Positions 1-64,000 of a stretch of 64,000 nucleotides of DNA are shown here, in pieces. Made by a program: the position numbers and the translations under genes. The notes beneath the pieces are model-generated. The model was not told the origin of the DNA. It did no database searches and saw only the letters and a list, made by a program, of their open reading frames with translations. The number at the start of each line of letters is the position of its first letter. Position 1 is the first letter of the stretch. Origin of the DNA: Gemmatimonas sp. (GTDB taxonomy: Bacteria > Gemmatimonadota > Gemmatimonadetes > Gemmatimonadales > Gemmatimonadaceae); NCBI RefSeq assembly GCF_021298855.1, contig NZ_JAJTHI010000052.1, positions 1 to 64,000 of the forward strand, in the 5' to 3' direction.

Positions 1-3000
1 AAGCCGATGCGCCGGCGCGAGGCGCTGCCTTCCATCAGCGAGTCGGGAGCCGGTACGGCTCCGTTCGCATCGCGACCGGCCCAGGTGTAGCCGAACAGCA
101 GCCGCTGGCCAGCGCTGGCCGGGCGCTCGTCGCGCAACACGTACCACAGCTTCATGGTCGCGTCGTTGCGCCCGCGCCCCCCCTTGTCGGGCGCGACCCC
201 CGTGACGGCGCGATCCACGCGCAGCCGAAGCGTCAGGCGCGGAAACGCCGCGGGGGCAAAGCGAAACGCCACGGTCGTCATCTTCATCGCGCTGCGCCTG
301 GTGCGCAGTCGGCAGCCCCGCCCGTTTTCCGTGTCCGACGTCACCATGGAGAAACCGTTGGTCGGACTGCCCTCGGTGCCGCCGTTCCCCGCGTCGTATA
401 CGAACTCGTACTCCTCGCGGAACTGCCGCATGTCGTCATGGTCACACCGCATGTCGATGCCGTGGGGGAGCAGATCACCCGTGGCTTCCACGGCAGGGCC
501 GCCCGCCAGCGACTCGAGTTCGTTCATGCGAAAGGTGCGGGCGGGCGTCCACCCGGAACGCCCGGACGGCAACGGCTGCCGTGGACGGCGTGGCTGCGCC
601 GAGGGTTGGATCGGGGCGGGCATGGCGGTCGGTGCCTGGGAGGCCGTGGCGCGACGCCACGTGCTGTCGGCCCCAGGCGCCAACGCGCCCAATTCATTGA
701 GCGTGAGCACGACGCTTTCCAGCACGCTTTCCTGCGGAAAGGCCGAGGCGCTGCGGGCCGCGATATGGTCACCCCGCAGCGCCCCGAGGTGTACCGAAGG
801 CAGGCCATCGGGAATGCGCGCGGCGCTGCGGGTCACGACCCCGTCGTTCTCTTCCGCAAATCGGCCGATGCGCTTGGTGAGCTTCATCCACGGATGCGCT
901 TCGCGCATGTCGGCGTGCAGCGACAGCGTGTAGACGGGCACCTGCGCCACCACGCGCTGGCCTTCGTTGCTCCAGAAGGCGGCGCGCGTGGCGGGCCACA
1001 GCGACTCGACGGCGCGGCTGGTGTCGCAGGCGGCGGCGCGTGGGCGCGTGATGACCGCGCGCAGCAGGGCATCCGGCAGGTCTGCCCGCTCGGCCACCGG
1101 GGTGCCGCCATGCGGCGTGGCAATCGTCACCACCGCCGCCACCTGGCGTTCGGCAAACTGCGGGTCACGGGCGAGGGCGTGCAGGGCGTCGAGGCCGCCC
1201 TTCGAGTAGCCCACCAGCAGGTACCGTGGCCGGGCATACCCGCGGGCGAGACGGCGCTCGGTATCGTCGCGCAGCTGCTGCAGCAGGGCGTTGGCATTGT
1301 CGCTGCTGCTGCACCGGCCATCGGTCACGGCGGTGATGGTCCGCATGCCGAGCTGCTCCCGCACGCTGCGCACGCCGCGTCGCCAGATCTCGTCGTCGAA
1401 CAGTTCGCCGAAGATCCCCGGGACGTACACCAGTGCCACCTCGGGAACGGGCGCGTCGTACAGGGTGGCAACCGAGGGCTGCTCCACCTGTCGCAGCAGC
1501 TCGCGCTCCTTGAAGACCTCCCCGAAGAGACGCGACGGGAGCGTACTGTCGAGCGCCAGCGGGGCGAGGCCGCGGTGCAGGCGGGGGCGCAGCTCGTGGT
1601 GCCACTGCTGCGCGAACGCCATGTCGCGCGGGTCGCTGATGGAGTCGGACTCCGGCGCCGAAAGCACCGCATCGAGGTAGTACGGCAGCGTCCAGGCAGC
1701 CATGGCGGCGCGACGCAGCGCATCGCCGGCCCCGGCGGTCGCGGTGTTCGGGGCGGCCCCGCGTGCCGTGGCGCGGGCGGCGGGGGCACGCCACACGTCG
1801 CGGAGCGCAGCCAGCGGCGCCAACTCCGGAATGCCGCGCAGGCGCGCTTCGGTGCGCTCGAGCAGGCGGGTGAGGCTGTCGCTGTTCAGCGAAGCCGGGA
1901 GCGGGTCGAAGAGCGCAAGCAGCGTATCGACGTGACCGGTGACGCCCTCGACGACGCGGGTCTGGCGCAGGGCCGCGCGCGTGCGATCGACGGCCCGTTG
2001 GCGCGTGGCGCGCGCGGTTGCGCTGGGGCGCACGGCGGCGGCCAGCGTGCGTGCGGTTTCCTGATCGAAGTACTCCGCCGAGAGCGTGATGGGCCGGACC
2101 CGGCGCAGGAAGGCGGCATCGGGGTGGTCATCGTCCCGGTGGGTGGCAATCTGCCGCGGGGCGGAGGCGAGGCTGTCGGCCACGGCCCGCGCGTCGTGTG
2201 GCGCATGGGCCACGGCCCGGTGAAAGAGTTGCCGTTCGGAGAGGCCCACGACCTGCATCACTTCGTGGCTTCGCACGTGGGCCGGCACGGTGGTGTGCGT
2301 GCTGGCCACGAGACCGAGCGTGGAGCGTGCCCCCAGCGCACCGTGCGTCCGGACCATCTGCACGAACCGACCGAGCGACCCGGCCCAGCAGAAGCCATCG
2401 CGCAGGTTCACCACGAGATCGGGGGCGTTCTCCACCTGCTTGTCGGCGCTGCGGATGAGCCGGAACGGCGCATCAGGGTAGGGCCCCGCCATGGTGGCCC
2501 CGCGCATGACCGTGTCGGGGACCCAGCGGGCCGCGCCGCTCTCGGAGACGAGTGAATCGGGGATGGCGAGCGGATTGCCGGTGACGCGCAGGTACTGCAC
2601 GGCGCCATCGGGACGCCAGCGCAGCCTGGCCTCCCCGCGGTCGGCACTGTGAATGACCACGTAGCGGTCATCCGCACGCACTTCGAGCCACGTGATCAGG
2701 TCCACCCCCGGCAGGCGCTGCGCGGCCTCGGCGAAGGTGCGGCGGCGCTGCAGGTCGGCGAAGTAGACGTTGACCATGCTGGCGAGTGCCAACGTGACCA
2801 CACTCACTTCATCCGCGCGCGTCAGGCGTCCCGAATCGCGGCGCACGAGACCCGCCCGGCGCAGCGCCGCGTCGAGCGAGACCGGGGTGAGCCGGCGCTC
2901 CGGCTGCCCTTCGCCAAACGCCCCGGCGTTGCCGTGGTCGGAGACGATGAACTGCCGCACTGCCGTGTCGCCCCGCGCAGCCAGCGAATCGCTCACGCGC

Positions 3001-3632
3001 GTCATCATGGCGTCGAGCCGCTGGAGATAGCGGTGCAGCCCGCCCAGGTGCGTATGCGCAATGGCGTCGGCGCCACCCAGAAACACCACGTGGTGGTCAC
3101 GCGTGAAGTGCTCGAGCACATCACGCTCGGCATCCGCGAGCTCCCGGTCGGCCAGCCGGTCCCCCTCGAAGTACATGAGGGGCTCCGTGATGGGATCGAA
3201 GAACCAGTCGAAGGCGCGCATGTAGTTGAACGGGCTCGCCTGCCGCGCGAAGACCTGCCGCGGGTCGTCGTTCACCTGCATGGCGTCGAGATCGAACCAG
3301 CTCGCTTCCACCGAGCGGAGGGTCCCGCGGGGACCGAACAGCCGGCTGGCACCCATTACCTCGGTCCACGCCGGGTGACTCATGGACGGATAGGGCGCCA
3401 CATGGCGCCCCGCGTGGTCGAACGCGCGAAAGAGGCCGCGGCGTCGCGCCTCGATGAAGGCGTCGTAGCTCAAGCCATCAACGGCCCAGACAAGCGTGCG
3501 CGCGCCGCGCGAAACGGCCGCGCCCTGCACCGCGGCCGCGCCCGGCGCTGTCGCAGGGGGTGCCGCGACCGGTATGCCGGCCAGGGCGGCCGGAAGGAGA
3601 AGGCCGAGGACGAGGCGCCGGCCGTGCTCCAT
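1..3632 (-). CDS. Partial giant exported fusion: alkaline-phosphatase-superfamily domain + lipase-type alpha/beta hydrolase + C-terminal beta domain
   Basis: The reading frame opens at an ATG at 3632 (minus), 5 nt after the M20 stop, and stays open for 1,210 codons to the left edge, so the 3' end is missing. Residues 1-35 look like a signal peptide. Residues about 45-450 resemble the type I phosphodiesterase/nucleotide pyrophosphatase fold: metal Asp52 (VDGLS), PSMSHP with likely nucleophile Ser85, Asp189/His193, SDHGN at 231-235 and a late His430 (THG). Residues about 730-1000 form an alpha/beta hydrolase with GYSKGG (Ser810), NDGVV (Asp930) and GDH (His956), a complete Ser-Asp-His triad. 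A proline-rich linker near 1020-1045 leads to a beta-rich end faintly like DUF3047. The coding frame was read by hand; opposite-strand frames here are shadows. Substrate unknown; probably periplasmic or surface exposed. Confidence 0.8.
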   Translation of the reverse strand, partial: MEHGRRLVLGLLLPAALAGIPVAAPPATAPGAAAVQGAAVSRGARTLVWAVDGLSYDAFIEARRRGLFRAFDHAGRHVAPYPSMSHPAWTEVMGASRLFGPRGTLRSVEASWFDLDAMQVNDDPRQVFARQASPFNYMRAFDWFFDPITEPLMYFEGDRLADRELADAERDVLEHFTRDHHVVFLGGADAIAHTHLGGLHRYLQRLDAMMTRVSDSLAARGDTAVRQFIVSDHGNAGAFGEGQPERRLTPVSLDAALRRAGLVRRDSGRLTRADEVSVVTLALASMVNVYFADLQRRRTFAEAAQRLPGVDLITWLEVRADDRYVVIHSADRGEARLRWRPDGAVQYLRVTGNPLAIPDSLVSESGAARWVPDTVMRGATMAGPYPDAPFRLIRSADKQVENAPDLVVNLRDGFCWAGSLGRFVQMVRTHGALGARSTLGLVASTHTTVPAHVRSHEVMQVVGLSERQLFHRAVAHAPHDARAVADSLASAPRQIATHRDDDHPDAAFLRRVRPITLSAEYFDQETARTLAAAVRPSATARATRQRAVDRTRAALRQTRVVEGVTGHVDTLLALFDPLPASLNSDSLTRLLERTEARLRGIPELAPLAALRDVWRAPAARATARGAAPNTATAGAGDALRRAAMAAWTLPYYLDAVLSAPESDSISDPRDMAFAQQWHHELRPRLHRGLAPLALDSTLPSRLFGEVFKERELLRQVEQPSVATLYDAPVPEVALVYVPGIFGELFDDEIWRRGVRSVREQLGMRTITAVTDGRCSSSDNANALLQQLRDDTERRLARGYARPRYLLVGYSKGGLDALHALARDPQFAERQVAAVVTIATPHGGTPVAERADLPDALLRAVITRPRAAACDTSRAVESLWPATRAAFWSNEGQRVVAQVPVYTLSLHADMREAHPWMKLTKRIGRFAEENDGVVTRSAARIPDGLPSVHLGALRGDHIAARSASAFPQESVLESVVLTLNELGALAPGADSTWRRATASQAPTAMPAPIQPSAQPRRPRQPLPSGRSGWTPARTFRMNELESLAGGPAVEATGDLLPHGIDMRCDHDDMRQFREEYEFVYDAGNGGTEGSPTNGFSMVTSDTENGRGCRLRTRRSAMKMTTVAFRFAPAAFPRLTLRLRVDRAVTGVAPDKGGRGRNDATMKLWYVLRDERPASAGQRLLFGYTWAGRDANGAVPAPDSLMEGSASRRRIG

Positions 3633-3637
3633 GGTGT

Positions 3638-4936
3638 TCAGGGAACGATCTTGGCCGGCGGCACCACCTTCACCCCATCGGCGAAGGTGGCCGTGAGCAG
3701 GTACAGCAGCTTGGTGCTGGGGAGTGCGGTCGAGGCGAGCGCATACTCCGTGAGCTGGTGTGCGCCGTTGGCCTTCGAGCCGCCAATGGCAATGGAGGGG
3801 ATCTTGCGCACGACGCCCGGGTTGGCGTCGGTGGCGCCGGTGGCGACGGCTTCCATGGCCCCGGGCATGCCGGTGCTGATACCGAGTGCCCGGTTGATGT
3901 CGACGGCCGTCTGCACGAGCGGGTGCGCACGAGCGCCGGCGAGCTGCTTCTCGGTGCCACCGGCCTGGTTCTTCTGCTCGATCTCGACGCGCAGCCCGAC
4001 CTTGTACTCGGTCGCCACCTCCTGCGTGACCCGCGTGATGGTGCGATCGAGGGAGTCGAGCAGGACCGGGTCGCTGCTGCGGAGGTCGACCGTGAAGTAG
4101 AGCTCCTGCGGCACCGCATTGAAGATGTTGCCGCCGTGGATCTGCCCGATGTTCATCACGGCGCCATCGGGGAGGGCGGGAAACTGCAGCTGGTACAACC
4201 GATCGATGGCCGCGGCAACCGCGCGGACGGGCGTGGGACGGCCGCGCGAGGCGAGCGTGTGCGCGCCGGGGCCGGTGAACACGTACTTGGTCCAGTAGAT
4301 GCCCAGCGCGCCGTAGGCGACGCTGCCGAACGCCCCGTCGGGCACGATGAGCAGGTCGGGGCGCGGGTTGGTGCGGAGCCAGTACTCGGCACCCTTGAGC
4401 CCCAGCTCCTCCTGCGTGGTGCCGATGAAGATGATGTCGCCCTTGCTGGCGAACCGGGTGGCGTTCATGGTGCGCAGCGTGGCCAGCATGTTGGCCACCG
4501 AGGCGGTGTTGTCACCCACCCCCGGCGCGAACAGCGTGTCCCCGCTGCGCCGCACCTTGCGCGGCGTGTCGTTGGGGAAGACCACGTCCATATGCGCCAT
4601 GATGACAATGGTCGGCCCGCCGCCGGTGCCCTTGCGGACGGCCACGACGTTGCCGATGGAGTCCACGGTGGGCTTGAGTCCCTCCTTCTCGAACGCCGCC
4701 TTCACGTAGGCGCCGCGCGCCTGCTCCTGCCCCGACTTGCCGGGCATCTCGGTGAGGCGCACCCACTCCTCGAGCTGTTGCGGAAAGTTCTTCTCGAGCA
4801 TGGCCATGGCCGACTTCACGTCGGCACGCGCGAGGAGGGTGGGATCCCAGCTGGTGGGGTACGGGGCCGGCTGCTGCGCCGCGAGCGGGGCGGCGGCGAG
4901 GAGCAGGGCGGACAGGGCGACGGAGAGGGGGCGCAT
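3638..4936 (-). CDS. Exported M20 family metallopeptidase
   Basis: Zinc peptidase/deacylase of the M20 family, 432 aa. The start at 4936 (MRPLSVALSALLLAAAP) gives a clean signal peptide ending near AAQQ; the frame extends further upstream but that extension is not protein-like. Visible family motifs are HMDVVF (first metal His/Asp), GVGDN (bridging Asp), TTQEELG (catalytic Glu and metal Glu) and a late GGSKANGAHQ segment. Length is usual for M20 carboxypeptidase/dipeptidase-like proteins. It probably trims or hydrolyses peptides in the periplasm. The stop is 5 nt upstream of the giant fusion gene, so the two are likely one transcript. Exact substrate cannot be told. Confidence 0.88.
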   Translation of the reverse strand: MRPLSVALSALLLAAAPLAAQQPAPYPTSWDPTLLARADVKSAMAMLEKNFPQQLEEWVRLTEMPGKSGQEQARGAYVKAAFEKEGLKPTVDSIGNVVAVRKGTGGGPTIVIMAHMDVVFPNDTPRKVRRSGDTLFAPGVGDNTASVANMLATLRTMNATRFASKGDIIFIGTTQEELGLKGAEYWLRTNPRPDLLIVPDGAFGSVAYGALGIYWTKYVFTGPGAHTLASRGRPTPVRAVAAAIDRLYQLQFPALPDGAVMNIGQIHGGNIFNAVPQELYFTVDLRSSDPVLLDSLDRTITRVTQEVATEYKVGLRVEIEQKNQAGGTEKQLAGARAHPLVQTAVDINRALGISTGMPGAMEAVATGATDANPGVVRKIPSIAIGGSKANGAHQLTEYALASTALPSTKLLYLLTATFADGVKVVPPAKIVP

Positions 4937-4979
4937 GGGATCGTGATGGGGAGATGACGCGGCACCCGAACCCCGCGCT

Positions 4980-5011
4980 CGACACCCGAAACGGCTCCGT
5001 TCCGGGTGCCG
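4980..5011. repeat. Imperfect inverted repeat, possible terminator of the fumarase gene
   Basis: Arms at 4980-4993 and 4998-5011 pair at 12 of 14 positions around a tiny loop, and a looser outer pair (CACCCGAA near 4963, TGCGGGT near 5020) flanks them. It lies between the fumarase stop and the M20 start, both minus. There is no clear T tract, so a role as terminator is only possible; it may be another of the palindromic intergenic units of this genome. Confidence 0.45.
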
Positions 5012-5048
5012 AGTTGGCGGTGCGGGTCGTTGGTTTTCGCGACGCTGG

Positions 5049-6575
5049 TCAGGCCAGAATTGGCAGACCCTTGGCGATCTTGTCTTTCCACACGGACGGT
5101 CCGGTCTCGTGCACGTTGTCGCCGGTGGCATCCACCGCGACGGTTACGGGCATATCCGCCACGTCGAACTCGTAGATGGCTTCCATCCCGAGGTCGGCGA
5201 AGGCCACCACCCGCGACGACCGGATGGCCTTGGAGACCAGATACGCGGCGCCTCCCACGGCCATCAGGTACGCGGCCTTGTGCCGGCGTATGGCCTCAAG
5301 TCCGGCCGGTCCGCGCTCGGCCTTGCCAACCATGGCAATGAGTCCGGTCCTGGCCAGCATCATCTCGGTGAACTTGTCCATGCGGGTGGCCGTGGTGGGG
5401 CCGGCCGGGCCCACCGCTTCGTCGCGCACCGGATCCACCGGGCCCACGTAGTAGATCACGCGATTCGTGAAATCGACGCCGTCGGGGAGTCCTTCGCCAC
5501 TCGCAAAGAGATCGGCAATGCGCTTGTGCGCCGCGTCGCGGCCGGTGAGCATCCTGCCGTTGAGCAGCAGCCGGTCACCGGCCTTCCACGTGGCGACGAT
5601 CTCCGGCGTGAGCGTGTCGAGATTCACGCGCTTGGCGTTCACATCGGGGCGCCACGTGATGTCGGGCCAGTCGCTCAGCTTGGGCACCGGCAGCTGCGCC
5701 ACTCCGCTGCCGTCCAGCCAGAAGTGTGCGTGACGAGTGGCCGCGCAGTTCGGAATCATGGCGATGGGCTTGGACGCGGCGTGCGTGGGATAGTCCCAGA
5801 TCTTCACGTCGAGGACGGTGCTGAGCCCACCGAGTCCCTGGGCCCCGATGCCGAGGGCGTTGATCTTGTCGTGCAGCTCGATGCGCAGCTCCTCGATCTT
5901 GTTCTGCGGCCCGCGCTGCTTGAGCTGCGCCATGTCGATGTGCTCCATGAGCGACTCCTTCGCCATGAGCATGGCCTTCTCGGCGCTGCCGCCAATGCCG
6001 ATCCCCAGCATGCCCGGGGGGCACCAGCCGGCGCCCATGAGCGGCACCGTCTTGAGCACCCACTCCACGATACTGTCGCTGGGGTTGAGCATGGCGAACT
6101 TGCTCTTGTTCTCCGAGCCGCCGCCCTTGGCGCCCAGCTTCACCTCGACCTTGTCGCCGGGGACGAGCTCCACGTGCACCACGGCCGGCGTGTTGTCGCG
6201 CGTATTCTTCCGTCCGAAGGCCGGGTCGGCCACGATGCTCGCCCGCAGGATATTCTCGGGAAGCAGGTACGCGCGGCGGACCCCTTCATCGACCATCTCC
6301 TGAATGGAGAGCGTGGCGTCCCACCGGACGTGCATGCCGACCTTGAGGAACACCACCACACTGCCCGTGTCCTGGCAGATGGGCCGATGCCCTTCGGCGC
6401 ACATGCGCGAGTTGGTGAGAATCTGGGCGATGGCATCCTTCGCGGCGGGGGACTGCTCCTTCTCGTACGCATCAGCCAGCGCGTGGATGTAGTCCAGCGG
6501 GTGGTAGTACGAGATGTGCTGGAGCGCGTCCGCGATGGACTGGATGAAGTCGGCCTGAGTGATGGTGGTGGTCAT
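5049..6575 (-). CDS. fumA: Class I (iron-sulfur) fumarate hydratase
   Basis: Reversible hydration of fumarate to L-malate in the TCA cycle, cytoplasmic. The 508-aa single-chain architecture carries both class I fumarase regions: an N-terminal [4Fe-4S] catalytic part with cysteine motifs ICQDTG, GAGWCPPG and NCAATRH, and a C-terminal part with GRDAAHKR, YYVGPVDP and GPTTATRMD. All three cluster cysteines are present. The ATG at 6575 is used; the next upstream region is a non-coding GC-rich repeat. It is followed by the M20 gene after a 112-nt gap with a hairpin. The assignment to class I is firm; the fumA symbol is by family only. Confidence 0.95.
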   Translation of the reverse strand: MTTTITQADFIQSIADALQHISYYHPLDYIHALADAYEKEQSPAAKDAIAQILTNSRMCAEGHRPICQDTGSVVVFLKVGMHVRWDATLSIQEMVDEGVRRAYLLPENILRASIVADPAFGRKNTRDNTPAVVHVELVPGDKVEVKLGAKGGGSENKSKFAMLNPSDSIVEWVLKTVPLMGAGWCPPGMLGIGIGGSAEKAMLMAKESLMEHIDMAQLKQRGPQNKIEELRIELHDKINALGIGAQGLGGLSTVLDVKIWDYPTHAASKPIAMIPNCAATRHAHFWLDGSGVAQLPVPKLSDWPDITWRPDVNAKRVNLDTLTPEIVATWKAGDRLLLNGRMLTGRDAAHKRIADLFASGEGLPDGVDFTNRVIYYVGPVDPVRDEAVGPAGPTTATRMDKFTEMMLARTGLIAMVGKAERGPAGLEAIRRHKAAYLMAVGGAAYLVSKAIRSSRVVAFADLGMEAIYEFDVADMPVTVAVDATGDNVHETGPSVWKDKIAKGLPILA

Positions 6576-6594
6576 GCCCTAAATAAAGCAGGGG

Positions 6595-6616
6595 GCCGGG
6601 AGCCGGGAGCCGGGGG
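6595..6616. repeat. Short GC-rich direct repeat
   Basis: Three head-to-tail copies of GCCGGGA/G lie between the divergent fumarase and dioxygenase genes. No function can be assigned; it is simple repeat of the same flavour as other intergenic spacers here. Confidence 0.5.
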
Positions 6617-6648
6617 CGTGGGGCAGGCTGCGGGTGAAGAAACACCGA

Positions 6649-6678
6649 ATGACATGAAACCCAGGAGCGCCCTACGAT
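6649..6678 (+). promoter_or_regulatory. Predicted promoter of the dioxygenase-kynureninase genes (leaderless start)
   Basis: A sigma70-like pair, ATGACA (6649-6654, like TTGACA) and TACGAT (6673-6678, like TATAAT), is spaced by 18 nt. The expected start of transcription would fall at about 6685, that is on the ATG at 6686, predicting a leaderless mRNA; consistent with this, no ribosome binding site precedes the ATG. Prediction from spacing and sequence only. Confidence 0.4.
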
Positions 6679-6685
6679 TCTTCGG

Positions 6686-7798
6686 ATGACACTCGCCCAG
6701 TACGCTGTCGATCCGGTCACCGGGTTCGTGCCGCCGGTTCCGCTGCCGCCACGGCTGCCGACGCCCTTTGCCGCGTGGGATGCGTTGGTGCCGGAATTGA
6801 GTGCGCTGATTCGGTCGCGCCGCCTGCGCGGGGTGCTGCGGGCGCTACCGGTGGCCGATGTGGCGGCGCTGGAAACGGAAGGCGACCGGGAGCGGGCCTT
6901 GCTGCTGCTCACGCACTTCGCGAACGCCCATGTCTGGGGTGGCGATACTGCGGCCCTGCGATTGCCCGCGTCCGTGTCGGTGCCGCTCTGCACGCTGGCC
7001 AACGCCATGGGGCGCCAACCCATTGCGCACTACGCCACCACCACGCTCACGAACTGGCAGCTGGTGGACGCGGCGCAGCCGCTCTCGGTGGACAACGCCC
7101 GCACGATCATCCAGTTCCTGGGCGGCGTGGACGAAGACTGGTTCTTCGTGGCCAGCATGGGGGTGGAACTGGCCGGTGCGCCGCTGCTGCCGGTCGTGGC
7201 GGCCGCGGTGCAGCACGCGCACTCGGGGACCGACCAGGAACTCGCCGTCACCCTCGACGCGTTCGCGGCGGGCATGACGGCGGTGCACGAGGCGCTCGAG
7301 GCGGTGCGGCGATGGTGTGACCCGGCCACGTACTACTTGCGGGTGCGGCCGTTCGTTGCGGGGTGGCCGCAGCCGGGGGTGATATACGAGGGCGTGTCCG
7401 ACGAGCCGCGGCGGCTCATCGGCGGCAGCGCCGCGCAAAGCGCGCTGCTGCAACTGTTCGATGCCATGCTGGGCGTGCACCACGCTGACGCGCCGGCCGG
7501 CGCGTACCTGCGCACCGTGCGTGCGTTCATGCCGCCACGGCATCGCGCCTTCGTGGAAGACACGGAGCGCGACTCCCGGGTCCGCGAACGCGTGAAGCGT
7601 GGTACGGTGGCGCTCCAGGGGGCGTACAACGCGGCGTTGCAGCGCATTGCCGCCTTCCGCGATGCACACATGCGGCTCGCGCACGATTACATCGTGGCGC
7701 CGTCGGCGTCCGGGCGCGATACCACGGGGACCGGTGGCACCGCGCTGGACACCTTCCTGCGGGGCGCGCATCGCTCGACCAGCGATGCGAAGCTCTGA
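6686..7798 (+). CDS. Indoleamine 2,3-dioxygenase family haem enzyme
   Basis: Opens the indole ring of L-tryptophan with O2 to give N-formylkynurenine, the first step of the kynurenine pathway; cytoplasmic haem protein. The 370-aa length fits the IDO family and not the shorter bacterial tryptophan 2,3-dioxygenase. Key signature: FRDAH at 325-328 followed by YI, matching the F-R-x-x-H...Y-I pattern around the proximal haem ligand of human IDO1, so His328 is the likely ligand. PPRHRAF (about 290) and the middle GGxS segment (GGSAAQS) also fit the family. Kynureninase follows 23 nt later, which fixes the pathway context. Family assignment is strong; substrate is inferred from context. Confidence 0.88.
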   Translation: MTLAQYAVDPVTGFVPPVPLPPRLPTPFAAWDALVPELSALIRSRRLRGVLRALPVADVAALETEGDRERALLLLTHFANAHVWGGDTAALRLPASVSVPLCTLANAMGRQPIAHYATTTLTNWQLVDAAQPLSVDNARTIIQFLGGVDEDWFFVASMGVELAGAPLLPVVAAAVQHAHSGTDQELAVTLDAFAAGMTAVHEALEAVRRWCDPATYYLRVRPFVAGWPQPGVIYEGVSDEPRRLIGGSAAQSALLQLFDAMLGVHHADAPAGAYLRTVRAFMPPRHRAFVEDTERDSRVRERVKRGTVALQGAYNAALQRIAAFRDAHMRLAHDYIVAPSASGRDTTGTGGTALDTFLRGAHRSTSDAKL

Positions 7799-7821
7799 TC
7801 CTCTCACGCCTTGATGTGCTC

Positions 7822-9066
7822 ATGACCCCCCTTCCCACGGCCGCCGACGTGGCGGCGCTCGACGCGGCCGATCCGCTGCGGCACTTCCGGGAACGTTTCA
7901 CGCTCCCCGAGGGCGTGATCTACCTCGATGGCAACTCGCTGGGCGCGCTGCCGCGTCAGACGCCCGACCGTGTAGCCGGGGTCCTGCACGGCGAGTGGGG
8001 GGACGGGCTCATCCGCAGCTGGAACAGCGCCGGGTGGATCTCGGCCCCGCAGCGAGTGGGGGCGAAGATCGCCCGCCTCGTGGGCGCGGCGCCACACGAG
8101 GTGATCGTGGCGGACTCCACGTCGGTGAACCTGCACAAGCTCATCGTGGCCGCACTGTCCGCGCAGCGGGGGCGCCATGTGGTGCTGTCGGAGCCTGGCA
8201 ACTTTCCCACCGATCTCTACATGGCGGAGACGGCCATCGGTTCGCTCGGTGCAGGGCACCGGCTGGCATTGGCGCCGCGTGACGTACTGGTGGCGCACAT
8301 CACGCGCGATACGGCACTGGTGATGCTCACCCACGTGCACTACAAGACGGCCGACATGTACGACATGGCGGCCATCACGGCGGCCGCGCACGCCCAGGGG
8401 GCCCTCGTGCTCTGGGATCTCAGCCACTCGGTGGGTGCCGTCCCGCTGCAGCTCAGCGCCTGCCAGGCGGATCTGGCCGTGGGGTGCGGCTACAAGTTCC
8501 TCAACGGCGGTCCGGGGGCGCCGGCGTTTCTGTACGTCGCCGCGCGACACCAGGCCGCCCTGCAGTCACCGCTCGGGGGGTGGATGGGGCACGCCCGTCC
8601 CTTCGAGTTCGTGGACGGGTACGAACCGGCTCCGGGCATCGCCCGCTTTCTGTGCGGGACCCCACCCATCCTTGCGGTGGCGGCGCTCGAGAGCGGCGTC
8701 GATCTGCATCTGGAAGCGGACATGGGACAGATCGCGGCCAAGTCGCGTGCGCTCGCGACGCTGTTCATCGAACTGGTGGAGGCGCACTGCCACGCGTACG
8801 ACGTGACGCTGGTTGGGCCGCCGCCGGGCGCCCCGCGCGGCAGTCACGTGTCGTTCCGGCATCCTGCCGGCTACGCCATCATGCAGGCGCTCATCGATCG
8901 CGGCGTGATCGGCGACTTCCGGGCGCCGGACATCATGCGGTTCGGGCTGACCCCGCTCTACCTGCGCTTTGCCGACGTGGCGCGCGCGGTGGAGATCCTG
9001 GCCGACGTGCTGCGCACCGAGGCGTGGCGTGCGCCCGCGTATCAGGTGCGTCGCGCGGTCACCTGA
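7822..9066 (+). CDS. kynU: Kynureninase
   Basis: PLP enzyme that cleaves L-kynurenine to anthranilate and L-alanine (or 3-hydroxykynurenine to 3-hydroxyanthranilate). About 414 aa, as usual. Motifs: YLDGNSLGALP near the N terminus, FPTDLY, the WDLSHSVGA segment with the PLP Asp, and CGYKFLNGGPG with Schiff-base Lys225. The start is taken at ATG 7822; a GTG at 7816 in the same frame is possible and would add two residues. It sits between the IDO gene and the ureohydrolase (6 nt). Because the downstream operon handles anthranilate and no 3-hydroxyanthranilate dioxygenase is present, anthranilate is the expected product. Confidence 0.95.
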   Translation: MTPLPTAADVAALDAADPLRHFRERFTLPEGVIYLDGNSLGALPRQTPDRVAGVLHGEWGDGLIRSWNSAGWISAPQRVGAKIARLVGAAPHEVIVADSTSVNLHKLIVAALSAQRGRHVVLSEPGNFPTDLYMAETAIGSLGAGHRLALAPRDVLVAHITRDTALVMLTHVHYKTADMYDMAAITAAAHAQGALVLWDLSHSVGAVPLQLSACQADLAVGCGYKFLNGGPGAPAFLYVAARHQAALQSPLGGWMGHARPFEFVDGYEPAPGIARFLCGTPPILAVAALESGVDLHLEADMGQIAAKSRALATLFIELVEAHCHAYDVTLVGPPPGAPRGSHVSFRHPAGYAIMQALIDRGVIGDFRAPDIMRFGLTPLYLRFADVARAVEILADVLRTEAWRAPAYQVRRAVT

Positions 9067-9072
9067 CTCGCG

Positions 9073-9885
9073 ATGAGTCCAACGGCGGGATCGGGACGCC
9101 CCACGCTGCTCGGCGTGCCATACGATGCGTCGTCCTCGTTCCTGCGCGGCACCGCGTTGGCCCCGTCACACATCCGGAGCGCGCTGCGGGCCGCCTCGTC
9201 GAATCTGTCGACCGAAGACGGGCGAGCGCTCGACACGCTGGGGTGGGACGACGCGGGGGATCTCGAACTGCCCCCTGGTACCGAGGCGCGGTCGTGCATC
9301 GAGGCCGGGGTCGCGCGCCTGCTCGCGACGGGTGGGCGGCCGCTCGTGCTGGGTGGCGATCACTCGGTGACCTACCCGGTGGTACGGGCTGTCGCCCGCG
9401 CGGCGGCGCCGTTCACGATTCTCCACTTCGACGCACACGCGGATCTGTACGACGCGCTCGATGGCGATCGCTACTCGCACGCCTGCCCCTTTGCGCGCAT
9501 CATGGAAGAGGGGTTGGCGGCGCGGCTGGTGCAGGTGGGCGTCCGCACGCTCACCGCGCACCAGCGCGAGCAGGCGCATCGCTTCGGCGTGGAGATGCTC
9601 GACATGCAGGCGTTCGCCGCCGGGGTACGCCCGGCGTTGCCCGGCCCCGTGTATGTCTCGCTCGACCTCGATGTGCTCGATCCGGCGTTCGCCCCCGGTG
9701 TCTCGCACTGGGAACCCGGGGGGCTCAGCACGCGCGAACTGCTCACCATGGTCCAGGCCATCGAGGGACCCATCGTTGGAGCGGACCTGGTGGAGTACAA
9801 CCCGCTCCGTGATCCCACGGGTCTCACGGCCATGGTGGCCGCGAAACTGCTCAAGGAGATGCTGGCCGCGATGACGCGGGAGTGA
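9073..9885 (+). CDS. Ureohydrolase (agmatinase/arginase/formimidoylglutamase family), candidate N-formylkynurenine formamidase
   Basis: Binuclear manganese hydrolase fold, 270 aa. All six metal ligands are visible: His97 (GGDHS), Asp120/His122/Asp124 (DAHAD) and Asp198/Asp200 (LDLDVLDP), followed by SHWEPGGLS. The family hydrolyses guanidino or formimino C-N bonds, releasing urea, formamide or similar. Here it lies 6 nt after kynureninase and directly before the anthranilate genes, far from polyamine or histidine genes, and the cluster lacks the usual kynurenine formamidase. I therefore infer, without direct proof, that it may deformylate N-formylkynurenine. Alternatives are a genuine agmatinase or formimidoylglutamase carried along. 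It is not a close copy of the arginase at the right edge. Confidence 0.85.
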   Translation: MSPTAGSGRPTLLGVPYDASSSFLRGTALAPSHIRSALRAASSNLSTEDGRALDTLGWDDAGDLELPPGTEARSCIEAGVARLLATGGRPLVLGGDHSVTYPVVRAVARAAAPFTILHFDAHADLYDALDGDRYSHACPFARIMEEGLAARLVQVGVRTLTAHQREQAHRFGVEMLDMQAFAAGVRPALPGPVYVSLDLDVLDPAFAPGVSHWEPGGLSTRELLTMVQAIEGPIVGADLVEYNPLRDPTGLTAMVAAKLLKEMLAAMTRE

Positions 9886-9921
9886 TGCCCACGCCAGCCC
9901 CCACGGTGGGCGGCCGGACAG

Positions 9922-9959
9922 CCCGGTTACTTGAAGTTTGAAGTAACGGGTCGTAGCAT
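9922..9959 (+). promoter_or_regulatory. Predicted promoter and MarR-type operator of the anthranilate-CoA operon
   Basis: An inverted repeat with arms GTTACTT (9926-9932) and AAGTAAC (9941-9947) and an 8-nt centre is extended by C/G-rich flanks to 9922-9950. It overlaps TTGAAG (9931-9936), which is spaced exactly 17 nt from TAGCAT (9954-9959). Transcription would begin at about the ATG at 9965, predicting another leaderless mRNA. A MarR gene is the third gene of the operon, so this palindrome is its most likely operator, with repression relieved by an aromatic or CoA-linked ligand. Inference from position and symmetry. Confidence 0.55.
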
Positions 9960-9964
9960 AGCGC

Positions 9965-12324
<2,360 letters not shown>

Positions 12325-12325
<1 letters not shown>

Positions 12326-13116
12326 TGCGCTCCGCCGATGCCAGCGCCACCCCTCCGGTGTCGCCGCGTCCGGAGACGGTCCATGCGGTGATCACCGGGG
12401 CTGGCCGGGGGATTGGCGCGGCCATTGCCCGCCACCTGCACGAGGCCGGCATGCAACTCACGTTGCTCGGGCGTACGGAATCCGCGCTGCGGCATACCGC
12501 CGACGCCCTGGGAGGCGCCGTTCGCGTGGCGGTGTGTGACGTGGCCGATTCGCCGGCCGTGGAGCGGACCTTTGCCGCGCTGCCACCGGTGCACGTGCTG
12601 GTCAACAACGCCGGCCAGGCAGAGAGTGCCACCCTGTCGCGCACCACCGACGAACTCTGGCAGCGCATGCTGGGGGTGAACCTGACGGGCACGTTCCACT
12701 GTACGCGCGCGGTGGCGGAGGGGATGCGCCGTGCGCGGTGGGGACGCATCGTGAACATCGCCAGCACCGCGGGGCAGCGCGGCTATCCCTATGTGGCCGC
12801 CTATGCGGCCGCGAAGCACGGGGTCATCGGATTCACCCGCTCCCTGGCACTCGAACTGGCCCCGAGCGGCGTCACCGTGAACGCCGTCTGCCCGGGCTTC
12901 ACCGACACGGCGCTGCTCGACGCGAGTGTCGCCAACATCGTGGCTCGCACCGGGCGCTCCGAGGAAGCGGCCCGGGCGGAGCTGGCCGCGCTCAACCCCC
13001 AGCGGCGCTTCATCACGCCCGACGAGGTCGCGGCCGCGGTCGCGTGGCTCTGCACCGATGGCGCCGCGTCGATCACGGGGCAGGCGCTCTCGGTCAGCGG
13101 CGGCGAGGTCATGTGA
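12325..13116 (+). CDS. SDR family oxidoreductase of the anthranilate operon
   Basis: NAD(P)-dependent short-chain dehydrogenase, 263 aa. TGAGRGIG is the cofactor-binding glycine motif, NNAG and the catalytic set Ser (NIAST), Tyr and Lys (YAAAKHG) are intact, and PGFTDT ends the core. In this operon it most plausibly oxidises a 3-hydroxyacyl-CoA or reduces a keto group formed after ring dearomatisation; which one cannot be told. Start ATG 12325 shares one base with the TGA of the preceding monooxygenase, and the stop region overlaps the regulator start (GTGA), so translation is probably coupled both sides. Confidence 0.9.
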
Positions 13117-13661
13117 GCCCCCGCCGGCACTTTGCGCAGGTGCACGTGGTGGACGACGAGCGCCTCGGTCAGGAGGCGCGGGCGCAGTCGACCGATCACT
13201 CGGCGGTGCGTCTCTGGCTGCGCTTGCTCTCCTGCAGCACGCAGGTCGAGCAGGTCATTCGCGCCCGCCTGCGGGAGCGGTTCGGCATCACGCTGCCGCG
13301 GTTCGACTATCTCGCCCAGCTGGAGCGACACCCCGACGGACTGCGGCTCAACACCCTCACGCGCAATCTCATGGTCACGGGCGGCAACGTGACGCTGCTG
13401 ACGGAGCAGCTCGTGGCCGATGGCTGGGTGGAGCGCGCCACCGATCCCGCGGATCGGCGCTCGACCATCGTGTCGCTGACCTCGTGGGGGCGTCGCGAGT
13501 TCCTGCGCATGGCCGCCGAGCACGAACAGTGGCTGGTGGCGCTGTTCTGCGGTTTCGACGATGTGCATCGCGACGCCCTGTACGAGCACCTCGGCCGCCT
13601 GCGTGCCCATCTGGCACCGCGTGGCCCCTCCACTTCCTCGCGCCAGGAGCGCGCCTCATGA
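13113..13661 (+). CDS. MarR family transcriptional regulator
   Basis: Winged-helix regulator, 182 aa. The start is a GTG at 13113 overlapping the SDR stop. The central region ([30 protein letters not shown]) is the dimerisation and first helices, followed by recognition helix [12 protein letters not shown] and the wing [16 protein letters not shown], the standard MarR wing with the conserved DxRS/T. It lies inside the anthranilate operon and is the natural candidate to bind the palindrome at 9922-9950. Ligand unknown; anthraniloyl-CoA or a related aryl-CoA is plausible by analogy with other aryl-CoA-responsive regulators. Ends in an ATGA overlap with the next gene. Confidence 0.9.
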
Positions 13662-14506
13662 CGACCAGTTCCTCGGCGCTCGATGCCGGCACGCGACTCA
13701 CGATGGCCGGCTTCGCCCCCTCGCACTTCGCGTGGAGCTGCCGCGACGGGGTGGCCACGGTCACGCTGCACCGGCCGGAACGCAAGAATCCGCTCACCTT
13801 CGAGAGCTACGCCGAGCTGCGCGACGCGTTTCGTGCGCTGCGCGCCGCGACCGACGTGCATGCGGTCGTGCTCACCGGAGCCGGCGGCAACTTCTGCTCG
13901 GGCGGGGATGTGCACGACATCATCGCGCCGTTGGTGCAACTGACCGCCCCCGATCTGCTGCGCTTCACGCGCATGACCGGCGACCTCGTGCTGGCCATGC
14001 GCGCCTGCCCACAACCCATCATTGCGGCGGTGGACGGTGTGTGCGCGGGGGCGGGGGCGATTCTCGCCATGGCGTCGGATCTGCGATTGGGCACGGCGCG
14101 CAGCAAGACGGCCTTCCTGTTCAATCGGGTGGGGCTCGCGGGGTGTGACATGGGCGCCTGCGCCCTGCTGCCGCGCATCATCGGGCAGGGGCGCGCCAGC
14201 GAGCTGCTCTTCACTGGTCGCAGCATGAGCGGCGAGGAGGGGGAGCGCTGGGGCTTCTACAACCGACTGGTCGAGCCGGATCGGTTGCTGTCCGATGCGG
14301 ACGCGGTGGCGGGGGCGCTCGCCAGCGGCCCGACGTTCGCCAATGGTCTCACCAAGACCATGTTGCATCAGGAGTGGAGCATGGGCATCGAACAGGCCAT
14401 CGAAGCGGAGGCGCAGGCGCAGGCCCTATGCATGCTGACCGCCGACTTCCGCGCCGCCTACGAGGCCTTCGTGGCCAAGGCGACCCCTCGCTTCAGCGGG
14501 CGCTGA
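13658..14506 (+). CDS. Enoyl-CoA hydratase/isomerase (crotonase) family protein, first of two
   Basis: Crotonase-fold protein, 282 aa, cytoplasmic. The oxyanion-hole segments are visible: [11 protein letters not shown] (first) and [17 protein letters not shown] (second), with [14 protein letters not shown] following. The usual hydratase glutamate pair is not obvious (the segment reads AGCDMG where many have E), so it could catalyse a hydratase, isomerase or ring-opening C-C hydrolase step. The anthranilate-CoA pathway needs such a step after ring reduction. Start ATG 13658 overlaps the MarR stop by 4 nt. The exact reaction is inferred from context only. Confidence 0.88.
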
Positions 14507-14509
14507 GCC

Positions 14510-15703
14510 GTGTCGCACCGCGAGCATCTGTCCTGGCCGTTCTTCACCGCGGCGCACGTGGCGCTGGCCGAGCGTCTCGACCACTGGGCCGCACAGCACG
14601 TGGCGTCGCTGCACTCCGGAGACGCGGACGCGGATTGCCGCGCGCTCGTGCGCGTCCTGGGCGAGCATGGCTGGCTCGCGCATGCCGTGGCGGGCCGGGG
14701 CCACGGCGGGGCCGAGGAGGTCATCGACACCCGCGCGATCTGTCTGCTCCGCGAGACGCTCGCGCGGCACAACGGCCTCGCCGATTTCGCCTTTGCCATG
14801 CAGGGGCTTGGCTCGGGTGCCATCAGCCTCGAGGGCAGTGCCGACCAGCGCGCCCGTTACCTACCGCGGGTCGCGCGTGGTGAGGCCATTGCCGCCTTCG
14901 CGCTGTCCGAGCCCGAGTCCGGGTCGGATGTGGCGGCGCTGTCGTGTGTGGCCCGGCGGGATGGCGCGCAGTACGTGCTGAACGGGGAGAAGACCTGGAT
15001 CTCGAACGGCGGCATCGCCGACTTCTACGTGCTGTTCGCGCGTACGGGCGACGCACCCGGTGCGCGCGGCATCTCGGCGTTCATCGTCGACGCCGACGCG
15101 CCGGGATTCGAGATCGCCGAGCGCATCGACGTGATCGCCCCGCACCCGTTGGCGCGCCTGCGTCTCGTCGACTGTCGCGTGCCGGCGACGCAGCGCCTGG
15201 GGGAGAGTGGGGCCGGCTTCAAATTGGCCATGCGCACCCTGGATGTGTTCCGCACGTCGGTGGCGGCGGCCGCACTGGGTTTTGCGCGTCGTGCCCTGCA
15301 GGAAGCCATGGCGCGTGTGACCACACGCCCGATGTTCGGCGGCGTGCTGGCCGACTTTCAGCTCACGCAGGCCAAGCTGGCCGACATGGCGCTCACGATC
15401 GACAGCGCGGCGTTGCTCACCTATCGCGCGGCGTGGCGGCGCGATGCCGGCCACGCGGTCACGAAGGAGGCGGCGATGGCCAAGTTCGCGGCCACGGAGG
15501 GGGCGCAGCGCGTCATCGATGCCGCCGTGCAGCTGTGGGGCGGAATGGGGGTGGTGCACGAGGTCCCCGTGGAACGGCTGTACCGGGAGATTCGCGCGCT
15601 GCGCATCTACGAAGGGGCAAGTGAAGTGCAACAGCTGATCATTGCCCGCGAACTGCTCAAGGGACACGTGGCCCCCCCCTCACCCACCACTGCGCACCCC
15701 TGA
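14510..15703 (+). CDS. Acyl-CoA dehydrogenase
   Basis: FAD enzyme introducing a C=C next to the CoA thioester, 397 aa. Start is GTG 14510, 3 nt after the previous stop. Typical segments: [24 protein letters not shown] (FAD/substrate contact), [18 protein letters not shown] and the C-terminal [17 protein letters not shown], where the Glu of YEGASE matches the catalytic-base region of many family members. In this operon it would act on a ring-opened or alicyclic dicarboxyl-CoA intermediate. Electrons would go to ETF, which is not encoded in the window. Confidence 0.93.
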
Positions 15704-15707
15704 CGCC

Positions 15708-17345
15708 ATGCCCAGCGCGCATCTCGACACCTTCGCCCGCGACGCCCTCCCCCCCCGGGAGTGGCAGCCGGAGTACCTCTTCGATCTGCCGTCGCTGCAA
15801 TTCCCGCCGCAACTCAACTGTGCGACGGCCCTGCTGGATGATGCCGTGCACGTGCACGGATGGGGCGACCGCGTCTGTCTGCGGGCGCCGGGCGTCACGT
15901 GGAGTTATCGGGAGCTGCTCGACCGGGCCGATCGCATCGCCCATGTCCTGACCAGCGACATGGGACTGGTTCCGGGCAATCGGGTCCTGCTGCGGGCCGC
16001 CAACTGTCCCATGTTGGTCGCGTGCTGGTTTGGCGTGATGAAGGCTGGCGGCATTGCCGTGACCACCATGCCCATGCTGCGTGCCGGTGAGCTGGCCACG
16101 ATCATTCGCATCAGCCGCGCCACGCACGCGCTGGGAGACGGCGCACTGGCTGAAGAATTGCGCGAGGCGGCCACGGCGGAACCCACGCTGCGCCAGATGC
16201 GCTTCTTCCAGGGCGGCGGCGCCGAGGCCCTCGAGCCGGCCATGGCCGCGCACGACCTGCCGTACGTGAATGTCGATACCGCCAGCGACGACACCTGCCT
16301 GCTGGGCTTCACGTCGGGCACGACGGGTGTGCCAAAGGCCACCATGCACTTCCATCGGGACGTCCTGGCGGTGTGCCGGTGCTGGCCGCCGCACGTATTG
16401 CGTCCCACCGCCGACGACGTGTTCATTGGCAGCCCTCCACTGGCCTTCACCTTCGGCCTGGGCGGGCTGGTGCTCTTTCCCATGGCGGTTGGTGCCAGCG
16501 CGGTGTTGCTGGACAAGGTGGCACCGCCGCAGCTGTACGAGGGTATACGCGACTTCGGCGCCACGATTCTGTTCACGGCCCCCACGTCGTACCGCGCCCT
16601 CGTGGCCCTCGGGCACGACCTGCGGGCGCTGCCGCTCCGCAAGTGCGTGTCGGCGGGCGAGGCGCTTCCCGCCGCCACCCGCACGCTGTGGCGTGACGCC
16701 ACGGGCATCGAGCTGATCGACGGCATCGGGGCCACCGAGCTGCTGCACATCTTCATCAGCGCCGACGAGGCGTCCGCTCGCCCGGGAGCCACGGGGAAGG
16801 TCGTGCCCGGGTACCGCGCCGAGGTGGTGGATGACGAGGGGCTCGTCGTGCCGCCGGGTGTGGTGGGGAAGCTGCGCGTGAAGGGGCCCACCGGATGCCG
16901 GTACCTGAACGACGAGCGGCAGCGCGCGTACGTGCGCGACGGATGGAACTACACCGGCGATGCGTACTTCCGCGATGAGGACGGGTATTTCCACTACCAC
17001 GCGCGCACCGACGACCTGATCATTTCGTCGGGCTACAACATTGCCGGCCCCGAAGTGGAGGCCTGCCTGCTGCAGCACGACGCGGTGGCGGAGTGCGGCG
17101 TATATGGCGTGCCGGATGACGAGCGGGGGAACCTCGTGAAGGCGTGGGTGGTGTTGCGTCCCGGCGTGCCCCGTACGGCCGCCACCGTGCGGGCGCTGCA
17201 GGAGTTCGTGAAGGCACACATCGCCCCGTACAAGTACCCGCGCGCGGTGGCCTTCGTGGCGCAGCTGCCGCGTACCGCGACCGGCAAGCTGCAGCGGTTC
17301 CGCCTGCCGCAGTGCGAGGCGCTCCCGCTGGAGGAAACATCATGA
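15708..17345 (+). CDS. Aryl-CoA ligase, likely 2-aminobenzoate-CoA ligase
   Basis: AMP-forming acyl-CoA synthetase, 545 aa, activating anthranilate with ATP and CoA to anthraniloyl-CoA, the entry step for the hybrid pathway. Motifs: FTSGTTGVPKATMHFHR (P-loop), DGIGATELLHIF, YTGDAYFRDEDGYFHYHARTDD, GYNIAGPEVE and the C-terminal TGKLQRF lysine. The pattern is that of benzoate/2-aminobenzoate-CoA ligases. Start at ATG 15708, 4 nt after the dehydrogenase stop; the longer frame from 15642 overlaps the dehydrogenase coding end and is not needed. Specificity for anthranilate is inferred from the adjacent monooxygenase and kynureninase. Confidence 0.92.
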   Translation: MPSAHLDTFARDALPPREWQPEYLFDLPSLQFPPQLNCATALLDDAVHVHGWGDRVCLRAPGVTWSYRELLDRADRIAHVLTSDMGLVPGNRVLLRAANCPMLVACWFGVMKAGGIAVTTMPMLRAGELATIIRISRATHALGDGALAEELREAATAEPTLRQMRFFQGGGAEALEPAMAAHDLPYVNVDTASDDTCLLGFTSGTTGVPKATMHFHRDVLAVCRCWPPHVLRPTADDVFIGSPPLAFTFGLGGLVLFPMAVGASAVLLDKVAPPQLYEGIRDFGATILFTAPTSYRALVALGHDLRALPLRKCVSAGEALPAATRTLWRDATGIELIDGIGATELLHIFISADEASARPGATGKVVPGYRAEVVDDEGLVVPPGVVGKLRVKGPTGCRYLNDERQRAYVRDGWNYTGDAYFRDEDGYFHYHARTDDLIISSGYNIAGPEVEACLLQHDAVAECGVYGVPDDERGNLVKAWVVLRPGVPRTAATVRALQEFVKAHIAPYKYPRAVAFVAQLPRTATGKLQRFRLPQCEALPLEETS

Positions 17346-17767
17346 GCCGCCCGGTGTTTGCGCGGCGATTCCGCGTGCCCTTCAGTGCCTGCGATCCGGC
17401 GGGCATCATGTTCTTCCCGCAGGTGTTTCTGCTGTTCCAGGATCACGTCGACCAGTGGGTGACGGAGGGACTCGGTCTCTCCTATGCCGAACTGCTGGGG
17501 CCACGTCGCGTCGGCCTGCCGTCGGTGCGCTGGGAGAGCGACTTTCGCGCGGTCAGTCGCATGGGCGACGAGCTCGTGATCTCGCTTCAGGTGGAACGGC
17601 TGGGCGAGAAGTCGCTCACGCTGCACTTCGAGGTGCATGGCGACGGCGTCCTGCGCGTGGAAGCGCGGCAGGTGATCGTGTGCACCAATCTCGACACCCA
17701 TCGGTCGATGCCCTTCCCCGATGACCTTCGCGCCGCCATCACGCGTTTCCAGGAGCAGTCGACATGA
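17342..17767 (+). CDS. 4-hydroxybenzoyl-CoA thioesterase family (hot-dog fold) protein
   Basis: Small hot-dog thioesterase, 141 aa. The segment SACDPAGIMFFPQVF carries the Asp-Pro-Ala-Gly motif whose Asp is catalytic in 4-hydroxybenzoyl-CoA thioesterases. The ATG at 17342 overlaps the ligase TGA (ATGA). It probably frees CoA from dead-end aryl-CoA or from a pathway intermediate; such rescue thioesterases accompany several aryl-CoA aerobic pathways. Whether it is proofreading or on-pathway cannot be seen. Confidence 0.88.
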   Translation: MSRPVFARRFRVPFSACDPAGIMFFPQVFLLFQDHVDQWVTEGLGLSYAELLGPRRVGLPSVRWESDFRAVSRMGDELVISLQVERLGEKSLTLHFEVHGDGVLRVEARQVIVCTNLDTHRSMPFPDDLRAAITRFQEQST

Positions 17768-18162
17768 GCCAGGCCCTGCAGCCTGAGGGGTGGATGCGAC
17801 CGCGCGGCTACGCGAACGGCGTGGCTGCGAGCGGCCGGCAGATCTTCGTGGCCGGCATGATCGGCTGGAACGCACGGCAGGAGTTCGTGAGTGACGACTT
17901 CGCCGAACAGGCGCGACAGGCGCTCTGCAATGTGGTCGACGTGCTGCACGCCGGCGGGGCGGGTCCGCAGCATATCGTCCGCATGACCTGGTATGTGGTG
18001 GACCGTGCGGAGTATCAGGCGGCGCTCCCCGCCGTGGGAGCGGCCTTTCGCGATCTCATCGGGCACTACACCATTGCCATGAGCGCGGTGCAGGTGTGCG
18101 CCCTCATGGAGCCGCGCGCGCGGGTGGAGATCGAGGTGACCGCCGTGGTGCCGGAGGGGTGA
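17764..18162 (+). CDS. RidA/YjgF family enamine-imine deaminase
   Basis: 132-aa RidA-fold protein. The conserved C-terminal Arg of the family lies in EPRARVEIEVTA, and FVAGMIGWNA, RMTWYVVD fit the fold. RidA proteins hydrolyse reactive enamines or imines to ketones and ammonia. The product of anthraniloyl-CoA monooxygenase/reductase is a cyclic enamine, so this gene is well placed to remove the amino nitrogen as ammonia, either as a true pathway step or as protection. That role is inference. ATGA overlap with the thioesterase, TGATG with the next gene. Confidence 0.92.
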   Translation: MSQALQPEGWMRPRGYANGVAASGRQIFVAGMIGWNARQEFVSDDFAEQARQALCNVVDVLHAGGAGPQHIVRMTWYVVDRAEYQAALPAVGAAFRDLIGHYTIAMSAVQVCALMEPRARVEIEVTAVVPEG

Positions 18163-19052
18163 TGGCGGACGCTGCCTCGCTGCAGGACGCGCCCTTACGG
18201 TGGGTGCTGGAAGACGGGCTGCTGACGGTCACGATCGACCATCCACCGGTGAACGCCCTGAGTCACGCCGTGCGCACGGGACTCGTGGATGCGGTGGAGC
18301 TGGTGGATCGAACCCCGGCAATCCGCGCCATGATCCTGCGCAGCACGGGCGCCATCTTCATTGGTGGGGCCGATATCCGCGAGTTCGGCGGTCCGCGGCT
18401 CGATCCCCAACTCAACGCCGTCTGCGACCGCCTTGACGCGTGTGAGAAACCGATCATCGCGGCCATGCAGGGCGTCGCACTGGGCGGCGGGTTCGAAGTG
18501 GCGCTGGCGTCGCACTACCGCGTGGCGGCACCGACGGTCGAGGTGGCGTTTCCCGAGGTGCTGCTGGGACTGCTGCCGGGGGCGGGGGGCACGCAGCGCG
18601 CCCCGCGGCTGTGTGGCGCGGCACTGGCACTGGATCTCATGCTGACCGGCAAGCGGCTCCGGGCCCCCGACGCGTTGCAGGCCGGGCTGCTGGATGTGAT
18701 CCATGAGGACCCGGTCGCGCACGCCCGTACGTGGGCGCGATCGCTCGTGGAAGCGGGCGCCCCGCTCCCGCGCGCGCGTGACGGTCGGGCCCTGCGCGAC
18801 GTGGCGGCTCAGCGTGCGGCCGTGGCCGCCGCGGCGGCGCAGCTGCCCGACGATGCGCTCTACCGCCCCGCGCGCGAGCAGATTCTCGCCTGCGTGCGCG
18901 CGGCGGTGGAGCAGCCCTATGCGGCCGGAGCGGCCGTGGAGGCCGAGGCGTTTCTTGCCTGCCTCGCGAGCCCCCAACGCGAACAGCTCGTGCGCGCGTT
19001 CTTCGCGCAGCGGGAGGCGCGGAAGGCGACACCGCCGCCGGAGCGCAACTAG
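18162..19052 (+). CDS. Enoyl-CoA hydratase/isomerase family protein, second of two
   Basis: Crotonase-fold protein, 296 aa, resembling the N-terminal domain of FadB/FadJ-type beta-oxidation proteins: IFIGGADIREF (first oxyanion part), MQGVALGGGFEVALASHYRVA and FPEVLLGLLPGAGGTQR, the last containing the two hydratase-type acidic positions. Unlike FadB there is no fused 3-hydroxyacyl-CoA dehydrogenase domain; the protein ends in a helical tail. Last gene of the operon, starting at ATG 18162 within the RidA stop. It likely hydrates an enoyl-CoA after ring opening, with the SDR as partner dehydrogenase. Confidence 0.92.
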   Translation: MADAASLQDAPLRWVLEDGLLTVTIDHPPVNALSHAVRTGLVDAVELVDRTPAIRAMILRSTGAIFIGGADIREFGGPRLDPQLNAVCDRLDACEKPIIAAMQGVALGGGFEVALASHYRVAAPTVEVAFPEVLLGLLPGAGGTQRAPRLCGAALALDLMLTGKRLRAPDALQAGLLDVIHEDPVAHARTWARSLVEAGAPLPRARDGRALRDVAAQRAAVAAAAAQLPDDALYRPAREQILACVRAAVEQPYAAGAAVEAEAFLACLASPQREQLVRAFFAQREARKATPPPERN

Positions 19053-19098
19053 GCGCCGCGCTGCCGTGTGACCATCCGCATGTGCCCCCGCACGCCCG

Positions 19099-20409
19099 TC
19101 ACGCTGGCGCGATGTGGCGCATCGCGATCTGCGACAATGCGGTAACGCCGCTCTGCTTCATGGTAAGCTCGAACTCCTTGTGCATGATCGCGAGCACCGC
19201 TTCGACCCCTTCCTGGCCGAATGCGCCCAGCCCCCAGATGTACGGGCGCCCAATGCCCGCTGCGGTGGCACCGAGGGCGAGCGCCTTGAACACATCGGTG
19301 CCGCGGCGGAAGCCGCCGTCGCAGATCACGGGGATCTTGCCAGCCGTACCCTTCACCACCTCCGGCAGCGACACGATGGTGGCGCGACGCGAGTTCTCCG
19401 CGCGACCGCCGTGGTTGGAGACGAACAGGCCATCCACGCCGTGTTCCACGGCCAGCGCGGCGTCTTCTTCGGTGACGATGCCCTTGAGCAGCACCTTCAT
19501 GCCCGTGGACTGCTTGAGTCGGTCCACGAACTCCCAGGTGGGCGTCCCCTTCTCGAGCTGCGGCGGCAGCTTCTCGTAGCCCACGAGGTTGGGTTTGCGG
19601 CGATTGTCGCGATCATCGACCCGGCCGCTGACGCCGGGCAGGGGCGGGCCGCCCAGGTGGCACTTGATGCAGTCGCGCGTATCCCGGCGCGCCTCACGCA
19701 CCATCGTGACGCGATTGCTGCCGCCCAGCAGGTCCACCGTGAACGCGATGGCCGGTGCGCCGGCCCGTTCCGCCCGCTTCACCATCTGCTTCGTGATGGA
19801 CCAATCCGACTGGTGATACAGCTGGAACCACACCGGACCGCCGCGGGCCGCGATGGTGTCTTCGATGCTCGTCGTAGCGACGGTGGAGAGCACCATGAGG
19901 TGATCACGCGCCTTGGCCGCCTTGGCGGTGGCCACTTCGCCATCCTTGTGGAAGCCCTTCTGGCTGCCCAGCGGATTCACCACGATGGGTGACGCGTAGC
20001 GCGAGCCGAAGATGGACAGCTGGGTGTCCACCTTGCTCACGTCGATCAGCCGCCGCGGCCTGAGCACCCAACGGTCGAAGCCGGCCCGGTTGGCGGCGAT
20101 GGTCGCGTCGTCGTCGGTGCCGGTCATCAGGTAGCCCCAATGCGCGACCGGGATGTTCTGCCTCGCGACGGGTTCGAAGTCGAACACGTCGAGGGCATCG
20201 GCGGCGCGCGCAATGAGCGGCGGCTGTGCGGCAAGCACCGGGTGGGTGCCGGCGGTCGCCACCTGATCGGCCGCGTGCAGGAGCGCATCGCTGCGGCCGT
20301 TGCCAGCCAGGCGGGCGAGCCAGTCGTGATCGAGTCCCGCCGCGGCGAGCAGCGGACTGCCGGCGAGAAAGGCGAGAAACTGCCGGCGGGAATTCGGGTC
20401 GAGAGCCAT
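19099..20409 (-). CDS. Tat-type FMN-dependent alpha-hydroxyacid dehydrogenase with a CxxCH motif
   Basis: TIM-barrel FMN enzyme (L-lactate dehydrogenase/glycolate oxidase family), 436 aa from ATG 20409. Residues 7-13 (SRRQFLA) plus the hydrophobic stretch after them are a twin-arginine export signal. Active-site markers: WGYLMTGTDDD, FQLYHQ, VLLKGI and SNHGGR with His333. Unusual: in the mobile loop after AFTVDLLGG there is C247-I-K-C250-H251, the covalent haem-c motif, so FMN could pass electrons directly to a c-type haem, by analogy to flavocytochrome b2. Tat export of a c-type cytochrome would be atypical, so haem attachment is unproven. Convergent with the anthranilate operon, divergent from the DUF5916 gene. 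Confidence 0.88.
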   Translation of the reverse strand: MALDPNSRRQFLAFLAGSPLLAAAGLDHDWLARLAGNGRSDALLHAADQVATAGTHPVLAAQPPLIARAADALDVFDFEPVARQNIPVAHWGYLMTGTDDDATIAANRAGFDRWVLRPRRLIDVSKVDTQLSIFGSRYASPIVVNPLGSQKGFHKDGEVATAKAAKARDHLMVLSTVATTSIEDTIAARGGPVWFQLYHQSDWSITKQMVKRAERAGAPAIAFTVDLLGGSNRVTMVREARRDTRDCIKCHLGGPPLPGVSGRVDDRDNRRKPNLVGYEKLPPQLEKGTPTWEFVDRLKQSTGMKVLLKGIVTEEDAALAVEHGVDGLFVSNHGGRAENSRRATIVSLPEVVKGTAGKIPVICDGGFRRGTDVFKALALGATAAGIGRPYIWGLGAFGQEGVEAVLAIMHKEFELTMKQSGVTALSQIAMRHIAPA

Positions 20410-20539
20410 GGTGGTGAATGGGCAGCGTGCGGCGCGGCTTGTCCAGTCACCCGCATGCCGGAAGGCGTCGTCGCCGAACGGTTGGCGGGAGCGGGGCGTA
20501 ATTTGGGGAGTCCTCGCCTCCCTCCTGCCTCCGGGTCTC

Positions 20540-22855
20540 ATGCCGTCGTTTCCCCGCCGCGCCGCTCGTGCGGCGAGCCTTGTGCTTGCCGTGTGCCTTG
20601 CCCCACCCCAACTCGCCGCCCAGCCCGCGGTGCCAGGGGGCGGCATGAAGCTGGATGCCGCCGTGGCCGACTCGTTCGCCCGCGCGGCGCGCGCCAAGCC
20701 GCGCCCCACGGTGAACATCATCAAGGTGGACGGGGACGCCCCCGAGATCGATGGCAAGCTGACCGAGGGCGTCTGGCAGCGCGGGGCGGCGGTCACCGAG
20801 TTCGTGCAACGGGAGCTCAACGAGGGGGTGCCGGCGTCGGAACGCACCGAAGTCCGCTTTGCGAGCGACGGCAAGAACCTGTACATCGGCGCGCGCCTGT
20901 ACGACCGCGAACCGTCGCTGATCATCCCCGGTGAGAAGATCCGCGACGTCACGCTGGCCAACAGCGATTACGTGGCCTTCATCTTCGACACCTATCACGA
21001 CCATCAGAACGGGTTCGTGTTCGGGACCACGCCGGCGGGCATCGAGTACGATGGCCAGGTGATTCGCGAAGGCGAAGGCGGGGGCGCGAATGTGCCGGGG
21101 CAGAACCGCATGCAGGGTGGGGCCATGGGCGGCTTCAACGTGAACTGGGATGCCAGCTGGACAGTGGCCACCTCCATCGACTCGCTGGGATGGACGGCCG
21201 AGTTCCGCATTCCCTTCTCGACCATCCGGTATCAGTCGGCGAATGGGGAACAGACGTGGGGGCTCAACGTGTCGCGCATGATCCGCCGCAAGAACGAGGA
21301 GCTCTATTGGGCCTTCATTCCGCGGCAGTTCAACCTGTACCGCCTCTCGCTGGCCGGAAACCTGGCGCAGTTGCAGCCCCCGGTGCGCCGCATCCAGACG
21401 GTCACGCCGTACGTGCTCACCTCCAGCCAGCAGCGCTGGACGGGCAATCTGCAGTCCACGACCACGCCCACCGAGGTGGGTGGCGAAATCAAGTACGGCG
21501 TGACACCGGCGCTCACGCTCGACCTCACGGTCAACACGGACTTCGCGCAGGTGGAGGTGGATGACCAGCGCGTGAACCTCACGCGGTTCCCCATCTTCTT
21601 CCCCGAGAAACGGCCGTTCTTTCTGGAGAATGCGGGCGTGTTCTCCGCGGGGACGCCGCAGGCCGTGGATCTGTTCTTCACGCGGCGCATCGGTATTTCC
21701 GACAACGGCACCCCGCAACCCATCCTGGGAGGTGGTCGCCTGTCGGGACGTGTCGGCAGCACCACGGTGGGGCTGCTGCAGATGGTGACGGACTCGCCCG
21801 AGCAGGGATCGCCGGGGCAGTCGTTCTCGGTGGCACGCGCCGTACGCGAGGTGGGCGCGCGTTCGCGCTTCGGCCTCATGGCGGTGCAGCGCCTCTCCAC
21901 CGAGGACGCCGGGGATGTGAATCGCACCTTCGCCGTGGATGGGCGTCTCGGGGTGGGGCAGAAGTGGACGAGCGATCTCTGGGCGGCGAAGACGACCACG
22001 CCGGGACGCACGGGCGACGACTTTGCCTACAGTGGGCGCGTCGCGTTCGCCACCAATGTATTCAACGCCAACGCGCGGGTGGCGCAGATCGGTGAGGACT
22101 TCAATCCCGAGGTGGGCTTCATGAGCCGTCCGGCGGGGTACCGGAGCTTCGATGCGACCGCGATGTATCTGGTGCGCAAGCCCGAGTGGGGGTGGTTCCG
22201 TCAGTGGAATCCGCACGTGAGCTATCGCGGCTTCTATGACATCGAGGACGGCTTCCGCCAGACGGGCTACTGGCACATCGACGTGACGGAAATCGAGTTT
22301 GCCAACAGCTCGCGCTTCGGCCCGGAGTGGAACATCTCCCAGGAAGGGCTCCGGGTGCCCTTCGAGATTTCGCCGGGGGTGGTGCTGCAACCCGGGCAGT
22401 ATCAGTGGGGCACGCTCGGGTTCGACTACACCACTGACCCCAGCGAGAACATCACCGCCACCGGGCGCTTCGATTTCGGCCAGTTCTGGACGGGGACGCG
22501 CAACGGCGGCAGCGGCACGCTCACCGTGCGTCGCGGCGCGACGTTCTCGGGCTCGCTGACGGTGGATCACAACGACGTGCGCCTGCCCGAAGGCAACTTC
22601 ACGCGCACCCTGCAGGCGGTGCGGCTCAACTATTTCTTCACGCCGCGCATCTTCGTGCAGACGCTCACCCAGTACAACAACCAGCAGAAGATCTGGTCGG
22701 CCAACGTCCGCTTCGGCTGGCTCAACACCGCCGGTACCGGGCTGTTCGTGGTGCTCAACGACGGGCGTGAGGCCACCGGCTTCTTCGACTGGGTGCGCCC
22801 GCAGCAGCGCAGCCTGTTCGTGAAGTTCACGCGGCAGTTCGGGACGGGCGGCTGA
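20540..22855 (+). CDS. DUF5916/CBM9-like outer-membrane barrel protein
   Basis: 771-aa exported protein. Start at ATG 20540 gives an Arg-rich N terminus, hydrophobic core and cleavage near LAAQP. Residues about 55-230 form a carbohydrate-binding family 9-like beta sandwich (KVDGDAPEIDGKLTEGVW, then YIGARLYDREP, VAFIFDTYHD). The rest is a DUF5916-type region ending in amphipathic beta strands with a C-terminal RSLFVKFTRQFG, consistent with a membrane barrel. FFPEKRPFFLENAGVF is a hallmark segment of the family. Function of DUF5916 proteins is not established; many bacteria that secrete hydrolases carry several. A longer frame from 20408 overlaps the divergent promoter region and is rejected. 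Confidence 0.9.
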   Translation: MPSFPRRAARAASLVLAVCLAPPQLAAQPAVPGGGMKLDAAVADSFARAARAKPRPTVNIIKVDGDAPEIDGKLTEGVWQRGAAVTEFVQRELNEGVPASERTEVRFASDGKNLYIGARLYDREPSLIIPGEKIRDVTLANSDYVAFIFDTYHDHQNGFVFGTTPAGIEYDGQVIREGEGGGANVPGQNRMQGGAMGGFNVNWDASWTVATSIDSLGWTAEFRIPFSTIRYQSANGEQTWGLNVSRMIRRKNEELYWAFIPRQFNLYRLSLAGNLAQLQPPVRRIQTVTPYVLTSSQQRWTGNLQSTTTPTEVGGEIKYGVTPALTLDLTVNTDFAQVEVDDQRVNLTRFPIFFPEKRPFFLENAGVFSAGTPQAVDLFFTRRIGISDNGTPQPILGGGRLSGRVGSTTVGLLQMVTDSPEQGSPGQSFSVARAVREVGARSRFGLMAVQRLSTEDAGDVNRTFAVDGRLGVGQKWTSDLWAAKTTTPGRTGDDFAYSGRVAFATNVFNANARVAQIGEDFNPEVGFMSRPAGYRSFDATAMYLVRKPEWGWFRQWNPHVSYRGFYDIEDGFRQTGYWHIDVTEIEFANSSRFGPEWNISQEGLRVPFEISPGVVLQPGQYQWGTLGFDYTTDPSENITATGRFDFGQFWTGTRNGGSGTLTVRRGATFSGSLTVDHNDVRLPEGNFTRTLQAVRLNYFFTPRIFVQTLTQYNNQQKIWSANVRFGWLNTAGTGLFVVLNDGREATGFFDWVRPQQRSLFVKFTRQFGTGG

Positions 22856-22863
22856 CCTTGGGA

Positions 22864-22921
22864 GACGCGGAGGCGGGGAGGCGCGGCGACCGCGTGCTCC
22901 GCGCCTCGTTTGCTCCGCGTC
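22864..22921. repeat. Nested inverted repeat downstream of the DUF5916 gene
   Basis: Two nested perfect 9-bp arm pairs: 22864-22872 with 22913-22921, and 22878-22886 with 22899-22907. It starts 8 nt after the stop codon and may act as a transcription end or mRNA stabiliser, though no T tract follows. It resembles the palindromic intergenic units seen elsewhere in the window. Confidence 0.6.
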
Positions 22922-22939
22922 GCCCACGTACGGGTTTCC

Positions 22940-23255
22940 CCTATGGTGCAAGTCCGCCGATCATGGCAGGTTGATCGCGCAGAGTGAGGGCGATGCCAAC
23001 ACGATGCTTCGGCGGGTCGGGGATCGATCCCGATTCCTCGGAGTAGCTGAGGCGAAGCGAGAACGCACCGCGCGCATGGACCCGCTGCAACATTCCACCG
23101 CCGTGTGGAACGCACCGTTGCCGGAAGGCATGCATCCGGCAAGCGGGTGCCGACGCGGACTCAGATGGCAGCAGGCGCCATCGCGGCCTCGGGCCGACGT
23201 CCTCCGCGGACGGCACAGGGAAGCGCCGGGCCCCAGGGTCCGGCGCTTTCTGTTC
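22940..23255 (+). ncRNA. Candidate structured noncoding RNA ending in an intrinsic terminator
   Basis: A 316-nt stretch with no credible protein but dense complementary segments. The clearest part is a three-way junction: ACCCGCT (23079-23085) pairs with AGCGGGT (23142-23148), enclosing hairpins TTCCAC/GTGGAA (23093-23109) and TTGCCGG/CCGGCAA (23118-23142). Further hairpins are TCGGG/CCCGA (23017-23033), GATGGC/GCCATC (23164-23182) and the terminator. It does not carry hallmark sequences of RNase P RNA, tmRNA, SRP RNA, 6S or the common riboswitches that I know. It could be an independent sRNA or a leader with attenuator for the SnoaL-like gene at 23287. Confidence 0.4.
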
Positions 23256-23258
23256 TTC
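23221..23258 (+). terminator. Strong intrinsic terminator
   Basis: Twelve-base-pair stem (23221-23232 with 23237-23248, one G-U pair) around a CCAG loop, followed by a pyrimidine-rich T tract (23247-23258). It ends the candidate RNA, or the DUF5916 transcript, just before the gene at 23287. Confidence 0.8.
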
Positions 23259-23286
23259 TCCCGCGTCCGTCCTGCGATATTGCGGC

Positions 23287-23676
23287 ATGCGAGATCACGC
23301 CGCCGACATTCGTGCCCTGCGCAAGCAGTCCAACGCCGCCATCGCGGCCCTCGACCCCCAGTACGTCGCCAGCTTCATGAGCGAAGACATCGAAGTCGCC
23401 GTGGCCGGTGGGCCGGTGCTGCGCGGCCGCCCCGCCAACATCGACGCCTGGGAAACGCAGATGCGGGCCAAGGGCTTCGGTGGCTACGTCCGCACGCCGG
23501 AGCAGGTGACGGTCGACACGGCGACCGGCACCGCCCGCGAAGTGGGCCACTGGGTCGGGCGCTGGCGCGTGAACGGCCGTGCGCACGAACAGGAAGGGCG
23601 CTACACGGCCGAGTGGAAGCTCGGTACGATGGGCTGGGAAATCGCGCGCGAAGCGTTCACCGAGGACGGCGACTGA
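23287..23676 (+). CDS. SnoaL/DUF4440-like (NTF2-fold) small protein
   Basis: 129-aa cytoplasmic protein of the NTF2-like superfamily in the style of DUF4440: N-terminal helix DIRALRKQSNAAIAALD, then YVASFMSEDIEVAVAGGPVLRGRPAN, and closing strands GRWRVNGRAHEQEGRYTAEWKL and GWEIAREAF. Such proteins are small ligand binders or isomerase-like enzymes with no single function. It starts 29 nt after a strong terminator, so either it has its own short promoter or the terminator is regulatory. Its last 20 bases overlap the convergent amidohydrolase gene. Confidence 0.85.
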   Translation: MRDHAADIRALRKQSNAAIAALDPQYVASFMSEDIEVAVAGGPVLRGRPANIDAWETQMRAKGFGGYVRTPEQVTVDTATGTAREVGHWVGRWRVNGRAHEQEGRYTAEWKLGTMGWEIAREAFTEDGD

Positions 23677-25264
23677 CCATCGCGCGGGTGCGCCGCAGGG
23701 TGCGTCCGGCCCGCGTGCCGGTCACCGCCCCGTCCCGCACGGCGAACACGCCGTTCACCAATACGTGCTCGATCCCGCGCGACGGCGCCGAGGGATTCGT
23801 GTACGTGGCCTGATCGATCACGGTGGCGCTGTCGAACACCACCAGATCGGCACGCATCCCTTCGGCCACCTGCCCGCGATCGTCGAGGCCCATGAGCGAC
23901 GCGGGGAGCCACGTCATCTTGCGGATGGCGGCGCTCCAGCTGAGGGCACGCTGTTCGCGCACGTAGCGGCCGAGCACGCGGGGGAAGGTGCCGAAGGCGC
24001 GCGGGTGTGAAACGTTCTCGGGGAGTGCCGCATCGCAATCGCAGGCGATGGCGACGTCCGGATCGGCGATGAGCTGGACGAGATCGGCTTCGGCGCCGAA
24101 GCCGAGGATCGCACTGGGCGTGCGCTGCTCGAGCACGCGCACGACGGCCTCGCCCGGGGTGGCGATCTGCTCGCGGTCCATGACCTGCTGGAGCGTGGTG
24201 CCATCGTCATTCAGCAGGATGCCGGCCGCCCCGGTGAAGCGCGCGGCAATGGCTTCGTCGGCCTCCCGGATGATGCGGGCACGCAGCGTGGAATCGCGGA
24301 ACCGCTCGCGCATGGCGACGATGCCGCCATCCTGCGCCCACCCCGGAATGATGAGCTGGGCGAGCGCCGTCTGCCCCGAGAGGTAGGGGTACACGTCCGC
24401 CGACACCCAGCGTCCCTGCCGCGTCTCCTGCTGCATGCTATCGAGCATGCGGCGTGCCCCACCCTGGGCCCGCCCCTGCAGCTTCATGTGCGTGAACACC
24501 GGCACCATGCCGCTCGCGAAGCCGATCGCCATCGTCTCCCGCATCCCCGCGACAGAACTGAAGCCCGACTCCGGGGTGAGCCGGTCGTGGTTGGTGAAGA
24601 AGGTGCCCCACGGCTTCGCCACGGCGAGCACACGATTGACTTCGTCGACGGTGGCGAAGTAGGCGGGCTTGTAATCGAGCCCGGCCGACACCCCGAAGCC
24701 GCCGGCCTCGAGCCCCGCAGTGACGAGTTGCTGCATGCGCCCGATCTGCTCGTCGGTGGGGCGTACATCGCGGACCCCCACCACCGTACTCCAGATGCTG
24801 TTGAACGGCACGCTCGCCGCCACGTTGACGGCGGTCCCCGCGGTCTCGATGCCGGCGAGTTGGGTCTGCAGATCCACCGGACCGCCACCATCGGCGTTGA
24901 GCAGCACGGTGGTCACTCCCTGCGTGAGCAGGTTGGCCGCGGTGCCGAGCGCGCGCGGATTGGCGTGACTGTGCACATTGATGAAGCCCGGAGCGATCAT
25001 GCGCCCGCGCACATCGAGCACCTCGCGCGACGAGGCGCGCGCGAGGTTGCCGACGCGCACGATGCGGTCGCCGCGAATGCCCACGTCGGCGAGTCGCATG
25101 CCCCCGCCGGTCCCGTCCACGACGGTGCCGCCACGCAGCACGAGATCGTACGGCGCCTCCTGCGCGGCGAGCGGTGTGGCGGCGGCACTCGCGGCGAGCA
25201 CGGCGATCAGCACCGCCACGGCGTCGTGCCGGTGGGTGGTCAACGAGCGGAACATCATGAGCAT
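23657..25264 (-). CDS. Exported D-aminoacylase/N-acyl-D-amino-acid deacylase-like amidohydrolase
   Basis: 535 aa, metal-dependent amidohydrolase superfamily. N-terminal signal peptide ends near PLAAQ. YDLVLRGGTVVDGTGGG begins the composite beta sandwich; NVHSHAN holds the HxH metal pair, FTNHD and FTHMK are later His ligands, and DCDAAL carries the final catalytic Asp region. C-terminal DLVVFDSATV with VLVNG closes the sandwich, as in D-aminoacylases. Probably hydrolyses N-acyl amino acids or small amides in the periplasm. The downstream minus gene order runs from the 156-aa secreted protein (25278) into this gene with 13 nt between, so they are likely cotranscribed. Confidence 0.9.
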   Translation of the reverse strand: MLMMFRSLTTHRHDAVAVLIAVLAASAAATPLAAQEAPYDLVLRGGTVVDGTGGGMRLADVGIRGDRIVRVGNLARASSREVLDVRGRMIAPGFINVHSHANPRALGTAANLLTQGVTTVLLNADGGGPVDLQTQLAGIETAGTAVNVAASVPFNSIWSTVVGVRDVRPTDEQIGRMQQLVTAGLEAGGFGVSAGLDYKPAYFATVDEVNRVLAVAKPWGTFFTNHDRLTPESGFSSVAGMRETMAIGFASGMVPVFTHMKLQGRAQGGARRMLDSMQQETRQGRWVSADVYPYLSGQTALAQLIIPGWAQDGGIVAMRERFRDSTLRARIIREADEAIAARFTGAAGILLNDDGTTLQQVMDREQIATPGEAVVRVLEQRTPSAILGFGAEADLVQLIADPDVAIACDCDAALPENVSHPRAFGTFPRVLGRYVREQRALSWSAAIRKMTWLPASLMGLDDRGQVAEGMRADLVVFDSATVIDQATYTNPSAPSRGIEHVLVNGVFAVRDGAVTGTRAGRTLRRTRAMVSRRPR

Positions 25265-25277
25265 GGGCGCCTCCCGG

Positions 25278-25748
25278 TCAGGGTATGCGGAGATAGGTGG
25301 CGAACGTCACGCCGGTCGTGCGCCCCTCGGCATCCTCACGCATGTACACCACGCCGATCGTATTGTGATCGGGCGAGAGCACGTTGGTGAGGCGCTGCGT
25401 GACGCGTCCGTTATTCGTGTTCACGATCTCGTTCACCAGCGGTGACAGGGCGCGCACGGCGGCGTGGGTCTGCGAGGCGTTGCCCGTGACCGGCATGGCG
25501 CGCCCGTCGAAGGTGGTGGTGTACCACCAGCGCGTGGTGTCGCCCCTGGCGTTCACGGCCTGAACGGTCACGCGCATGCCGCCCGCGCCGTGCGGCTCGT
25601 AGGTCATGATGTTGCTGGCGGGCGCCGGGGCGTCACTCTTGAGAAGCCAGCGACCGAAGCGGGGATTGCCCGACTGCGCCGCCGCTGCGGACGCGGCGCC
25701 AAGCCACAGCAGGGTACCGAAGAGCCAGGAGCCTGCACGCATATACAC
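25278..25748 (-). CDS. Small exported protein of unknown function
   Basis: 156 aa with a clear signal peptide (GSWLFGTLLWLGAASAAAAQS). An in-frame ATG at 25742 is an equally good start. The mature part has beta-rich character (MRVTVQAVNARGD, WWYTTTFDGRAMP, RVTQRLTNVLSPD, TIGVVYMREDAEG), suggesting a small lipocalin-like or beta-sandwich domain, but I recognise no family. First gene of a two-gene unit with the amidohydrolase. Confidence 0.8.
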   Translation of the reverse strand: MYMRAGSWLFGTLLWLGAASAAAAQSGNPRFGRWLLKSDAPAPASNIMTYEPHGAGGMRVTVQAVNARGDTTRWWYTTTFDGRAMPVTGNASQTHAAVRALSPLVNEIVNTNNGRVTQRLTNVLSPDHNTIGVVYMREDAEGRTTGVTFATYLRIP

Positions 25749-25799
25749 ACTCGCGGGAGGGGGAATGGCGAATGTAGCGCCGCCTCGTCGCTGTCGCTG

Positions 25800-26045
25800 A
25801 CGGGCGGGGTCGGGGTCTTGGTCGGGGTCGCGGTCGGAGTCACCGCGCCCTCACGGAGCGCACCGAGGTGGTCGAGGATAATGAGAACAGCCTGCATGCG
25901 GGCGTGCCCTCGCGGTGACTGAACCCATCGGGCAGTGGGCTGTGCAGGGAAGACCAGGGAGCACTGCCGAATGCGGCTGTGCTCTGTTGCGGTTCTCCAT
26001 GTCCTCCACCGCCTCGGTGCCCTCTGTGACGGCGCGTCGCGCTCA
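25800..26045. repeat. Dispersed palindromic element, copy 1 (CACGGAG-arm family)
   Basis: Occupies most of the 378-bp gap between the small secreted protein and the MFS gene, which otherwise holds no gene. It begins with GTCGGGG-type direct repeats (25808-25840), then arm 25851-25877, an about 125-nt middle, and arm 26003-26029; the arms pair at about 23 of 27 positions. The same order of GTCGGGG repeats, arm, GAGCACTGC middle and inverted arm recurs at 47086-47246, so this is a mobile or amplified intergenic element. Confidence 0.75.
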
Positions 26046-26126
26046 TCTCTCATTTCTCGCCGCTCGTTGCTCCCCGCTCGAGCGCGAACGGGACCGTCGG
26101 GATCGGCCGTGCGCCGTGCCGGCGCG

Positions 26127-27398
26127 TCAGCGCCGCGCGGCTCGCAGCGGCCTGACCAGCAGGGTGAGGAGCAGCCCCACGCCCAGCAGGGCCGCGAGCA
26201 GCTGCAGCGGCTGATCATAGATGGCCACGCGCGACATGCCGGGCGCGAGTGCGGCACGGGCACGCTCGGACAGCTCGGTGATGATGACGGGGCCGAGCAC
26301 GGCCGCCACGCTCCACGCGGTCAGCAGTGCGCCATGAATGGCGCCGACGTTGGCTGTGCCGAAGAGGTCGGCGAGGAAGGCGGGAATGGTGGCGAAGCCC
26401 CCGCCGTACATGGTGAACACCGTGAGCAGGCACACGAGAAACGGCCACCAGGCGCCGGCGCGGGCCAATTGCGGGATGACCAGGAACAGCCCCAGCTGGG
26501 CGCCGAAGAAGAGCAGATACGTATTGCGGCGGCCAAGGCGATCGGAGATGGTGCTCCAGAAGAGTCGCCCGCCCGCATTGCAGAGGCTGATCATCGCCAC
26601 CACGGCGGCGGCTTGCGCGGGGGTGCGTCCGAAGAGGTCCTGCATCATGGGGCTTGCCTGGGCGAGAATGCCAATGCCCGCCGTGACGTTGATGCAGAGC
26701 ATGCCCCAGAGCAAAGCGAACTGCGGGGTGCGCAGCGCCTCGCGGCGCGTGTAGCCGGGGTGCCCGACCGGCGCTGTGTTGGCCGTGGGGGCGCTGGCCG
26801 CTACGGCCCGTACGGGGGCGGGGCGCAGCAGCTGCGCGCCGGCCAGCATGAGCAGCAGGTACGCACCGGCAAGCACCAGGAGGGTGTCGGCCACCCCGAC
26901 GCGTTCAATGAGCCACGCGTTCGCATGGCCGGCAATGAACGCCCCGCCGCCAAAGCCCATGATGGCGAACCCGGTGGCCATGCCGCGCCGGTCGGGGAAC
27001 CACCGCACCAGCGTACTCACGGGGGCGATGTAGCCGATGCCGCAGCCAATGCCGCACAGGATGCCAAGCCCCAGGAAGAGCAACAGCGGCTGCCGCAGAT
27101 GCAGCCCGACGGCTCCCACCGCAAGGCCGGAGGCGAAGCAGAGAGCCGCCAGTCGCGCCGCCATCCGGGCGCCGCGGCGTTCGACCCAGGGGCCCCACGT
27201 GGCGGCGCTCAGCCCCAGCAGGACGAGGGCGCTGGTGAACGTGGTGTACGGCGGACTCCCCCACCACGGCAGTGATGGCATGGCCGCCGTGATGGGGCGA
27301 TTGAGCGTGCTCCAGGCATACACGGAGCCGATGCCGAGGTGCACCAGCACGGCCCCCAACGGGATCGTCCAGCGGCGGGGAGGCGGGGTGAGCTGCAT
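26127..27398 (-). CDS. MFS transporter, oxalate/formate antiporter-like (OFA) family
   Basis: 423-aa inner-membrane carrier with about 12 hydrophobic segments. Start ATG 27398 (MQLTPPPRRWTIPLGAV). Features typical of the OFA group: GIGSVYAWSTLNRPI in helix 1, GIGCGIGYIAPVSTLVRWFPDRRGMATG between helices 4 and 5, and DRLGRRNTYLLFF after helix 8. Substrates of this group are small carboxylates such as oxalate, formate or pyruvate; the substrate here cannot be read. Divergent from the PNPOx gene, 66 nt apart, so the two share a promoter region. Confidence 0.9.
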   Translation of the reverse strand: MQLTPPPRRWTIPLGAVLVHLGIGSVYAWSTLNRPITAAMPSLPWWGSPPYTTFTSALVLLGLSAATWGPWVERRGARMAARLAALCFASGLAVGAVGLHLRQPLLLFLGLGILCGIGCGIGYIAPVSTLVRWFPDRRGMATGFAIMGFGGGAFIAGHANAWLIERVGVADTLLVLAGAYLLLMLAGAQLLRPAPVRAVAASAPTANTAPVGHPGYTRREALRTPQFALLWGMLCINVTAGIGILAQASPMMQDLFGRTPAQAAAVVAMISLCNAGGRLFWSTISDRLGRRNTYLLFFGAQLGLFLVIPQLARAGAWWPFLVCLLTVFTMYGGGFATIPAFLADLFGTANVGAIHGALLTAWSVAAVLGPVIITELSERARAALAPGMSRVAIYDQPLQLLAALLGVGLLLTLLVRPLRAARR

Positions 27399-27464
27399 AC
27401 GGCATGGTGAACGAGCCAGCGGGAGGTTCCGTTGCCGCGTGTGCCGGGGGGCTAGCTTTGGTGC

Positions 27465-28046
27465 ATGCGTGCCATTCTCATCACGTCCCTGGGCGCTCTG
27501 CTGCTGACGGGCATCTCCCTGTCGGCGCCGGCCCACGCCCAGGCCCAGACGTCGGCTCCCCCGGCGCTTGCCCCGTCGGTATTGGACTCGATTGCCCGTC
27601 GCATCGTGACGGCGGCCCGATATGCCACGCTGGCCACCGTGGACGGTGCCGGACGTCCGCAGGTGCGCACCATCCAGCCGCGTCACCCCGACGCCACCTG
27701 GTCGGTGTGGTTCGCCACCAACCCGCGCACCCGCAAGGTGAAGGAGGTGGAGCACCGCGGGGCCGTGGCCCTCCACTACTTCGACCCGGCCACGCAGAGC
27801 TACGTGGCCGTGACCGGCACAGCCCGCGTGGTGCGCGATCGCGCCACGCAGGATGCGCACTGGGATGACGCGTGGACCGCCTTCTACCCCGACCGGACGC
27901 ACGGTGTGGTGCTCATCGTGGTCGACGCGGCGCGCGTGGAGGTGGTGAGTCCCAAACTGGGGGTGGAGAGTGATGCGCTCACGTGGCGTCCGCAATCGTT
28001 CACCGTACGTCCCGCCGGTGTGGGCCCCGCGCGGAGGCGGCCATGA
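27465..28046 (+). CDS. Exported PNPOx-like split-barrel (putative FMN-binding) protein
   Basis: 193 aa with signal peptide (ITSLGALLLTGISLSAPAHA, then QAQ). The mature part is a pyridoxamine-phosphate-oxidase-like split barrel: YATLATVDGAGRPQVRTIQP, VWFATNPRTRKVKEVEHRGAVALHYFD, VAVTGTARVVRD, as in general-stress-protein-26-type flavin proteins. Export of such a domain is unusual. The stop overlaps the start of the first YeeE/YedE gene (ATGA), pointing to a joint role, perhaps in redox or sulfur handling at the membrane. Function not known. Confidence 0.85.
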   Translation: MRAILITSLGALLLTGISLSAPAHAQAQTSAPPALAPSVLDSIARRIVTAARYATLATVDGAGRPQVRTIQPRHPDATWSVWFATNPRTRKVKEVEHRGAVALHYFDPATQSYVAVTGTARVVRDRATQDAHWDDAWTAFYPDRTHGVVLIVVDAARVEVVSPKLGVESDALTWRPQSFTVRPAGVGPARRRP

Positions 28047-28528
28047 CGACGGCGTGGTTCGGGGCCGGACTGTTCCCGTTTGGCTGGGCGCAGTATCTGG
28101 CGGGGGGGCTGCTCATTGGCAGCGGCGTGGCGCTGCTGTTCGTGCTCACGGGCCTCATTGGTGGCATGAGCTCGGTGTACTCCTCCACGTGGTCGTATCT
28201 CGTGCCGCACCCGTTCTTTCAGCAGCGCCCTCTCGTGGCCAGCCGTGGCTGGCGTCTCGCGTACGCCCTGGGGCTCGTGCTGGGCGCGCTGCTCTGGTTT
28301 CTGTGGTCGGGGCAGAGTACCCGCGTGGCGGTGAGCATTCCCACCTGGCAGCTCTTCGTGGGCGGACTGCTCGTGGGCTACGGCGCTCGGCTGTCGCAGG
28401 GGTGCACGTCGGGACACGGCATTTGCGGGCTCGCCTCGCTCTCGCGCCCCTCACTGGTGGCGGTGCTCACCTTCATGGCGACGGCCTTCCTCACGGCCAA
28501 CGTCGTGGCCCGGCTGGGCGGGGCGTGA
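28043..28528 (+). CDS. YeeE/YedE family sulfur transporter half, first of pair
   Basis: 161-aa membrane protein with about four hydrophobic segments and the family Cys signature GCTSGHGICGLASLS. In the YeeE/YedE (DUF395) family such segments form a pore that conducts thiosulfate-like sulfur species past paired cysteines. Two short halves encoded side by side, as here, match the PmpA/PmpB-type split form. Start ATG 28043 lies inside the PNPOx stop. Confidence 0.9.
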   Translation: MTTAWFGAGLFPFGWAQYLAGGLLIGSGVALLFVLTGLIGGMSSVYSSTWSYLVPHPFFQQRPLVASRGWRLAYALGLVLGALLWFLWSGQSTRVAVSIPTWQLFVGGLLVGYGARLSQGCTSGHGICGLASLSRPSLVAVLTFMATAFLTANVVARLGGA

Positions 28529-28530
28529 GG

Positions 28531-28998
28531 ATGGCTTCCACCATCATTCCCACCGTGACGCGCGACGGCGCTCCGATTGCCAATGCGACGCCGCGCGCGG
28601 TACAGGCGGCCGCGCTCACCGCCGGCGTGCTGTTCGGGTTCGGCCTCGCACTCTCCACGATGATTCGCCCCGAGATCGTGCTCGGCTTTCTGCGCTTCAC
28701 CGATCTCGGGCTCATGCTCGTGATGGGCGGTGGCGTGCTCGTCGCCATGGTAGCGTATCAGCTGGCGCCGCGATTGCTCACGCGCCCGTTGCTGGGTGGC
28801 GCGTTTGCACGGCGCACCGCCGTGCTCGATCGCCCGACCGTGGCCGGTGCCGCCATCTTCGGGATCGGCTGGGGACTGTGTGGAGTCTGCCCCGGTCCAG
28901 CCATCGCCGGGCTCGGTGCCGGCAGCTGGGAGCTGGGATGGGCCATTGCCGGCATCGCGCTGGGGGCGCTGGCGCAGGGACTCACGACCCGGCGGTAA
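28531..28998 (+). CDS. YeeE/YedE family sulfur transporter half, second of pair
   Basis: 155 aa, start ATG 28531 two bases after the first half, with GTGAGG before it as ribosome binding site. About four hydrophobic segments; GWGLCGVCPGPAI is the second-half Cys motif of YeeE/YedE proteins. Likely combines with the preceding protein into one inner-membrane channel for thiosulfate or another sulfur species. No rhodanese or sulfite oxidase gene is adjacent; the exported flavin-fold protein upstream is the only partner visible. Confidence 0.9.
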   Translation: MASTIIPTVTRDGAPIANATPRAVQAAALTAGVLFGFGLALSTMIRPEIVLGFLRFTDLGLMLVMGGGVLVAMVAYQLAPRLLTRPLLGGAFARRTAVLDRPTVAGAAIFGIGWGLCGVCPGPAIAGLGAGSWELGWAIAGIALGALAQGLTTRR

Positions 28999-29004
28999 TC
29001 GGAT

Positions 29005-29215
29005 CGGTCGGATTGGTCGGATTGGTCGGATGTCGGATGTCGGAGGTCGGGGGTCGGATGTCGGAGGTCGGATGGATGCCGGAGATCCGATGCCGGAAAC
29101 GGCGTTCGGAAGTCGGAAGTCGGAGAGCGGGCGGCGGGTACGTCCGACCTCCGAACGCCGTTTCCGGGCGCCGATTTCGGGCATTCGTCCGAGCTCCGTC
29201 CTCCGATGGTCGCCC
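29005..29215. repeat. TCGGA-rich palindromic repeat, copy 1
   Basis: Fills the gap between the YeeE/YedE pair and the esterase. Starts with short tandem TCGGATGTCGGAGG-type repeats, then a 24-bp inverted repeat (29093-29116 with 29144-29167, one mismatch). The same arms recur at 46982-47073 and, more diverged, at 53460-53560. No gene inside. Likely a dispersed intergenic element; could form a stable hairpin in RNA. Confidence 0.75.
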
Positions 29216-29254
29216 CGGCCGTACCTTTCGGCAGTCCCTTTCCCCGGATTGCCC

Positions 29255-31006
29255 ATGCGTCTTTCCCTCACGCTGCTCCTGCTTGCTACGGCCACCGTGG
29301 CCACCGCGGTCGCCGTACCGCTGCATGCCCAGCCCGCTCGCCCCGCGCCCGCCGTGCAGGTTCGCGTGGCGTTGCCCACGGCCAAGGCCACCGCACCCCT
29401 CGACGGGCGACTGTTGCTGCTCGTTTCCACCGACAGCACGCGGGAGCCGCGCTTCCAGATCAGCGACGGGCCGGAATCGCAGCTCGTGTTCGGCACCGAC
29501 GTGGAAGGGTGGACTCCCGGCAGTACCCGCACCGTGACCGACAACGCCGACGCCTATCCGCTGGCGTCGCTGCGCGACCTGCCCCGCGGACGCTACTGGG
29601 TGCAGGCGGTGCTCAATCGCTACGAAACGTTCCGACTGAGCACGGGGCACACGGTGAAGCTGCCCCCTGACAAGGGCGAAGGACAGCAGTGGGCGCGCAA
29701 GCCGGGCAACCTGTACAGCACGCCGCGCTGGGTCACGCTCGACGCGCGCCAACGCCTGCTCCCCACGGTCTCACTCGACAACGAGATCGCACCCATTGCC
29801 GCACCGAAGGATACGAAGTGGATCAAGCACATCACCATTCGCAGTGAGCGGCTCTCGAAGTTCTGGGGACGCGACATGTTCATCGGCGCGAATGTGCTGC
29901 TGCCGGCGGGCTTCGACGAGCACCCGAACGCGCGCTATCCGCTGGTGGTGTACCACGGGCACTTCCCGTACACGTTCGAAGGCTTCCGCGAGACGCCCCC
30001 CGACCCGAACCTCAAGCCCGACTTCTCGGCGCGCTTCAACCTCGCCGGCTACAACCGCATCCAGCAGGAGCTCAATCATCAGTTCTACAAGGACTGGACG
30101 AGCGCGACCTTCCCGCGCGTGCTGCTCATGGAGGTGCGCCACGCCACGCCGTACTACGACGACTCGTACGCCGTGAACTCCGCGTCGCAGGGGCCGTGGG
30201 GCGACGCCATCATGTACGAACTCATCCCCGAGGTGGAGCGACGGTTCCGTGGGCTGGGGCAGGGGTGGGCCCGCATCACCTACGGCGGCTCGACCGGTGG
30301 CTGGGAAGCCATGGCCGTGCAGATGTTCTATCCCGACGAGTTCAACGGCGCGTACATCGCCTGCCCCGATCCGATCGACTTCCGCGCCAATACGGTGTTC
30401 AACCTGTACGAGGAAACGAACGCGTTCTTCCTCGACAGCCAATGGAAGCGCACGCCCCGCCCGGCGCACCGCAACTACCTGGGGCAGGTGCAGACCACCA
30501 TGGAAGAGACCAACCGTCGCGAAGCGGCGCTGGGCAGCAAGGGACGCAGCGGCGACCAGTGGGACATCTGGCAGGCCACCTACTCGCCCATGGGCCCCGA
30601 CGGCTATCCCAAGCCCATCTGGGACAAGAAGACCGGGGTGATCGACAAGGAGGTTGCGCGCTACTGGCGAGACAACTACGACCTCTCGTACATCCTGCGC
30701 CGGGACTGGGCGACGCTGGGCCCCAAGGTGTTCGACAAGCTGAACATCTACGTGGGCGACATGGACAACTACTACCTCAACAACGCCGTGTACCTCGTGG
30801 AGGACTTCCTCAAGGGCACCACGACCCCCAAGTGGACCGGAGAGATCACGTACGGGGATCGCGCCGAGCACTGCTGGAACGGCGATCCCACGCGCAGCAA
30901 CGCGTATTCCAGGCTGCGGTACCACCAGATGTACATCCCGCGCATCCTCGAGCGCATGCGCGCCCGGGCGCCGCGCGGTGCCGACACGCTGAGCTGGCGC
31001 TACTAG
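29255..31006 (+). CDS. Exported esterase-like alpha/beta hydrolase
   Basis: 583 aa from ATG 29255 with signal peptide (LTLLLLATATVATAVAVPLHAQ). N-terminal beta domain (about 30-200) precedes an esterase-D-type alpha/beta hydrolase: NVLLPAGFDEHPNARYPLVV, and the nucleophile elbow YGGSTGGWE with Ser346. DMDNYYLNNA and DRAEHCWNGD near the C terminus are candidates for the acid and His of the triad. Length is well above simple esterase D because of the N-terminal domain. Probably a periplasmic carboxylesterase or peptidoglycan/ester-processing enzyme; substrate unknown. Confidence 0.85.
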   Translation: MRLSLTLLLLATATVATAVAVPLHAQPARPAPAVQVRVALPTAKATAPLDGRLLLLVSTDSTREPRFQISDGPESQLVFGTDVEGWTPGSTRTVTDNADAYPLASLRDLPRGRYWVQAVLNRYETFRLSTGHTVKLPPDKGEGQQWARKPGNLYSTPRWVTLDARQRLLPTVSLDNEIAPIAAPKDTKWIKHITIRSERLSKFWGRDMFIGANVLLPAGFDEHPNARYPLVVYHGHFPYTFEGFRETPPDPNLKPDFSARFNLAGYNRIQQELNHQFYKDWTSATFPRVLLMEVRHATPYYDDSYAVNSASQGPWGDAIMYELIPEVERRFRGLGQGWARITYGGSTGGWEAMAVQMFYPDEFNGAYIACPDPIDFRANTVFNLYEETNAFFLDSQWKRTPRPAHRNYLGQVQTTMEETNRREAALGSKGRSGDQWDIWQATYSPMGPDGYPKPIWDKKTGVIDKEVARYWRDNYDLSYILRRDWATLGPKVFDKLNIYVGDMDNYYLNNAVYLVEDFLKGTTTPKWTGEITYGDRAEHCWNGDPTRSNAYSRLRYHQMYIPRILERMRARAPRGADTLSWRY

Positions 31007-31037
31007 CGCCCTGCCCCGTACGTACACCGAAAACCAT

Positions 31038-31070
31038 CAGAGGGGTTGCCGCACTGCGGTAACCCCTCTG
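31038..31070 (+). terminator. Hairpin after the esterase gene
   Basis: Perfect 10-bp stem (31038-31047 with 31061-31070) plus an inner CCGC/GCGG pair. No T tract follows, so it is a weak terminator at best; it may instead be part of the regulatory region of the porin gene, whose repeat array starts at its last bases. Confidence 0.5.
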
Positions 31071-31128
31071 TAACGACTGTAACCGTCATGTCACGGCCGG
31101 CTGTGACATGTAACGGACAGAGTAGACT
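31068..31128 (+). promoter_or_regulatory. Pho-box-like direct repeats and promoter of the porin gene
   Basis: CTGTAAC at 31068 and 31077, and ATGTCAC at 31088, form a spaced direct-repeat array resembling PhoB sites (CTGTNAC units). A near-perfect palindrome, CATGTCAC/GTGACATG around GCCGGC (31087-31110), follows, and TAGACT (31123-31128) could be a -10 element. The porin downstream belongs to a phosphate-selective family, which makes phosphate control plausible. Spacings (9 and 11 nt) are not the strict 11-nt Pho spacing, so this is tentative. Confidence 0.4.
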
Positions 31129-31169
31129 GCGCGGTCCGCATCGTTACCGACGCGTTCCCGAGTCTTTAC

Positions 31170-32423
31170 ATGCCGCTGTCTCAGGCGTTTCGCCATATCA
31201 CGTTCGCAAGGCTGTCGCTCCTGCTGTCGGCCGTCGCGCTGCTCACGCCGCCGCGTCTCGCCGCACAGGGGGCCCCGTCTCCGGCGCCCACCGCGGCCCC
31301 TGCCCAGAAGCCGGTGCCGTGGTACGAGTCCTTCCGCATTCGGGGCTACGGGCAGATCCGGTACAACCGCCTGCTCGAAAGCAACCCGCAGTTTCAGTGC
31401 GAGCAGTGTGACCGCAGCTGGGGAGACCTGGGCGGTTTCTTCATTCGTCGCGCACGACTCATCGTGCAGGGGCAGATTCACCCGCAGGTGTTCATTTACC
31501 TGCAGCCGGATTTCGCCAGTGCGGTGGGGACCACCGGCAACGTGGCGCAGCTGCGGGACTGGTACGTGGACCTTGGCGTCGACCCGGACAACGCATTCCG
31601 GTTTCGCGTGGGGCAGAGCAAGGTGCCCTACAGCTACGAGAACATGCAGAGCAGCTCGAACCGGCTCCCGCTCGACCGTGCCGACGCGACCAACAGTGCG
31701 CACGCCAACGAGCGGGATCTGGGGCTGTTCTTCATGTGGGCTCCCAAGGTCGCCCGTGCGCGGTACGCCGAGCTGGCCACTGGCACCGGCAAGGGGAGCG
31801 GGGACTACGGCGTCTTCACCGTGGGCGCGTTCAACGGGCAGACGGCCAATCGTGCCGACGCAAACAACAACCAGACGCTGGTGGCCCGCCTGTCGTATCC
31901 GTTCAGGATCGGCAATCAGCTGGTGGAGCCGGGTGTTGCCGGCTACCGGGGGCAGTATACCGTGACGGCCGAGCAGCGGAGTGCGGGCGTGAAGGGACGG
32001 AGCGACTGGACCTACGCCGACGAGCGTGCCCTCGTGCAACTCAACCTCACGCCACGTCCGTTCGGCCTGCTTGCGGAGTACAACGTGGGGCGGGGGCCGG
32101 AATACAATCCGGCGCGCGACAGCATCGAGACCCGGTCGCTGCGCGGCGGGTTCGTGACGGCCACCTACCAGTTGAAGCGTGGCACGCAGGTCTTCTTCCC
32201 GTTCGTGCGATACCAGGTGTACGACGGCGGAAAGAAGCACGAGCGCGATGCACGCAGCCACACGGTGAACGACGTGGAGTTCGGCGTGGAGTGGCAGCCG
32301 AATCCGAAGTTCGAGCTGGTGACCGAGTGGTACCAGGGCAACCGCCGCTTCGAAGACAAGCTGCGCCCGCGCTGGGAGCAGCGCGGCCGCCTGCTCCGCA
32401 TCCAGGCGCAGTTCAACTACTGA
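31170..32423 (+). CDS. Porin, phosphate-selective O/P-like family
   Basis: 417-aa outer-membrane barrel. Signal peptide ends near LAAQG, followed by a Pro/Ala-rich spacer and beta strands from SFRIRGYGQIRYNRL onward. FFIRRARLIVQGQIHPQVFIYLQPDF, RVGQSKVPYSYENMQSSS and the C-terminal RLLRIQAQFNY, ending in an aromatic as barrels do, fit porin O/P. An unusual extra is CEQCDRS near residue 75, a pair of cysteines in the first loop. Likely anion or polyphosphate/phosphate uptake, to be judged with the Pho-like array upstream. Confidence 0.85.
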   Translation: MPLSQAFRHITFARLSLLLSAVALLTPPRLAAQGAPSPAPTAAPAQKPVPWYESFRIRGYGQIRYNRLLESNPQFQCEQCDRSWGDLGGFFIRRARLIVQGQIHPQVFIYLQPDFASAVGTTGNVAQLRDWYVDLGVDPDNAFRFRVGQSKVPYSYENMQSSSNRLPLDRADATNSAHANERDLGLFFMWAPKVARARYAELATGTGKGSGDYGVFTVGAFNGQTANRADANNNQTLVARLSYPFRIGNQLVEPGVAGYRGQYTVTAEQRSAGVKGRSDWTYADERALVQLNLTPRPFGLLAEYNVGRGPEYNPARDSIETRSLRGGFVTATYQLKRGTQVFFPFVRYQVYDGGKKHERDARSHTVNDVEFGVEWQPNPKFELVTEWYQGNRRFEDKLRPRWEQRGRLLRIQAQFNY

Positions 32424-32495
32424 ATGTGGCCTCCGCTCCCCCCGGCGGGTAGCTTGCGGTGAGCCTGCGGGTTCGCTCACGCCAGGGGAGGCACG

Positions 32496-32885
32496 ATGAA
32501 CAGTGGGGCGGTCATCTTCGCGGCCAACGTAGACCGCGTGGCGCGGTTCTACGAGGTGCTGCTACTCATGTCGCCGGTGCATGTCGAGACGGGGCTGCGC
32601 GTCATCGCCTCGGATCGTACGGAACTCGTCATCCACCAGGTTCCGCCGCACGTTCTGCCGCCGGTCCCCGAGGGAACGGCGCCCGCCCCGCGGGAAGACA
32701 CGGCCATCAAGCCGTTCTTCGTGGTGCCCAGCCTGGCCGCCGCGCGCGAGATGGCGCCGCCGCTGGGCGGGTACGTGTTCCCCCGCGAGCGCGAGTTCAG
32801 CGCGCGGCGCTTCCGTGCCTGCAACGCCTGCGACCCCGAAGGCAACGTGGTGCAGTTTCGTGAACTCCTCCTCCCTCCTACCTGA
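32496..32885 (+). CDS. VOC (glyoxalase/bleomycin resistance) family protein
   Basis: 129-aa cytoplasmic protein with the vicinal-oxygen-chelate fold: VIFAANVDRVARFYEVLL at the start and CDPEGNVVQFRELL at the end. One beta-alpha-beta3 pair; probably dimeric. Typical metal ligands are only partly evident, so it may bind a ligand without catalysis. It runs 10 nt before the next gene on the same strand. Confidence 0.85.
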   Translation: MNSGAVIFAANVDRVARFYEVLLLMSPVHVETGLRVIASDRTELVIHQVPPHVLPPVPEGTAPAPREDTAIKPFFVVPSLAAAREMAPPLGGYVFPREREFSARRFRACNACDPEGNVVQFRELLLPPT

Positions 32886-32895
32886 CCCCTGCTCC

Positions 32896-33351
32896 GTGCC
32901 GCTCAAGGACTACGCCGACCATCACGACGCCGACCTGGCGCTCAAGCTGTATGACCTCCGCCGCGAAGCGGTCATGCGCGAGTCGCGCGCCGCGCTGGTG
33001 AGCAGGTTCCTCCCCGCGAGTTGGGACGATGTGCTGGCGGTGACGAAGCCCGATCATCCGCTCAACGCGGCCTTCCGTCAGTGCGCCACCTACTGGGAAA
33101 TGACGTATTCCATGGCCCGCCACGGCGTGATGCACGGCGAGTTTCTCATGGAAAGCAGTGGTGAGGGGCTGCTGCTCTTCACGCGAATCGAGCCGTGGCT
33201 CGAGCAGTACCGCCAGCACGTGGGCAACCCGCTGGCCTTCCGCAATGCCGAGTGGGTGGCCAGGGAAACCGAGCTGGGTCGGCAGATCGCCGAGCGGTTC
33301 CGCAAGCGCGTCCGGGCGCACCTCGACGCCGCCAAGGCCGCCACGCCGTAA
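32896..33351 (+). CDS. Conserved-looking cytoplasmic protein of unknown function
   Basis: 151 aa from GTG 32896. Helical, no signal peptide or membrane segment: LKDYADHHDADLALKLYDLRREAVMRESR, PLNAAFRQCATYWEMTYSMARHGVMHGEFLME, LLFTRIEPWLEQYRQHVGNP and a charged C-terminal helix. I recognise no family or active site. Located 10 nt after the VOC gene. The frame is open further upstream inside the VOC gene but that part is not protein-like. Confidence 0.75.
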   Translation: MPLKDYADHHDADLALKLYDLRREAVMRESRAALVSRFLPASWDDVLAVTKPDHPLNAAFRQCATYWEMTYSMARHGVMHGEFLMESSGEGLLLFTRIEPWLEQYRQHVGNPLAFRNAEWVARETELGRQIAERFRKRVRAHLDAAKAATP

Positions 33352-33391
33352 CCAAACGGCACCCGTGGCATCTCTCAGGAGGAACACTTCC

Positions 33392-35017
33392 ATGCGCCTG
33401 CTGCATCGCTCACGTCACATCGTCGTCACCCTGCTGGTGAGTGCCGGGGCACTGGCCCCGGCACCGCTCGCGTCACAGGCCGCGGCCGCACGGCCTGCGC
33501 AAGCGCCGCCGGCCGGCTCAGCGGCCGAAGCATGGTGGCGACACGTGCAGGTGCTGGCGCACGACTCGCTCAAGGGGCGTGACACCGGCTCCCCCGGTCA
33601 CGAGAGCGCGGTGCGCTACATCGCGCGCCAGTTCGAAGCCGCCGGACTCAAGCCTGGTGGTACCGACGGCTGGTTGCAGCGCGTGGAGTTCGTGGAAGTG
33701 AAGCTCGACGCCGAGCGCGTGACGCTGGCCATGCGCCCGGCCACAGGCAGCTGGGTACCGCTGGCGGTTGGGCGTGACCTGCGCCTGGCGCCGCGCCCAT
33801 CCACAGGCGACATCGAAGCGCCGCTGGTGTTCGCGGGCTACGGCCTGTCGCTGCCGCAGGCGGGGGTGGACGACCTCGCCGGCCTCGATGTGAAGGGGAA
33901 GATCGTCGTGCACGTGAACGCCGTGCCGAAGGGACTCTCGGCGGCGCTGCAGGCGCACGGCACGCGATCGCGGTGGACCGCCATGCAGCAGGCCGGCGCC
34001 GTGGGGATCATTGCCATTGGTGCGGGCGGGGTGTGGAACGACGCGGGCGGTGCCGGCGGAGTGGCGGTGGCGCTGGCCGACACCATGCTCGACGACACGC
34101 GCGGGCAGCGTCTCAACGCCACGGCCAATCCGGCACTGGCGAGCCGCCTCTTTGTCGGCACGGCGCTCGTGTGGGACAGCATCGTGGCCCTGGTGCGGCG
34201 CGGCGACAAGCTGCCCACGGCCGCGCTCAATGTGACCCTGCGTGCCACGCTCCCCACGGTGCGGCGTACGCTGTCGTCACCCAATGTGGTGGGCGTGCTG
34301 CCGGGGACCGACGCCACGCTGCGCAACGAGATCGTGGTGTACACGGCGCACACCGATCACACCGGCACCTTCAAGGGGCCGGTGCTGACCGGCGACAGCA
34401 TCTTCAACGGCGCCATGGACAATGCGTCGGGTGCCGCCACGCTCATCGAAACGGCGAGGCTGGTGGCGAAGCGCGGGGGCAACAAGCGCACGCTGGCGTT
34501 CGTGGGGGTGACCGCCGAGGAGAGAGGGCTGCTGGGGTCGCGCTACTTTGCCGCCCATCCGTCGCTGCGCAACGGCATGGTGGTGGCCAACCTCAATACC
34601 GACATGTTCCTGCCTCTCATTCCGCTCACGGGCGTGTTTGCGTACGGCTACGAAGAGTCGGACCTGGCCGACGACCTCGATGCGGTCACGAAGGCCCGCG
34701 GCCTCGAGGTGCTCCCCGACCCGGAGCCGGAGCAGAACCGCTTCGTGCGCAGCGACCAGTACAGCTTCATCCGGCGCGGCATCCCGGCGCTGGCGTTCAA
34801 GGTGGGGTATCGCACGGGAACGCCCGAGGAGAAGACATGGCAGGCGTGGGTGCGTGATCACTACCACAAGCTGAGCGACGACATCACGCAGCCGGTGGAC
34901 TTCGCGGCGGCGGCCGGCTTCAACGAGATGTACGCCGATCTGGCGCTGCGTGTGGCCAATCGGGCGAAGCGCCCCGCGTGGCGCCCGACCAGCTTCTTCG
35001 CCACGCCCATTCCCTGA
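33392..35017 (+). CDS. Exported M28 family aminopeptidase with PA domain
   Basis: 541 aa. ATG 33392 follows a good ribosome binding site (CAGGAGGA). Signal peptide ends near LASQAAA. Domains: M28 N-terminal part, a protease-associated insert (about 115-270, PLVFAGYGLSL, GKIVVHVN), then the zinc core HTDHTG, MDNASGAA, TAEERGLLGS, NLNTD and DHYHKLSDD carrying all five metal ligands and the catalytic Glu. Releases N-terminal amino acids from peptides in the periplasm or outside. Typical length for the family. Confidence 0.92.
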   Translation: MRLLHRSRHIVVTLLVSAGALAPAPLASQAAAARPAQAPPAGSAAEAWWRHVQVLAHDSLKGRDTGSPGHESAVRYIARQFEAAGLKPGGTDGWLQRVEFVEVKLDAERVTLAMRPATGSWVPLAVGRDLRLAPRPSTGDIEAPLVFAGYGLSLPQAGVDDLAGLDVKGKIVVHVNAVPKGLSAALQAHGTRSRWTAMQQAGAVGIIAIGAGGVWNDAGGAGGVAVALADTMLDDTRGQRLNATANPALASRLFVGTALVWDSIVALVRRGDKLPTAALNVTLRATLPTVRRTLSSPNVVGVLPGTDATLRNEIVVYTAHTDHTGTFKGPVLTGDSIFNGAMDNASGAATLIETARLVAKRGGNKRTLAFVGVTAEERGLLGSRYFAAHPSLRNGMVVANLNTDMFLPLIPLTGVFAYGYEESDLADDLDAVTKARGLEVLPDPEPEQNRFVRSDQYSFIRRGIPALAFKVGYRTGTPEEKTWQAWVRDHYHKLSDDITQPVDFAAAAGFNEMYADLALRVANRAKRPAWRPTSFFATPIP

Positions 35018-35031
35018 CCGGTGGCCGTGCG

Positions 35032-35700
35032 CTACGGCAACGTGGCGTACGCCCGCACCGGGAAGGTACCAATGCCCACGAGCTTGGGCGGCACGGCACT
35101 GAAGCTGAACGGGCCGCTGGGCAGCTGATCGAGCCCGGTGAGGTGCTCCGCGATGAGGATCTCCTCGCGGAGCAGGATGGAGTGCACGGGGCGGGCGCCG
35201 CCGTCGGTGCAGTCGATGTTGGTGGCATCGATGCCCACCAGCACGGCCCCGGCATCGCGCAACCACGTGGCGGCATCGGCGGTGAGATACGGATGCCCCT
35301 CGAAGTACTGGTCGGTCTGCCAGTGCACATCCCACCCGGTGTGCACCAGCACCGCCTTCCCGCGCACATTCAGCGCGGCAAACCACTCGGCCCCAATGGC
35401 CCGCCCGCGCCGGCCATGGTCCGTGGTTGCCCTGACCACCAGCGCCGGCACATCCACGAACCGTTCAAGGGGCATCGCCGCCGTGTCGCGCCCGTCCGCG
35501 TAGCGGTGGAACGGGCAGTCGATGTAGGTGCCGGTGTTGCCCACCAGTTCCACCTTGCCGATGTGAAACTCGGTGCCCTCGTCGTAGAAGGCGCGCGACG
35601 CCTCGCGACTGAGGAAGTCGCAGATCACCGGCGCCGGCAGCCCCTTGTAGTAGACGGTGCCGTGGGCGATGGCGTGGCTCAGGTCGAGGTACCGCGGCAT
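35032..35700 (-). CDS. Cyclase family (KynB-like fold) hydrolase with altered metal motif
   Basis: 222 aa. Belongs to the cyclase/kynurenine formamidase superfamily by [11 protein letters not shown] and the central GTxxDxPxH-like region. In true KynB that region reads H-x-G-T-H-x-D-x-P-x-H; here it is N-T-G-T-Y-I-D-C-P-F-H, keeping Asp and the last His but losing the first two His. A sizeable sub-group of the family has this version, with function unknown to me. Activity on N-formylkynurenine is therefore doubtful. Its ATG overlaps the stop of the M24 gene upstream (TGATG), so the two are translationally coupled. Confidence 0.85.
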   Translation of the reverse strand: MPRYLDLSHAIAHGTVYYKGLPAPVICDFLSREASRAFYDEGTEFHIGKVELVGNTGTYIDCPFHRYADGRDTAAMPLERFVDVPALVVRATTDHGRRGRAIGAEWFAALNVRGKAVLVHTGWDVHWQTDQYFEGHPYLTADAATWLRDAGAVLVGIDATNIDCTDGGARPVHSILLREEILIAEHLTGLDQLPSGPFSFSAVPPKLVGIGTFPVRAYATLP

Positions 35701-37175
35701 CAGCGAATGAGGTAAAACTGCTCCTGCCGCGGACGGAAGAACACGAACCCTTCGTCGGTGAGATGCGCATCGTCCTCGAACATCACGAACAGCTTCTTGC
35801 CGCCCCACTCGGGAATGGGAGTGGCGGTATTGAGTTCGATGCTGATGTACGACCCGGGGCGCAGGCGCGAGTTCTGCGCCGTGGTGTCGCTGCGCAGCGC
35901 ACTGCGGAAGTCGATGGACGCGCCCAGGCCGTGCCCCTGCGCCCCAATGGGGTGCGAATAAATCATGGCCTCGATGCCGCGCTCCTTCATCTCGGCCATG
36001 GTGGCGTTGAAGACCGCACCGCCCGTGCGCCCCGGCCGTGCGTGCCGCTTCATGAGGGCGTCCTGCAGCGTGTTGGAGTTCGCCATGGCCTGCCGGAGGC
36101 CGGCCGGCACCGCCTTCTCGCCCGGCTTGAGGACATACGCCATCTTCTGCCAGTCGGTATCGAAGCCCATGTAGCTGATGCCGAAGTCGATGTGCACCAC
36201 GTCGCCACGTTCGATGACCGTGCCCTCGGGGGCCACCGCGAGGAAGCCGCGTGAGGTGGCCACGTCACCGCTGGCGCGCTGCACGCGCAGGTCGGGCTGG
36301 AACCAGGTACGCACCCCGGCGGCCCAGAGCATGTCGAAGAGTGCGCGGCGCACGTCGCCCACCGTGGTCTTGCCCGGCACGATCACCTCGTTCGACAGGG
36401 CCCGCTTCACAATGGCCTCCGTGACGGCGACCGCGGTGCGGTAGTGCTCCATCTCCTCGGGGAGGCGCGTGTCGAGGTACTCCTGGGTGAGTTCGCCGGC
36501 GCTCATGAACGTCTTCTCGGCCTCGGGCCCCAGCGTTTCCGCCAGGAAGCGATAGCTGTCGTAGCCCAGCGAGCGCGTCTGGCCGCGCGTGCCGCGAATG
36601 CCCAACCCGACGGTCTTCGGCTGGTACCGGGCATACAGGTCGCGCAACGTCGCGGCAGGAGGACGCGGCTCCGTGAAGGGCGCGTCGAAGAAGCGGGCGA
36701 GATTCTCCTCGGTATAGCCGGTGATGGCATACTTCCTGAGCCCCTCGGTGCCGGCGTCGATGAAGACGAAGAAGTCACGATTGCCGGTGTACGGGCGCGG
36801 CGGCGCCACGTACTGTGCCAGCGGGTCGTCGTGGAACTCCTCGTTCACCACGATCCACATGCCAATGCCATGGCGGCGCATCATGGGGAGCAGCATCTCA
36901 TGCCGCTTGGTGAGCCACTGCTCGCGTACGGCGATCTGCTGCGACCAGGGAAGCAGCTGATCGGCCTCGGGGACACGCATGGCCGCCACACTCCCGCGGC
37001 GCGGCGCGGCCGCCTCGACCCGGGTGCGCGCACGTACATCCGACCCCGTGGAGCGAGCGGGACCGGCCGGCGCCTTCGGTGGCACCTGCGCCTGTACGGC
37101 CTGGGCGGCAAGCACGACGGTGCACAGCCCCCGCGTGGCCGCGGAGGTGAACGGGCGACGGAGAGTTCCTGCCAT
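35700..37175 (-). CDS. Exported M24 family peptidase (Xaa-Pro aminopeptidase-like)
   Basis: 491 aa with signal peptide ending near VQAQ. The C-terminal pita-bread domain shows [17 protein letters not shown] (two Asp ligands), [12 protein letters not shown] (His), ISIELNT (Glu) and VMFEDDA (second Glu). The N-terminal domain (about 75-240) is creatinase-like. Such enzymes cleave X-Pro bonds; whether that holds here is not certain since some members are creatinase- or lyase-like. Operon with the cyclase-like gene downstream. Confidence 0.88.
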
Positions 37176-37318
37176 GGCGAACGATCCTCGGGAGTAGGGA
37201 CGCAGAACACGCAGAGCCAGCGTCCTATTCTACTGCACGGGCCGCCATGGCGTCGCATAGTATTCGTCATGACCATCGGCTGCCCGACCAATCCGCATCG
37301 CCCGCTGTGCGCGATGCC

Positions 37319-38224
37319 ATGATCGACCGCACCATCGACCGTACCATTGGCAATACGCCACTCGTGCGGCTGCAGCGTCTTGCCGCGTCCATGCTGGCCG
37401 AGCGCGGGGTCACCGTGCTGGGCAAACTCGAGGGGAACAACCCGGGCGGATCGGTGAAGGACCGGCCCGTGCTGTCGATGTTTCGTCGCGCCGAGGAGCG
37501 CGGGGACATTCGCCCCGGCGACCGGCTGATCGAGGCAACGAGCGGCAACACCGGGATTGCCATGGCCATGATCGCGGCCATGACCGGCTATCGCATGACG
37601 CTCATCATGCCCGACAACCTGAGCGCCGAGCGACGGGCGTCCATGACGGCCTACGGGGCGGAGCTCATTCTCACCCCTGCTGCGGCCGGCGGCATGGAGC
37701 ACGCGCGTGACGTGGCCATGCGGATGCAGGCGAACGGGGAGGGGAAGGTGCTCGATCAGTTCGGCAACCCCGACAATCCGCGCGCGCACTACGAAACCAC
37801 GGGTCCCGAGATCTGGCGCGACACCGCGGGGCGCATCACGCACTTCGTGAGCGCCATGGGCACGACCGGCACGATCATGGGCACCGGACGGTACCTGCGC
37901 GAGCAGAACCCGGACGTGGTCATCGTGGGGGCCCAGCCGAGTGAGGGGTCGCAGATCCCCGGCATTCGCAAGTGGTCGCCGGCCTACCAGCCAGGCATCT
38001 ACGACCCATCGGGCGTGGACCGGCTCGAACTGGTTTCGCAGGCCGATGCGGAGGCCATGGCGCGACGGCTCGCGGCGGAGGAGGGGATCTTCTGCGGACC
38101 ATCGGCGGCGGGGGCGTGCGTGATTGCCCTGCGCGTGGCGGCGGAGGTGCGCGACGCGACCATCGTGTTCATCGTGTGCGACCGCGGCGACCGGTACCTG
38201 AGTACGGGGATCTTCCCGGTGTGA
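37319..38224 (+). CDS. cysM: Cysteine synthase B
   Basis: PLP enzyme making cysteine from O-acetylserine (or O-phosphoserine) and sulfide or thiosulfate. EGNNPGGSVKDRP holds the Schiff-base Lys, TSGNTG binds substrate, and QPSEGSQIPGIRKW is the CysM-type signature distinguishing it from CysK. From ATG 37319 (MIDRTIDRTIGNTPLVRLQ) the 301-aa length is standard; an ATG at 37247 would add 24 residues unlike the family, so I prefer the shorter form. Cytoplasmic. The thiosulfate option links loosely to the YeeE/YedE pair earlier in the window, but they are not neighbours. Confidence 0.92.
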   Translation: MIDRTIDRTIGNTPLVRLQRLAASMLAERGVTVLGKLEGNNPGGSVKDRPVLSMFRRAEERGDIRPGDRLIEATSGNTGIAMAMIAAMTGYRMTLIMPDNLSAERRASMTAYGAELILTPAAAGGMEHARDVAMRMQANGEGKVLDQFGNPDNPRAHYETTGPEIWRDTAGRITHFVSAMGTTGTIMGTGRYLREQNPDVVIVGAQPSEGSQIPGIRKWSPAYQPGIYDPSGVDRLELVSQADAEAMARRLAAEEGIFCGPSAAGACVIALRVAAEVRDATIVFIVCDRGDRYLSTGIFPV

Positions 38225-38377
38225 TCCGGACGACGCCTGTGACCTGACCCGGGGGCGAGGAGCAGGTGGCAGGCGACAGGCGGCGGGGGGGGCAGGTTAG
38301 CCGGGCGGGCGGCTTGGCGCGGCGGGGGCGGACGTCTAGAATTTTGGTTCCCCAGTTCCCAGCCACCCCTCCGTTCA

Positions 38378-38965
38378 ATGACCGTGGAAACGCTGCTGGC
38401 GCCGCCGACGTGGTCGTTGCGCCGCCTGTACATCGTGTCGGCCGCCGAAGTGGAACAGCTGGCCGACGTGCTCATTGACTGCGTCGATGGCGGCGCGTCG
38501 GTGAGCTTCATGGCGCCGCTGTCCCGCGAGCATGCCCTGTCGTTCTGGCGCATGGTGGCCGAGGATGTGGCGGACGGGGACCGGGCGCTCATCGTGGCGG
38601 AGGATGCCGAGGGGATTTGCGGTACCGTGCAGCTCATTCTGGCGCAGCCCGACAACCAGCCGCACCGCGCCGATGTGGCGAAGATGCTGGTGCACCGCCG
38701 CGCCCGTCGTCATGGCATTGGCGCGGCGCTCATTCACGAGGCGGAGCATGTGGGGCGCGACGCCGGCAAGTCGCTGCTGGTGCTCGATACCATTACCGGC
38801 AGCGACGCCGACCGGCTGTACGAGCGTGAGGGATGGGTGCGGGTGGGCGAAGTGCCCGACTACGCGTACATGCCGCACGGCCAGTTGCGCGGCACCACGT
38901 TCTTCTATCGTCGCATCACCACGGCGCACCACGGCGAGTACCGGCCCGGCGACGCGGTCCCGTAG
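38378..38965 (+). CDS. GNAT family N-acetyltransferase
   Basis: 195 aa. Acetyl-CoA binding motif A: VAKMLVHRRARRHGIGAALIHEAE (V-x-x-x-x-R-x-x-G-I/x-G-x-A pattern), followed by LLVLDTITGSDADRLYEREGW, as in GNATs. Cytoplasmic; substrate unknown. The MFS gene begins 5 nt later, suggesting a joint transcript, perhaps an acetylate-and-export pair for a toxic or antibiotic-like compound (inference). Confidence 0.9.
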   Translation: MTVETLLAPPTWSLRRLYIVSAAEVEQLADVLIDCVDGGASVSFMAPLSREHALSFWRMVAEDVADGDRALIVAEDAEGICGTVQLILAQPDNQPHRADVAKMLVHRRARRHGIGAALIHEAEHVGRDAGKSLLVLDTITGSDADRLYEREGWVRVGEVPDYAYMPHGQLRGTTFFYRRITTAHHGEYRPGDAVP

Positions 38966-38970
38966 CGCGC

Positions 38971-40152
38971 ATGGACGCGCGACGCCTGGCGCGTGCCCGT
39001 TGGGCCACGCGTGCGCAGTTCCTGCACCTCGGCGTCATTGCGGGGCTCTTCGGGGCGCACGTGCCGTCGCTGGGCGCACGCTACGCATTTGACGAACAGC
39101 GTCTCGCGCTCACGCTGCTTGCGGCCACGGCAGGCTCGGTGGCCATGCTGCTGCTGGCGGGGCGCATCATCGGGCGCGTGGGGGCGCGCGCCACGTCGGT
39201 GAGCGCCGGCTGGCTCTTTGTCCTGTCGCTGGTGCTCCTGCTGCGGTTGCCCAGTCCCTGGCTGGTGTTCGTGGTCATGTTCCTGTACGGCGCGGGGCAG
39301 AGTCTGTACGACATTGCCATCAACGCCGAGGGTTCGATGCTGGAGCTGTTGGGCCAGCGCGCCGTGATGAGTGGTTTCCACGCCATGTTCAGCGTGGGGG
39401 CCATGCTGGGCGCGGGGGTCGCGTCGCTCTTCTTCCGGTACGGCATGCCGCCGGTTACCCAGCTGCTGGTGGTGGGACTCCCCGTTGCGGGTCTCATGAC
39501 GGTGGCGGCGCGGGGGATGCTCGAGGTCCATCCGCCGGCCGACGCGGACAGCGCGCACTTCGCGTGGCCGCGCGGGCTGTTGCTCACCATCGGGCTGCTC
39601 ATTCTGGCCGGCATGATGGCGGAGGGGGTGATGTACAACTGGAGCGTGCTGTACGTGCAGCAGGAGTTGGGAGCGTTGCCACAGCGCGCCGCGCTGGCGT
39701 ATGTGGCGTTCTCCGGGGCCACCGCGGCCATGCGCTTTGCCGGCGACTGGGTGCGGGCGCGGGTTGCCGAGCGTACGGTGCTGGTGGCCGGTGCCGTACT
39801 GTCGATGAGCGCCATGGCGGCGACGTTGTTGGCGCATGATGTGACGGTGGCCATGGTGGGGTTCGCCTTCGTGGGCGTGGGGCTCGCCACCGTGGTGCCC
39901 ATTCTGTACAACGCGGCCACGCGCGTGCCGGGAGTGAGCCGGGCGGCCGGCATCGCGTCGGCGTCGAGCATCGGCTACGTGGGGTTCATGATCGGTCCGC
40001 CGCTGGTGGGCGCCATTGCCCACGCCAGCAATCTGTCGTGGGCGCTGTGCACGCTCATTGCGGCGTGTCTCGCGCTCATGCTGGGCGCGGGGCGCATTCC
40101 CCTGGCCACGGGGCGGACGGCGTCCATGGCCTCATCGGGAGCGGCCTCGTGA
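38971..40152 (+). CDS. MFS transporter
   Basis: 393 aa, about 12 transmembrane segments, inner membrane. Start ATG 38971. Contains the loop GRIIGRVGARATS between helices 2 and 3 and DWVRARVAERTV between 8 and 9, and GVGLATVVPILYNAATRVPG. The pattern resembles sugar/drug-type MFS proteins of the FucP/YbjJ kind. Its TGA overlaps the start of the next gene (GTGA). Substrate unknown. Confidence 0.88.
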   Translation: MDARRLARARWATRAQFLHLGVIAGLFGAHVPSLGARYAFDEQRLALTLLAATAGSVAMLLLAGRIIGRVGARATSVSAGWLFVLSLVLLLRLPSPWLVFVVMFLYGAGQSLYDIAINAEGSMLELLGQRAVMSGFHAMFSVGAMLGAGVASLFFRYGMPPVTQLLVVGLPVAGLMTVAARGMLEVHPPADADSAHFAWPRGLLLTIGLLILAGMMAEGVMYNWSVLYVQQELGALPQRAALAYVAFSGATAAMRFAGDWVRARVAERTVLVAGAVLSMSAMAATLLAHDVTVAMVGFAFVGVGLATVVPILYNAATRVPGVSRAAGIASASSIGYVGFMIGPPLVGAIAHASNLSWALCTLIAACLALMLGAGRIPLATGRTASMASSGAAS

Positions 40153-40889
40153 CGGGGGCGGGGCAGGCGGAGCGCGCACGGCCGCAGCCGGTGGTGGTGT
40201 CGTGGAGCGGCGGCAAGGACAGTACGCTCATGCTGGAGCGGTTGCTGCACGACGAGCACGTGGTGGTGCGGGCGCTGCTCACCACCGTGTCCACGGTGTA
40301 CGACCGCGTGAGCATTCACGGGGTACGGCGCTCGATTCTGCGCGCGCAGGCCGCGTCGCTGGGGCTGCCGCTGTACGAGGTGGCACTGGGCGCCCACTCA
40401 TCGAACGACGACTACGAAGCCGCGTTCACGCGCGGACTGCGCACGCTCGAGGCCGCGTACCCGGACACGCGCGTCATGGCGTTCGGTGACCTCTTCCTGG
40501 AGGATGTGCGCGCCTATCGCGAGGCCCTGCTGGCGCGGCTCGGGTGGCGCGGCGTGTACCCGCTGTGGGGCGAGGACACGGCAGCCCTGGCCCGGACCTT
40601 CGTGCGGCGCGGATACGTGGCCACACTCACCTGCGTGGACACCCAGCAACTGGACGGCGCGTTCACCGGGCGCCGCTATGACGACGCGCTGCTCGACGCC
40701 CTGCCGGCCGCGGTCGACCCCTGCGGCGAGCGCGGCGAGTTCCACAGCTGTGTCACCGATGGACCATTGTTCGCCCAGCCGATTGCGGTGGTGCCCGGCG
40801 AGCGGGTGTTGCGCGACGAGCGGTTCCAGTACTGCGACCTCGTGGAGTTGGGGCCCGAGCGGTCGGGCAGCGCGGCGAGTGGGGCGTAG
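40149..40889 (+). CDS. PP-loop ATP pyrophosphatase (diphthine-ammonia-ligase-like)
   Basis: 246 aa from GTG 40149. VSWSGGKDSTL at 18-26 is the PP-loop that binds ATP, followed by GVRRSILRAQAASLGLPL and FGDLFLEDVRAYREALLARLGWRGVYPLW, matching the Dph6/MJ0570-type ATP-pyrophosphatase family. Later GEFHSCVTDGPLF is the conserved C-terminal part of that family. Eukaryotic relatives amidate diphthine, which bacteria lack, so the bacterial substrate is different and unknown. Coupled by a GTGA overlap to the MFS gene. Confidence 0.88.
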   Translation: MTGAGQAERARPQPVVVSWSGGKDSTLMLERLLHDEHVVVRALLTTVSTVYDRVSIHGVRRSILRAQAASLGLPLYEVALGAHSSNDDYEAAFTRGLRTLEAAYPDTRVMAFGDLFLEDVRAYREALLARLGWRGVYPLWGEDTAALARTFVRRGYVATLTCVDTQQLDGAFTGRRYDDALLDALPAAVDPCGERGEFHSCVTDGPLFAQPIAVVPGERVLRDERFQYCDLVELGPERSGSAASGA

Positions 40890-40989
40890 CCACCCATCCC
40901 GGGCGCGTGAGCGGCCGGGGGCGGGCGCGCACGGTGCCCCCTCGCTATGGTTCAGGCACGCCCTGCGTCGTTCACCCGTCGTCATTCCC

Positions 40990-41421
40990 ATGCAGCTCGA
41001 TCAGCTCGATATGTCCGCCCCCCTTCCCGCTTCCCTGTCGCCGTTGCAAACCGCCGGTCTGGCAGCGGCCCTCGGCGTGGTGGCGTACGCCATCATCGAT
41101 GCCACCCCCTGGTTTGCGGCGCAGGGCATTCCGCAGGGGGCCGTGCAGTTCCTGTGGCTGCTCTTCGTGATGGTGGGCGCGGGGCTGTGCGGCTGGCTCA
41201 ATACCGACCGGGCCTGGCGCTGGGCGGCCATACTGCTGGCGGTGCAGCCGCTGGTCATGTTGGGCATTACGCTGGTGCGTGGCGAGCCCGACGATTCGCC
41301 CGCCACCATACCGGCCAAGACGTCGGTGTTCATTGCCAGCGTGTTCGTGGCCACCGTGAGCCCGTTCGCGCTCATCGCGGCCGGTGCCATGGCCTCGAAG
41401 CGCCGGAACGAGAGCCGGTAA
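40990..41421 (+). CDS. Small membrane protein of unknown function
   Basis: 143 aa with four hydrophobic segments (about 21-40, 53-70, 78-95 and 112-132) and a short positively charged tail KRRNESR. No family recognised. It is 100 nt after the PP-loop gene and 26 nt before the cytochrome-like gene, so it could be expressed with the latter. Confidence 0.75.
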   Translation: MQLDQLDMSAPLPASLSPLQTAGLAAALGVVAYAIIDATPWFAAQGIPQGAVQFLWLLFVMVGAGLCGWLNTDRAWRWAAILLAVQPLVMLGITLVRGEPDDSPATIPAKTSVFIASVFVATVSPFALIAAGAMASKRRNESR

Positions 41422-41447
41422 ACACGGTTCCCCGGGCCGGTTCTCCT

Positions 41448-42758
41448 GTGCGAGCGGGCCGCGTGCCCACGTTTCTGGCGTGTGCCGCCATGGTGGCGCT
41501 CACCAGTCTGTTTACTGACGCCTTCAGCGAGCAAGCGGCGCCCGCCGTGAGCGCACGCGCCGACACCGGCGTCACCCGCGATCCCATTGCGCGACTGCAG
41601 GCGCGTCTCGACGCCGGCGCGGTCACCCTCGCCCACGACAGCGTGCTGGGGTATCTGCCGGCGCTGCTCAAGGCGCTCGACATTCCGGTGTCGTCGCAGG
41701 TGCTGGTCTTTTCCCGCACCAGCCTCCAGACCGATCGCATCGCGCCCTGGTCGCCGCGCGCGCTCTACTTCACCGACGACGTGTACGTGGGCTACGTGCT
41801 GGAGAGCCCGTTTCTCGAGATCGGCAGCGTGGACCCGGCCAAGGGCGGCGTGTTCTATACGCTGCCGCAGGAGCCGCGGCCGCGGGCGGCCTTCCAGCGG
41901 GAAACCACCACCTGCCTCATGTGCCATTCGTCAAGGAGCGCGACGGGCGGGGTGCCGGGGTTCATGGTCCTCAGCACGGCGGCCGACCGGCACGGGTATC
42001 CCATTACGGGGGTGCACGAGGGGTCCACGAGCGACGTGACGCCAGTGGCCCAGCGCTTCGGCGGCTACTACGTGACCGGCACCGGCCCGCACGCGGGCAA
42101 CGTGTACGCGCCGCTGCTGGGGCACGAGGTGCACGACAAACCGGCGTTTCGCGCCAGGTTCCGGCTGCAGTTCGAGCGGGCCGACAGCAACGCCCGCACG
42201 TCGCTTGCCGGGCTGTTCGACACCACGGCCTACCTGCACGGGCAGAGCGATGTGGTGGCGCTCATGGTGCTCACGCACCAGACGGTGGTGCACAACCTCA
42301 TCATGGCGGTGCACGAGGCGGCACGCGAAGCCATCATGGAGGCGGCCATTGGCGCCGTGCGCACCGACAGCCTGCAGGCGCCGGTCACGCCGCGGCTGCG
42401 TGGCGCGGTGGACAACCTGGCGCGGGCGCTGCTCTTCGTGAAGGAAGCGCGGCTCACGGCGCCGCTGCGCGGCACGACGCGCTTTGCGCAGGACTTTGCG
42501 CAGCGCGGGGTGCGCGACCGCGCCGGCCGGTCGTTGCGCGACTTCGATCTCGAGCAGCGCCTGTTCAAGCACCCCGCCAGTTTCCTGGTCTACTCCGAGG
42601 CCTTCGACGCACTGCCGCGCATGGCGCGCCGGGCGGTGTATGCGCGACTCGCCGACATTCTGGAGGGGCGCGAACCGAGCGACCTGTCTGCGGCCGAGCG
42701 GCAGGCGGTGACGGAGATCCTGCGCGAGACCAAGCCGGAGTTCGCGACGCTGCGGTGA
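41448..42758 (+). CDS. Exported single-haem c-type cytochrome-like protein
   Basis: About 436 aa. I take GTG 41448 as start since it gives a basic N terminus followed by a hydrophobic signal (VPTFLACAAMVALTSLFTDAF); GTG 41463 and ATG 41490 are alternatives. One haem-c motif, TTCLMCHSS, near residue 156. Around it are GYVLESPFLEIGSVDPAKGGVFYTL and GVPGFMVLS, then a mainly helical C-terminal half with several His (HQTVVHNLIMAVHEAARE). No standard cytochrome c fold beyond the motif is recognisable. Probably a periplasmic electron carrier or sensor. No oxidase or other cytochrome gene lies close. Confidence 0.75.
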   Translation: MRAGRVPTFLACAAMVALTSLFTDAFSEQAAPAVSARADTGVTRDPIARLQARLDAGAVTLAHDSVLGYLPALLKALDIPVSSQVLVFSRTSLQTDRIAPWSPRALYFTDDVYVGYVLESPFLEIGSVDPAKGGVFYTLPQEPRPRAAFQRETTTCLMCHSSRSATGGVPGFMVLSTAADRHGYPITGVHEGSTSDVTPVAQRFGGYYVTGTGPHAGNVYAPLLGHEVHDKPAFRARFRLQFERADSNARTSLAGLFDTTAYLHGQSDVVALMVLTHQTVVHNLIMAVHEAAREAIMEAAIGAVRTDSLQAPVTPRLRGAVDNLARALLFVKEARLTAPLRGTTRFAQDFAQRGVRDRAGRSLRDFDLEQRLFKHPASFLVYSEAFDALPRMARRAVYARLADILEGREPSDLSAAERQAVTEILRETKPEFATLR

Positions 42759-42776
42759 AGGGCTAATTCGCATCTC

Positions 42777-42825
42777 CGTCTGTCGGTTTTTCCCTGTCGG
42801 CGGTCGGCACCGCCCCTGACAGACG
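42777..42825. repeat. Inverted repeat downstream of the cytochrome gene
   Basis: Perfect 8-bp arms CGTCTGTC (42777-42784) and GACAGACG (42818-42825) with a 33-nt interior containing repeated GTCGG. It may be a transcription end, or an operator for the small Cys-rich gene that starts 54 nt downstream. Confidence 0.4.
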
Positions 42826-42878
42826 TCCCGTGGTCACGGCCGAACATTGGTCGCCGACTTCTTTCCCGGGGACGGCAG

Positions 42879-43127
42879 ATGAATGTGACGGCGATGTACT
42901 GCAGTGGCTGTGACCGCGACGTGGCGGTGGTGGTGACCGACGCGGCGCTGCCCGATGCACAGGCGAATGTGACCGGTGAGGAGCTGGCGTGCCTCGAAGT
43001 GGGCACCGGGTGCACCGGTTCGCGCTGTCCCATTGGCCCGGCGGAGCCGAGTGCCATGGTGCACCGGCTCATCCGGCACGACGCGTCCGTGGGCGGTGGT
43101 GCTGAGGTAGGTGAACTGACTTGGTGA
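42879..43127 (+). CDS. Small Cys-rich protein, possible metal binder
   Basis: 82 aa from ATG 42879, preceded by GGACGGCAG. Cysteines are arranged as C-x-x-C near residues 8-11 (MYCSGCDRD) and three more at about 38, 45 and 50 (CLEVGTGCTGSRCP), suggesting a zinc-ribbon-like or Cys4 site. No family recognised. The last ten residues run into the duplicated peptidase-gene fragment, so the original C terminus may have been changed by that event. Confidence 0.5.
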   Translation: MNVTAMYCSGCDRDVAVVVTDAALPDAQANVTGEELACLEVGTGCTGSRCPIGPAEPSAMVHRLIRHDASVGGGAEVGELTW

Positions 43128-43222
43128 GAAAAGGAGAAAGGGAGGGGGCGGTACGCAACGGCTGAATCGCCCGCCGCCGAATCATCAGCGCTTCGGTCTC
43201 GTCGATCGCGCGCACCACCATC
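43111..43222 (-). pseudogene. Duplicated 3' fragment of the M24 peptidase gene
   Basis: About 110 bp that align with 45193-45302 at close to 90% identity, covering the last ~20 codons of the M24 gene plus its downstream flank. Read on the minus strand it gives AIDETEALMIRRRAIQP against EIDEIQALMKRRRAIQP in the intact gene; the stop codon is lost. It is a remnant, and with the intact copy it brackets the lipoprotein genes as a direct repeat. Confidence 0.8.
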
Positions 43223-43290
43223 AGGTCGTCGCCGCCGCCACGGTTCGGACTACTTGGCTTGATGCTACGGTGCCTGGCCTTGCCAGACAA

Positions 43291-43908
43291 TCAGTCGACG
43301 GTGAGTCTGTCTGAGAGGATCGTGTGCCGCACGAATTGCCCTCCACCTCGGTCGGTGGTCCGCGTAACGGCTTTCAATGTCCATACTGAGCTGTACTGAT
43401 GATACTCGCCGCGCACCATACAACTCCCACGCGTGCAATCAATCGCCCGGACCACGATTTTCCCTTCGGCGACCGCCGAGTCCGGTGTGCACGGCACGAG
43501 TGTCCGACCAGCGAATGGTCCCAAAGGATCGCGTAGTCTGTGTGCAAGTTCGGCCGTCAGTGCGCTCGCGCTGTCACATACGCTTATGCCCAGCTTTCCT
43601 CGACTCATGGCACTGAGCTCGAGGCTGACAGCAACGACCGCCTCCGCCTTGGTCAAGGTGGTAGCGGTATCGCGTGATGCGGTGGTGTCCGACAGTTCCG
43701 ACGGTTTGCGACCAACGTGCGGTCCTTCGCCTGAAGGTTCCACCGAAACACACGCTATCGGCGATGCAAAGAGAACGGCAACGAACGGCGAGACTCCGCA
43801 GGCGTGGCGGCGCAATCGCCGTAACGATTGTGCTCTGGCAAGATCCAGTGCACCTCGAAGGAACATCGTCCCTCTCTGTCTCGAGAGAACAAGGAAAGTC
43901 GCACGCAC
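43291..43908 (-). CDS. Putative lipoprotein, four-Cys family, paralog A
   Basis: Up to 205 aa; a start at the internal Met (MFLRGALDL, 43866) is also possible. VAVLFASPIACVSVEP looks like a lipoprotein signal with the acylated Cys. The mature domain has cysteines in SVCDSAS, LVPCTP, and AIDCTRGSCMVRGE, and ends LSDRLTVD. The next gene has the same cysteine order and the same TVD end, so the two are diverged tandem copies. Base composition is visibly lower in GC than the neighbours, suggesting transfer. Function unknown. Confidence 0.65.
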   Translation of the reverse strand: MRATFLVLSRQRGTMFLRGALDLARAQSLRRLRRHACGVSPFVAVLFASPIACVSVEPSGEGPHVGRKPSELSDTTASRDTATTLTKAEAVVAVSLELSAMSRGKLGISVCDSASALTAELAHRLRDPLGPFAGRTLVPCTPDSAVAEGKIVVRAIDCTRGSCMVRGEYHQYSSVWTLKAVTRTTDRGGGQFVRHTILSDRLTVD

Positions 43909-43927
43909 ATGCAGCTATTTCCGGGGC

Positions 43928-44458
43928 TTAGTCGACGGTCATCATCCCCGAAAATGTGAGTCGCAGAACCGAGTGCCGGCCGGTGCGGCCAAGACTGTAG
44001 GTCTCCGCATCAAATTGCCAACTGGCGTTGGCCCTGAAAAACCGCCCCGAGACGTTGCACTTCCCCGCGGCGCAGGTGGATGCCGTGACCCACACCTTGC
44101 CGAAGCGCGGCACAATGTCGGACCTGCACGGCAGCAACCGCGGCAGCACGGCGAAGTGCCCACGTTGAAGGCTGTCGCGAATCTCTGCAGTGGCTACTCC
44201 AGCCTCTTCGCACACACTGAGGTCGTAATCTGCACCGGAAAGATCGATGAAGCTTCGCAGCACCGCCAGAATCGACTGAGCCTTGTGCGACCCCGTAGGA
44301 GCCGTGTCGACTTTGGACATAATCGAGGCTGGGCTGACGCCTGCGGATGTGCTCGTCCCTCCGCTCTGCTGTTCAGTCGCACTGCATCCGATGACTGAAA
44401 TCAGGAGCATGCGAGTGATCCATAGCTTGGTGCCAGAGTTCATCACTTCAGGCCTCAC
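43928..44458 (-). CDS. Putative lipoprotein, four-Cys family, paralog B
   Basis: 176 aa; Met at 44441 or 44408 may be the actual start. LLISVIGCSATEQQ gives a clear lipobox. Mature domain: SVCEEAG, LLPCRS, ASTCAAGKCNVSGRF, then WQFDAETYSLGRTGRHSVLRLTFSGMMTVD. Same cysteine spacing and end as the previous gene, 19 nt away. Likely two disulfides in the periplasm. No known family; lower-GC composition than the genome. Confidence 0.7.
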   Translation of the reverse strand: MRPEVMNSGTKLWITRMLLISVIGCSATEQQSGGTSTSAGVSPASIMSKVDTAPTGSHKAQSILAVLRSFIDLSGADYDLSVCEEAGVATAEIRDSLQRGHFAVLPRLLPCRSDIVPRFGKVWVTASTCAAGKCNVSGRFFRANASWQFDAETYSLGRTGRHSVLRLTFSGMMTVD

Positions 44459-44616
44459 GTCAGATCGAGTAGACTACAGATTCATCGACGAGAACCAACG
44501 TGTCGCCGTTCTGGGGGATAATGGGTTGGTTGCACATGATCACACCACTGACTGGCCGTCATAGTGAACGACTCGAGCGTTCGGGCCGCTGAAAGTCTCC
44601 GCCAGGCTCGAGCTCA

Positions 44617-45048
44617 TTAGCGCGAGCGGAGCGGGGAAGCGGGGGTTCGTCCACGCGAAAAACGAAACTCCAGGTTGCCGACACACTGAAACGCACTACC
44701 CCAGGCCCATCCGTTCGGATCAAGCGGAACGGTTGCCGTGCCCCGGATGTTCGCCGGCCATATCCAGGAGTCCGCGTATACCTTGCTGACGAGCCCCGAG
44801 GCGCGTGCATACACGAGTGTCGCTTCGCCAAACGCACCCGGCATTGGCACAAACGCGAACCCGCCGCGACTGCCGGGTGATGGAGTCTGCACCCGCACAT
44901 AGCCGGGGGCCGCTGGCGAAACCGGGTCCTCCCCCGCACACGCCGGCGAGCAGCTCGAAAGTACCCCTTCTGCCGTTGACTCGATCCTGACGTCGCTGCG
45001 CGTCGGCATCTCCTGACAGCTCAGCACAAGGGAGGCAACGGCGAGCAC
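44617..45048 (-). CDS. Putative lipoprotein with ambiguous start near a G tract
   Basis: At least 143 aa. The annotated start GTG 45048 leaves LAVASLVLSCQEMPT, a lipobox, but cuts into the signal: the same frame upstream reads LRPLLVVLAVASLVLSC and then meets a stop at 45082. A plausible start, ATG 45109 (MSACSRGQVTRGGG), is in a neighbouring frame, separated by a run of seven G. A one-base change in that run would join them. The mature part has SSCSPACAGED and a C-terminal CVGNLEFRFSRG; no family recognised. Lies in the same lower-GC patch. Confidence 0.55.
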   Translation of the reverse strand: MLAVASLVLSCQEMPTRSDVRIESTAEGVLSSCSPACAGEDPVSPAAPGYVRVQTPSPGSRGGFAFVPMPGAFGEATLVYARASGLVSKVYADSWIWPANIRGTATVPLDPNGWAWGSAFQCVGNLEFRFSRGRTPASPLRSR

Positions 45049-45237
45049 TACCAGTAGTGGGCGAAGCCCCCCCTCCCCGCGTCACCTGACCTCGAGAACA
45101 TGCGCTCACTCCAATATGGATTCAGACGCAATCAGCCAACCGTGCCGATAATGACGATGCGGCGAATCCGTGTCAATGCGGCGCTGAAGCGGGTGAACTG
45201 ACTTGGCGAGAAAAGGAGAAAGGGAGGGGGCGGTGCG

Positions 45238-46749
45238 CTACGGCTGAATCGCCCGCCGCCGTTTCATGAGCGCTTGGATCTCGTCGATCTCGCGTGGCAC
45301 CAGCGAGATACGCTCCAGCCCCTTGTCGGTGATGATGTAGTCGTCTTCGATGCGCACGCCGGTGTTCTCGTACTGCTTCACCTTGGCCAGCACCCTGGCC
45401 TTGAACTGGCGGTTGCGCGGCGTGTCGGGAAGTACATCGAGCGCCCGCGTGCTGATGTAAATGCCGGGTTCAATGGTGAACGCGTCGCCTTCGGCAAAAC
45501 GGCCGCCGTTCTGATCGCCCTGCAACGGATCGTGCACCGCCAGCCCGATGCCGTGCGAGATGCCGTGGATCATCCACAGGTTCGCCTGCTTGCACCCGTT
45601 GGGATTGGCGGTGCAATCCACGCGCCAGGGCGGATCGTACTGGGCGTCCTCACTCTCGATGAGCCCCAGCGCGGCGAGTCCGCGCGTGCGCACCGCCACC
45701 GAACTGTCGGCGGCGGCGCGGATGCTCATGCCCGGCTTGCTGTTGCGCTCGGCCGCCTTCTGCGCGTCGAGCACCAATTGGTAAATGGCGCGCTGGTCGG
45801 CCGTATAGGCGCCGCTCACCGGAATGGTGCGCGTGACGTCGGCCGCGTAGCCGCGATACTCGGCGCCGGCGTCCATGACCACCAGATCGCCGGGCTTCAC
45901 CGGATCCATGTCCTTCATGTAATGCAGCGTGGTGGCGTTGTAGCCCGCCCCCACGATGGAGCCGTACGCCGGACGCTCGGCGCCGCGGCGGGTGAATTCG
46001 TACTCGAGGGCCGCGCGCAGTTCGTACTCATGCTGCGGATTGGCGGTGAGCATGGCGGCACGGTGCCCCTCGCTCGAGATCTCCACCGCCTTGCGAATGA
46101 GCGCCAGTTCGGCCGCCGACTTGCGACCGCGCACGGCCAGCACGTGCGGCATGGCGCTGCGCACCATGAGCTGCGGATGCTTGCGCGCCAGCGCCTTCAC
46201 CGCCTCCTGACCACGCGTGAGGGTGTCGACCCGGGAGAAATCCATCGTCTCCACATCGGGGATGTGGTAGAAGGGGAGCCCCGTGGCCACCAGCGAATCG
46301 AGCACCCCCCAGATGGCGTCGTACGAGCGCGCCGGCAGCCCCGTACGCTGCACGCTGTTGGTGGAGTCGGTACGCTGGCCATAGTAGAACGCCGTGCGCG
46401 GGTCGAGCCTGGTGAGGAACAGCGTGGTGCTGGGGATCTTGTCCCGCACCACCATCACGAAGGCGTGGTCGGGCTCGTTGAGCTCGGTGAGGTACCGGAA
46501 TGCCGCGAGCTGATAGAAGGTGCTGAAGTCGTGCACCAGCGCCCGCCCGCCGAACGCCACCACCACGCCATTGCCGATGCGCTGCGCGAACGCGCTGCGA
46601 CGGGCGTCCAATTCCGCGCGCGTGATGGCCGTGTCGGACTGCGCGGTCGCCGTTGCGGGAACGACGGCCGCCGCCACGACGGGCGAGGCCATGAGCAGAC
46701 TGGTGCCGGTGGCGGCGCGCAGGGCGCGACGAAACAATGCAGGACGCAT
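45238..46749 (-). CDS. Exported M24 family peptidase (Xaa-Pro aminopeptidase/PepP-like)
   Basis: 503 aa from ATG 46749 with a signal peptide ending near TATAQ. N-terminal creatinase-like domain (GGRALVHDFSTFYQLAAFRYLTEL..), then the catalytic domain with all metal ligands: VVMDAGAEYRGYAADVTRT (two Asp), HGISHGIG (His), IEPGIY (Glu) and RIEDDYI (Glu). Fits aminopeptidase P, removing the N-terminal residue before proline, here in the periplasm. Its 3' end (45238-45302 plus flank) is duplicated at 43111-43222. Not closely similar to the M24 protein at 35700. Confidence 0.92.
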   Translation of the reverse strand: MRPALFRRALRAATGTSLLMASPVVAAAVVPATATAQSDTAITRAELDARRSAFAQRIGNGVVVAFGGRALVHDFSTFYQLAAFRYLTELNEPDHAFVMVVRDKIPSTTLFLTRLDPRTAFYYGQRTDSTNSVQRTGLPARSYDAIWGVLDSLVATGLPFYHIPDVETMDFSRVDTLTRGQEAVKALARKHPQLMVRSAMPHVLAVRGRKSAAELALIRKAVEISSEGHRAAMLTANPQHEYELRAALEYEFTRRGAERPAYGSIVGAGYNATTLHYMKDMDPVKPGDLVVMDAGAEYRGYAADVTRTIPVSGAYTADQRAIYQLVLDAQKAAERNSKPGMSIRAAADSSVAVRTRGLAALGLIESEDAQYDPPWRVDCTANPNGCKQANLWMIHGISHGIGLAVHDPLQGDQNGGRFAEGDAFTIEPGIYISTRALDVLPDTPRNRQFKARVLAKVKQYENTGVRIEDDYIITDKGLERISLVPREIDEIQALMKRRRAIQP

Positions 46750-46854
46750 GAGAACGTGGCGATGGGGTGACACACGGCCATGACCGCGCCGAGTCGACTC
46801 TCTAAGCTACCCCGCCGCCGCACGGAGGCTACGCCGGTGTTGCGGGTGATGAAT

Positions 46855-47080
46855 CCGGCTTCCGACCTCCGAACGCGGTGTCCCGCCTCCGACGTCGGGC
46901 ACTCATCCGGCCTCGGACGTCCGATGGTCGGACACTCGGATGTCGGACGTCGGACGTCGGATGGATGCCGGAGGTCCGATGCCGGACACGGCGTTCGGAC
47001 GTCGGAGGTCGGAGGGTCGTGCGGCGCGATGGTGCGCGCAGCGCGAGTCCGACCTCCGAACGCGGTGTCCCGGCGCCTTC
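46855..47080. repeat. TCGGA-rich palindromic repeat, copy 2
   Basis: Part of the 555-bp gap between the M24 and nitronate monooxygenase-like genes, which has no gene. Contains the arms CCGACCTCCGAACGC (46865 and again 47049) and GCGTTCGGACGTCGG (46991) plus tandem TCGGACG units, the same building blocks as at 29005-29215. Here the right arm exists twice, so alternative hairpins are possible. Confidence 0.75.
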
Positions 47081-47085
47081 CTCAA

Positions 47086-47250
47086 CGGCGGTCGGGGTCA
47101 GCGTCGGGGTTGGCGTCGGGGGCAGCGCGCCATCACGGAGATCACGGAGGTGGTGGAGGAAAGCGGAGAACCGCAAAAGCAAAAGAGCACTGCACGACGC
47201 ATCATGCCGTTCTCCTTGCCCTCCACCACCTCGGTGATCTCCGTGGCCAC
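47086..47250. repeat. Dispersed palindromic element, copy 2 (CACGGAG-arm family)
   Basis: GTCGGGG-type repeats (47091-47122), arm 47133-47159, about 60 nt including GAGCACTGC, then the inverted arm 47220-47246; the arms pair at about 25 of 27 positions. Same organisation as 25800-26045. Directly adjoins the TCGGA-rich repeat, as at 53370-53700, so the two families tend to sit together. Confidence 0.75.
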
Positions 47251-47304
47251 GCGTTGGGCTCACCGCTCCCCGCGCTGGCCTCTCACCGTCTCACCGCCCC
47301 ACGC

Positions 47305-48756
47305 TCACACCCGCGCCGGAATGCCGCTCCCGATCCACTCGATGACGTCGGCGGCGGAGTAGCGGCCGTCCTTCGCCAGCTGCGTCAGCGACGCGATGTC
47401 GTCGCCGCTCGTCACGATGGGCGGTTCGGCCACGTCGTCGCGCTCCTGCGCCAGGCCGATGTCGGCCAGCAGCCCGTTGCAGAGGCAGCGGCGTCCCTCG
47501 GTGTCGGCCACCGTGCCCCCCTTCTTCACATACGTGTCGATGGGTTCGGCCGCGCAGCGGTAGTGAATGCGGCCATCGTCGCGCTTCACCGCTTCGCGCA
47601 GGTAGCCCAGGTCGCAGATGCGTTCGCGCTTGGCCCCCAGCGCCTGGTGCTTCTGCAACTGCACCAGCTTGAACGGGTAGCCGGTGGGCGAGGCGCGCGG
47701 GTCGGTGCGCACGGAGGCCGTGCCGTCGGCCACGCCGCGCAGCACGTCGGCCTTCACCTCGGGGGCGAGCCCCGACTCGTCGCAGAAGGCGAAGACGGTG
47801 CCCACCTGCACGCCGGCGGCGCCCGATTCGAGCGCCTGGCACAGCCCCTCGGGCGTGCCCATGCCGCCGGCGAGCCAGAAGGGGAGCCCGAGCTCCTGCA
47901 TCTTGGTGAGGTCCACCACGTCGCGCTCGCCGTAGATGGGCTGACCGCTTTCGTCGAGCTGCAGGGCCCCGCGTGGCGGCGCGTTGTGGCCACCGGCGGT
48001 GGGGCCTTCCACCACGAAGCCATCCACGCGCCCGTTGGACTTGCGGGCCAGCGTGGCCGCCAGCGACGCCGCCGAGACGATCGGGTAGAAGTCGGGGCGC
48101 CGCAGGGGCGCCGTGGGGAGCATGCCGTCGGGCCACAGCTCGGCCGGGTCGAAGGCCAGCCACTGCGATTCATCGCGGGCGAGCCCCTCCACGTCGAACT
48201 TCATGGTGGCCTTGCTGTGCGTGGCAAGCAGGTCGAGGGCGCCCGGAATTTCGCGCGGGATGCCGGCCCCCATGATGACCGTGGCCACGCCGGCGAGCAT
48301 GGCGCCGTACAGCGTGGGCAGGTTGGGCATCTGCACCTTGGTGAGCAGGTTCATGCCCACGGCATGGTCGTGCCCCTCGCGCGCCAGCCACGTTTCCACG
48401 AACGCCGCGGCCACCGTGACGCGCTGTCGGGCCGTGGAGACCACCTGCCGGTACATGGGGAGCAGTTCGTACGACTGCCCAGCCGGGCGTCGTTCGGGGA
48501 GGAAGTAGCGGCGCAGCAGATCGTCGGCCACCCCCGGAATGGGGAAGTGCGCCAGGGCGCGCCGCATGTGCCCGCCCGGATCACCGTCCTGCAGCCGTCG
48601 CACGAGCACCGTGTCAATGACGGTACCGGAAACCACGCCCAGGTGCCCCAGCCGCGACACGGCATTGGCGAGCCGCCAGTTGGAGACGCCAATACCCATG
48701 CCTCCCTGAATGATGCGTGGTCGCGACGGGGCTGACGTGGGCAGTTCGGTGTCCAT
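47305..48756 (-). CDS. Nitronate monooxygenase / 2-nitropropane dioxygenase family protein
   Basis: 483-aa TIM-barrel FMN protein from ATG 48756 (MDTELPTSAPSRPRIIQGGMGIG). IIQGGMGIGVSNW is the N-terminal FMN segment; VEGPTAGGHNAPP carries the family H-N pair, followed by FWLAGGMGTPEG and GVQVGTVFAFC (FMN phosphate site). C-terminal part has several Cys (RICDLGYL, RCLCNGLLADIG), seen in the longer, less studied branch of this family. Could oxidise nitronates or act as a flavin reductase-like enzyme; physiological substrate unknown. A much longer open frame continues upstream but lacks protein character. Confidence 0.88.
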   Translation of the reverse strand: MDTELPTSAPSRPRIIQGGMGIGVSNWRLANAVSRLGHLGVVSGTVIDTVLVRRLQDGDPGGHMRRALAHFPIPGVADDLLRRYFLPERRPAGQSYELLPMYRQVVSTARQRVTVAAAFVETWLAREGHDHAVGMNLLTKVQMPNLPTLYGAMLAGVATVIMGAGIPREIPGALDLLATHSKATMKFDVEGLARDESQWLAFDPAELWPDGMLPTAPLRRPDFYPIVSAASLAATLARKSNGRVDGFVVEGPTAGGHNAPPRGALQLDESGQPIYGERDVVDLTKMQELGLPFWLAGGMGTPEGLCQALESGAAGVQVGTVFAFCDESGLAPEVKADVLRGVADGTASVRTDPRASPTGYPFKLVQLQKHQALGAKRERICDLGYLREAVKRDDGRIHYRCAAEPIDTYVKKGGTVADTEGRRCLCNGLLADIGLAQERDDVAEPPIVTSGDDIASLTQLAKDGRYSAADVIEWIGSGIPARV

Positions 48757-49122
48757 GGCGAGGAGGGCTGAAGAAACCCGGAACACGCCGCGCGACTGCG
48801 GCCGGTGTGACGCGAGTCTCCTGCAATGTGGGCGCACGATCACGCGGGGAGCACTTCGTGAAACTCCCAACGGTGATGCAGGGGAAGGAGGGACGGACGC
48901 CAGCCCGGGTGCCTGAAGAGTCGCACCTCGGGGCAGTGTGCCTACCCAATGATACGCTCGAGACCGCCCGGTCGCTGTGATGCGATGGGGGGGCTTGCCG
49001 AATTCGCGAATGGCAAGCGGTGCGACGTAGGGGTTGGCGCGCCTCGGGTGTCGACACCATGGGGACACACGCCCCGGTTGTTGAGGGACGACCGGGACGG
49101 CAAACGGGGAGCGAGGCGCTGA
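48757..49122. other. Gene-free intergenic stretch
   Basis: 366 bp between two divergent genes. I see no credible ORF, no long inverted repeat of the families above and no tRNA. It must contain the promoter of the nitronate monooxygenase-like gene and upstream control of the serine hydrolase, but no convincing -35/-10 pair stood out. Confidence 0.5.
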
Positions 49123-49140
49123 GGGAAACTCTAGTTTCCC
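49123..49140 (+). promoter_or_regulatory. Perfect palindrome at the start of the serine hydrolase gene
   Basis: GGGAAACT (49123-49130) and AGTTTCCC (49133-49140) form a perfect 8-bp inverted repeat with a 2-nt centre, ending 3 nt before the ATG. It takes the place where a ribosome binding site would be, so it is either an operator over the transcription start of a leaderless mRNA or an RNA hairpin hiding the start. Confidence 0.5.
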
Positions 49141-49143
49141 GGC

Positions 49144-50061
49144 ATGCGACTTCTCCCCGTTCTTGCGTTCACGCTGCTCGCGGCGCTCCATGGTCCCGCG
49201 CGGGGGGCGGCGCAGCCGCGTCCCCCGGCGGCGACGCCGGCGCCCGCGCGCTCGCTGGCCACATTGCGCCGCACCCTCGACAGCATTGCCGACGCGCATC
49301 GCGGCGTGGTGGGCTACAGCATCACCAACCTCGAAACCACCGAGCACCTCGAACGGCTGGGCGACGAGCCGTTCTCCACGGCCTCGCTCATCAAGGTGCC
49401 GGTGCTGGTCGCGCTCTTCGATCTCGCCGCGCAACGGCAGCTGTCGCTCGATGACCCCGTGGTGCTCACCGAGATCGACAAGGTGGGCGGCGCCGGCCAG
49501 CTGCAATACCTGCGCACCCCGCTCACGCTGCGCCTGTGGGACGTGGCCTGGCTCATGAGCACCCTCAGCGACAACACCGCCACCAACCTGGTGCTCGATC
49601 GCATCAAGATCCGCCGCGTGTGGCAGAAGATGGAAGCGCTCGGTCTCCCACGCACCAAGGTGCATTCGGGGAGCATGACGCGCATTGCCAGCGTAGCCCC
49701 GGACAGCTCGGCCAAGTACGGGCTGGGGGTGACGACGCCCAATGAAATGGCCCAGCTGTTCGTGCTGCTGGCGCAGGGGCGGGCGGTGAACCCCGGCGCC
49801 GACAGCACGATGCTGGCCATGCTCGAGCGCAATGAAGACAGCAGCAAGCTGCTGCGCTTCAACTACGGCGTGCGTGCCGCCCACAAGACCGGCGATGTGG
49901 ACCGCTCACGCACCGACTGCGGTGTGCTCTACCTTCCGGCCCGTGTCGTGGCCTGTGTCCTCACGAAGGAGAATCAGGACACCCGCTACTGGACCGACGC
50001 CGAAGGGAACGCCGTGATCGCGCGTATCGGTCAGGCGATCGCGACGCACTGGCGCCCGTAG
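49144..50061 (+). CDS. Exported class A beta-lactamase-fold serine hydrolase
   Basis: 305 aa with signal peptide ending near GAAQP. The three penicillin-recognising motifs are intact: S81-L-I-K84 (SxxK), S142-D143-N144 (SDN) and K248-T249-G250 (KTG). The omega-loop Glu (ExxLN in class A enzymes) is not visible; that region reads SMTRIASVAPDSSAKYGLG. Without it deacylation would be slow, so penicillin binding or another acyl transfer is more likely than true lactamase activity. Resistance must not be assumed. Preceded by the palindrome at 49123-49140. Confidence 0.87.
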   Translation: MRLLPVLAFTLLAALHGPARGAAQPRPPAATPAPARSLATLRRTLDSIADAHRGVVGYSITNLETTEHLERLGDEPFSTASLIKVPVLVALFDLAAQRQLSLDDPVVLTEIDKVGGAGQLQYLRTPLTLRLWDVAWLMSTLSDNTATNLVLDRIKIRRVWQKMEALGLPRTKVHSGSMTRIASVAPDSSAKYGLGVTTPNEMAQLFVLLAQGRAVNPGADSTMLAMLERNEDSSKLLRFNYGVRAAHKTGDVDRSRTDCGVLYLPARVVACVLTKENQDTRYWTDAEGNAVIARIGQAIATHWRP

Positions 50062-50099
50062 GATGACGGGGCGCGTGTCGCCGACGAACACGACCGCCG

Positions 50100-50537
50100 T
50101 CAGCGGGGCTCCGACGGCGGGACGACTTGGGAATACATCTGACTCTGGTTGAGCGCCCCGTTGGCCGTCTGGATCACGTCGAGGCGGGCAATGATGCCGG
50201 TGCCGAGCTGCACGGCGGGGCTGAACCAGCTGAACCGCCCTCCCACCGAGCGGACCTGTACCACGAGCATGCCGCCGGGCTGCAGTTCGCTCACCGGGAC
50301 CTTGAGGGTGGCGGTGGAGTTGCCGGTGACGGTGCCCAGCCGGCGGCCCAGGGCCTGCGCCGTTCGCACGGCGTAGACGTTCACATCGTAGAAGCCGCGG
50401 TTGTGGGCCACCAGAATGACGGTTTCCTGACCGCCGGCGCCGCTGGCGTTCTTGCTGAAGCAGGCCGTCGTGCCCGCCAGTGTGGCCAGCAGCAGCAGGC
50501 CGCCCAGGCGGCGCGAGGTGCGGAGCGACGGCATCAT
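50100..50537 (-). CDS. Putative lipoprotein downstream of glgC
   Basis: 145 aa (start at ATG 50537, or 50534). LLLLATLAGTTACFSKN is a lipoprotein signal with the acylated Cys. The mature part looks like a single beta-sandwich: ETVILVAHNRGFYDVNVYAVRTAQ, GNSTATLKVPVSEL, LVVQVRSVGG, ending in a polar tail. No family recognised. It begins 11 nt after glgC, so the genes probably share a transcript, though a functional link to glycogen is not evident. Confidence 0.8.
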   Translation of the reverse strand: MMPSLRTSRRLGGLLLLATLAGTTACFSKNASGAGGQETVILVAHNRGFYDVNVYAVRTAQALGRRLGTVTGNSTATLKVPVSELQPGGMLVVQVRSVGGRFSWFSPAVQLGTGIIARLDVIQTANGALNQSQMYSQVVPPSEPR

Positions 50538-50548
50538 GACGGGGCGGG

Positions 50549-51811
50549 TCAGGGGGTGAGCCGGTCGAGCATCGGCTGGGTAATCAGCACGATCCCCTTC
50601 TCGGTACGGCGGAACCGGGACGCGTCGAGCGCGGGGTCTTCGCCCACGATCAGGCCGGCAGGAATTCGTACCCCACGATCCACCACGACGTTCGTGAGTC
50701 GCGCCCCGCGCCCCACATCCACATCGGGTTGCAGGACGGCCCCGTCGAGGTGCGCGTACGAATGCACCCGCACGTTCGTGAAGAGCAGCGACCGGAAGAT
50801 CCCGGCGCCCGACACGATGCACCCGCCGGACACGAGCGAGTCGAGGGCAAAGCCGCGGCGCCCCTCCTCGGCATGCACGAACTTGGCGGGCGGCGTGATT
50901 TCCGCGTAGGTCCAGATGGGCCAGTCGTGGTCGTACATGTCGAGGCCGGGAAGCACGGAGGTCAGGTCGATGTTGGCTTCCCAGTACGCATCGATGGTGC
51001 CCGCATCGCGCCAATAGGCCTCGCTTTCGCGACTGGCCTTCACGCACGAGTCACGGAAGCGATGCGCCACCGCCTTGCCGTTCGCCACGACGTAGGGAAT
51101 GAGATCCTTGCCGAAGTCGTGCGACGAGTTCGTGTCGAGTGCATCGCGCCGCAGCAGATCGGCCAGGAAGCTCGTCTTGAAGACGTAGATGCCCATGCTG
51201 GCGAGGGCCATGTCGGGCTGCCCCGGTATGCCGGGCGGATCGGCGGGCTTCTCGAGGAAGTGCACGATGCGATCGTGCGCATCCACGTGCATGACGCCGA
51301 ATCCGGTGGCCTCCAGGCGCGGCACCTCCAGCACGCCCACGGTCACGTCCGCGCCCTGGGTGACGTGCTGCTGCAGCATGAGCTCGTAGTCCATCTTGTA
51401 GATGTGATCACCCGCCAGGATGACCATGTACTCGGGCCCGTACGCCTCGATGATGTCGAGGTTCTGATACACCGCGTCGGCAGTGCCCTCGTACCACTGC
51501 GTCTCGCTCACGCGCTGCGAGGCCGGCAGGATATCGAAGCTTTCGTTGCGCTCCGGGCGCAGGAAGTTCCAGCCGCGCTGCAGGTGCCGGATGAGGCTGT
51601 GCGCCTTGTACTGGGTGGCCACGCCGATGCGCCGGATCCCCGAATTGATGGCATTCGACAGGGCGAAGTCGATGATGCGGGTCTTGCCGCCGAAATACAC
51701 CGCCGGCTTGGCTCGCCGATCGGTGAGTTCGTACAGGCGGGATCCGCGACCGCCGGCGAGCACATACGCCATGGCGCTGCGGGCAATGGTTCCTCGGGAA
51801 TACGGCGTCAT
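50549..51811 (-). CDS. glgC: Glucose-1-phosphate adenylyltransferase
   Basis: Makes ADP-glucose from glucose-1-phosphate and ATP, the committed step of bacterial glycogen synthesis; allosteric, cytoplasmic. 420 aa, usual length. [33 protein letters not shown] is recognisable as the nucleotide-binding and activator regions, then [21 protein letters not shown] (catalytic Asp), FLEKP and the left-handed beta-helix C terminus ([11 protein letters not shown]). Divergent from glgA, so both ADP-glucose steps are controlled from one 90-nt region. Confidence 0.96.
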
Positions 51812-51866
51812 GCGTGATCCTTCTCCAGCGTGGGCCTGCGACGACCGGTGGCGGTCTGGCGTGATT

Positions 51867-51892
51867 TTGCGTCAGGTGCGCGTCTGACGTAA
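51867..51892. promoter_or_regulatory. Inverted repeat between glgC and glgA
   Basis: TTGCGTCAG (51867-51875) and CTGACGTAA (51884-51892) pair at 8 of 9 positions around 8 nt. It sits in the 90-nt divergent promoter region, 9 nt before the glgA ATG, and is a candidate operator for joint control of glycogen synthesis. Confidence 0.4.
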
Positions 51893-51901
51893 GGTAGGGG
51901 G

Positions 51902-53347
51902 ATGAACGTGCTCTTTGTTGCCGCTGAAGTGGCGCCTTACGTGAAGACCGGCGGTCTGGCCGACGTCGCCGGGGCGCTCCCGCCGGCGCTGCAGCGCCTG
52001 GGACACGACGTCCGCGTGGTGATGCCGCGGTACCGCTCGGTGCGCGAGCAGGGGACCCCCATGACCGGCCCCATTGCCGCCTCCTTCCTGACGGCCGGGG
52101 TGCGGGCGGAGGAGCAGCGAGTCTGGCGGGCATCGGCGAGCGCCGTGCCGCTGTACTTTCTGGACATACCGGCCGCCTTCGAGCGCTCGGCCGTGTACGG
52201 CGAGCCCGACGACGCGCGCCGGTTCATCCTGTTCGCGCGGGGCGTACTCGACGCCATGCAGCACCTGCGCGAAGTGGAGGGGTGGCAGCCCGAGGTCGTG
52301 CACTGCCACGACTGGCACGCGGCGCTGGTCATCAACTACCTCAAGAGCTACTACGCCTACACCTTCGGGCACATCGCCACCGTCTTCACCATCCACAACC
52401 TGGCGTACCAGGGGCAGGTGCACCCCGATGTGGCGCAGCTGGCCGGGCTGCACGAGGGGGGGCTGGTGGAGAACGGCATGGGGGCGGGCATTGCCAACTC
52501 CTTCAACTGCATGGCCCGTGGCATCCTCTACGCCGATGTCGTGAGCACCGTCAGCCCCACCTACGCCCGGGAAATCCTGGGCAGCGACGGGGGCGAACGG
52601 CTCGACGGGCTGCTGCGACGGCGACAGGACCGGGTGGTGGGCATTCTCAATGGCATCGACACGGGGGTGTTCGATCCGCGGACCGATCGGCACCTGGCCG
52701 CCCCGTACGACGCGGACGATCCGGCCGGCAAGGCGGTGTGCAAGCGCGCCCTGCAGGAGCGGGCGGGGCTGACGGTGGACCCGGAGCGACCGCTGCTGGG
52801 CATCGTGTCGCGGCTGGTGGAGCAGAAGGGGCTGGACCTGCTGCATGCCATCGTGCCGTGGCTCATGCGCGAGACCGATGCGCAGCTGGTGGTGCTGGGG
52901 TCGGGGCAGCCGCACCTGCAGGAGGCGTTCCTGCGCCGCGCCGAACAGCATCCGGGGCGCATCGCCACGAAGATCGGCTTCGACGCCGCCCTGGCGCAGC
53001 AGATCTACGCCGGCTCCGATGCCTTTCTCATGCCGTCACGGTTCGAGCCGTGCGGGTTGGGGCAACTCATTGCCCTCCGCTACGGGAGCGTGCCCATCGT
53101 GCGGGCCACCGGCGGGCTCGTGGATACGGTGCGCGAGGGGCTCGACGGCAACGGCTTCGTCTTTCATCGCTTCGATCCGAAGGATTTCGGCGACGCGATC
53201 TGGCGTGCGCTCCAGTGCTACCGCGATCGGCCGTCCTGGGCGTTGGTACAGGAGCGGGGCATGCGCGAAGACCACTCGTGGGACACGGCCGCCCAACACT
53301 ACGCGGGCGTGTACAAATGGGCGCGGCGGCTCATCGGGCGGGGATGA
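51902..53347 (+). CDS. glgA: Glycogen synthase (GT5)
   Basis: Adds glucose from ADP-glucose to alpha-1,4-glucan chains. 481 aa, standard for GlgA. MNVLFVAAEVAPYVKTGGLADV carries the K-T-G-G-L ADP-glucose loop at residues 15-19; HCHDWHAAL, FTIHNLAYQG, LNGIDTGVFDP, GIVSRLVEQKGLDLL, and SRFEPCGLGQLIALRYGS with the E-x7-E type catalytic region are all present. Ribosome binding site GGTAGGGGG directly before the ATG. No branching enzyme or phosphorylase gene is in the window. Confidence 0.97.
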   Translation: MNVLFVAAEVAPYVKTGGLADVAGALPPALQRLGHDVRVVMPRYRSVREQGTPMTGPIAASFLTAGVRAEEQRVWRASASAVPLYFLDIPAAFERSAVYGEPDDARRFILFARGVLDAMQHLREVEGWQPEVVHCHDWHAALVINYLKSYYAYTFGHIATVFTIHNLAYQGQVHPDVAQLAGLHEGGLVENGMGAGIANSFNCMARGILYADVVSTVSPTYAREILGSDGGERLDGLLRRRQDRVVGILNGIDTGVFDPRTDRHLAAPYDADDPAGKAVCKRALQERAGLTVDPERPLLGIVSRLVEQKGLDLLHAIVPWLMRETDAQLVVLGSGQPHLQEAFLRRAEQHPGRIATKIGFDAALAQQIYAGSDAFLMPSRFEPCGLGQLIALRYGSVPIVRATGGLVDTVREGLDGNGFVFHRFDPKDFGDAIWRALQCYRDRPSWALVQERGMREDHSWDTAAQHYAGVYKWARRLIGRG

Positions 53348-53369
53348 CGCGCGGCGCTGCCGGCGCGGA

Positions 53370-53700
53370 GCTCCGGCATTCATCCGATGTCCGGAAATCC
53401 GACCCAACCGATTGATCCGACCATCGGCAGTCGGAGGTCGGATTCATGTCCGAATTCGGAGCCGGGAAACCGCGTTCGGAGGTAGGAAGTCGGACTCGCT
53501 CTGCGCGCGCCATCGTGTTGCACGACCCTCAGACCTCAGACCTCCGAACGTCGTTTCCGGCATCGGACCTCCGGCATTCATCCGACGTCCGACCTCCGGA
53601 AATCCGACCCATCCGATTGATCCGACCATCGAAATGAGGCGAACGCCCATATCGATCGTGCCGTGCTTCTTCTCACCTCCTCGGTGATCTCCGTGGGCCC
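53370..53700. repeat. TCGGA-rich palindromic repeat, copy 3, plus half of a CACGGAG element
   Basis: The 386-bp gap between glgA and the ABC ATPase has no gene. It holds CATTCATCCGA/TCCGACC direct repeats at both ends (53379-53427 and 53574-53630), GCGTTCGGAGGTAGG (53472) opposite ACCTCCGAACGTCG (53543), and at 53674-53694 a single CACCTCCTCGGTGATCTCCG arm of the CACGGAG family without its partner. A decayed composite copy. Confidence 0.65.
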
Positions 53701-53733
53701 GCGGTGCGCACGGCCGCGACCGCAACTCCGACC

Positions 53734-54525
53734 CTACCGCTCCCCAAACCGCAGCAGTGCGCGCGTGGCCTCGTGCCGAGGCTGTTCCAGCACGTGACGT
53801 GCGGGGCCACGTTCCACGATCTCTCCGTGCGCCATGATGATCACGTCGTCGGCAACCGCTTTCGCGAAGTCGATGTCGTGGGTCGTGAGGAGCAGCGTGC
53901 GCCCGGCGGCGGCGAGCGCGCGCAGGGTGTCGGCGAGTGCGCCGCGGCGGGCGGGATCGAGCGCCGCCGTGGGCTCGTCCATGAGCAGCAGCGGCGGATC
54001 GAGCGCCAGGGCGCGGGCAATGGCCACGCGCTGCGCCTCGCCGCCGGAGATCTGGTCGGGATAGGCTGCCCGGCGATGGGCCACGCCCAGCGACGTGAGC
54101 AGCGCGTCGGCCACGCCGCCGGCGTGCTCGCGGGTGGCCCCGAGCGCGTGTACGGGCGCCAGCGCGACGTTTTCGTGCACGGTGAGGTGCGGGAAGAGCG
54201 CGTGCTGCTGGAACACCATGCCCACCGTGCGGCGCAGCTGTCGCAACGCCGACTCGCGCGGCAGTGGCCCGGGCGTGAGCGTCACGCCATCCATCGCGAT
54301 GTGTCCGGCGTCGAACGGCTCGAGCGCCACGATCGTCCGCAGCACGGTGCTCTTGCCCGCGCCGCTCACTCCCATGAGCGCGCACACGCGCCCCGGGGCG
54401 AGGTCGAGCGAGATATCGCGCAGCACCTCCTGCGTGGCCCCGGCGTGCCGGCGTGCGAGACGGAGCTGCGCCACCTGCAGCAGCAGGCCGGCGGCCAGTG
54501 GCGGCGTGGAGCTCACCGGTTCCAT
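53734..54525 (-). CDS. ABC transporter ATP-binding protein, polar amino acid type
   Basis: 263-aa ATPase. Walker A GVSGAGKST, Q-loop MVFQQHALFPHLTV, signature ISGGEAQRVAIARAL, Walker B LLLMDEPTAALDP, and H-loop LTTHDIDFA are complete. Sequence style (LRRTVGMVFQQ, TLLLTTHD) is that of GlnQ-type amino acid importers. The start ATG 54525 lies 13 nt inside the preceding fusion gene, giving coupled translation of both subunits. Together they form a two-gene importer. Confidence 0.92.
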   Translation of the reverse strand: MEPVSSTPPLAAGLLLQVAQLRLARRHAGATQEVLRDISLDLAPGRVCALMGVSGAGKSTVLRTIVALEPFDAGHIAMDGVTLTPGPLPRESALRQLRRTVGMVFQQHALFPHLTVHENVALAPVHALGATREHAGGVADALLTSLGVAHRRAAYPDQISGGEAQRVAIARALALDPPLLLMDEPTAALDPARRGALADTLRALAAAGRTLLLTTHDIDFAKAVADDVIIMAHGEIVERGPARHVLEQPRHEATRALLRFGER

Positions 54526-56117
54526 CGCGCCTCCAGACGACGCGCCAGGCGCGACAGCGGCAGGGACATGGCCAGGTACATGGCACCACACGCCAGCCCC
54601 GGGACCAGCCAGCTCCCCACGTTGGTGGCGTAGATGGCGGTCTGCTTGGTGAGCTCCACGACGGTGATGACGCTGACCAGCGACGAGTCCTTGAGCAGCG
54701 CCACGAAGTCGTTGGTCATGGGGGCGAGTGCCAATCGCAGCGCCTGGGGGCCGCGTACGAAGCGGAACACCTGCCACTCCGAAAGCCCCAGCGTGCGCGC
54801 TGCCTCGAGCTGCAGTCGCGGCACGCTCTGCAGGGCGCTGCGGTAGATCTCCGACTCGTAGGCGGCATAGTTGAGTCCAAGACCGATGATGGCGGCGAGC
54901 AGCGCCGGGAGCCGCACCACGGCACTGAGGCCGTAGTAGAGCACGAACAGCTGCAGCAGCACCGGCGTCCCACGCACGATCTCCACGTAGGTGGCCAGCA
55001 TGCCGCGCAGCACGGGGCCACCGTACACGCGCCCCGCGGCAATGCCACCCCCCAGCAGCACGGCCAGCAGCATGGCGGCGACGGAGAGCCCCAGGGTGAT
55101 TCCGGCGGCCCGCAGCAGCGACGGCGTGTACGCCCACCCCGTCGTGGTGTCGACCGCCCCTGACCCCGGCTCTGACCCCGGCTCTGACCCCGGCTCTGAC
55201 CCCAGCTCTGACCCCGGCTCTGACCCCAGCTCTGACCCCAGCTCTGACCCCAGCTCTGACCCCGGCCCCGACCCGGACCCGGACCCCGGTCCCCGCTGGA
55301 GCGACGCGAGCAGCCGCTGCTGGTACGCCGCCTGCTCCGCATCCCACACGCCCCACTTCCGGAACACGGCCGCCAGCGTGCCATCACGCAGCCGCGCGGC
55401 GAGCACGGCATTTGCCGAGTCGCGCAGCGCCGCACGGTCCCGCGCGAAGAGGGCCACGTAGTGACCGCGCGTCACCACCGTTGGCTGAATCATGAACCCG
55501 GGGGTGCGCCGAAGGGCGCGGTCGGCAATGACATGATCCAGCAGCACCGCGTCCACGCGCCCGGCCACGAGATCGGTGTACGGGTGCACATCGTCGTCGT
55601 AGCTCACCGGCACCACGCCGTGCTCCTGTTGCGCGGCCAGCAACAGGCGGTAGGCGCCGGTCGCGCCCAGCGTGGCAACGCGCCGGCCGGCCAGCTGGGC
55701 GAGCGTGTGGTAGCGCGCCGTGTCGGCCGTGCGCACCGCCAGCACTTGCCGGAACTCGAAATAGGGCAGGCTCACTGCGAAGCGCGCCCGCAGCTCGGAC
55801 CGGTCCTCGACCCCCGACATGCCCACGTCGAAGTCGCCGCGCGCCACCGACGGTTCGATACTGGCCCAGGCCACCTGCGCAAAGCGCGCCGAACGCCCGA
55901 GCCCCTGGGCCATGAGCTCGGCGATCTCCACGTCGAAGCCGCGGACCACCGACGGATTCGACGGGTCGGCCTCCACGAACGGCGCGCCACCTTCGGCGTC
56001 ACCACCCCAGCGCAAGACCTTCGGCCCGGCGCCGGACGGCGCCGGCGAATCACCACCGCACGCCGCAACACCGAAGACGAGGAGCGCCAGCGCGCATCGC
56101 GCCCGGTCAGCCGCCAT
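54513..56117 (-). CDS. Fused substrate-binding protein and permease of an amino acid ABC importer
   Basis: 534 aa. Lipoprotein-type signal (LLVFGVAACGG, Cys20). Residues about 30-270 are a periplasmic binding domain of the glutamine/arginine type (GFDVEIAELMAQGLG, DFDVGMSGVEDRSE, GRRVATLGATGAYRLLL, YPDL-like DLVAGRVDAVLLD). Residues about 276-320 are a Gly-Ser-Glu-Leu/Pro linker from nine 12-bp repeats. Residues about 325-534 are an ABC permease with the EAA-type loop EAARTLGLSEWQVFRFV. The order binding protein then permease resembles GlnP-type transporters of Gram-positives. The tether would keep substrate close to the pore. Ligand not certain. Confidence 0.92.
   Translation of the reverse strand: MAADRARCALALLVFGVAACGGDSPAPSGAGPKVLRWGGDAEGGAPFVEADPSNPSVVRGFDVEIAELMAQGLGRSARFAQVAWASIEPSVARGDFDVGMSGVEDRSELRARFAVSLPYFEFRQVLAVRTADTARYHTLAQLAGRRVATLGATGAYRLLLAAQQEHGVVPVSYDDDVHPYTDLVAGRVDAVLLDHVIADRALRRTPGFMIQPTVVTRGHYVALFARDRAALRDSANAVLAARLRDGTLAAVFRKWGVWDAEQAAYQQRLLASLQRGPGSGSGSGPGSELGSELGSELGSEPGSELGSEPGSEPGSEPGSGAVDTTTGWAYTPSLLRAAGITLGLSVAAMLLAVLLGGGIAAGRVYGGPVLRGMLATYVEIVRGTPVLLQLFVLYYGLSAVVRLPALLAAIIGLGLNYAAYESEIYRSALQSVPRLQLEAARTLGLSEWQVFRFVRGPQALRLALAPMTNDFVALLKDSSLVSVITVVELTKQTAIYATNVGSWLVPGLACGAMYLAMSLPLSRLARRLEARWNR
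55159..55266. repeat. Nine-unit 12-bp minisatellite encoding the linker
   Basis: Nine consecutive 12-bp units of the form TCTGACCCC(G/A)GC with only one variable position plus an edge change. The unit is a multiple of three, so gain or loss of units changes linker length without a frameshift. Confidence 0.92.
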
Positions 56118-56122
56118 GAAGC

Positions 56123-57151
56123 TCAGTCACCGAGCCGGCGATCCCCCACGAGATAGCCCTGCACGTAATCCCGCACGGCGTCGGCCAGCGGTGTGACCGG
56201 TGCGCGGTACCCCGCCGCGCGCAGCTTGTCGATGCGCGCCTGCGTATGGTACTGGTACTTCGCGCGAATGCTCTCGGGCATGTCGATGAAATCGATCTGC
56301 GGCGCGCGACCCAGCGCCTCGAAGAGCGCGCCCGTGAGCTGCAGCCACGTATGCGCCTCGCCGCTGCCGATGTTGTACAACCCGCCCGCCGATGGCGTCA
56401 TGGCGAGGTGCAGCGTCATGGCCACGGCATCCTTCACATACAGGAAGTCGCGGCGCTGCTCCCCGTCGCGGAAGTCGGGGCGATGGGAGCGGAACAGCTG
56501 CACGCGGCCCGTGGCTTCGATCTGCCCGTAGGCCTTGTGCACCAGCGAGCGCATGTCGCCTTTGTGCGCCTCGTTGGGGCCGTACACGTTGAAGTACTTG
56601 AGGCCGACCACATTGGGGAGCACGCCCATGGCCGCGGCGTACTGGTCGAACAGATGCTTGGAGTACCCGTAGGCGTTGAGCGGCCTCAGCCGCGTGAGTG
56701 CGGCTGTCTCGTCGTGCGCATCGTCCATGCCCTGGGCGCCGTCGCCGTACGTGGCGGCGCTGGAGGCGTACACGAAGCGCACCTCGTGCCCGAGCGCCCA
56801 GTGCGCCAGCTGTTTGGTGTACTCGAAGTTGTTCTTGGCCAGAAAGCTGGCATCGCGCTCGGTGGTGGCCGAGCAGGCACCGAGGTGCAAGACGAGGTCA
56901 AACCGTCCCAGGGCGCCCCGCTCGAGGGGGGCCATGAGGTCATCGGCCTCCAGATAGTCCTCGAAGCGCAGTGGCACGAGGTTGCGCCACTTCTCGTCCT
57001 GTCCTAGCCGGTCGGTCACGACGATGCGTTCGACGCCGAGTCCGTTGAGCGCCCACACCAGCGCACTGCCAATGAACCCGGCGCCTCCGGTCACGAGGAC
57101 GCGTGAGGGCAGACGTGGCGGAATCGCCGGCAGGGGGAGGGCGGTGGACAT
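56123..57151 (-). CDS. hldD: ADP-L-glycero-D-manno-heptose 6-epimerase
   Basis: Inverts C6 of ADP-heptose for lipopolysaccharide core synthesis; cytoplasmic extended SDR. 342 aa from ATG 57151. VLVTGGAGFIGSAL (NAD(P) binding), LGACSATTERD, YASSAATYGDG, YGYSKHLFDQ (Tyr-x-x-x-Lys), NVYGPNE and HKGDMRSLVHKAY are typical of HldD, more so than of generic UDP-sugar epimerases. Presence of HldD supports a heptose-containing LPS. Its stop is 5 nt before the ABC fusion gene start, so they may be cotranscribed. Confidence 0.92.
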   Translation of the reverse strand: MSTALPLPAIPPRLPSRVLVTGGAGFIGSALVWALNGLGVERIVVTDRLGQDEKWRNLVPLRFEDYLEADDLMAPLERGALGRFDLVLHLGACSATTERDASFLAKNNFEYTKQLAHWALGHEVRFVYASSAATYGDGAQGMDDAHDETAALTRLRPLNAYGYSKHLFDQYAAAMGVLPNVVGLKYFNVYGPNEAHKGDMRSLVHKAYGQIEATGRVQLFRSHRPDFRDGEQRRDFLYVKDAVAMTLHLAMTPSAGGLYNIGSGEAHTWLQLTGALFEALGRAPQIDFIDMPESIRAKYQYHTQARIDKLRAAGYRAPVTPLADAVRDYVQGYLVGDRRLGD

Positions 57152-57329
57152 GGACCAGGCAAACGTCAGGAGGAGACGGAAGTGCGGCTGTCGCCCATGA
57201 CACACGGGCCGATCGCGCAGCCGTTGGCAACTGACACACTCTGGCGACCTCGTACCGCCGACGCTAGTGTTGCGCAGCGTCCGGCCCCGTCTGGTCCGGG
57301 ACGAATCAGGTCAACCGTCGGAGGTGGGA

Positions 57330-60300
57330 ATGCAGCTGTTTCGGGTGAGGGCTCGACGGGTGGCAATAGGCGTGGGTGCGCTGATCGCGTGCACGCTCGT
57401 TGCTGCCCGTCCGGCCGAGGCGCAGGGGACGATTCGTGGTCGGGTGACCGACGCGGCGACCAATCGGCCCCTTGCCGACGTCCAGATCATGGTGGCCGGC
57501 AGCCAGATGGGCGGCCTCACCGGGGCCAACGGCGAGTACGTGGTGGTGAACGTGCCGGTGGGCAGTCGTGAACTCGTGGTCCGCCGCCTGGGCTACACCC
57601 GGCAGAGCCGCACCGTGACGGTCTCGCAGGGGGCGGAAGTGCGGGCCGACTTCGCCCTTGCCGTCTCCGCGTCCCAGCTCGATCAGATCGTGGTGACCGG
57701 CACCGGTGGTGCCGTGGAAAAGAAGACATTGGGCAATTCCATCTCCACCATCGATGCGGCGGAGATTACGGCCCGAAACACGGTGACGAACGTCAGTGAA
57801 CTGCTGCAGGGCAAGGCGCCCGGGCTGTCGGTGCTGCCGGGGTCGGGGGCACCGGGTACGGCCGGGGAGATTCGCATTCGCGGCGCCAGCTCACTGAGCG
57901 GCTACGCCCCGGTGGTGTTTATTGACGGTATCCGCATGAACATCGCCGATCTGGGACAGTTCGCCGCGACCGGCGCCGGGACGGCGGGGCTCGCGCAGTC
58001 GTCGCAGGTAACGTCGCTGCTCAACAACCTCAATCCGAACGACATCGAGTCGGTCGAGGTGATCAAGGGCCCGGCGGCGGCCACCCTGTATGGCGCCGAT
58101 GCGGCCAATGGCGTCATCCAGATCATCACGAAGAAGGGCAGCCGCGGGCAGCAGAAGCTGCAGTGGACGATGCGTGGTGAGCGGGGCGTGAACCAGTACA
58201 ACCTGCTCCCCGATGACAACTACACTACCTGCGACGCGGCCAAGCAGGCGGCCACGGTGTCGGCCACCAATCCCGCGCCCCTGTGGCCCGGGTGCAGTGG
58301 CCTGCCGGTGAACACCGTCATCACGGACAACCCCATGACGCGGGATCCGCGGGCCATCCGCGACGGCAACCTGGCGCGCACCTCACTGAGTATGCGTGGC
58401 GGCGGTGACCGCTTCGCCTTCTACGTGGCCGGCGACCGCACCACCGAGCAGGGGACGTTCCGCAACAGCGACAACGCCAATACAGCGATTCGTTCGAACT
58501 TCAACTTCACACCGAACGAGAAGTCGGACCTCGCGCTCAATGTGAACTACCAGGAAGGGCGCACGCGACTGCCCATTCAGGACGAGTCGGCCAACGGGTT
58601 GCTGCTGAGCGCCCGTCGCGGACTCGCCGGCCGCACGACTCTGTTCACCAGTACGGCCGCCGACTCGGCGCTCAACGCTGGCTGGCGCACCATCACGCCG
58701 GCCCGCGCCAACAACTACCAGAATTTCACCGATTACCAGCGCTACACGATGGGCGTGACCGGCAATTACGCGCCGGTGTCATGGTTCCGCAACCGGCTCA
58801 CCGTGGGCTTCGACCGCACCATCACGCAGGCGCAGCTGCTCTTCCTGCCGGGTGACATCGACGTGGGGCAGGACCCCGATGCGGCCACCGGTGCCAACCT
58901 GCGCCGCACCCCCACGCGTGACCTGCTCACGCTGGACTACGCCGGCATCGTGAACAAGACGGTGGGACGCTACGCGCTCACCACCACGTTCGGCAGCCAG
59001 GTCGTGTCCGACCAGTCGTCGGTGCTGAGCGCTACCGGCATCGGCATCGGTGCGCCCGACGTGACGCTGGTCAATCTGCTGCAGCGCTCGGTGGGCGGTG
59101 AGTCGTTCAGCGAGAACAACTCGGTGGGCTATTTCGTGCAGCAGCAAGTGGGGTGGAACGACCGCCTGTTCCTCACGGGCGCGGTCCGTGCCGACGACCA
59201 CTCGAGCTTCGGCACGAACTTCGACCTCATCGTCTATCCCAAGTTCTCGGTCTCTTATGTGCTGAGCGACGAACCGGCGCTGCAGGAGCGCCTGCGCAGC
59301 CTCAAGGTGAACACCTTCAAGTTCCGCTCCGCCTGGGGGCAGGCCGGTCGCGCTCCCGGCGCCTTCTCCGCGCCGCAGACCTACACCGTCGATCGCGTGA
59401 CGCTGGGGACCACCACCGGCTCCGCCATCCGCACGGCCGCGTTCGGCAACCCCGACCTCAAGCCCGAGCGCGGCGAAGAGCTCGAGGTGGGCGCCGACAT
59501 TGCCATGTTCGACGAGCGGATCGGCATCGACTTCACGTACTACAACAAGAAGACGACCGACATGCTGCAGGCGGTGTCGGTGCCGCCGTCATCGGGGTTC
59601 ATCAGCACGCAGCTCACCAACCTCGGTGCCGTGCGCAACAGCGGCATTGAACTGGGGCTCACCGGCAAGGTGATCCAGCGCAGCAACCTCTCGTGGGACT
59701 CGCGCCTCAACATCGCGACCAACACCAACGAGCTGCTGAGCTTCGGGATTCCCGGGCGCATCGTGGAAACGCCGGGTGGGCAGGCCTACGGATCGGTGCA
59801 GCAGCATCGGGTGGGCTTCCCGCTGGGCGGCTACTGGGTCACGCCGCCGCTGCGCGCTGCCGATGGCTCGGCGCTGCTCACGGCCACCGGTGCCGCGCAG
59901 TTCAACCCTGGCGACACGGCGCGGCGCTACATCGGCCCGTCCACGCCCACGCTGGAGTGGAACTGGGCGAACACCTTCACCGTGTTCAAAATCTTCCGCG
60001 TGTATGCGCTGCTCGATGCGAAGCGCGGGCACTACATCTTCAATCTGCAGGAGCGCAATCGCTGCCAGGCGGCCAACGACAACTGCGCCCGCGTAAACGA
60101 CCCCCGGGCCCGCTTCCCGCAGACGGCGGCGGACACGGTGCTCTTCAAGGAGCTGGCGGTGTATCGCAGCACCAGCGTGTCCCCCGAGTGGATCGAACCC
60201 GCCGACTTCCTCAAGCTGCGAGAGCTCTCGATCTCGATGGATCTGCCGCAGCGCTGGCTGCGCGCCACCAAGGCCTCCACGGCCTCCTTCACCATCTCGG

Positions 60301-60443
60301 GGCGCAACCTCGCCATCTGGAGTGACTACTCCGGCGTGGACCCCGAAGTGAATTCGTACGGCGGACGCAACTTCGTGCGCGTCGACGCCTACGCCATGCC
60401 CATGATGCGGCGCTGGACGGCCGCCATGAACCTCACGTTCTGA
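57330..60443 (+). CDS. SusC/RagA-type TonB-dependent outer-membrane receptor
   Basis: 1,037 aa from ATG 57330 behind a good site (GAGGTGGGA). Signal peptide ends near PAEAQ. Order of parts: carboxypeptidase-D-like regulatory domain (about 32-115, IRGRVTDAATNRPLADVQI, VPVGSRELVVRRLGY), plug (about 125-270, VSELLQGKAPGLSVLPGSG, VIKGPAAATLYGADAANGVIQI), then a 22-strand-type barrel ending in RRWTAAMNLTF. Typical SusC length. Imports large nutrients, commonly glycans or peptides, with the SusD-like lid encoded next. Substrate not evident; no glycoside hydrolase is nearby. Confidence 0.94.
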   Translation: MQLFRVRARRVAIGVGALIACTLVAARPAEAQGTIRGRVTDAATNRPLADVQIMVAGSQMGGLTGANGEYVVVNVPVGSRELVVRRLGYTRQSRTVTVSQGAEVRADFALAVSASQLDQIVVTGTGGAVEKKTLGNSISTIDAAEITARNTVTNVSELLQGKAPGLSVLPGSGAPGTAGEIRIRGASSLSGYAPVVFIDGIRMNIADLGQFAATGAGTAGLAQSSQVTSLLNNLNPNDIESVEVIKGPAAATLYGADAANGVIQIITKKGSRGQQKLQWTMRGERGVNQYNLLPDDNYTTCDAAKQAATVSATNPAPLWPGCSGLPVNTVITDNPMTRDPRAIRDGNLARTSLSMRGGGDRFAFYVAGDRTTEQGTFRNSDNANTAIRSNFNFTPNEKSDLALNVNYQEGRTRLPIQDESANGLLLSARRGLAGRTTLFTSTAADSALNAGWRTITPARANNYQNFTDYQRYTMGVTGNYAPVSWFRNRLTVGFDRTITQAQLLFLPGDIDVGQDPDAATGANLRRTPTRDLLTLDYAGIVNKTVGRYALTTTFGSQVVSDQSSVLSATGIGIGAPDVTLVNLLQRSVGGESFSENNSVGYFVQQQVGWNDRLFLTGAVRADDHSSFGTNFDLIVYPKFSVSYVLSDEPALQERLRSLKVNTFKFRSAWGQAGRAPGAFSAPQTYTVDRVTLGTTTGSAIRTAAFGNPDLKPERGEELEVGADIAMFDERIGIDFTYYNKKTTDMLQAVSVPPSSGFISTQLTNLGAVRNSGIELGLTGKVIQRSNLSWDSRLNIATNTNELLSFGIPGRIVETPGGQAYGSVQQHRVGFPLGGYWVTPPLRAADGSALLTATGAAQFNPGDTARRYIGPSTPTLEWNWANTFTVFKIFRVYALLDAKRGHYIFNLQERNRCQAANDNCARVNDPRARFPQTAADTVLFKELAVYRSTSVSPEWIEPADFLKLRELSISMDLPQRWLRATKASTASFTISGRNLAIWSDYSGVDPEVNSYGGRNFVRVDAYAMPMMRRWTAAMNLTF

Positions 60444-60454
60444 GAGCCGACGAC

Positions 60455-61777
60455 ATGACGACACCGATTCGATCCCGTCGCCGTCGCCTGGCGTTCCTGG
60501 CGCTGGGCGTGCTGGCCATTGGGACCGCTACGGCCTGCAACGATTTTCTGCAGGCGGAGAATCCCGGGGCGGTTGAAGTGCAGGATGTGAGCAATCCGGC
60601 GTATGTGGGGCTCATCGCCAACGGCCCGATCTTCGGCTTCCAACAGGCGTGGACCGACATGACCTACTGGAATGCCCAGTTCACCGACGAGCTGTTCAAT
60701 CGCGCCGTGTTCGTGGAAGAAGGCCAGATCGACCGGCGTGAGCTGTTCAGCGACATGACGTATATCAACGCCTTCATCTACGCGCCCATGCAGCGCGCGC
60801 GCTATTTGGGTGAGGATGGGGCGCGTCGTCTCAAGTCACTGCTGGGGGACAGCGCCACCCGGGACCTGCGCGTGGCGCGTGCCCTGGCTTACGAGGGGTA
60901 CAGCTACATCGCCCTCGGTGAGACGATGTGCACGACGCCCATCAACGTGGGTGTCCCCAAGACGTCGTCGGAGATGTTCGCCGATGCCATCACACGCTTC
61001 CAGGAGGCGGTCGCCATTGCGCAGGCGGCGCGTACCTTCGTGTCGTCGCAGACCCCGGTGAACAACAACGCGCTGCTGGCAACGGACTCGGTGCTCAATT
61101 TCGCTCGAGTCGGGGCGGCGCGCGCGGCGCTCAACCGCAACGACCGGGCGCAGGCCAGCACTTTCGCTTCGGCGGTGCCGGCCACGTTCGATTTCCGCGC
61201 GTACTACAGCGACAACACGACCGGCCAGCGCAATCGCGTGTTCGAGCGCCTCACGCTGGGGAGCAACGCGTTCATGCTGAACACGCCCTTCCTGGCCATG
61301 GCCGGCGACCCGCGCGTGCCGCGTGTCGTGGCCCCGGCAGGGCGTGCCAACACACCGCTGTCCCCGCCGTCGTACAGCACCTTCAACAACACCGTGGCGG
61401 GGGCCGATTTCGCGCCGATTATGTCGCTGCGCCTCGCCAGCGGTCTCGAGGCGCGCTACATCGTGGCCGAGGCGGCGGGGCCGACCCAGGCCACGCTCGC
61501 TTTCGTCAACGAACGGCGGGCGGCCGGCCTGCAGGCACCGGTGACACTTTCAGGCGACGCGCTCATGGCGGAGTTGCGGGACCAGCGTAGCCGCGACTTC
61601 TACCTCGACGGTCACCGTCTGGGTGATCTCCGGCGCTACCGGCAGTACTACAATGTTGATCTCTTTCCAAAGGGACCGTACCCCGGCAGCACGTCGGGGC
61701 AGGTATACAACGAAACGATCACTTGCTGGCCGCTGCCCATCAACGAGCTCAACGGCAACCCGAACATTCCGAGATAG
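60455..61777 (+). CDS. SusD/RagB-like outer-membrane lipoprotein
   Basis: 440 aa, 11 nt after the SusC-like gene. Lipoprotein signal FLALGVLAIGTATACNDFLQAENPG with acylated Cys28, then a helical TPR-like body (ALAYEGYSYIALGETMC, AITRFQEAVAIAQAA, VGAARAALNRNDRAQA) and C-terminal RDFYLDGHRLGDLRRY with PLPINEL, the usual SusD end. It caps the SusC pore and captures substrate outside the cell. Shorter than Bacteroidetes SusD, as usual for this kind of bacterium. Confidence 0.92.
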   Translation: MTTPIRSRRRRLAFLALGVLAIGTATACNDFLQAENPGAVEVQDVSNPAYVGLIANGPIFGFQQAWTDMTYWNAQFTDELFNRAVFVEEGQIDRRELFSDMTYINAFIYAPMQRARYLGEDGARRLKSLLGDSATRDLRVARALAYEGYSYIALGETMCTTPINVGVPKTSSEMFADAITRFQEAVAIAQAARTFVSSQTPVNNNALLATDSVLNFARVGAARAALNRNDRAQASTFASAVPATFDFRAYYSDNTTGQRNRVFERLTLGSNAFMLNTPFLAMAGDPRVPRVVAPAGRANTPLSPPSYSTFNNTVAGADFAPIMSLRLASGLEARYIVAEAAGPTQATLAFVNERRAAGLQAPVTLSGDALMAELRDQRSRDFYLDGHRLGDLRRYRQYYNVDLFPKGPYPGSTSGQVYNETITCWPLPINELNGNPNIPR

Positions 61778-61820
61778 CGGGGGCACGCGTTCGTGATGGC
61801 CTGTGCTTCAACAGCAGACT

Positions 61821-62006
61821 GCAGACGGCAGGAACCACAGGTCGCAGACGGCAGGGATGTGGTAGAACGAAACGGGGGCGACCGCTGCGCGGCGCCCCCG
61901 ATAGGAAACGGCAAAGGAAATCGGGCGCGCCGCATAGCGGTCGCGCCCGTTCTTCTGCCGCATCCCCGCACGCTGCCGTCTGCGACCTGTGGTTCCTGCC
62001 GTCTGC
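61821..62006. repeat. Long perfect inverted repeat between convergent genes
   Basis: Arms 61821-61854 and 61973-62006 are perfectly complementary over 34 bp; each arm itself contains GCAGACGGCAG twice. Similarity continues imperfectly inward. Between the arms lie two terminator hairpins. Unlike simple terminators, the length and internal duplication suggest a small palindromic element inserted between the SusD-like and rocD genes. Confidence 0.85.
61922..61956. terminator. Bidirectional intrinsic terminator
   Basis: CGGGCGCG (61922-61929) pairs with CGCGCCCG (61942-61949), extended by CCGC/GCGG inside; TTCTT follows on plus and the A-rich AAAGGAAAT precedes it, giving a T tract on minus. A second hairpin, CGGGGGCG/CGCCCCCG (61873-61900), lies just before. 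Fits termination of both the SusD-like and rocD transcripts. Confidence 0.75.
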
Positions 62007-62031
62007 CGTCTGCGTCAGACCCCGACCGTTG

Positions 62032-63243
62032 TCACGCCGCGAACACCGCCCGCAGCTGTTCCATCGCCCATGCCAGATCCTCCCGCGACACCACCAGCGG
62101 TGGGCTCAGCCGAATCACCGTGCCGTGGGTCTCCTTGCACAGCACGCCGCGTTGCTGCAGCGCCTCGCAGTACGGACGTGCGGGCACGTGCAGCTCGATC
62201 GCGCACATGAGGCCACGGCCCCGCACGGCCTTGATCGCCGGGTGCTCGAGGGTGCGCAGCTGCGCCAGCAGCCACGTGCCCTCCCGCGCCGAGCGCGCCA
62301 CCAGCTGTTCGTCGTGCACGATGCGCAGTGCCTCGCGCGCCACCGCGCACCCCAACGGGTTGCCGCCGAACGTGCTGCCGTGCGATCCGGGGTCGAACAC
62401 GCCCAGCACCTCGCGGCGCGACACCACCGCAGACACCGGATAGAAGCCGCCGGAAAGCGCCTTGCCCAGGATGTACACGTCGGGCGTGACGCTCTCGTGA
62501 TCGCAGGCGAAGCGCGCGCCCGTGCGCCCCAGCCCCGTCTGGATCTCGTCGGCCATGAGCAGCACGTTGCGCTCGGCACACAGGGCGGCCAACTCACGCA
62601 CGAACCCCGCCGGCGGCATCAGGACCCCCGCTTCGCACTGGATGGGCTCGAAGAGCACGGCGCAGGTATTGCCCGTCATCGCGCGGCGCACGGCCTCTAT
62701 GTCGCCGAAGGGCACCAGCACGAATCCCGGCGCGAACGGGCCGAACTGCGCGCGGTACGCCGGCTCGCTCGAGAATCCCACGAGCGTGGTGGTGCGGCCG
62801 TGGAAGTTGTGTTCGAAGGCGATGATCTGCGCCTCGCCATCGGCGATCCCCTTGGTGCGGTACCCCCACCGCCGTGCCGCCTTGATCGCGGTTTCCACGG
62901 CTTCGGCGCCGGTATTCATCGGCAGGACCATCTCCATGCCGCAGTAGTGCGCGAGCTCCTCGCAGAAGCCGCCCAGTTGATCGTTGCGGAAGGCGCGCGA
63001 CGTGAGGGTGACGCGTGCGGCCTGCTCGATCATCACGCGCAGCAACCGCGGATGGCAATGGCCCTGGTTCACCGCGCTGTACGCACTGAGACAGTCGAGA
63101 TAGCGATGACCCTCGAGATCCGTGACCCAGGCACCCTTCGCCTCGGCGATCACCAGATCGAGCGGATGATAGTTGTGGGCCCCCCACGCGTCTTCGCGCG
63201 CGATGAAGTCGCTCGTGGGACTGATGGTGGCGGTGGCGATCAT
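62032..63243 (-). CDS. rocD: Ornithine aminotransferase
   Basis: PLP enzyme converting ornithine and 2-oxoglutarate to glutamate-5-semialdehyde and glutamate. 403 aa from ATG 63243 (MIATATISPT). GAHNYHPLDLVI near the N terminus, NTGAEAVETAIK, HNFHGRTTTLVGFS, FEPIQCEAGV, LLMADEIQTGLGRTG and ILGKALSGGFYPVSA with the PLP Lys are typical of ornithine aminotransferase, more than of acetylornithine enzymes. Follows the arginase gene (34 nt), so together they degrade arginine to glutamate semialdehyde. Confidence 0.95.
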   Translation of the reverse strand: MIATATISPTSDFIAREDAWGAHNYHPLDLVIAEAKGAWVTDLEGHRYLDCLSAYSAVNQGHCHPRLLRVMIEQAARVTLTSRAFRNDQLGGFCEELAHYCGMEMVLPMNTGAEAVETAIKAARRWGYRTKGIADGEAQIIAFEHNFHGRTTTLVGFSSEPAYRAQFGPFAPGFVLVPFGDIEAVRRAMTGNTCAVLFEPIQCEAGVLMPPAGFVRELAALCAERNVLLMADEIQTGLGRTGARFACDHESVTPDVYILGKALSGGFYPVSAVVSRREVLGVFDPGSHGSTFGGNPLGCAVAREALRIVHDEQLVARSAREGTWLLAQLRTLEHPAIKAVRGRGLMCAIELHVPARPYCEALQQRGVLCKETHGTVIRLSPPLVVSREDLAWAMEQLRAVFAA

Positions 63244-63277
63244 GGAAGCTCCCGGCAATGAACCGACAGGTGAACCG

Positions 63278-64000
63278 TCAGAGGATGCGGCGCCCGAAGG
63301 CGCTGGCGATGAGCTCGGCCGCGAGTTCCGCCGTGGCGTTGCGCGCGTCGAGAATGGGGTTGATTTCCACGAGATCCATGGCGCGCAGGGCGCCGGTGTC
63401 GTGAATGATCTCCATGGCGAGGTGCGCCTCCCGCAGCGTGGCTCCCCCGCGCACGGGGGTGCCCACGCCGGGGGCCTCCTGCGGGTCCACCCAGTCGGCG
63501 TCGCACGAGAGGTGAAAACCGCCGGTGCCGGTGGTCGCGATGGTCACCGCGTCATCCATCACCGCGCGCAGGCCGCGTTCATCGATGTCGCGCATCGTGA
63601 AGGCGCGGATGCCGAGGTCACGGATGGTGGCCTTCTCGGCATCGTCGAGGTCGCGGAGCCCCACGTACACCAGATGCTGCGGCCGCACGGCGGGCGTGGC
63701 GCTGCTGAGCTGCGCCAGCGGTGGATCGCCGAGCCCCAGCAGGTGCGCCACCGGCATGCCGTGCACGTTGCCGCTGAGTGTCGTCTGCGGGGTGTTGAGG
63801 TCGGCGTGGGCATCGAGCCAGATGAGGCCGACGCGTTCCCCGCGTTCGTGCAGGGCCGTCGCGGTACCAGCGACGGAGCCCGCGGCGAGGGAGTGGTCCC
63901 CCCCCAGCATGAGCGGCGTGATGCCCTCGCGAACGGCGGCGGCCGTGCGGTCGGCCACGTCGGCACAGACGGCCGTGATCGCCTGGAGGCGGGCAGCGGG
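63278..64000 (-). CDS. rocF: Arginase (partial, N terminus beyond the right edge)
   Basis: Hydrolyses arginine to ornithine and urea; binuclear Mn enzyme. The 240 visible residues contain [10 protein letters not shown] (His), [11 protein letters not shown] (Asp-His-Asp), [15 protein letters not shown] (Asp-x-Asp) and [12 protein letters not shown], the last two typical of arginase and not agmatinase. The frame is open to the window end, so about 60-70 N-terminal residues are missing. First visible gene of the rocF-rocD unit. Distinct from the ureohydrolase at 9073. Confidence 0.92.

Follow-up and report, generated by a model that had tools for sequence, protein, structure and literature searches.

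At one end of the window, the 64,000-nucleotide stretch of Gemmatimonas DNA analysed here, a single very large open frame appears to join an alkaline-phosphatase-superfamily (AP) domain to a lipase-type domain and to a third, beta-rich domain. This raises two questions: is the frame one gene or two genes joined by error, and, if it is one gene, what would a single exported chain do with two unrelated catalytic centres? An earlier note on this DNA, made from the letters alone, proposed that the two centres attack a phospho- and ester-containing substrate in sequence. Here we follow the gene through its relatives, assign its domains by profile and structure comparison, and weigh this proposal against other explanations.

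Results

One gene, continued on a second contig

Contig C49, from a 4.09 Mb genome (99.5% complete), begins with the window, and the gene is cut at the contig edge. Bases 1–141 are identical to the final 141 bases of another contig in this genome, C54, and are present on these two contigs only; the C49/C54 join was left unmerged in the assembly. Carried on into C54, the frame reaches a stop codon and yields a complete protein of 1,286 aa. The single uninterrupted frame of at least 1,210 codons described in the earlier note is thereby borne out, and lies on the minus strand, which that note did not give (Table 1). In the complete protein, the order is an export signal, an NPP-type AP-superfamily domain (45–455), a helical region (456–730), a lipase domain (731–990) and a DUF3047-like domain (1021–1286).

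Table 1. Features of the fusion locus in the window
Feature	Position	Strand	Residues	Remarks
Fusion gene	3632..3	-	1–1210	ATG at 3632; open at window and contig edge; 1,210 codons inside window
Start codon, hydrophobic N-terminal export signal and Ala/Pro-rich segment	3501..3632	-	1–44	assigned by hydrophobicity; fast evolving
NPP-type alkaline-phosphatase-superfamily domain	2268..3500	-	45–455	profile links, invariant active-site residues
Helical region	1443..2267	-	456–730	about 275 aa; helices predicted at low confidence
Lipase/esterase alpha/beta-hydrolase domain	663..1442	-	731–990	GYSKGG Ser810, Asp930, His956; Cys774/Cys869 invariant
Pro/Arg-rich linker	573..662	-	991–1020	20–50% identity, variable length
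DUF3047-like domain, first 190 residues	3..572	-	1021–1210	last 76 aa and stop on contig C54
M20-family peptidase, probably secreted	3638..4936	-		PF01546 E 5.4e-16; upstream of fusion, 5 bp gap

The G+C content of the window is 68.6% and long antisense frames are also present; since long non-coding frames are common at this composition, the length of the frame is by itself little proof of a gene. A plus-strand frame at 3–2555 (850 aa) was dismissed as a high-GC shadow. The fusion gene is real because GC3 exceeds GC2 (0.87 vs 0.54), because orthologues exist and because dN/dS between nearest orthologue pairs is low in every folded domain (AP 0.10–0.16; helical region 0.17–0.24; lipase 0.15–0.24; DUF3047-like 0.06–0.15). 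All folded domains, with values of 0.06–0.24, are under purifying selection, and dN/dS is about 1 in the signal segment of the same pairs. The helical region is the least conserved folded part, with 33–54% identity vs 54–76% for the AP domain in the same orthologues.

The N-terminus is hydrophobic in every orthologue (Kyte-Doolittle 2.1–2.9), with no membrane segment further along the chain. Only four cysteines are shared by all of them, two in the lipase domain and two in the DUF3047-like domain, a pattern that together with the N-terminus fits an exported protein whose disulfides form within domains. The fusion protein is thus probably exported or secreted.

A rare architecture of Gemmatimonadaceae

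Full-length, uninterrupted orthologues occur within the genus in G015 (88% identity), G028 (67%), G008 (65%), G005 (64%), G009 (50%) and G002 (48%), and also in G221 and G274, from another genus of the same family; in G021, again of the same genus, the orthologue is divided between two contig ends. This brings the fusion to 10 genomes including that of the window, the nine others at 47–88% identity and eight of these nine uninterrupted. G029 carries no fusion and has a single-domain paralogue only. Across 395 Gemmatimonadota genomes, the lipase domain of the fusion is present in 11, and no freestanding version of it was found; a plasmid-borne copy of the fusion was sought and none was found. 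Two peptide patterns of the AP domain, run against roughly 85,000 species genomes, returned six loci, all on Gemmatimonas-like contigs, although distant relatives may escape such a scan because the patterns are specific. The combination of AP-superfamily and lipase domains is, in the searches run, apparently confined to Gemmatimonadaceae and patchy within the family.

The contig of L029 (CALQGY020000069.1), deposited as Candidatus Kuenenia stuttgartiensis, has a Gemmatimonas-type copy, and the deposited name looks wrong. A 1169-aa frame in G078 proved to be a different lipase with RCC1-like repeats, outside the fusion family.

The suspicion that a sequencing or assembly error joined two separate genes, which the earlier note had named as its own undoing, has a next to negligible chance of being right: the contig edge cuts the gene of the window and most relatives carrying the fusion are MAGs, but independent genomes share it, among them the closed, single-contig genome G028 (4,716,552 bp), no freestanding version of the lipase half turned up in the 395 genomes, and GC3 is uniform along the gene. 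The fusion is a real, conserved and rare architecture of known parts.

A predicted NPP-type phosphatase domain recognised through its paralogues

The window's own protein gives no match to PF01663 in Pfam; the family is matched by 11 of 15 fusion and paralogue sequences (best E 5e-7), with the paralogue L003 just above the cut-off. The assignment was made stepwise. A profile of the fusion AP domains matches that of the single-domain paralogue family comprising L003 and its orthologues (hhalign E 1e-32), and also L046 of the same genome (hhalign E 1.2e-11), with the D..H, DH and H ligands paired. L046 is an undisputed PF01663 protein (E 4.8e-26) which matches Xanthomonas NPP 2gsn (E 5.5e-7), with ENPP6/7 also among its matches, and its SFPSVTGPAY lies opposite SYPSLTFPNH, the nucleophile Thr motif of 2gsn. 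At this motif the fusion reads YPSMSHPAW, in which Ser85 occupies the Thr position.

The metal set read earlier from the letters (Asp52, Ser85, Asp189, His193, Asp232, His233 and His430) is found at exactly these positions and is invariant in all full-length orthologues. All seven residues are also among the 35 columns that are invariant over 15 sequences (fusions and paralogues), and conservation across most of the wider orthologues is highest in the AP domain. Compared with PF01663 NPPs (Xanthomonas 2GSN/2GSO; ENPP1-7), the domain has the complete D, S/T, D, H, D, H, H series of metal ligands and nucleophile in the right order, but differs in its Ser nucleophile (Thr in most NPPs), its insertions, the attached lipase and the missing Pfam match of the window protein. 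The lipoprotein paralogue L003, encoded in the window's own genome (G000:C59, 608 aa), is 28% identical over residues 45–446 and has the same seven residues, but has a lipobox-type cysteine and another C-terminal part, and lacks both the lipase and DUF3047. Matched by PF01663 through its relatives and tied to the family through the paralogues and L046, the N-terminal domain is nonetheless well supported as a predicted NPP-type phosphoesterase. The L003 locus itself (G000:C59:11668-12855; L003 979-2802) represents a small Gemmatimonas lipoprotein family in which PF01663 recognition is marginal and many members match.

A lipase domain related to MGS0156

A profile built from seven sequences matches MGS0156 (5d8m; E 2.6e-13), whose catalytic triad is Ser232, Asp350 and His373 (PMC11236915). 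Ser810, Asp930 and His956 of the fusion, the triad that had been proposed at these positions, are aligned exactly with these residues (chain offset 74 in the alignment), and no full-length orthologue departs from them. Three of 80 screened enzymes were lipolytic, MGS0156 among them, and it attacks both polylactide and polycaprolactone (PMC5341072); according to the papers on it, the enzyme hydrolyses long-chain lipids in olive oil as well as polyesters. It is alike to the fusion lipase in family by profile, fold (Z 17–18) and triad placement, at 23–26% identity, but has one catalytic domain, without the NPP or DUF3047 parts. The lid of MGS0156 contains a disulfide (PMC11236915); the invariant pair Cys774/Cys869 of the fusion may or may not be its counterpart.

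The AF2 models, one of the near-full chain (seven sequences; mean pLDDT 46) and one of the lipase-DUF3047 half (mean pLDDT 56), are of low confidence because the alignment is shallow, so that the case for assembled active sites comes mainly from homology. The structural prediction for which the earlier note had called did recover the lipase: 5d8m is the best match of both models in Foldseek (E 2e-9 to 4e-9) and in VIA-align (Z 17.1 and 18.2 over 228–243 residues, rmsd 4.0–4.2), with the lid modelled poorly. The true lipases of families I.1/I.2/I.5 (P. aeruginosa 1EX9, B. cepacia 2LIP, Geobacillus) have the same fold (VIA-align Z 14–17), within 1–2 Z units of 5d8m, but show no comparable profile match in sequence; no foldase gene was noticed beside the fusion gene. 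From these models, the domain is predicted to have the alpha/beta-hydrolase fold of lipase type, and its assignment as an MGS0156-like lipase/esterase, with the activity that this predicts, is well supported. For the AP region, the prediction gave low-confidence models only, too weak to judge its fold or the contacts between domains; the Foldseek and VIA-align lists are filled by the lipase domain and show no AP match, which excludes nothing.

A DUF3047-like C-terminus

The third beta-rich domain of the earlier note is present and is DUF3047-like. With the domain of an orthologue alone, PF11249 scores 25.5 bits (E 1.1e-5), against a gathering cut-off of 27, and matches best over the last third of DUF3047; six of seven members match it (best E 2.5e-5), and the part of the window genome's own domain that lies on C54 matches as well. 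We call the domain DUF3047-like because its score stays below the cut-off, yet six of the seven members match: the C-terminus resembles DUF3047 by profile without reaching the threshold of the family. Its cysteines, Cys1063 and Cys1107, are invariant. The second model gave matches to GH11/GH12 that would allow a jelly-roll for this domain, and these were set aside as too weak to use.

Neighbouring genes

The M20 peptidase and the fusion gene are probably co-transcribed in the window. In G015 the peptidase likewise adjoins, ending 5 bp before the fusion start codon; in G005 and G028 it is near, but a gene on the other strand lies between (with an HTTM domain in G028). It is absent around the fusion in G221, G274 and G009, whose neighbours there are unrelated. 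A conserved operon partner was sought across the fusion loci and none was found, the M20 peptidase being adjacent in the closest relatives only, and no pathway can be read from the neighbourhood of the gene.

The gene facing the fusion gene in both G005 and G028 is a GH18-polysaccharide deacetylase-glycosyltransferase fusion. This large convergent neighbour is seen at L069 12587-15928 (G028) and at L025 13784-19171, and in G028 it combines GH18, polysaccharide deacetylase and GT2. Elsewhere in the window, positions 6686-12325 appear by eye to hold a catabolic run of tryptophan/kynurenine type, with dioxygenase-like, kynureninase-like and FAD monooxygenase genes.

An apparent natural variant without the metal site

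The homologue in G107, a 98% complete draft from another genus, is 979 aa long (L035 466-3405; G107:C7). Residues equivalent to 101–434 are missing in frame, that is, 334 residues of the AP domain, and with them Asp189, His193, Asp232, His233 and His430, five of the seven active-site residues; the lipase triad, the four cysteines and DUF3047 are kept. The junction reads TTCGGCGCGCGCGCATCGCTG, and similar GGCGCG-type stretches occur in relatives at both borders of the deleted segment, so a deletion between short repeats fits the variant. The other 18 genomes of this genus have no copy. On the same strand, the genes before the homologue encode a glycosyltransferase, a polysaccharide deacetylase and an LPG_synthase_TM protein. 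If the MAG sequence is right (an assembly fault is possible), the lipase half can persist in the absence of the phosphatase and the two activities are separable: with the AP core lost and lipase and DUF3047 kept, they would not be obligately coupled in this lineage.

Discussion

Homology and the invariance of the active-site residues support the view that two unrelated hydrolase domains, each with a full catalytic set, are carried by one chain with an export signal. Both enzyme families are known; the new element appears to be their combination in one chain, which seems to be undescribed. The earlier note knew of no characterised protein with this order, and our literature search likewise found no paper describing an NPP-lipase-DUF3047 arrangement.

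Based on these data, we consider it reasonably probable that the gene encodes a multidomain, exported hydrolase whose two active sites are independent of each other and which scavenges nutrients from ester- and phosphoester-containing lipids or polymers. The catalytic activity, metals, substrates and location that we infer would combine as follows. One metal would sit between Asp52, Asp232 and His233 and the second between Asp189, His193 and His430, roles that we take from the established structures of NPPs; Ser85 would accept the phosphoryl group in line, and water would then free the serine. The MGS0156-like lipase would cleave carboxylic esters through a Ser810-Asp930-His956 charge relay, and the DUF3047-like beta-rich domain probably binds the substrate or a surface. 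The role of the whole is most likely nutrient scavenging outside the inner membrane, on ester- and phosphoester-containing lipids or lipid-like polymers. Weighing against this dual-hydrolase explanation are the poor AF2 models, from which structure search did not recover the AP fold, Ser in place of the Thr nucleophile, the missing PF01663 match of the window's protein, the lack of a conserved neighbour and the G107 deletion.

The more specific proposal, in which a single phospholipid or lipidated phosphopolymer would lose its acyl chains to the lipase and its head group to the NPP domain, strikes us as rather unlikely. The two sites lie in one chain and are conserved together in all full-length members, the esterase half has a lipase-type fold, and some NPP-family enzymes, ENPP6/7, act on phospholipid-type substrates; but in G107 the lipase is retained although the metal site is gone, and the helical region that links the two domains varies in sequence, for which reason tight channelling is not suggested. 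That both sites act in turn on one molecule is speculative. We hold similarly slim hopes for the fuller version of this idea, a bifunctional exported NPP-type phosphodiesterase and lipase/polyesterase, delivered by a DUF3047-like binding module, which would jointly dismantle one substrate class as a new arrangement apparently particular to Gemmatimonadaceae.

Still less probable is that the lipase is the sole working enzyme and the AP domain a non-catalytic targeting or structural module. The in-frame loss of the AP core in G107, with the remainder intact, and the serine at the threonine position would both fit such a role. Against it, the seven active-site residues are invariant even in distant single-domain paralogues, and the domain, besides its low dN/dS, is the best conserved part in most of the wider family.

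We thus favour two independent active sites in one exported scavenging hydrolase. If both are active, nature would here have paired a phosphoesterase with an MGS0156-type esterase, in a phylum of which few members are in culture, and the scavenging of organic phosphorus and lipids by Gemmatimonas would be directly testable in a cultured relative. The in-frame loss of the metal site in G107 offers a built-in comparison for what the fusion adds.

Follow-up and report, generated by a model that had tools for sequence, protein, structure and literature searches.

The window analysed here is the whole stretch from position 1 to position 64,000 of contig NZ_JAJTHI010000052.1 (GCF_021298855.1, Gemmatimonas sp.), numbered on the forward strand. 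It contains a gene for a 436-residue protein of the FMN hydroxyacid dehydrogenase (FMN_dh) family, whose product has 94% identity to its nearest relative in the core region. Both motifs named in the original prediction, SRRQFL at residues 7-12 and CIKCH at residues 247-251, are present in the translation of 19099-20409; the strand, unstated earlier, is minus. The features of the gene are as follows.

19099..20409, minus strand: FMN_dh gene, 436 aa, with CxxCH and predicted Tat export (translation, PF01070, phylum-wide conservation)
19099-19101, minus strand: stop codon of the FMN_dh gene
19402..19413, minus strand: H333-G-G-R336, catalytic, equivalent to H254/R257 of glycolate oxidase (54/54 members)
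19537..19731, minus strand: loop 4 (residues 227-291), which differs in length and sequence from member to member of the family (alignment; low-confidence region of the model)
19588..19596, minus strand: K272-P273-N274 after CxxCH, K-P-[MNA] in the family (P in 53/54; third residue M in 29, N in 19, A in 6)
19657..19671, minus strand: C247-I-K-C-H251, putative haem c attachment motif (C247, C250 and H251 are the sole invariant residues within 239-290)
20131..20133, minus strand: Y93, active site, equivalent to Y24 of spinach glycolate oxidase (ungapped alignment to 1al7)
20140..20142, minus strand: H90, candidate distal haem ligand (54/54 in the family, 3% in other FMN_dh proteins)
20335..20409, minus strand: twin-arginine signal peptide, about residues 1-25, MALDPNSRRQFLAFLAGSPLLAAAG, predicted by pattern
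20374..20391, minus strand: S7-R-R-Q-F-L12, twin-arginine motif (RR then a hydrophobic stretch in 67/67 full-length members)

The end of a plus-strand cluster at 7816-19052 adjoins the FMN_dh gene, the two facing each other. This cluster encodes a kynureninase, an arginase-like protein, a monooxygenase/old-yellow-enzyme fusion, an SDR, a MarR protein, enoyl-CoA hydratases, an acyl-CoA dehydrogenase, a benzoate-CoA-ligase-like protein and RidA, and looks like a pathway for kynurenine/anthranilate breakdown via CoA thioesters. The divergent neighbour on the other side (20408-22855) encodes a large protein that is probably secreted and has no match in NCBIfam. Similar neighbours, forming one cluster, stand beside the FMN_dh gene in about 12 loci, and in a Methylobacterium bullatum locus (L022:3692-6146) a class I cytochrome c gene immediately precedes the family member on the same strand. 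Clustering of gene neighbourhoods across the loci gave no conserved partner of any kind, no consistent cytochrome partner and no pointer to the substrate.

The assignment to the FMN hydroxyacid dehydrogenases made in the original prediction is borne out by a Pfam match to PF01070 (FMN_dh, 363 bits, 1.7e-108) that spans the whole barrel at residues 82-433. None of the NCBIfam equivalogs fits the window protein, every score being far under the cut-off, and the nearest solved structure by sequence is spinach glycolate oxidase. An AlphaFold model built from 31 more diverse homologues reached a mean pLDDT of 82.6 and a pTM of 0.79 (the pLDDT was 45 with 17 close homologues) and superposes on glycolate oxidase with a Z score of 47 and an rmsd of 1.8 over 338 residues. 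The predicted fold class is thus that of glycolate oxidase, and FMN binding and 2-hydroxyacid oxidation are predicted from this fold and from the retained catalytic residues. These residues (Y93, Y198, D226, R233, K309, H333 and R336) correspond to Y24, Y129, D157, R164, K230, H254 and R257 of glycolate oxidase and are kept in 51-54 of 54 members. Arg is absent from the R233 column in three of the 54; these look like the three members that do not come from Gemmatimonadota, in whose sequences the Arg may be displaced.

The motif had been placed in the mobile loop over the active site, and this agrees with the alignment and the model: CxxCH falls within loop 4, flanked by barrel strands 4 and 5 (the D226/R233 strand and the strand ending at K309), just past a short helix at 232-241 that starts in the region of Arg233. 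The model is of low confidence in this stretch. Loop 4 is too small to hold a whole cytochrome c domain; the class I cytochrome c profiles PF00034 and PF13442 gave no match in the loop of the window protein and two matches below the cut-off in the loop of one other member. Ahead of the barrel a cytochrome b5 domain (PF00173) is absent, the Pfam scan returning FMN_dh and weak barrel relatives only. H90 is found three residues upstream of Tyr93. In flavocytochrome b2 the equivalent tyrosine, Tyr143, contacts a haem propionate of the b5 domain, which offers a lead.

Conservation of the two motifs was examined at several depths. CxxCH was present in all 18 loci found in a scan of close relatives limited to one genome per species, nearly all of them from Gemmatimonadota. 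A profile search of 395 Gemmatimonadota genomes gave graded scores in which 93 genomes exceeded about 360 bits, followed by a gap, with ordinary FMN_dh proteins below about 310; every fetched protein above the gap had CxxCH and none below it did. Among the sequences that were read, CxxCH occurs in 70/70 family members, with 31 different versions of xx, and in 0/36 other FMN_dh proteins, and a twin-arginine pair followed by a hydrophobic stretch was recognized by pattern in 67/67 members with an intact N terminus. The refuting condition set earlier, a CxxCH that varies among close homologues, was put to the alignment and did not hold: CxxCH is invariant and occurs together with the Tat signal at short and long evolutionary distances alike. 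The family ranges across Gemmatimonadota and includes a protein on a Methylobacterium bullatum plasmid (52% identical) and members on two contigs from a viral-contig collection; a plasmid search with the Methylobacterium protein as query yielded no further close members. A lipobox-like cysteine ends the signal in at least six members (about 11 by eye), which gives independent support for export.

Several side observations concern the same regions. The hydrophobic part of the signal at residues 11-21 (FLxFLAASPLL) is unusually conserved across the family and may have a role beyond targeting. One clade (L076-L080, L082 and L083) has a second cysteine motif, CxxCG, located after the signal and ahead of the barrel; it may serve as a further redox or metal site. 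L088 is an FMN_dh protein with a Tat-like start and no CxxCH, possibly an exported form of this enzyme type minus the haem motif, and indicates that such a start need not be accompanied by the motif. Finally, L020 (G000:C79:5518-6555) is a second, ordinary FMN_dh gene in the genome of the window protein, with neither a signal nor CxxCH.

The N terminus and loop 4 were left out of the tree, such that the columns of the trait itself were excluded. The CxxCH family formed one clade (SH-aLRT 100) on a stem of length 0.74. As this is a single clade, the link between Tat signal and CxxCH may reflect one origin, and the evidence lies in what has stayed since and not in the number of sequences. Among 54 diverse members with pairwise identities down to 40%, 35 positions are invariant; exactly four of these, H90, C247, C250 and H251, are specific to the family and the rest are general to FMN_dh proteins. 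The length of the 239-290 region varies by tens of residues around its three fixed positions, and the two xx residues are free to vary, which is also the case in cytochromes c. Judged from these alignments, the four residues are the set that would be needed for a bis-His haem c.

We consider that the protein is probably a periplasmic (S)-2-hydroxyacid dehydrogenase of the FMN_dh family, exported by Tat and working as a one-chain flavocytochrome c. This had been the original proposal and is the best-supported reading as far as sequence goes; we infer the haem attachment, the iron ligands, the acceptor and the substrate. The enzyme would fold and take up FMN in the cytoplasm before export by Tat, and the Ccm machinery would then attach one haem c at C247 and C250 on the exposed, mobile loop 4. 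H251 would be the proximal iron ligand and H90 the likeliest distal ligand. A small 2-hydroxyacid would be oxidized at the H333/R336/Y198/K309/D226 site with reduction of FMN, and electrons would pass from FMN to haem and then singly to a cytochrome c, either soluble or a membrane partner, probably with a lower output of H2O2 than from an oxidase. The active-site residues conform to the family in general. A more specific version, in which four grafted residues (C247, C250, H251 and H90) create a bis-His haem c on a TIM-barrel flavoenzyme devoid of any cytochrome domain, with Ccm attaching the haem to a loop of a folded, FMN-loaded, Tat-exported enzyme, is put forward tentatively, at somewhat short of an even chance.

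The machinery for these steps is encoded in the genome itself, which carries CcmE beside a Cytochrom_C_asm gene on contig C7, a second Cytochrom_C_asm protein on contig C57 and one TatC. No ResB was found in this genome and, together with CcmE and Cytochrom_C_asm, this indicates System I. Co-occurrence of CcmE with the family (about 89/93 family-bearing genomes versus 370/395 of the phylum sample) is uninformative because nearly the whole phylum carries CcmE. System I recognizes little beyond CXXCH and modifies 12-residue peptides (reviewed in PMC3601427), and thus a folded Tat substrate could plausibly be modified on an exposed loop. The original prediction regarded export by Tat and the attachment of haem as ordinarily separate processes. 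This stands as a general statement, since soluble apocytochromes c normally cross unfolded through Sec (PMC3601427), but is not absolute, as archaeal Split-Soret cytochromes c have predicted Tat signals (PMC4429474).

The principal alternative concerns the role of H90. A haem c may be present without H90 as an axial ligand, in which case the iron would be five-coordinate, or its ligand would come from a partner or be the residue that follows K272-P273, and H90 would shape the active site. The K-P-[MNA] motif is conserved and offers a Met at its third residue in 29/54 members, but this residue is Asn or Ala in the other 25/54, the window protein included. The presence of H90 in one FMN_dh protein that lacks CxxCH (L090) counts towards a role in the active site, whereas its occurrence in every family member and in so few other FMN_dh proteins fits a haem ligand better. 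We regard this alternative as doubtful, though deserving of serious attention. It is unlikely that the protein carries no haem at all and that its CxxC pair instead acts as a redox disulfide or as a metal site, gating the active-site loop in the periplasm. Such pairs are widespread as redox and metal motifs, and the N-terminal CxxCG of one clade shows a further cysteine pair within the family; however, the His that follows the second Cys directly is invariant to the same degree as both cysteines (54/54) with xx left free, which is the pattern of haem c. Moreover, no other Cys is invariant in the 54 members, adjacent Cys and His are awkward ligands for a single metal, and an exported CxxCH would meet the Ccm system of its own genome.

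The remaining alternatives question the motifs themselves. The signal was called by pattern, and the Sec route would fit the usual maturation of cytochromes, such that the protein might be exported by Sec with ordinary cytochrome c maturation or might remain inside the cell. Set against this are the invariable RR and hydrophobic stretch, the several lipobox-like signal endings and the fact that cofactor-folded enzymes are typical Tat cargo, and we consider an error in the Tat reading very unlikely. A chance CxxCH in an ordinary glycolate or lactate oxidase is barely conceivable: the motif does arise in 81 of 200,000 shuffles of the window protein's own residues, but it is invariant despite deep divergence and the alignment already contradicts chance. 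Chance and a lack of conservation were both rejected as explanations on these grounds.

The preferred reading, a one-chain flavocytochrome c, resembles several known systems in part. Flavocytochrome b2 (yeast L-lactate:cytochrome c oxidoreductase, EC 1.1.2.3) has the same FMN_dh barrel and catalytic residues, relays electrons through haem to cytochrome c and works outside the cytoplasm, the last two being likenesses that the window protein would share on its sequence features. In contrast to the separate N-terminal cytochrome b5 domain and non-covalent haem b of flavocytochrome b2, the window protein has no b5 domain, has CxxCH in loop 4 and begins with a Tat-like signal. Flavocytochromes c such as sulfide dehydrogenase (FCC), p-cresol methylhydroxylase and the fumarate reductase Fcc3 combine flavin and haem c in periplasmic relays, but they are built on other flavin folds and have complete cytochrome c domains or subunits. 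The closest solved relatives in sequence and fold are glycolate oxidase and (S)-2-hydroxyacid oxidases (1gox, 5zbm), which differ in being oxidases with no haem, no export and no Cys motif in loop 4. The loop 4 extension of mandelate dehydrogenase is a membrane anchor. Loop 4 is likewise modified by extension in (S)-mandelate dehydrogenase and lactate 2-monooxygenase, without a haem motif (PMC8491902), and this publication, a survey of the EC 1.1.3.15 class, counts b5 domains and an extended loop 4 among the variations, with no mention of CxxCH or signal peptides. Split-Soret cytochrome c (PMC4429474) shares haem c and a predicted twin-arginine signal but is an unrelated protein and no flavoenzyme.

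We found no description of an FMN_dh enzyme with CxxCH in the open-access literature, and the protein thus appears to represent a known enzyme family with a putative haem c graft not previously described there. If true, a flavocytochrome would have arisen by insertion of a haem loop and not by fusion of a cytochrome domain, a route independent of that of flavocytochrome b2. Attachment of haem c to a folded Tat substrate would also bear on whether Ccm needs an unfolded protein. A small single-chain enzyme of this type could suit direct-electron-transfer lactate or glycolate electrodes. Finally, the distribution of the family suggests that periplasmic 2-hydroxyacid oxidation may feed cytochromes in about one quarter of the sampled Gemmatimonadota species (93/395 by score).
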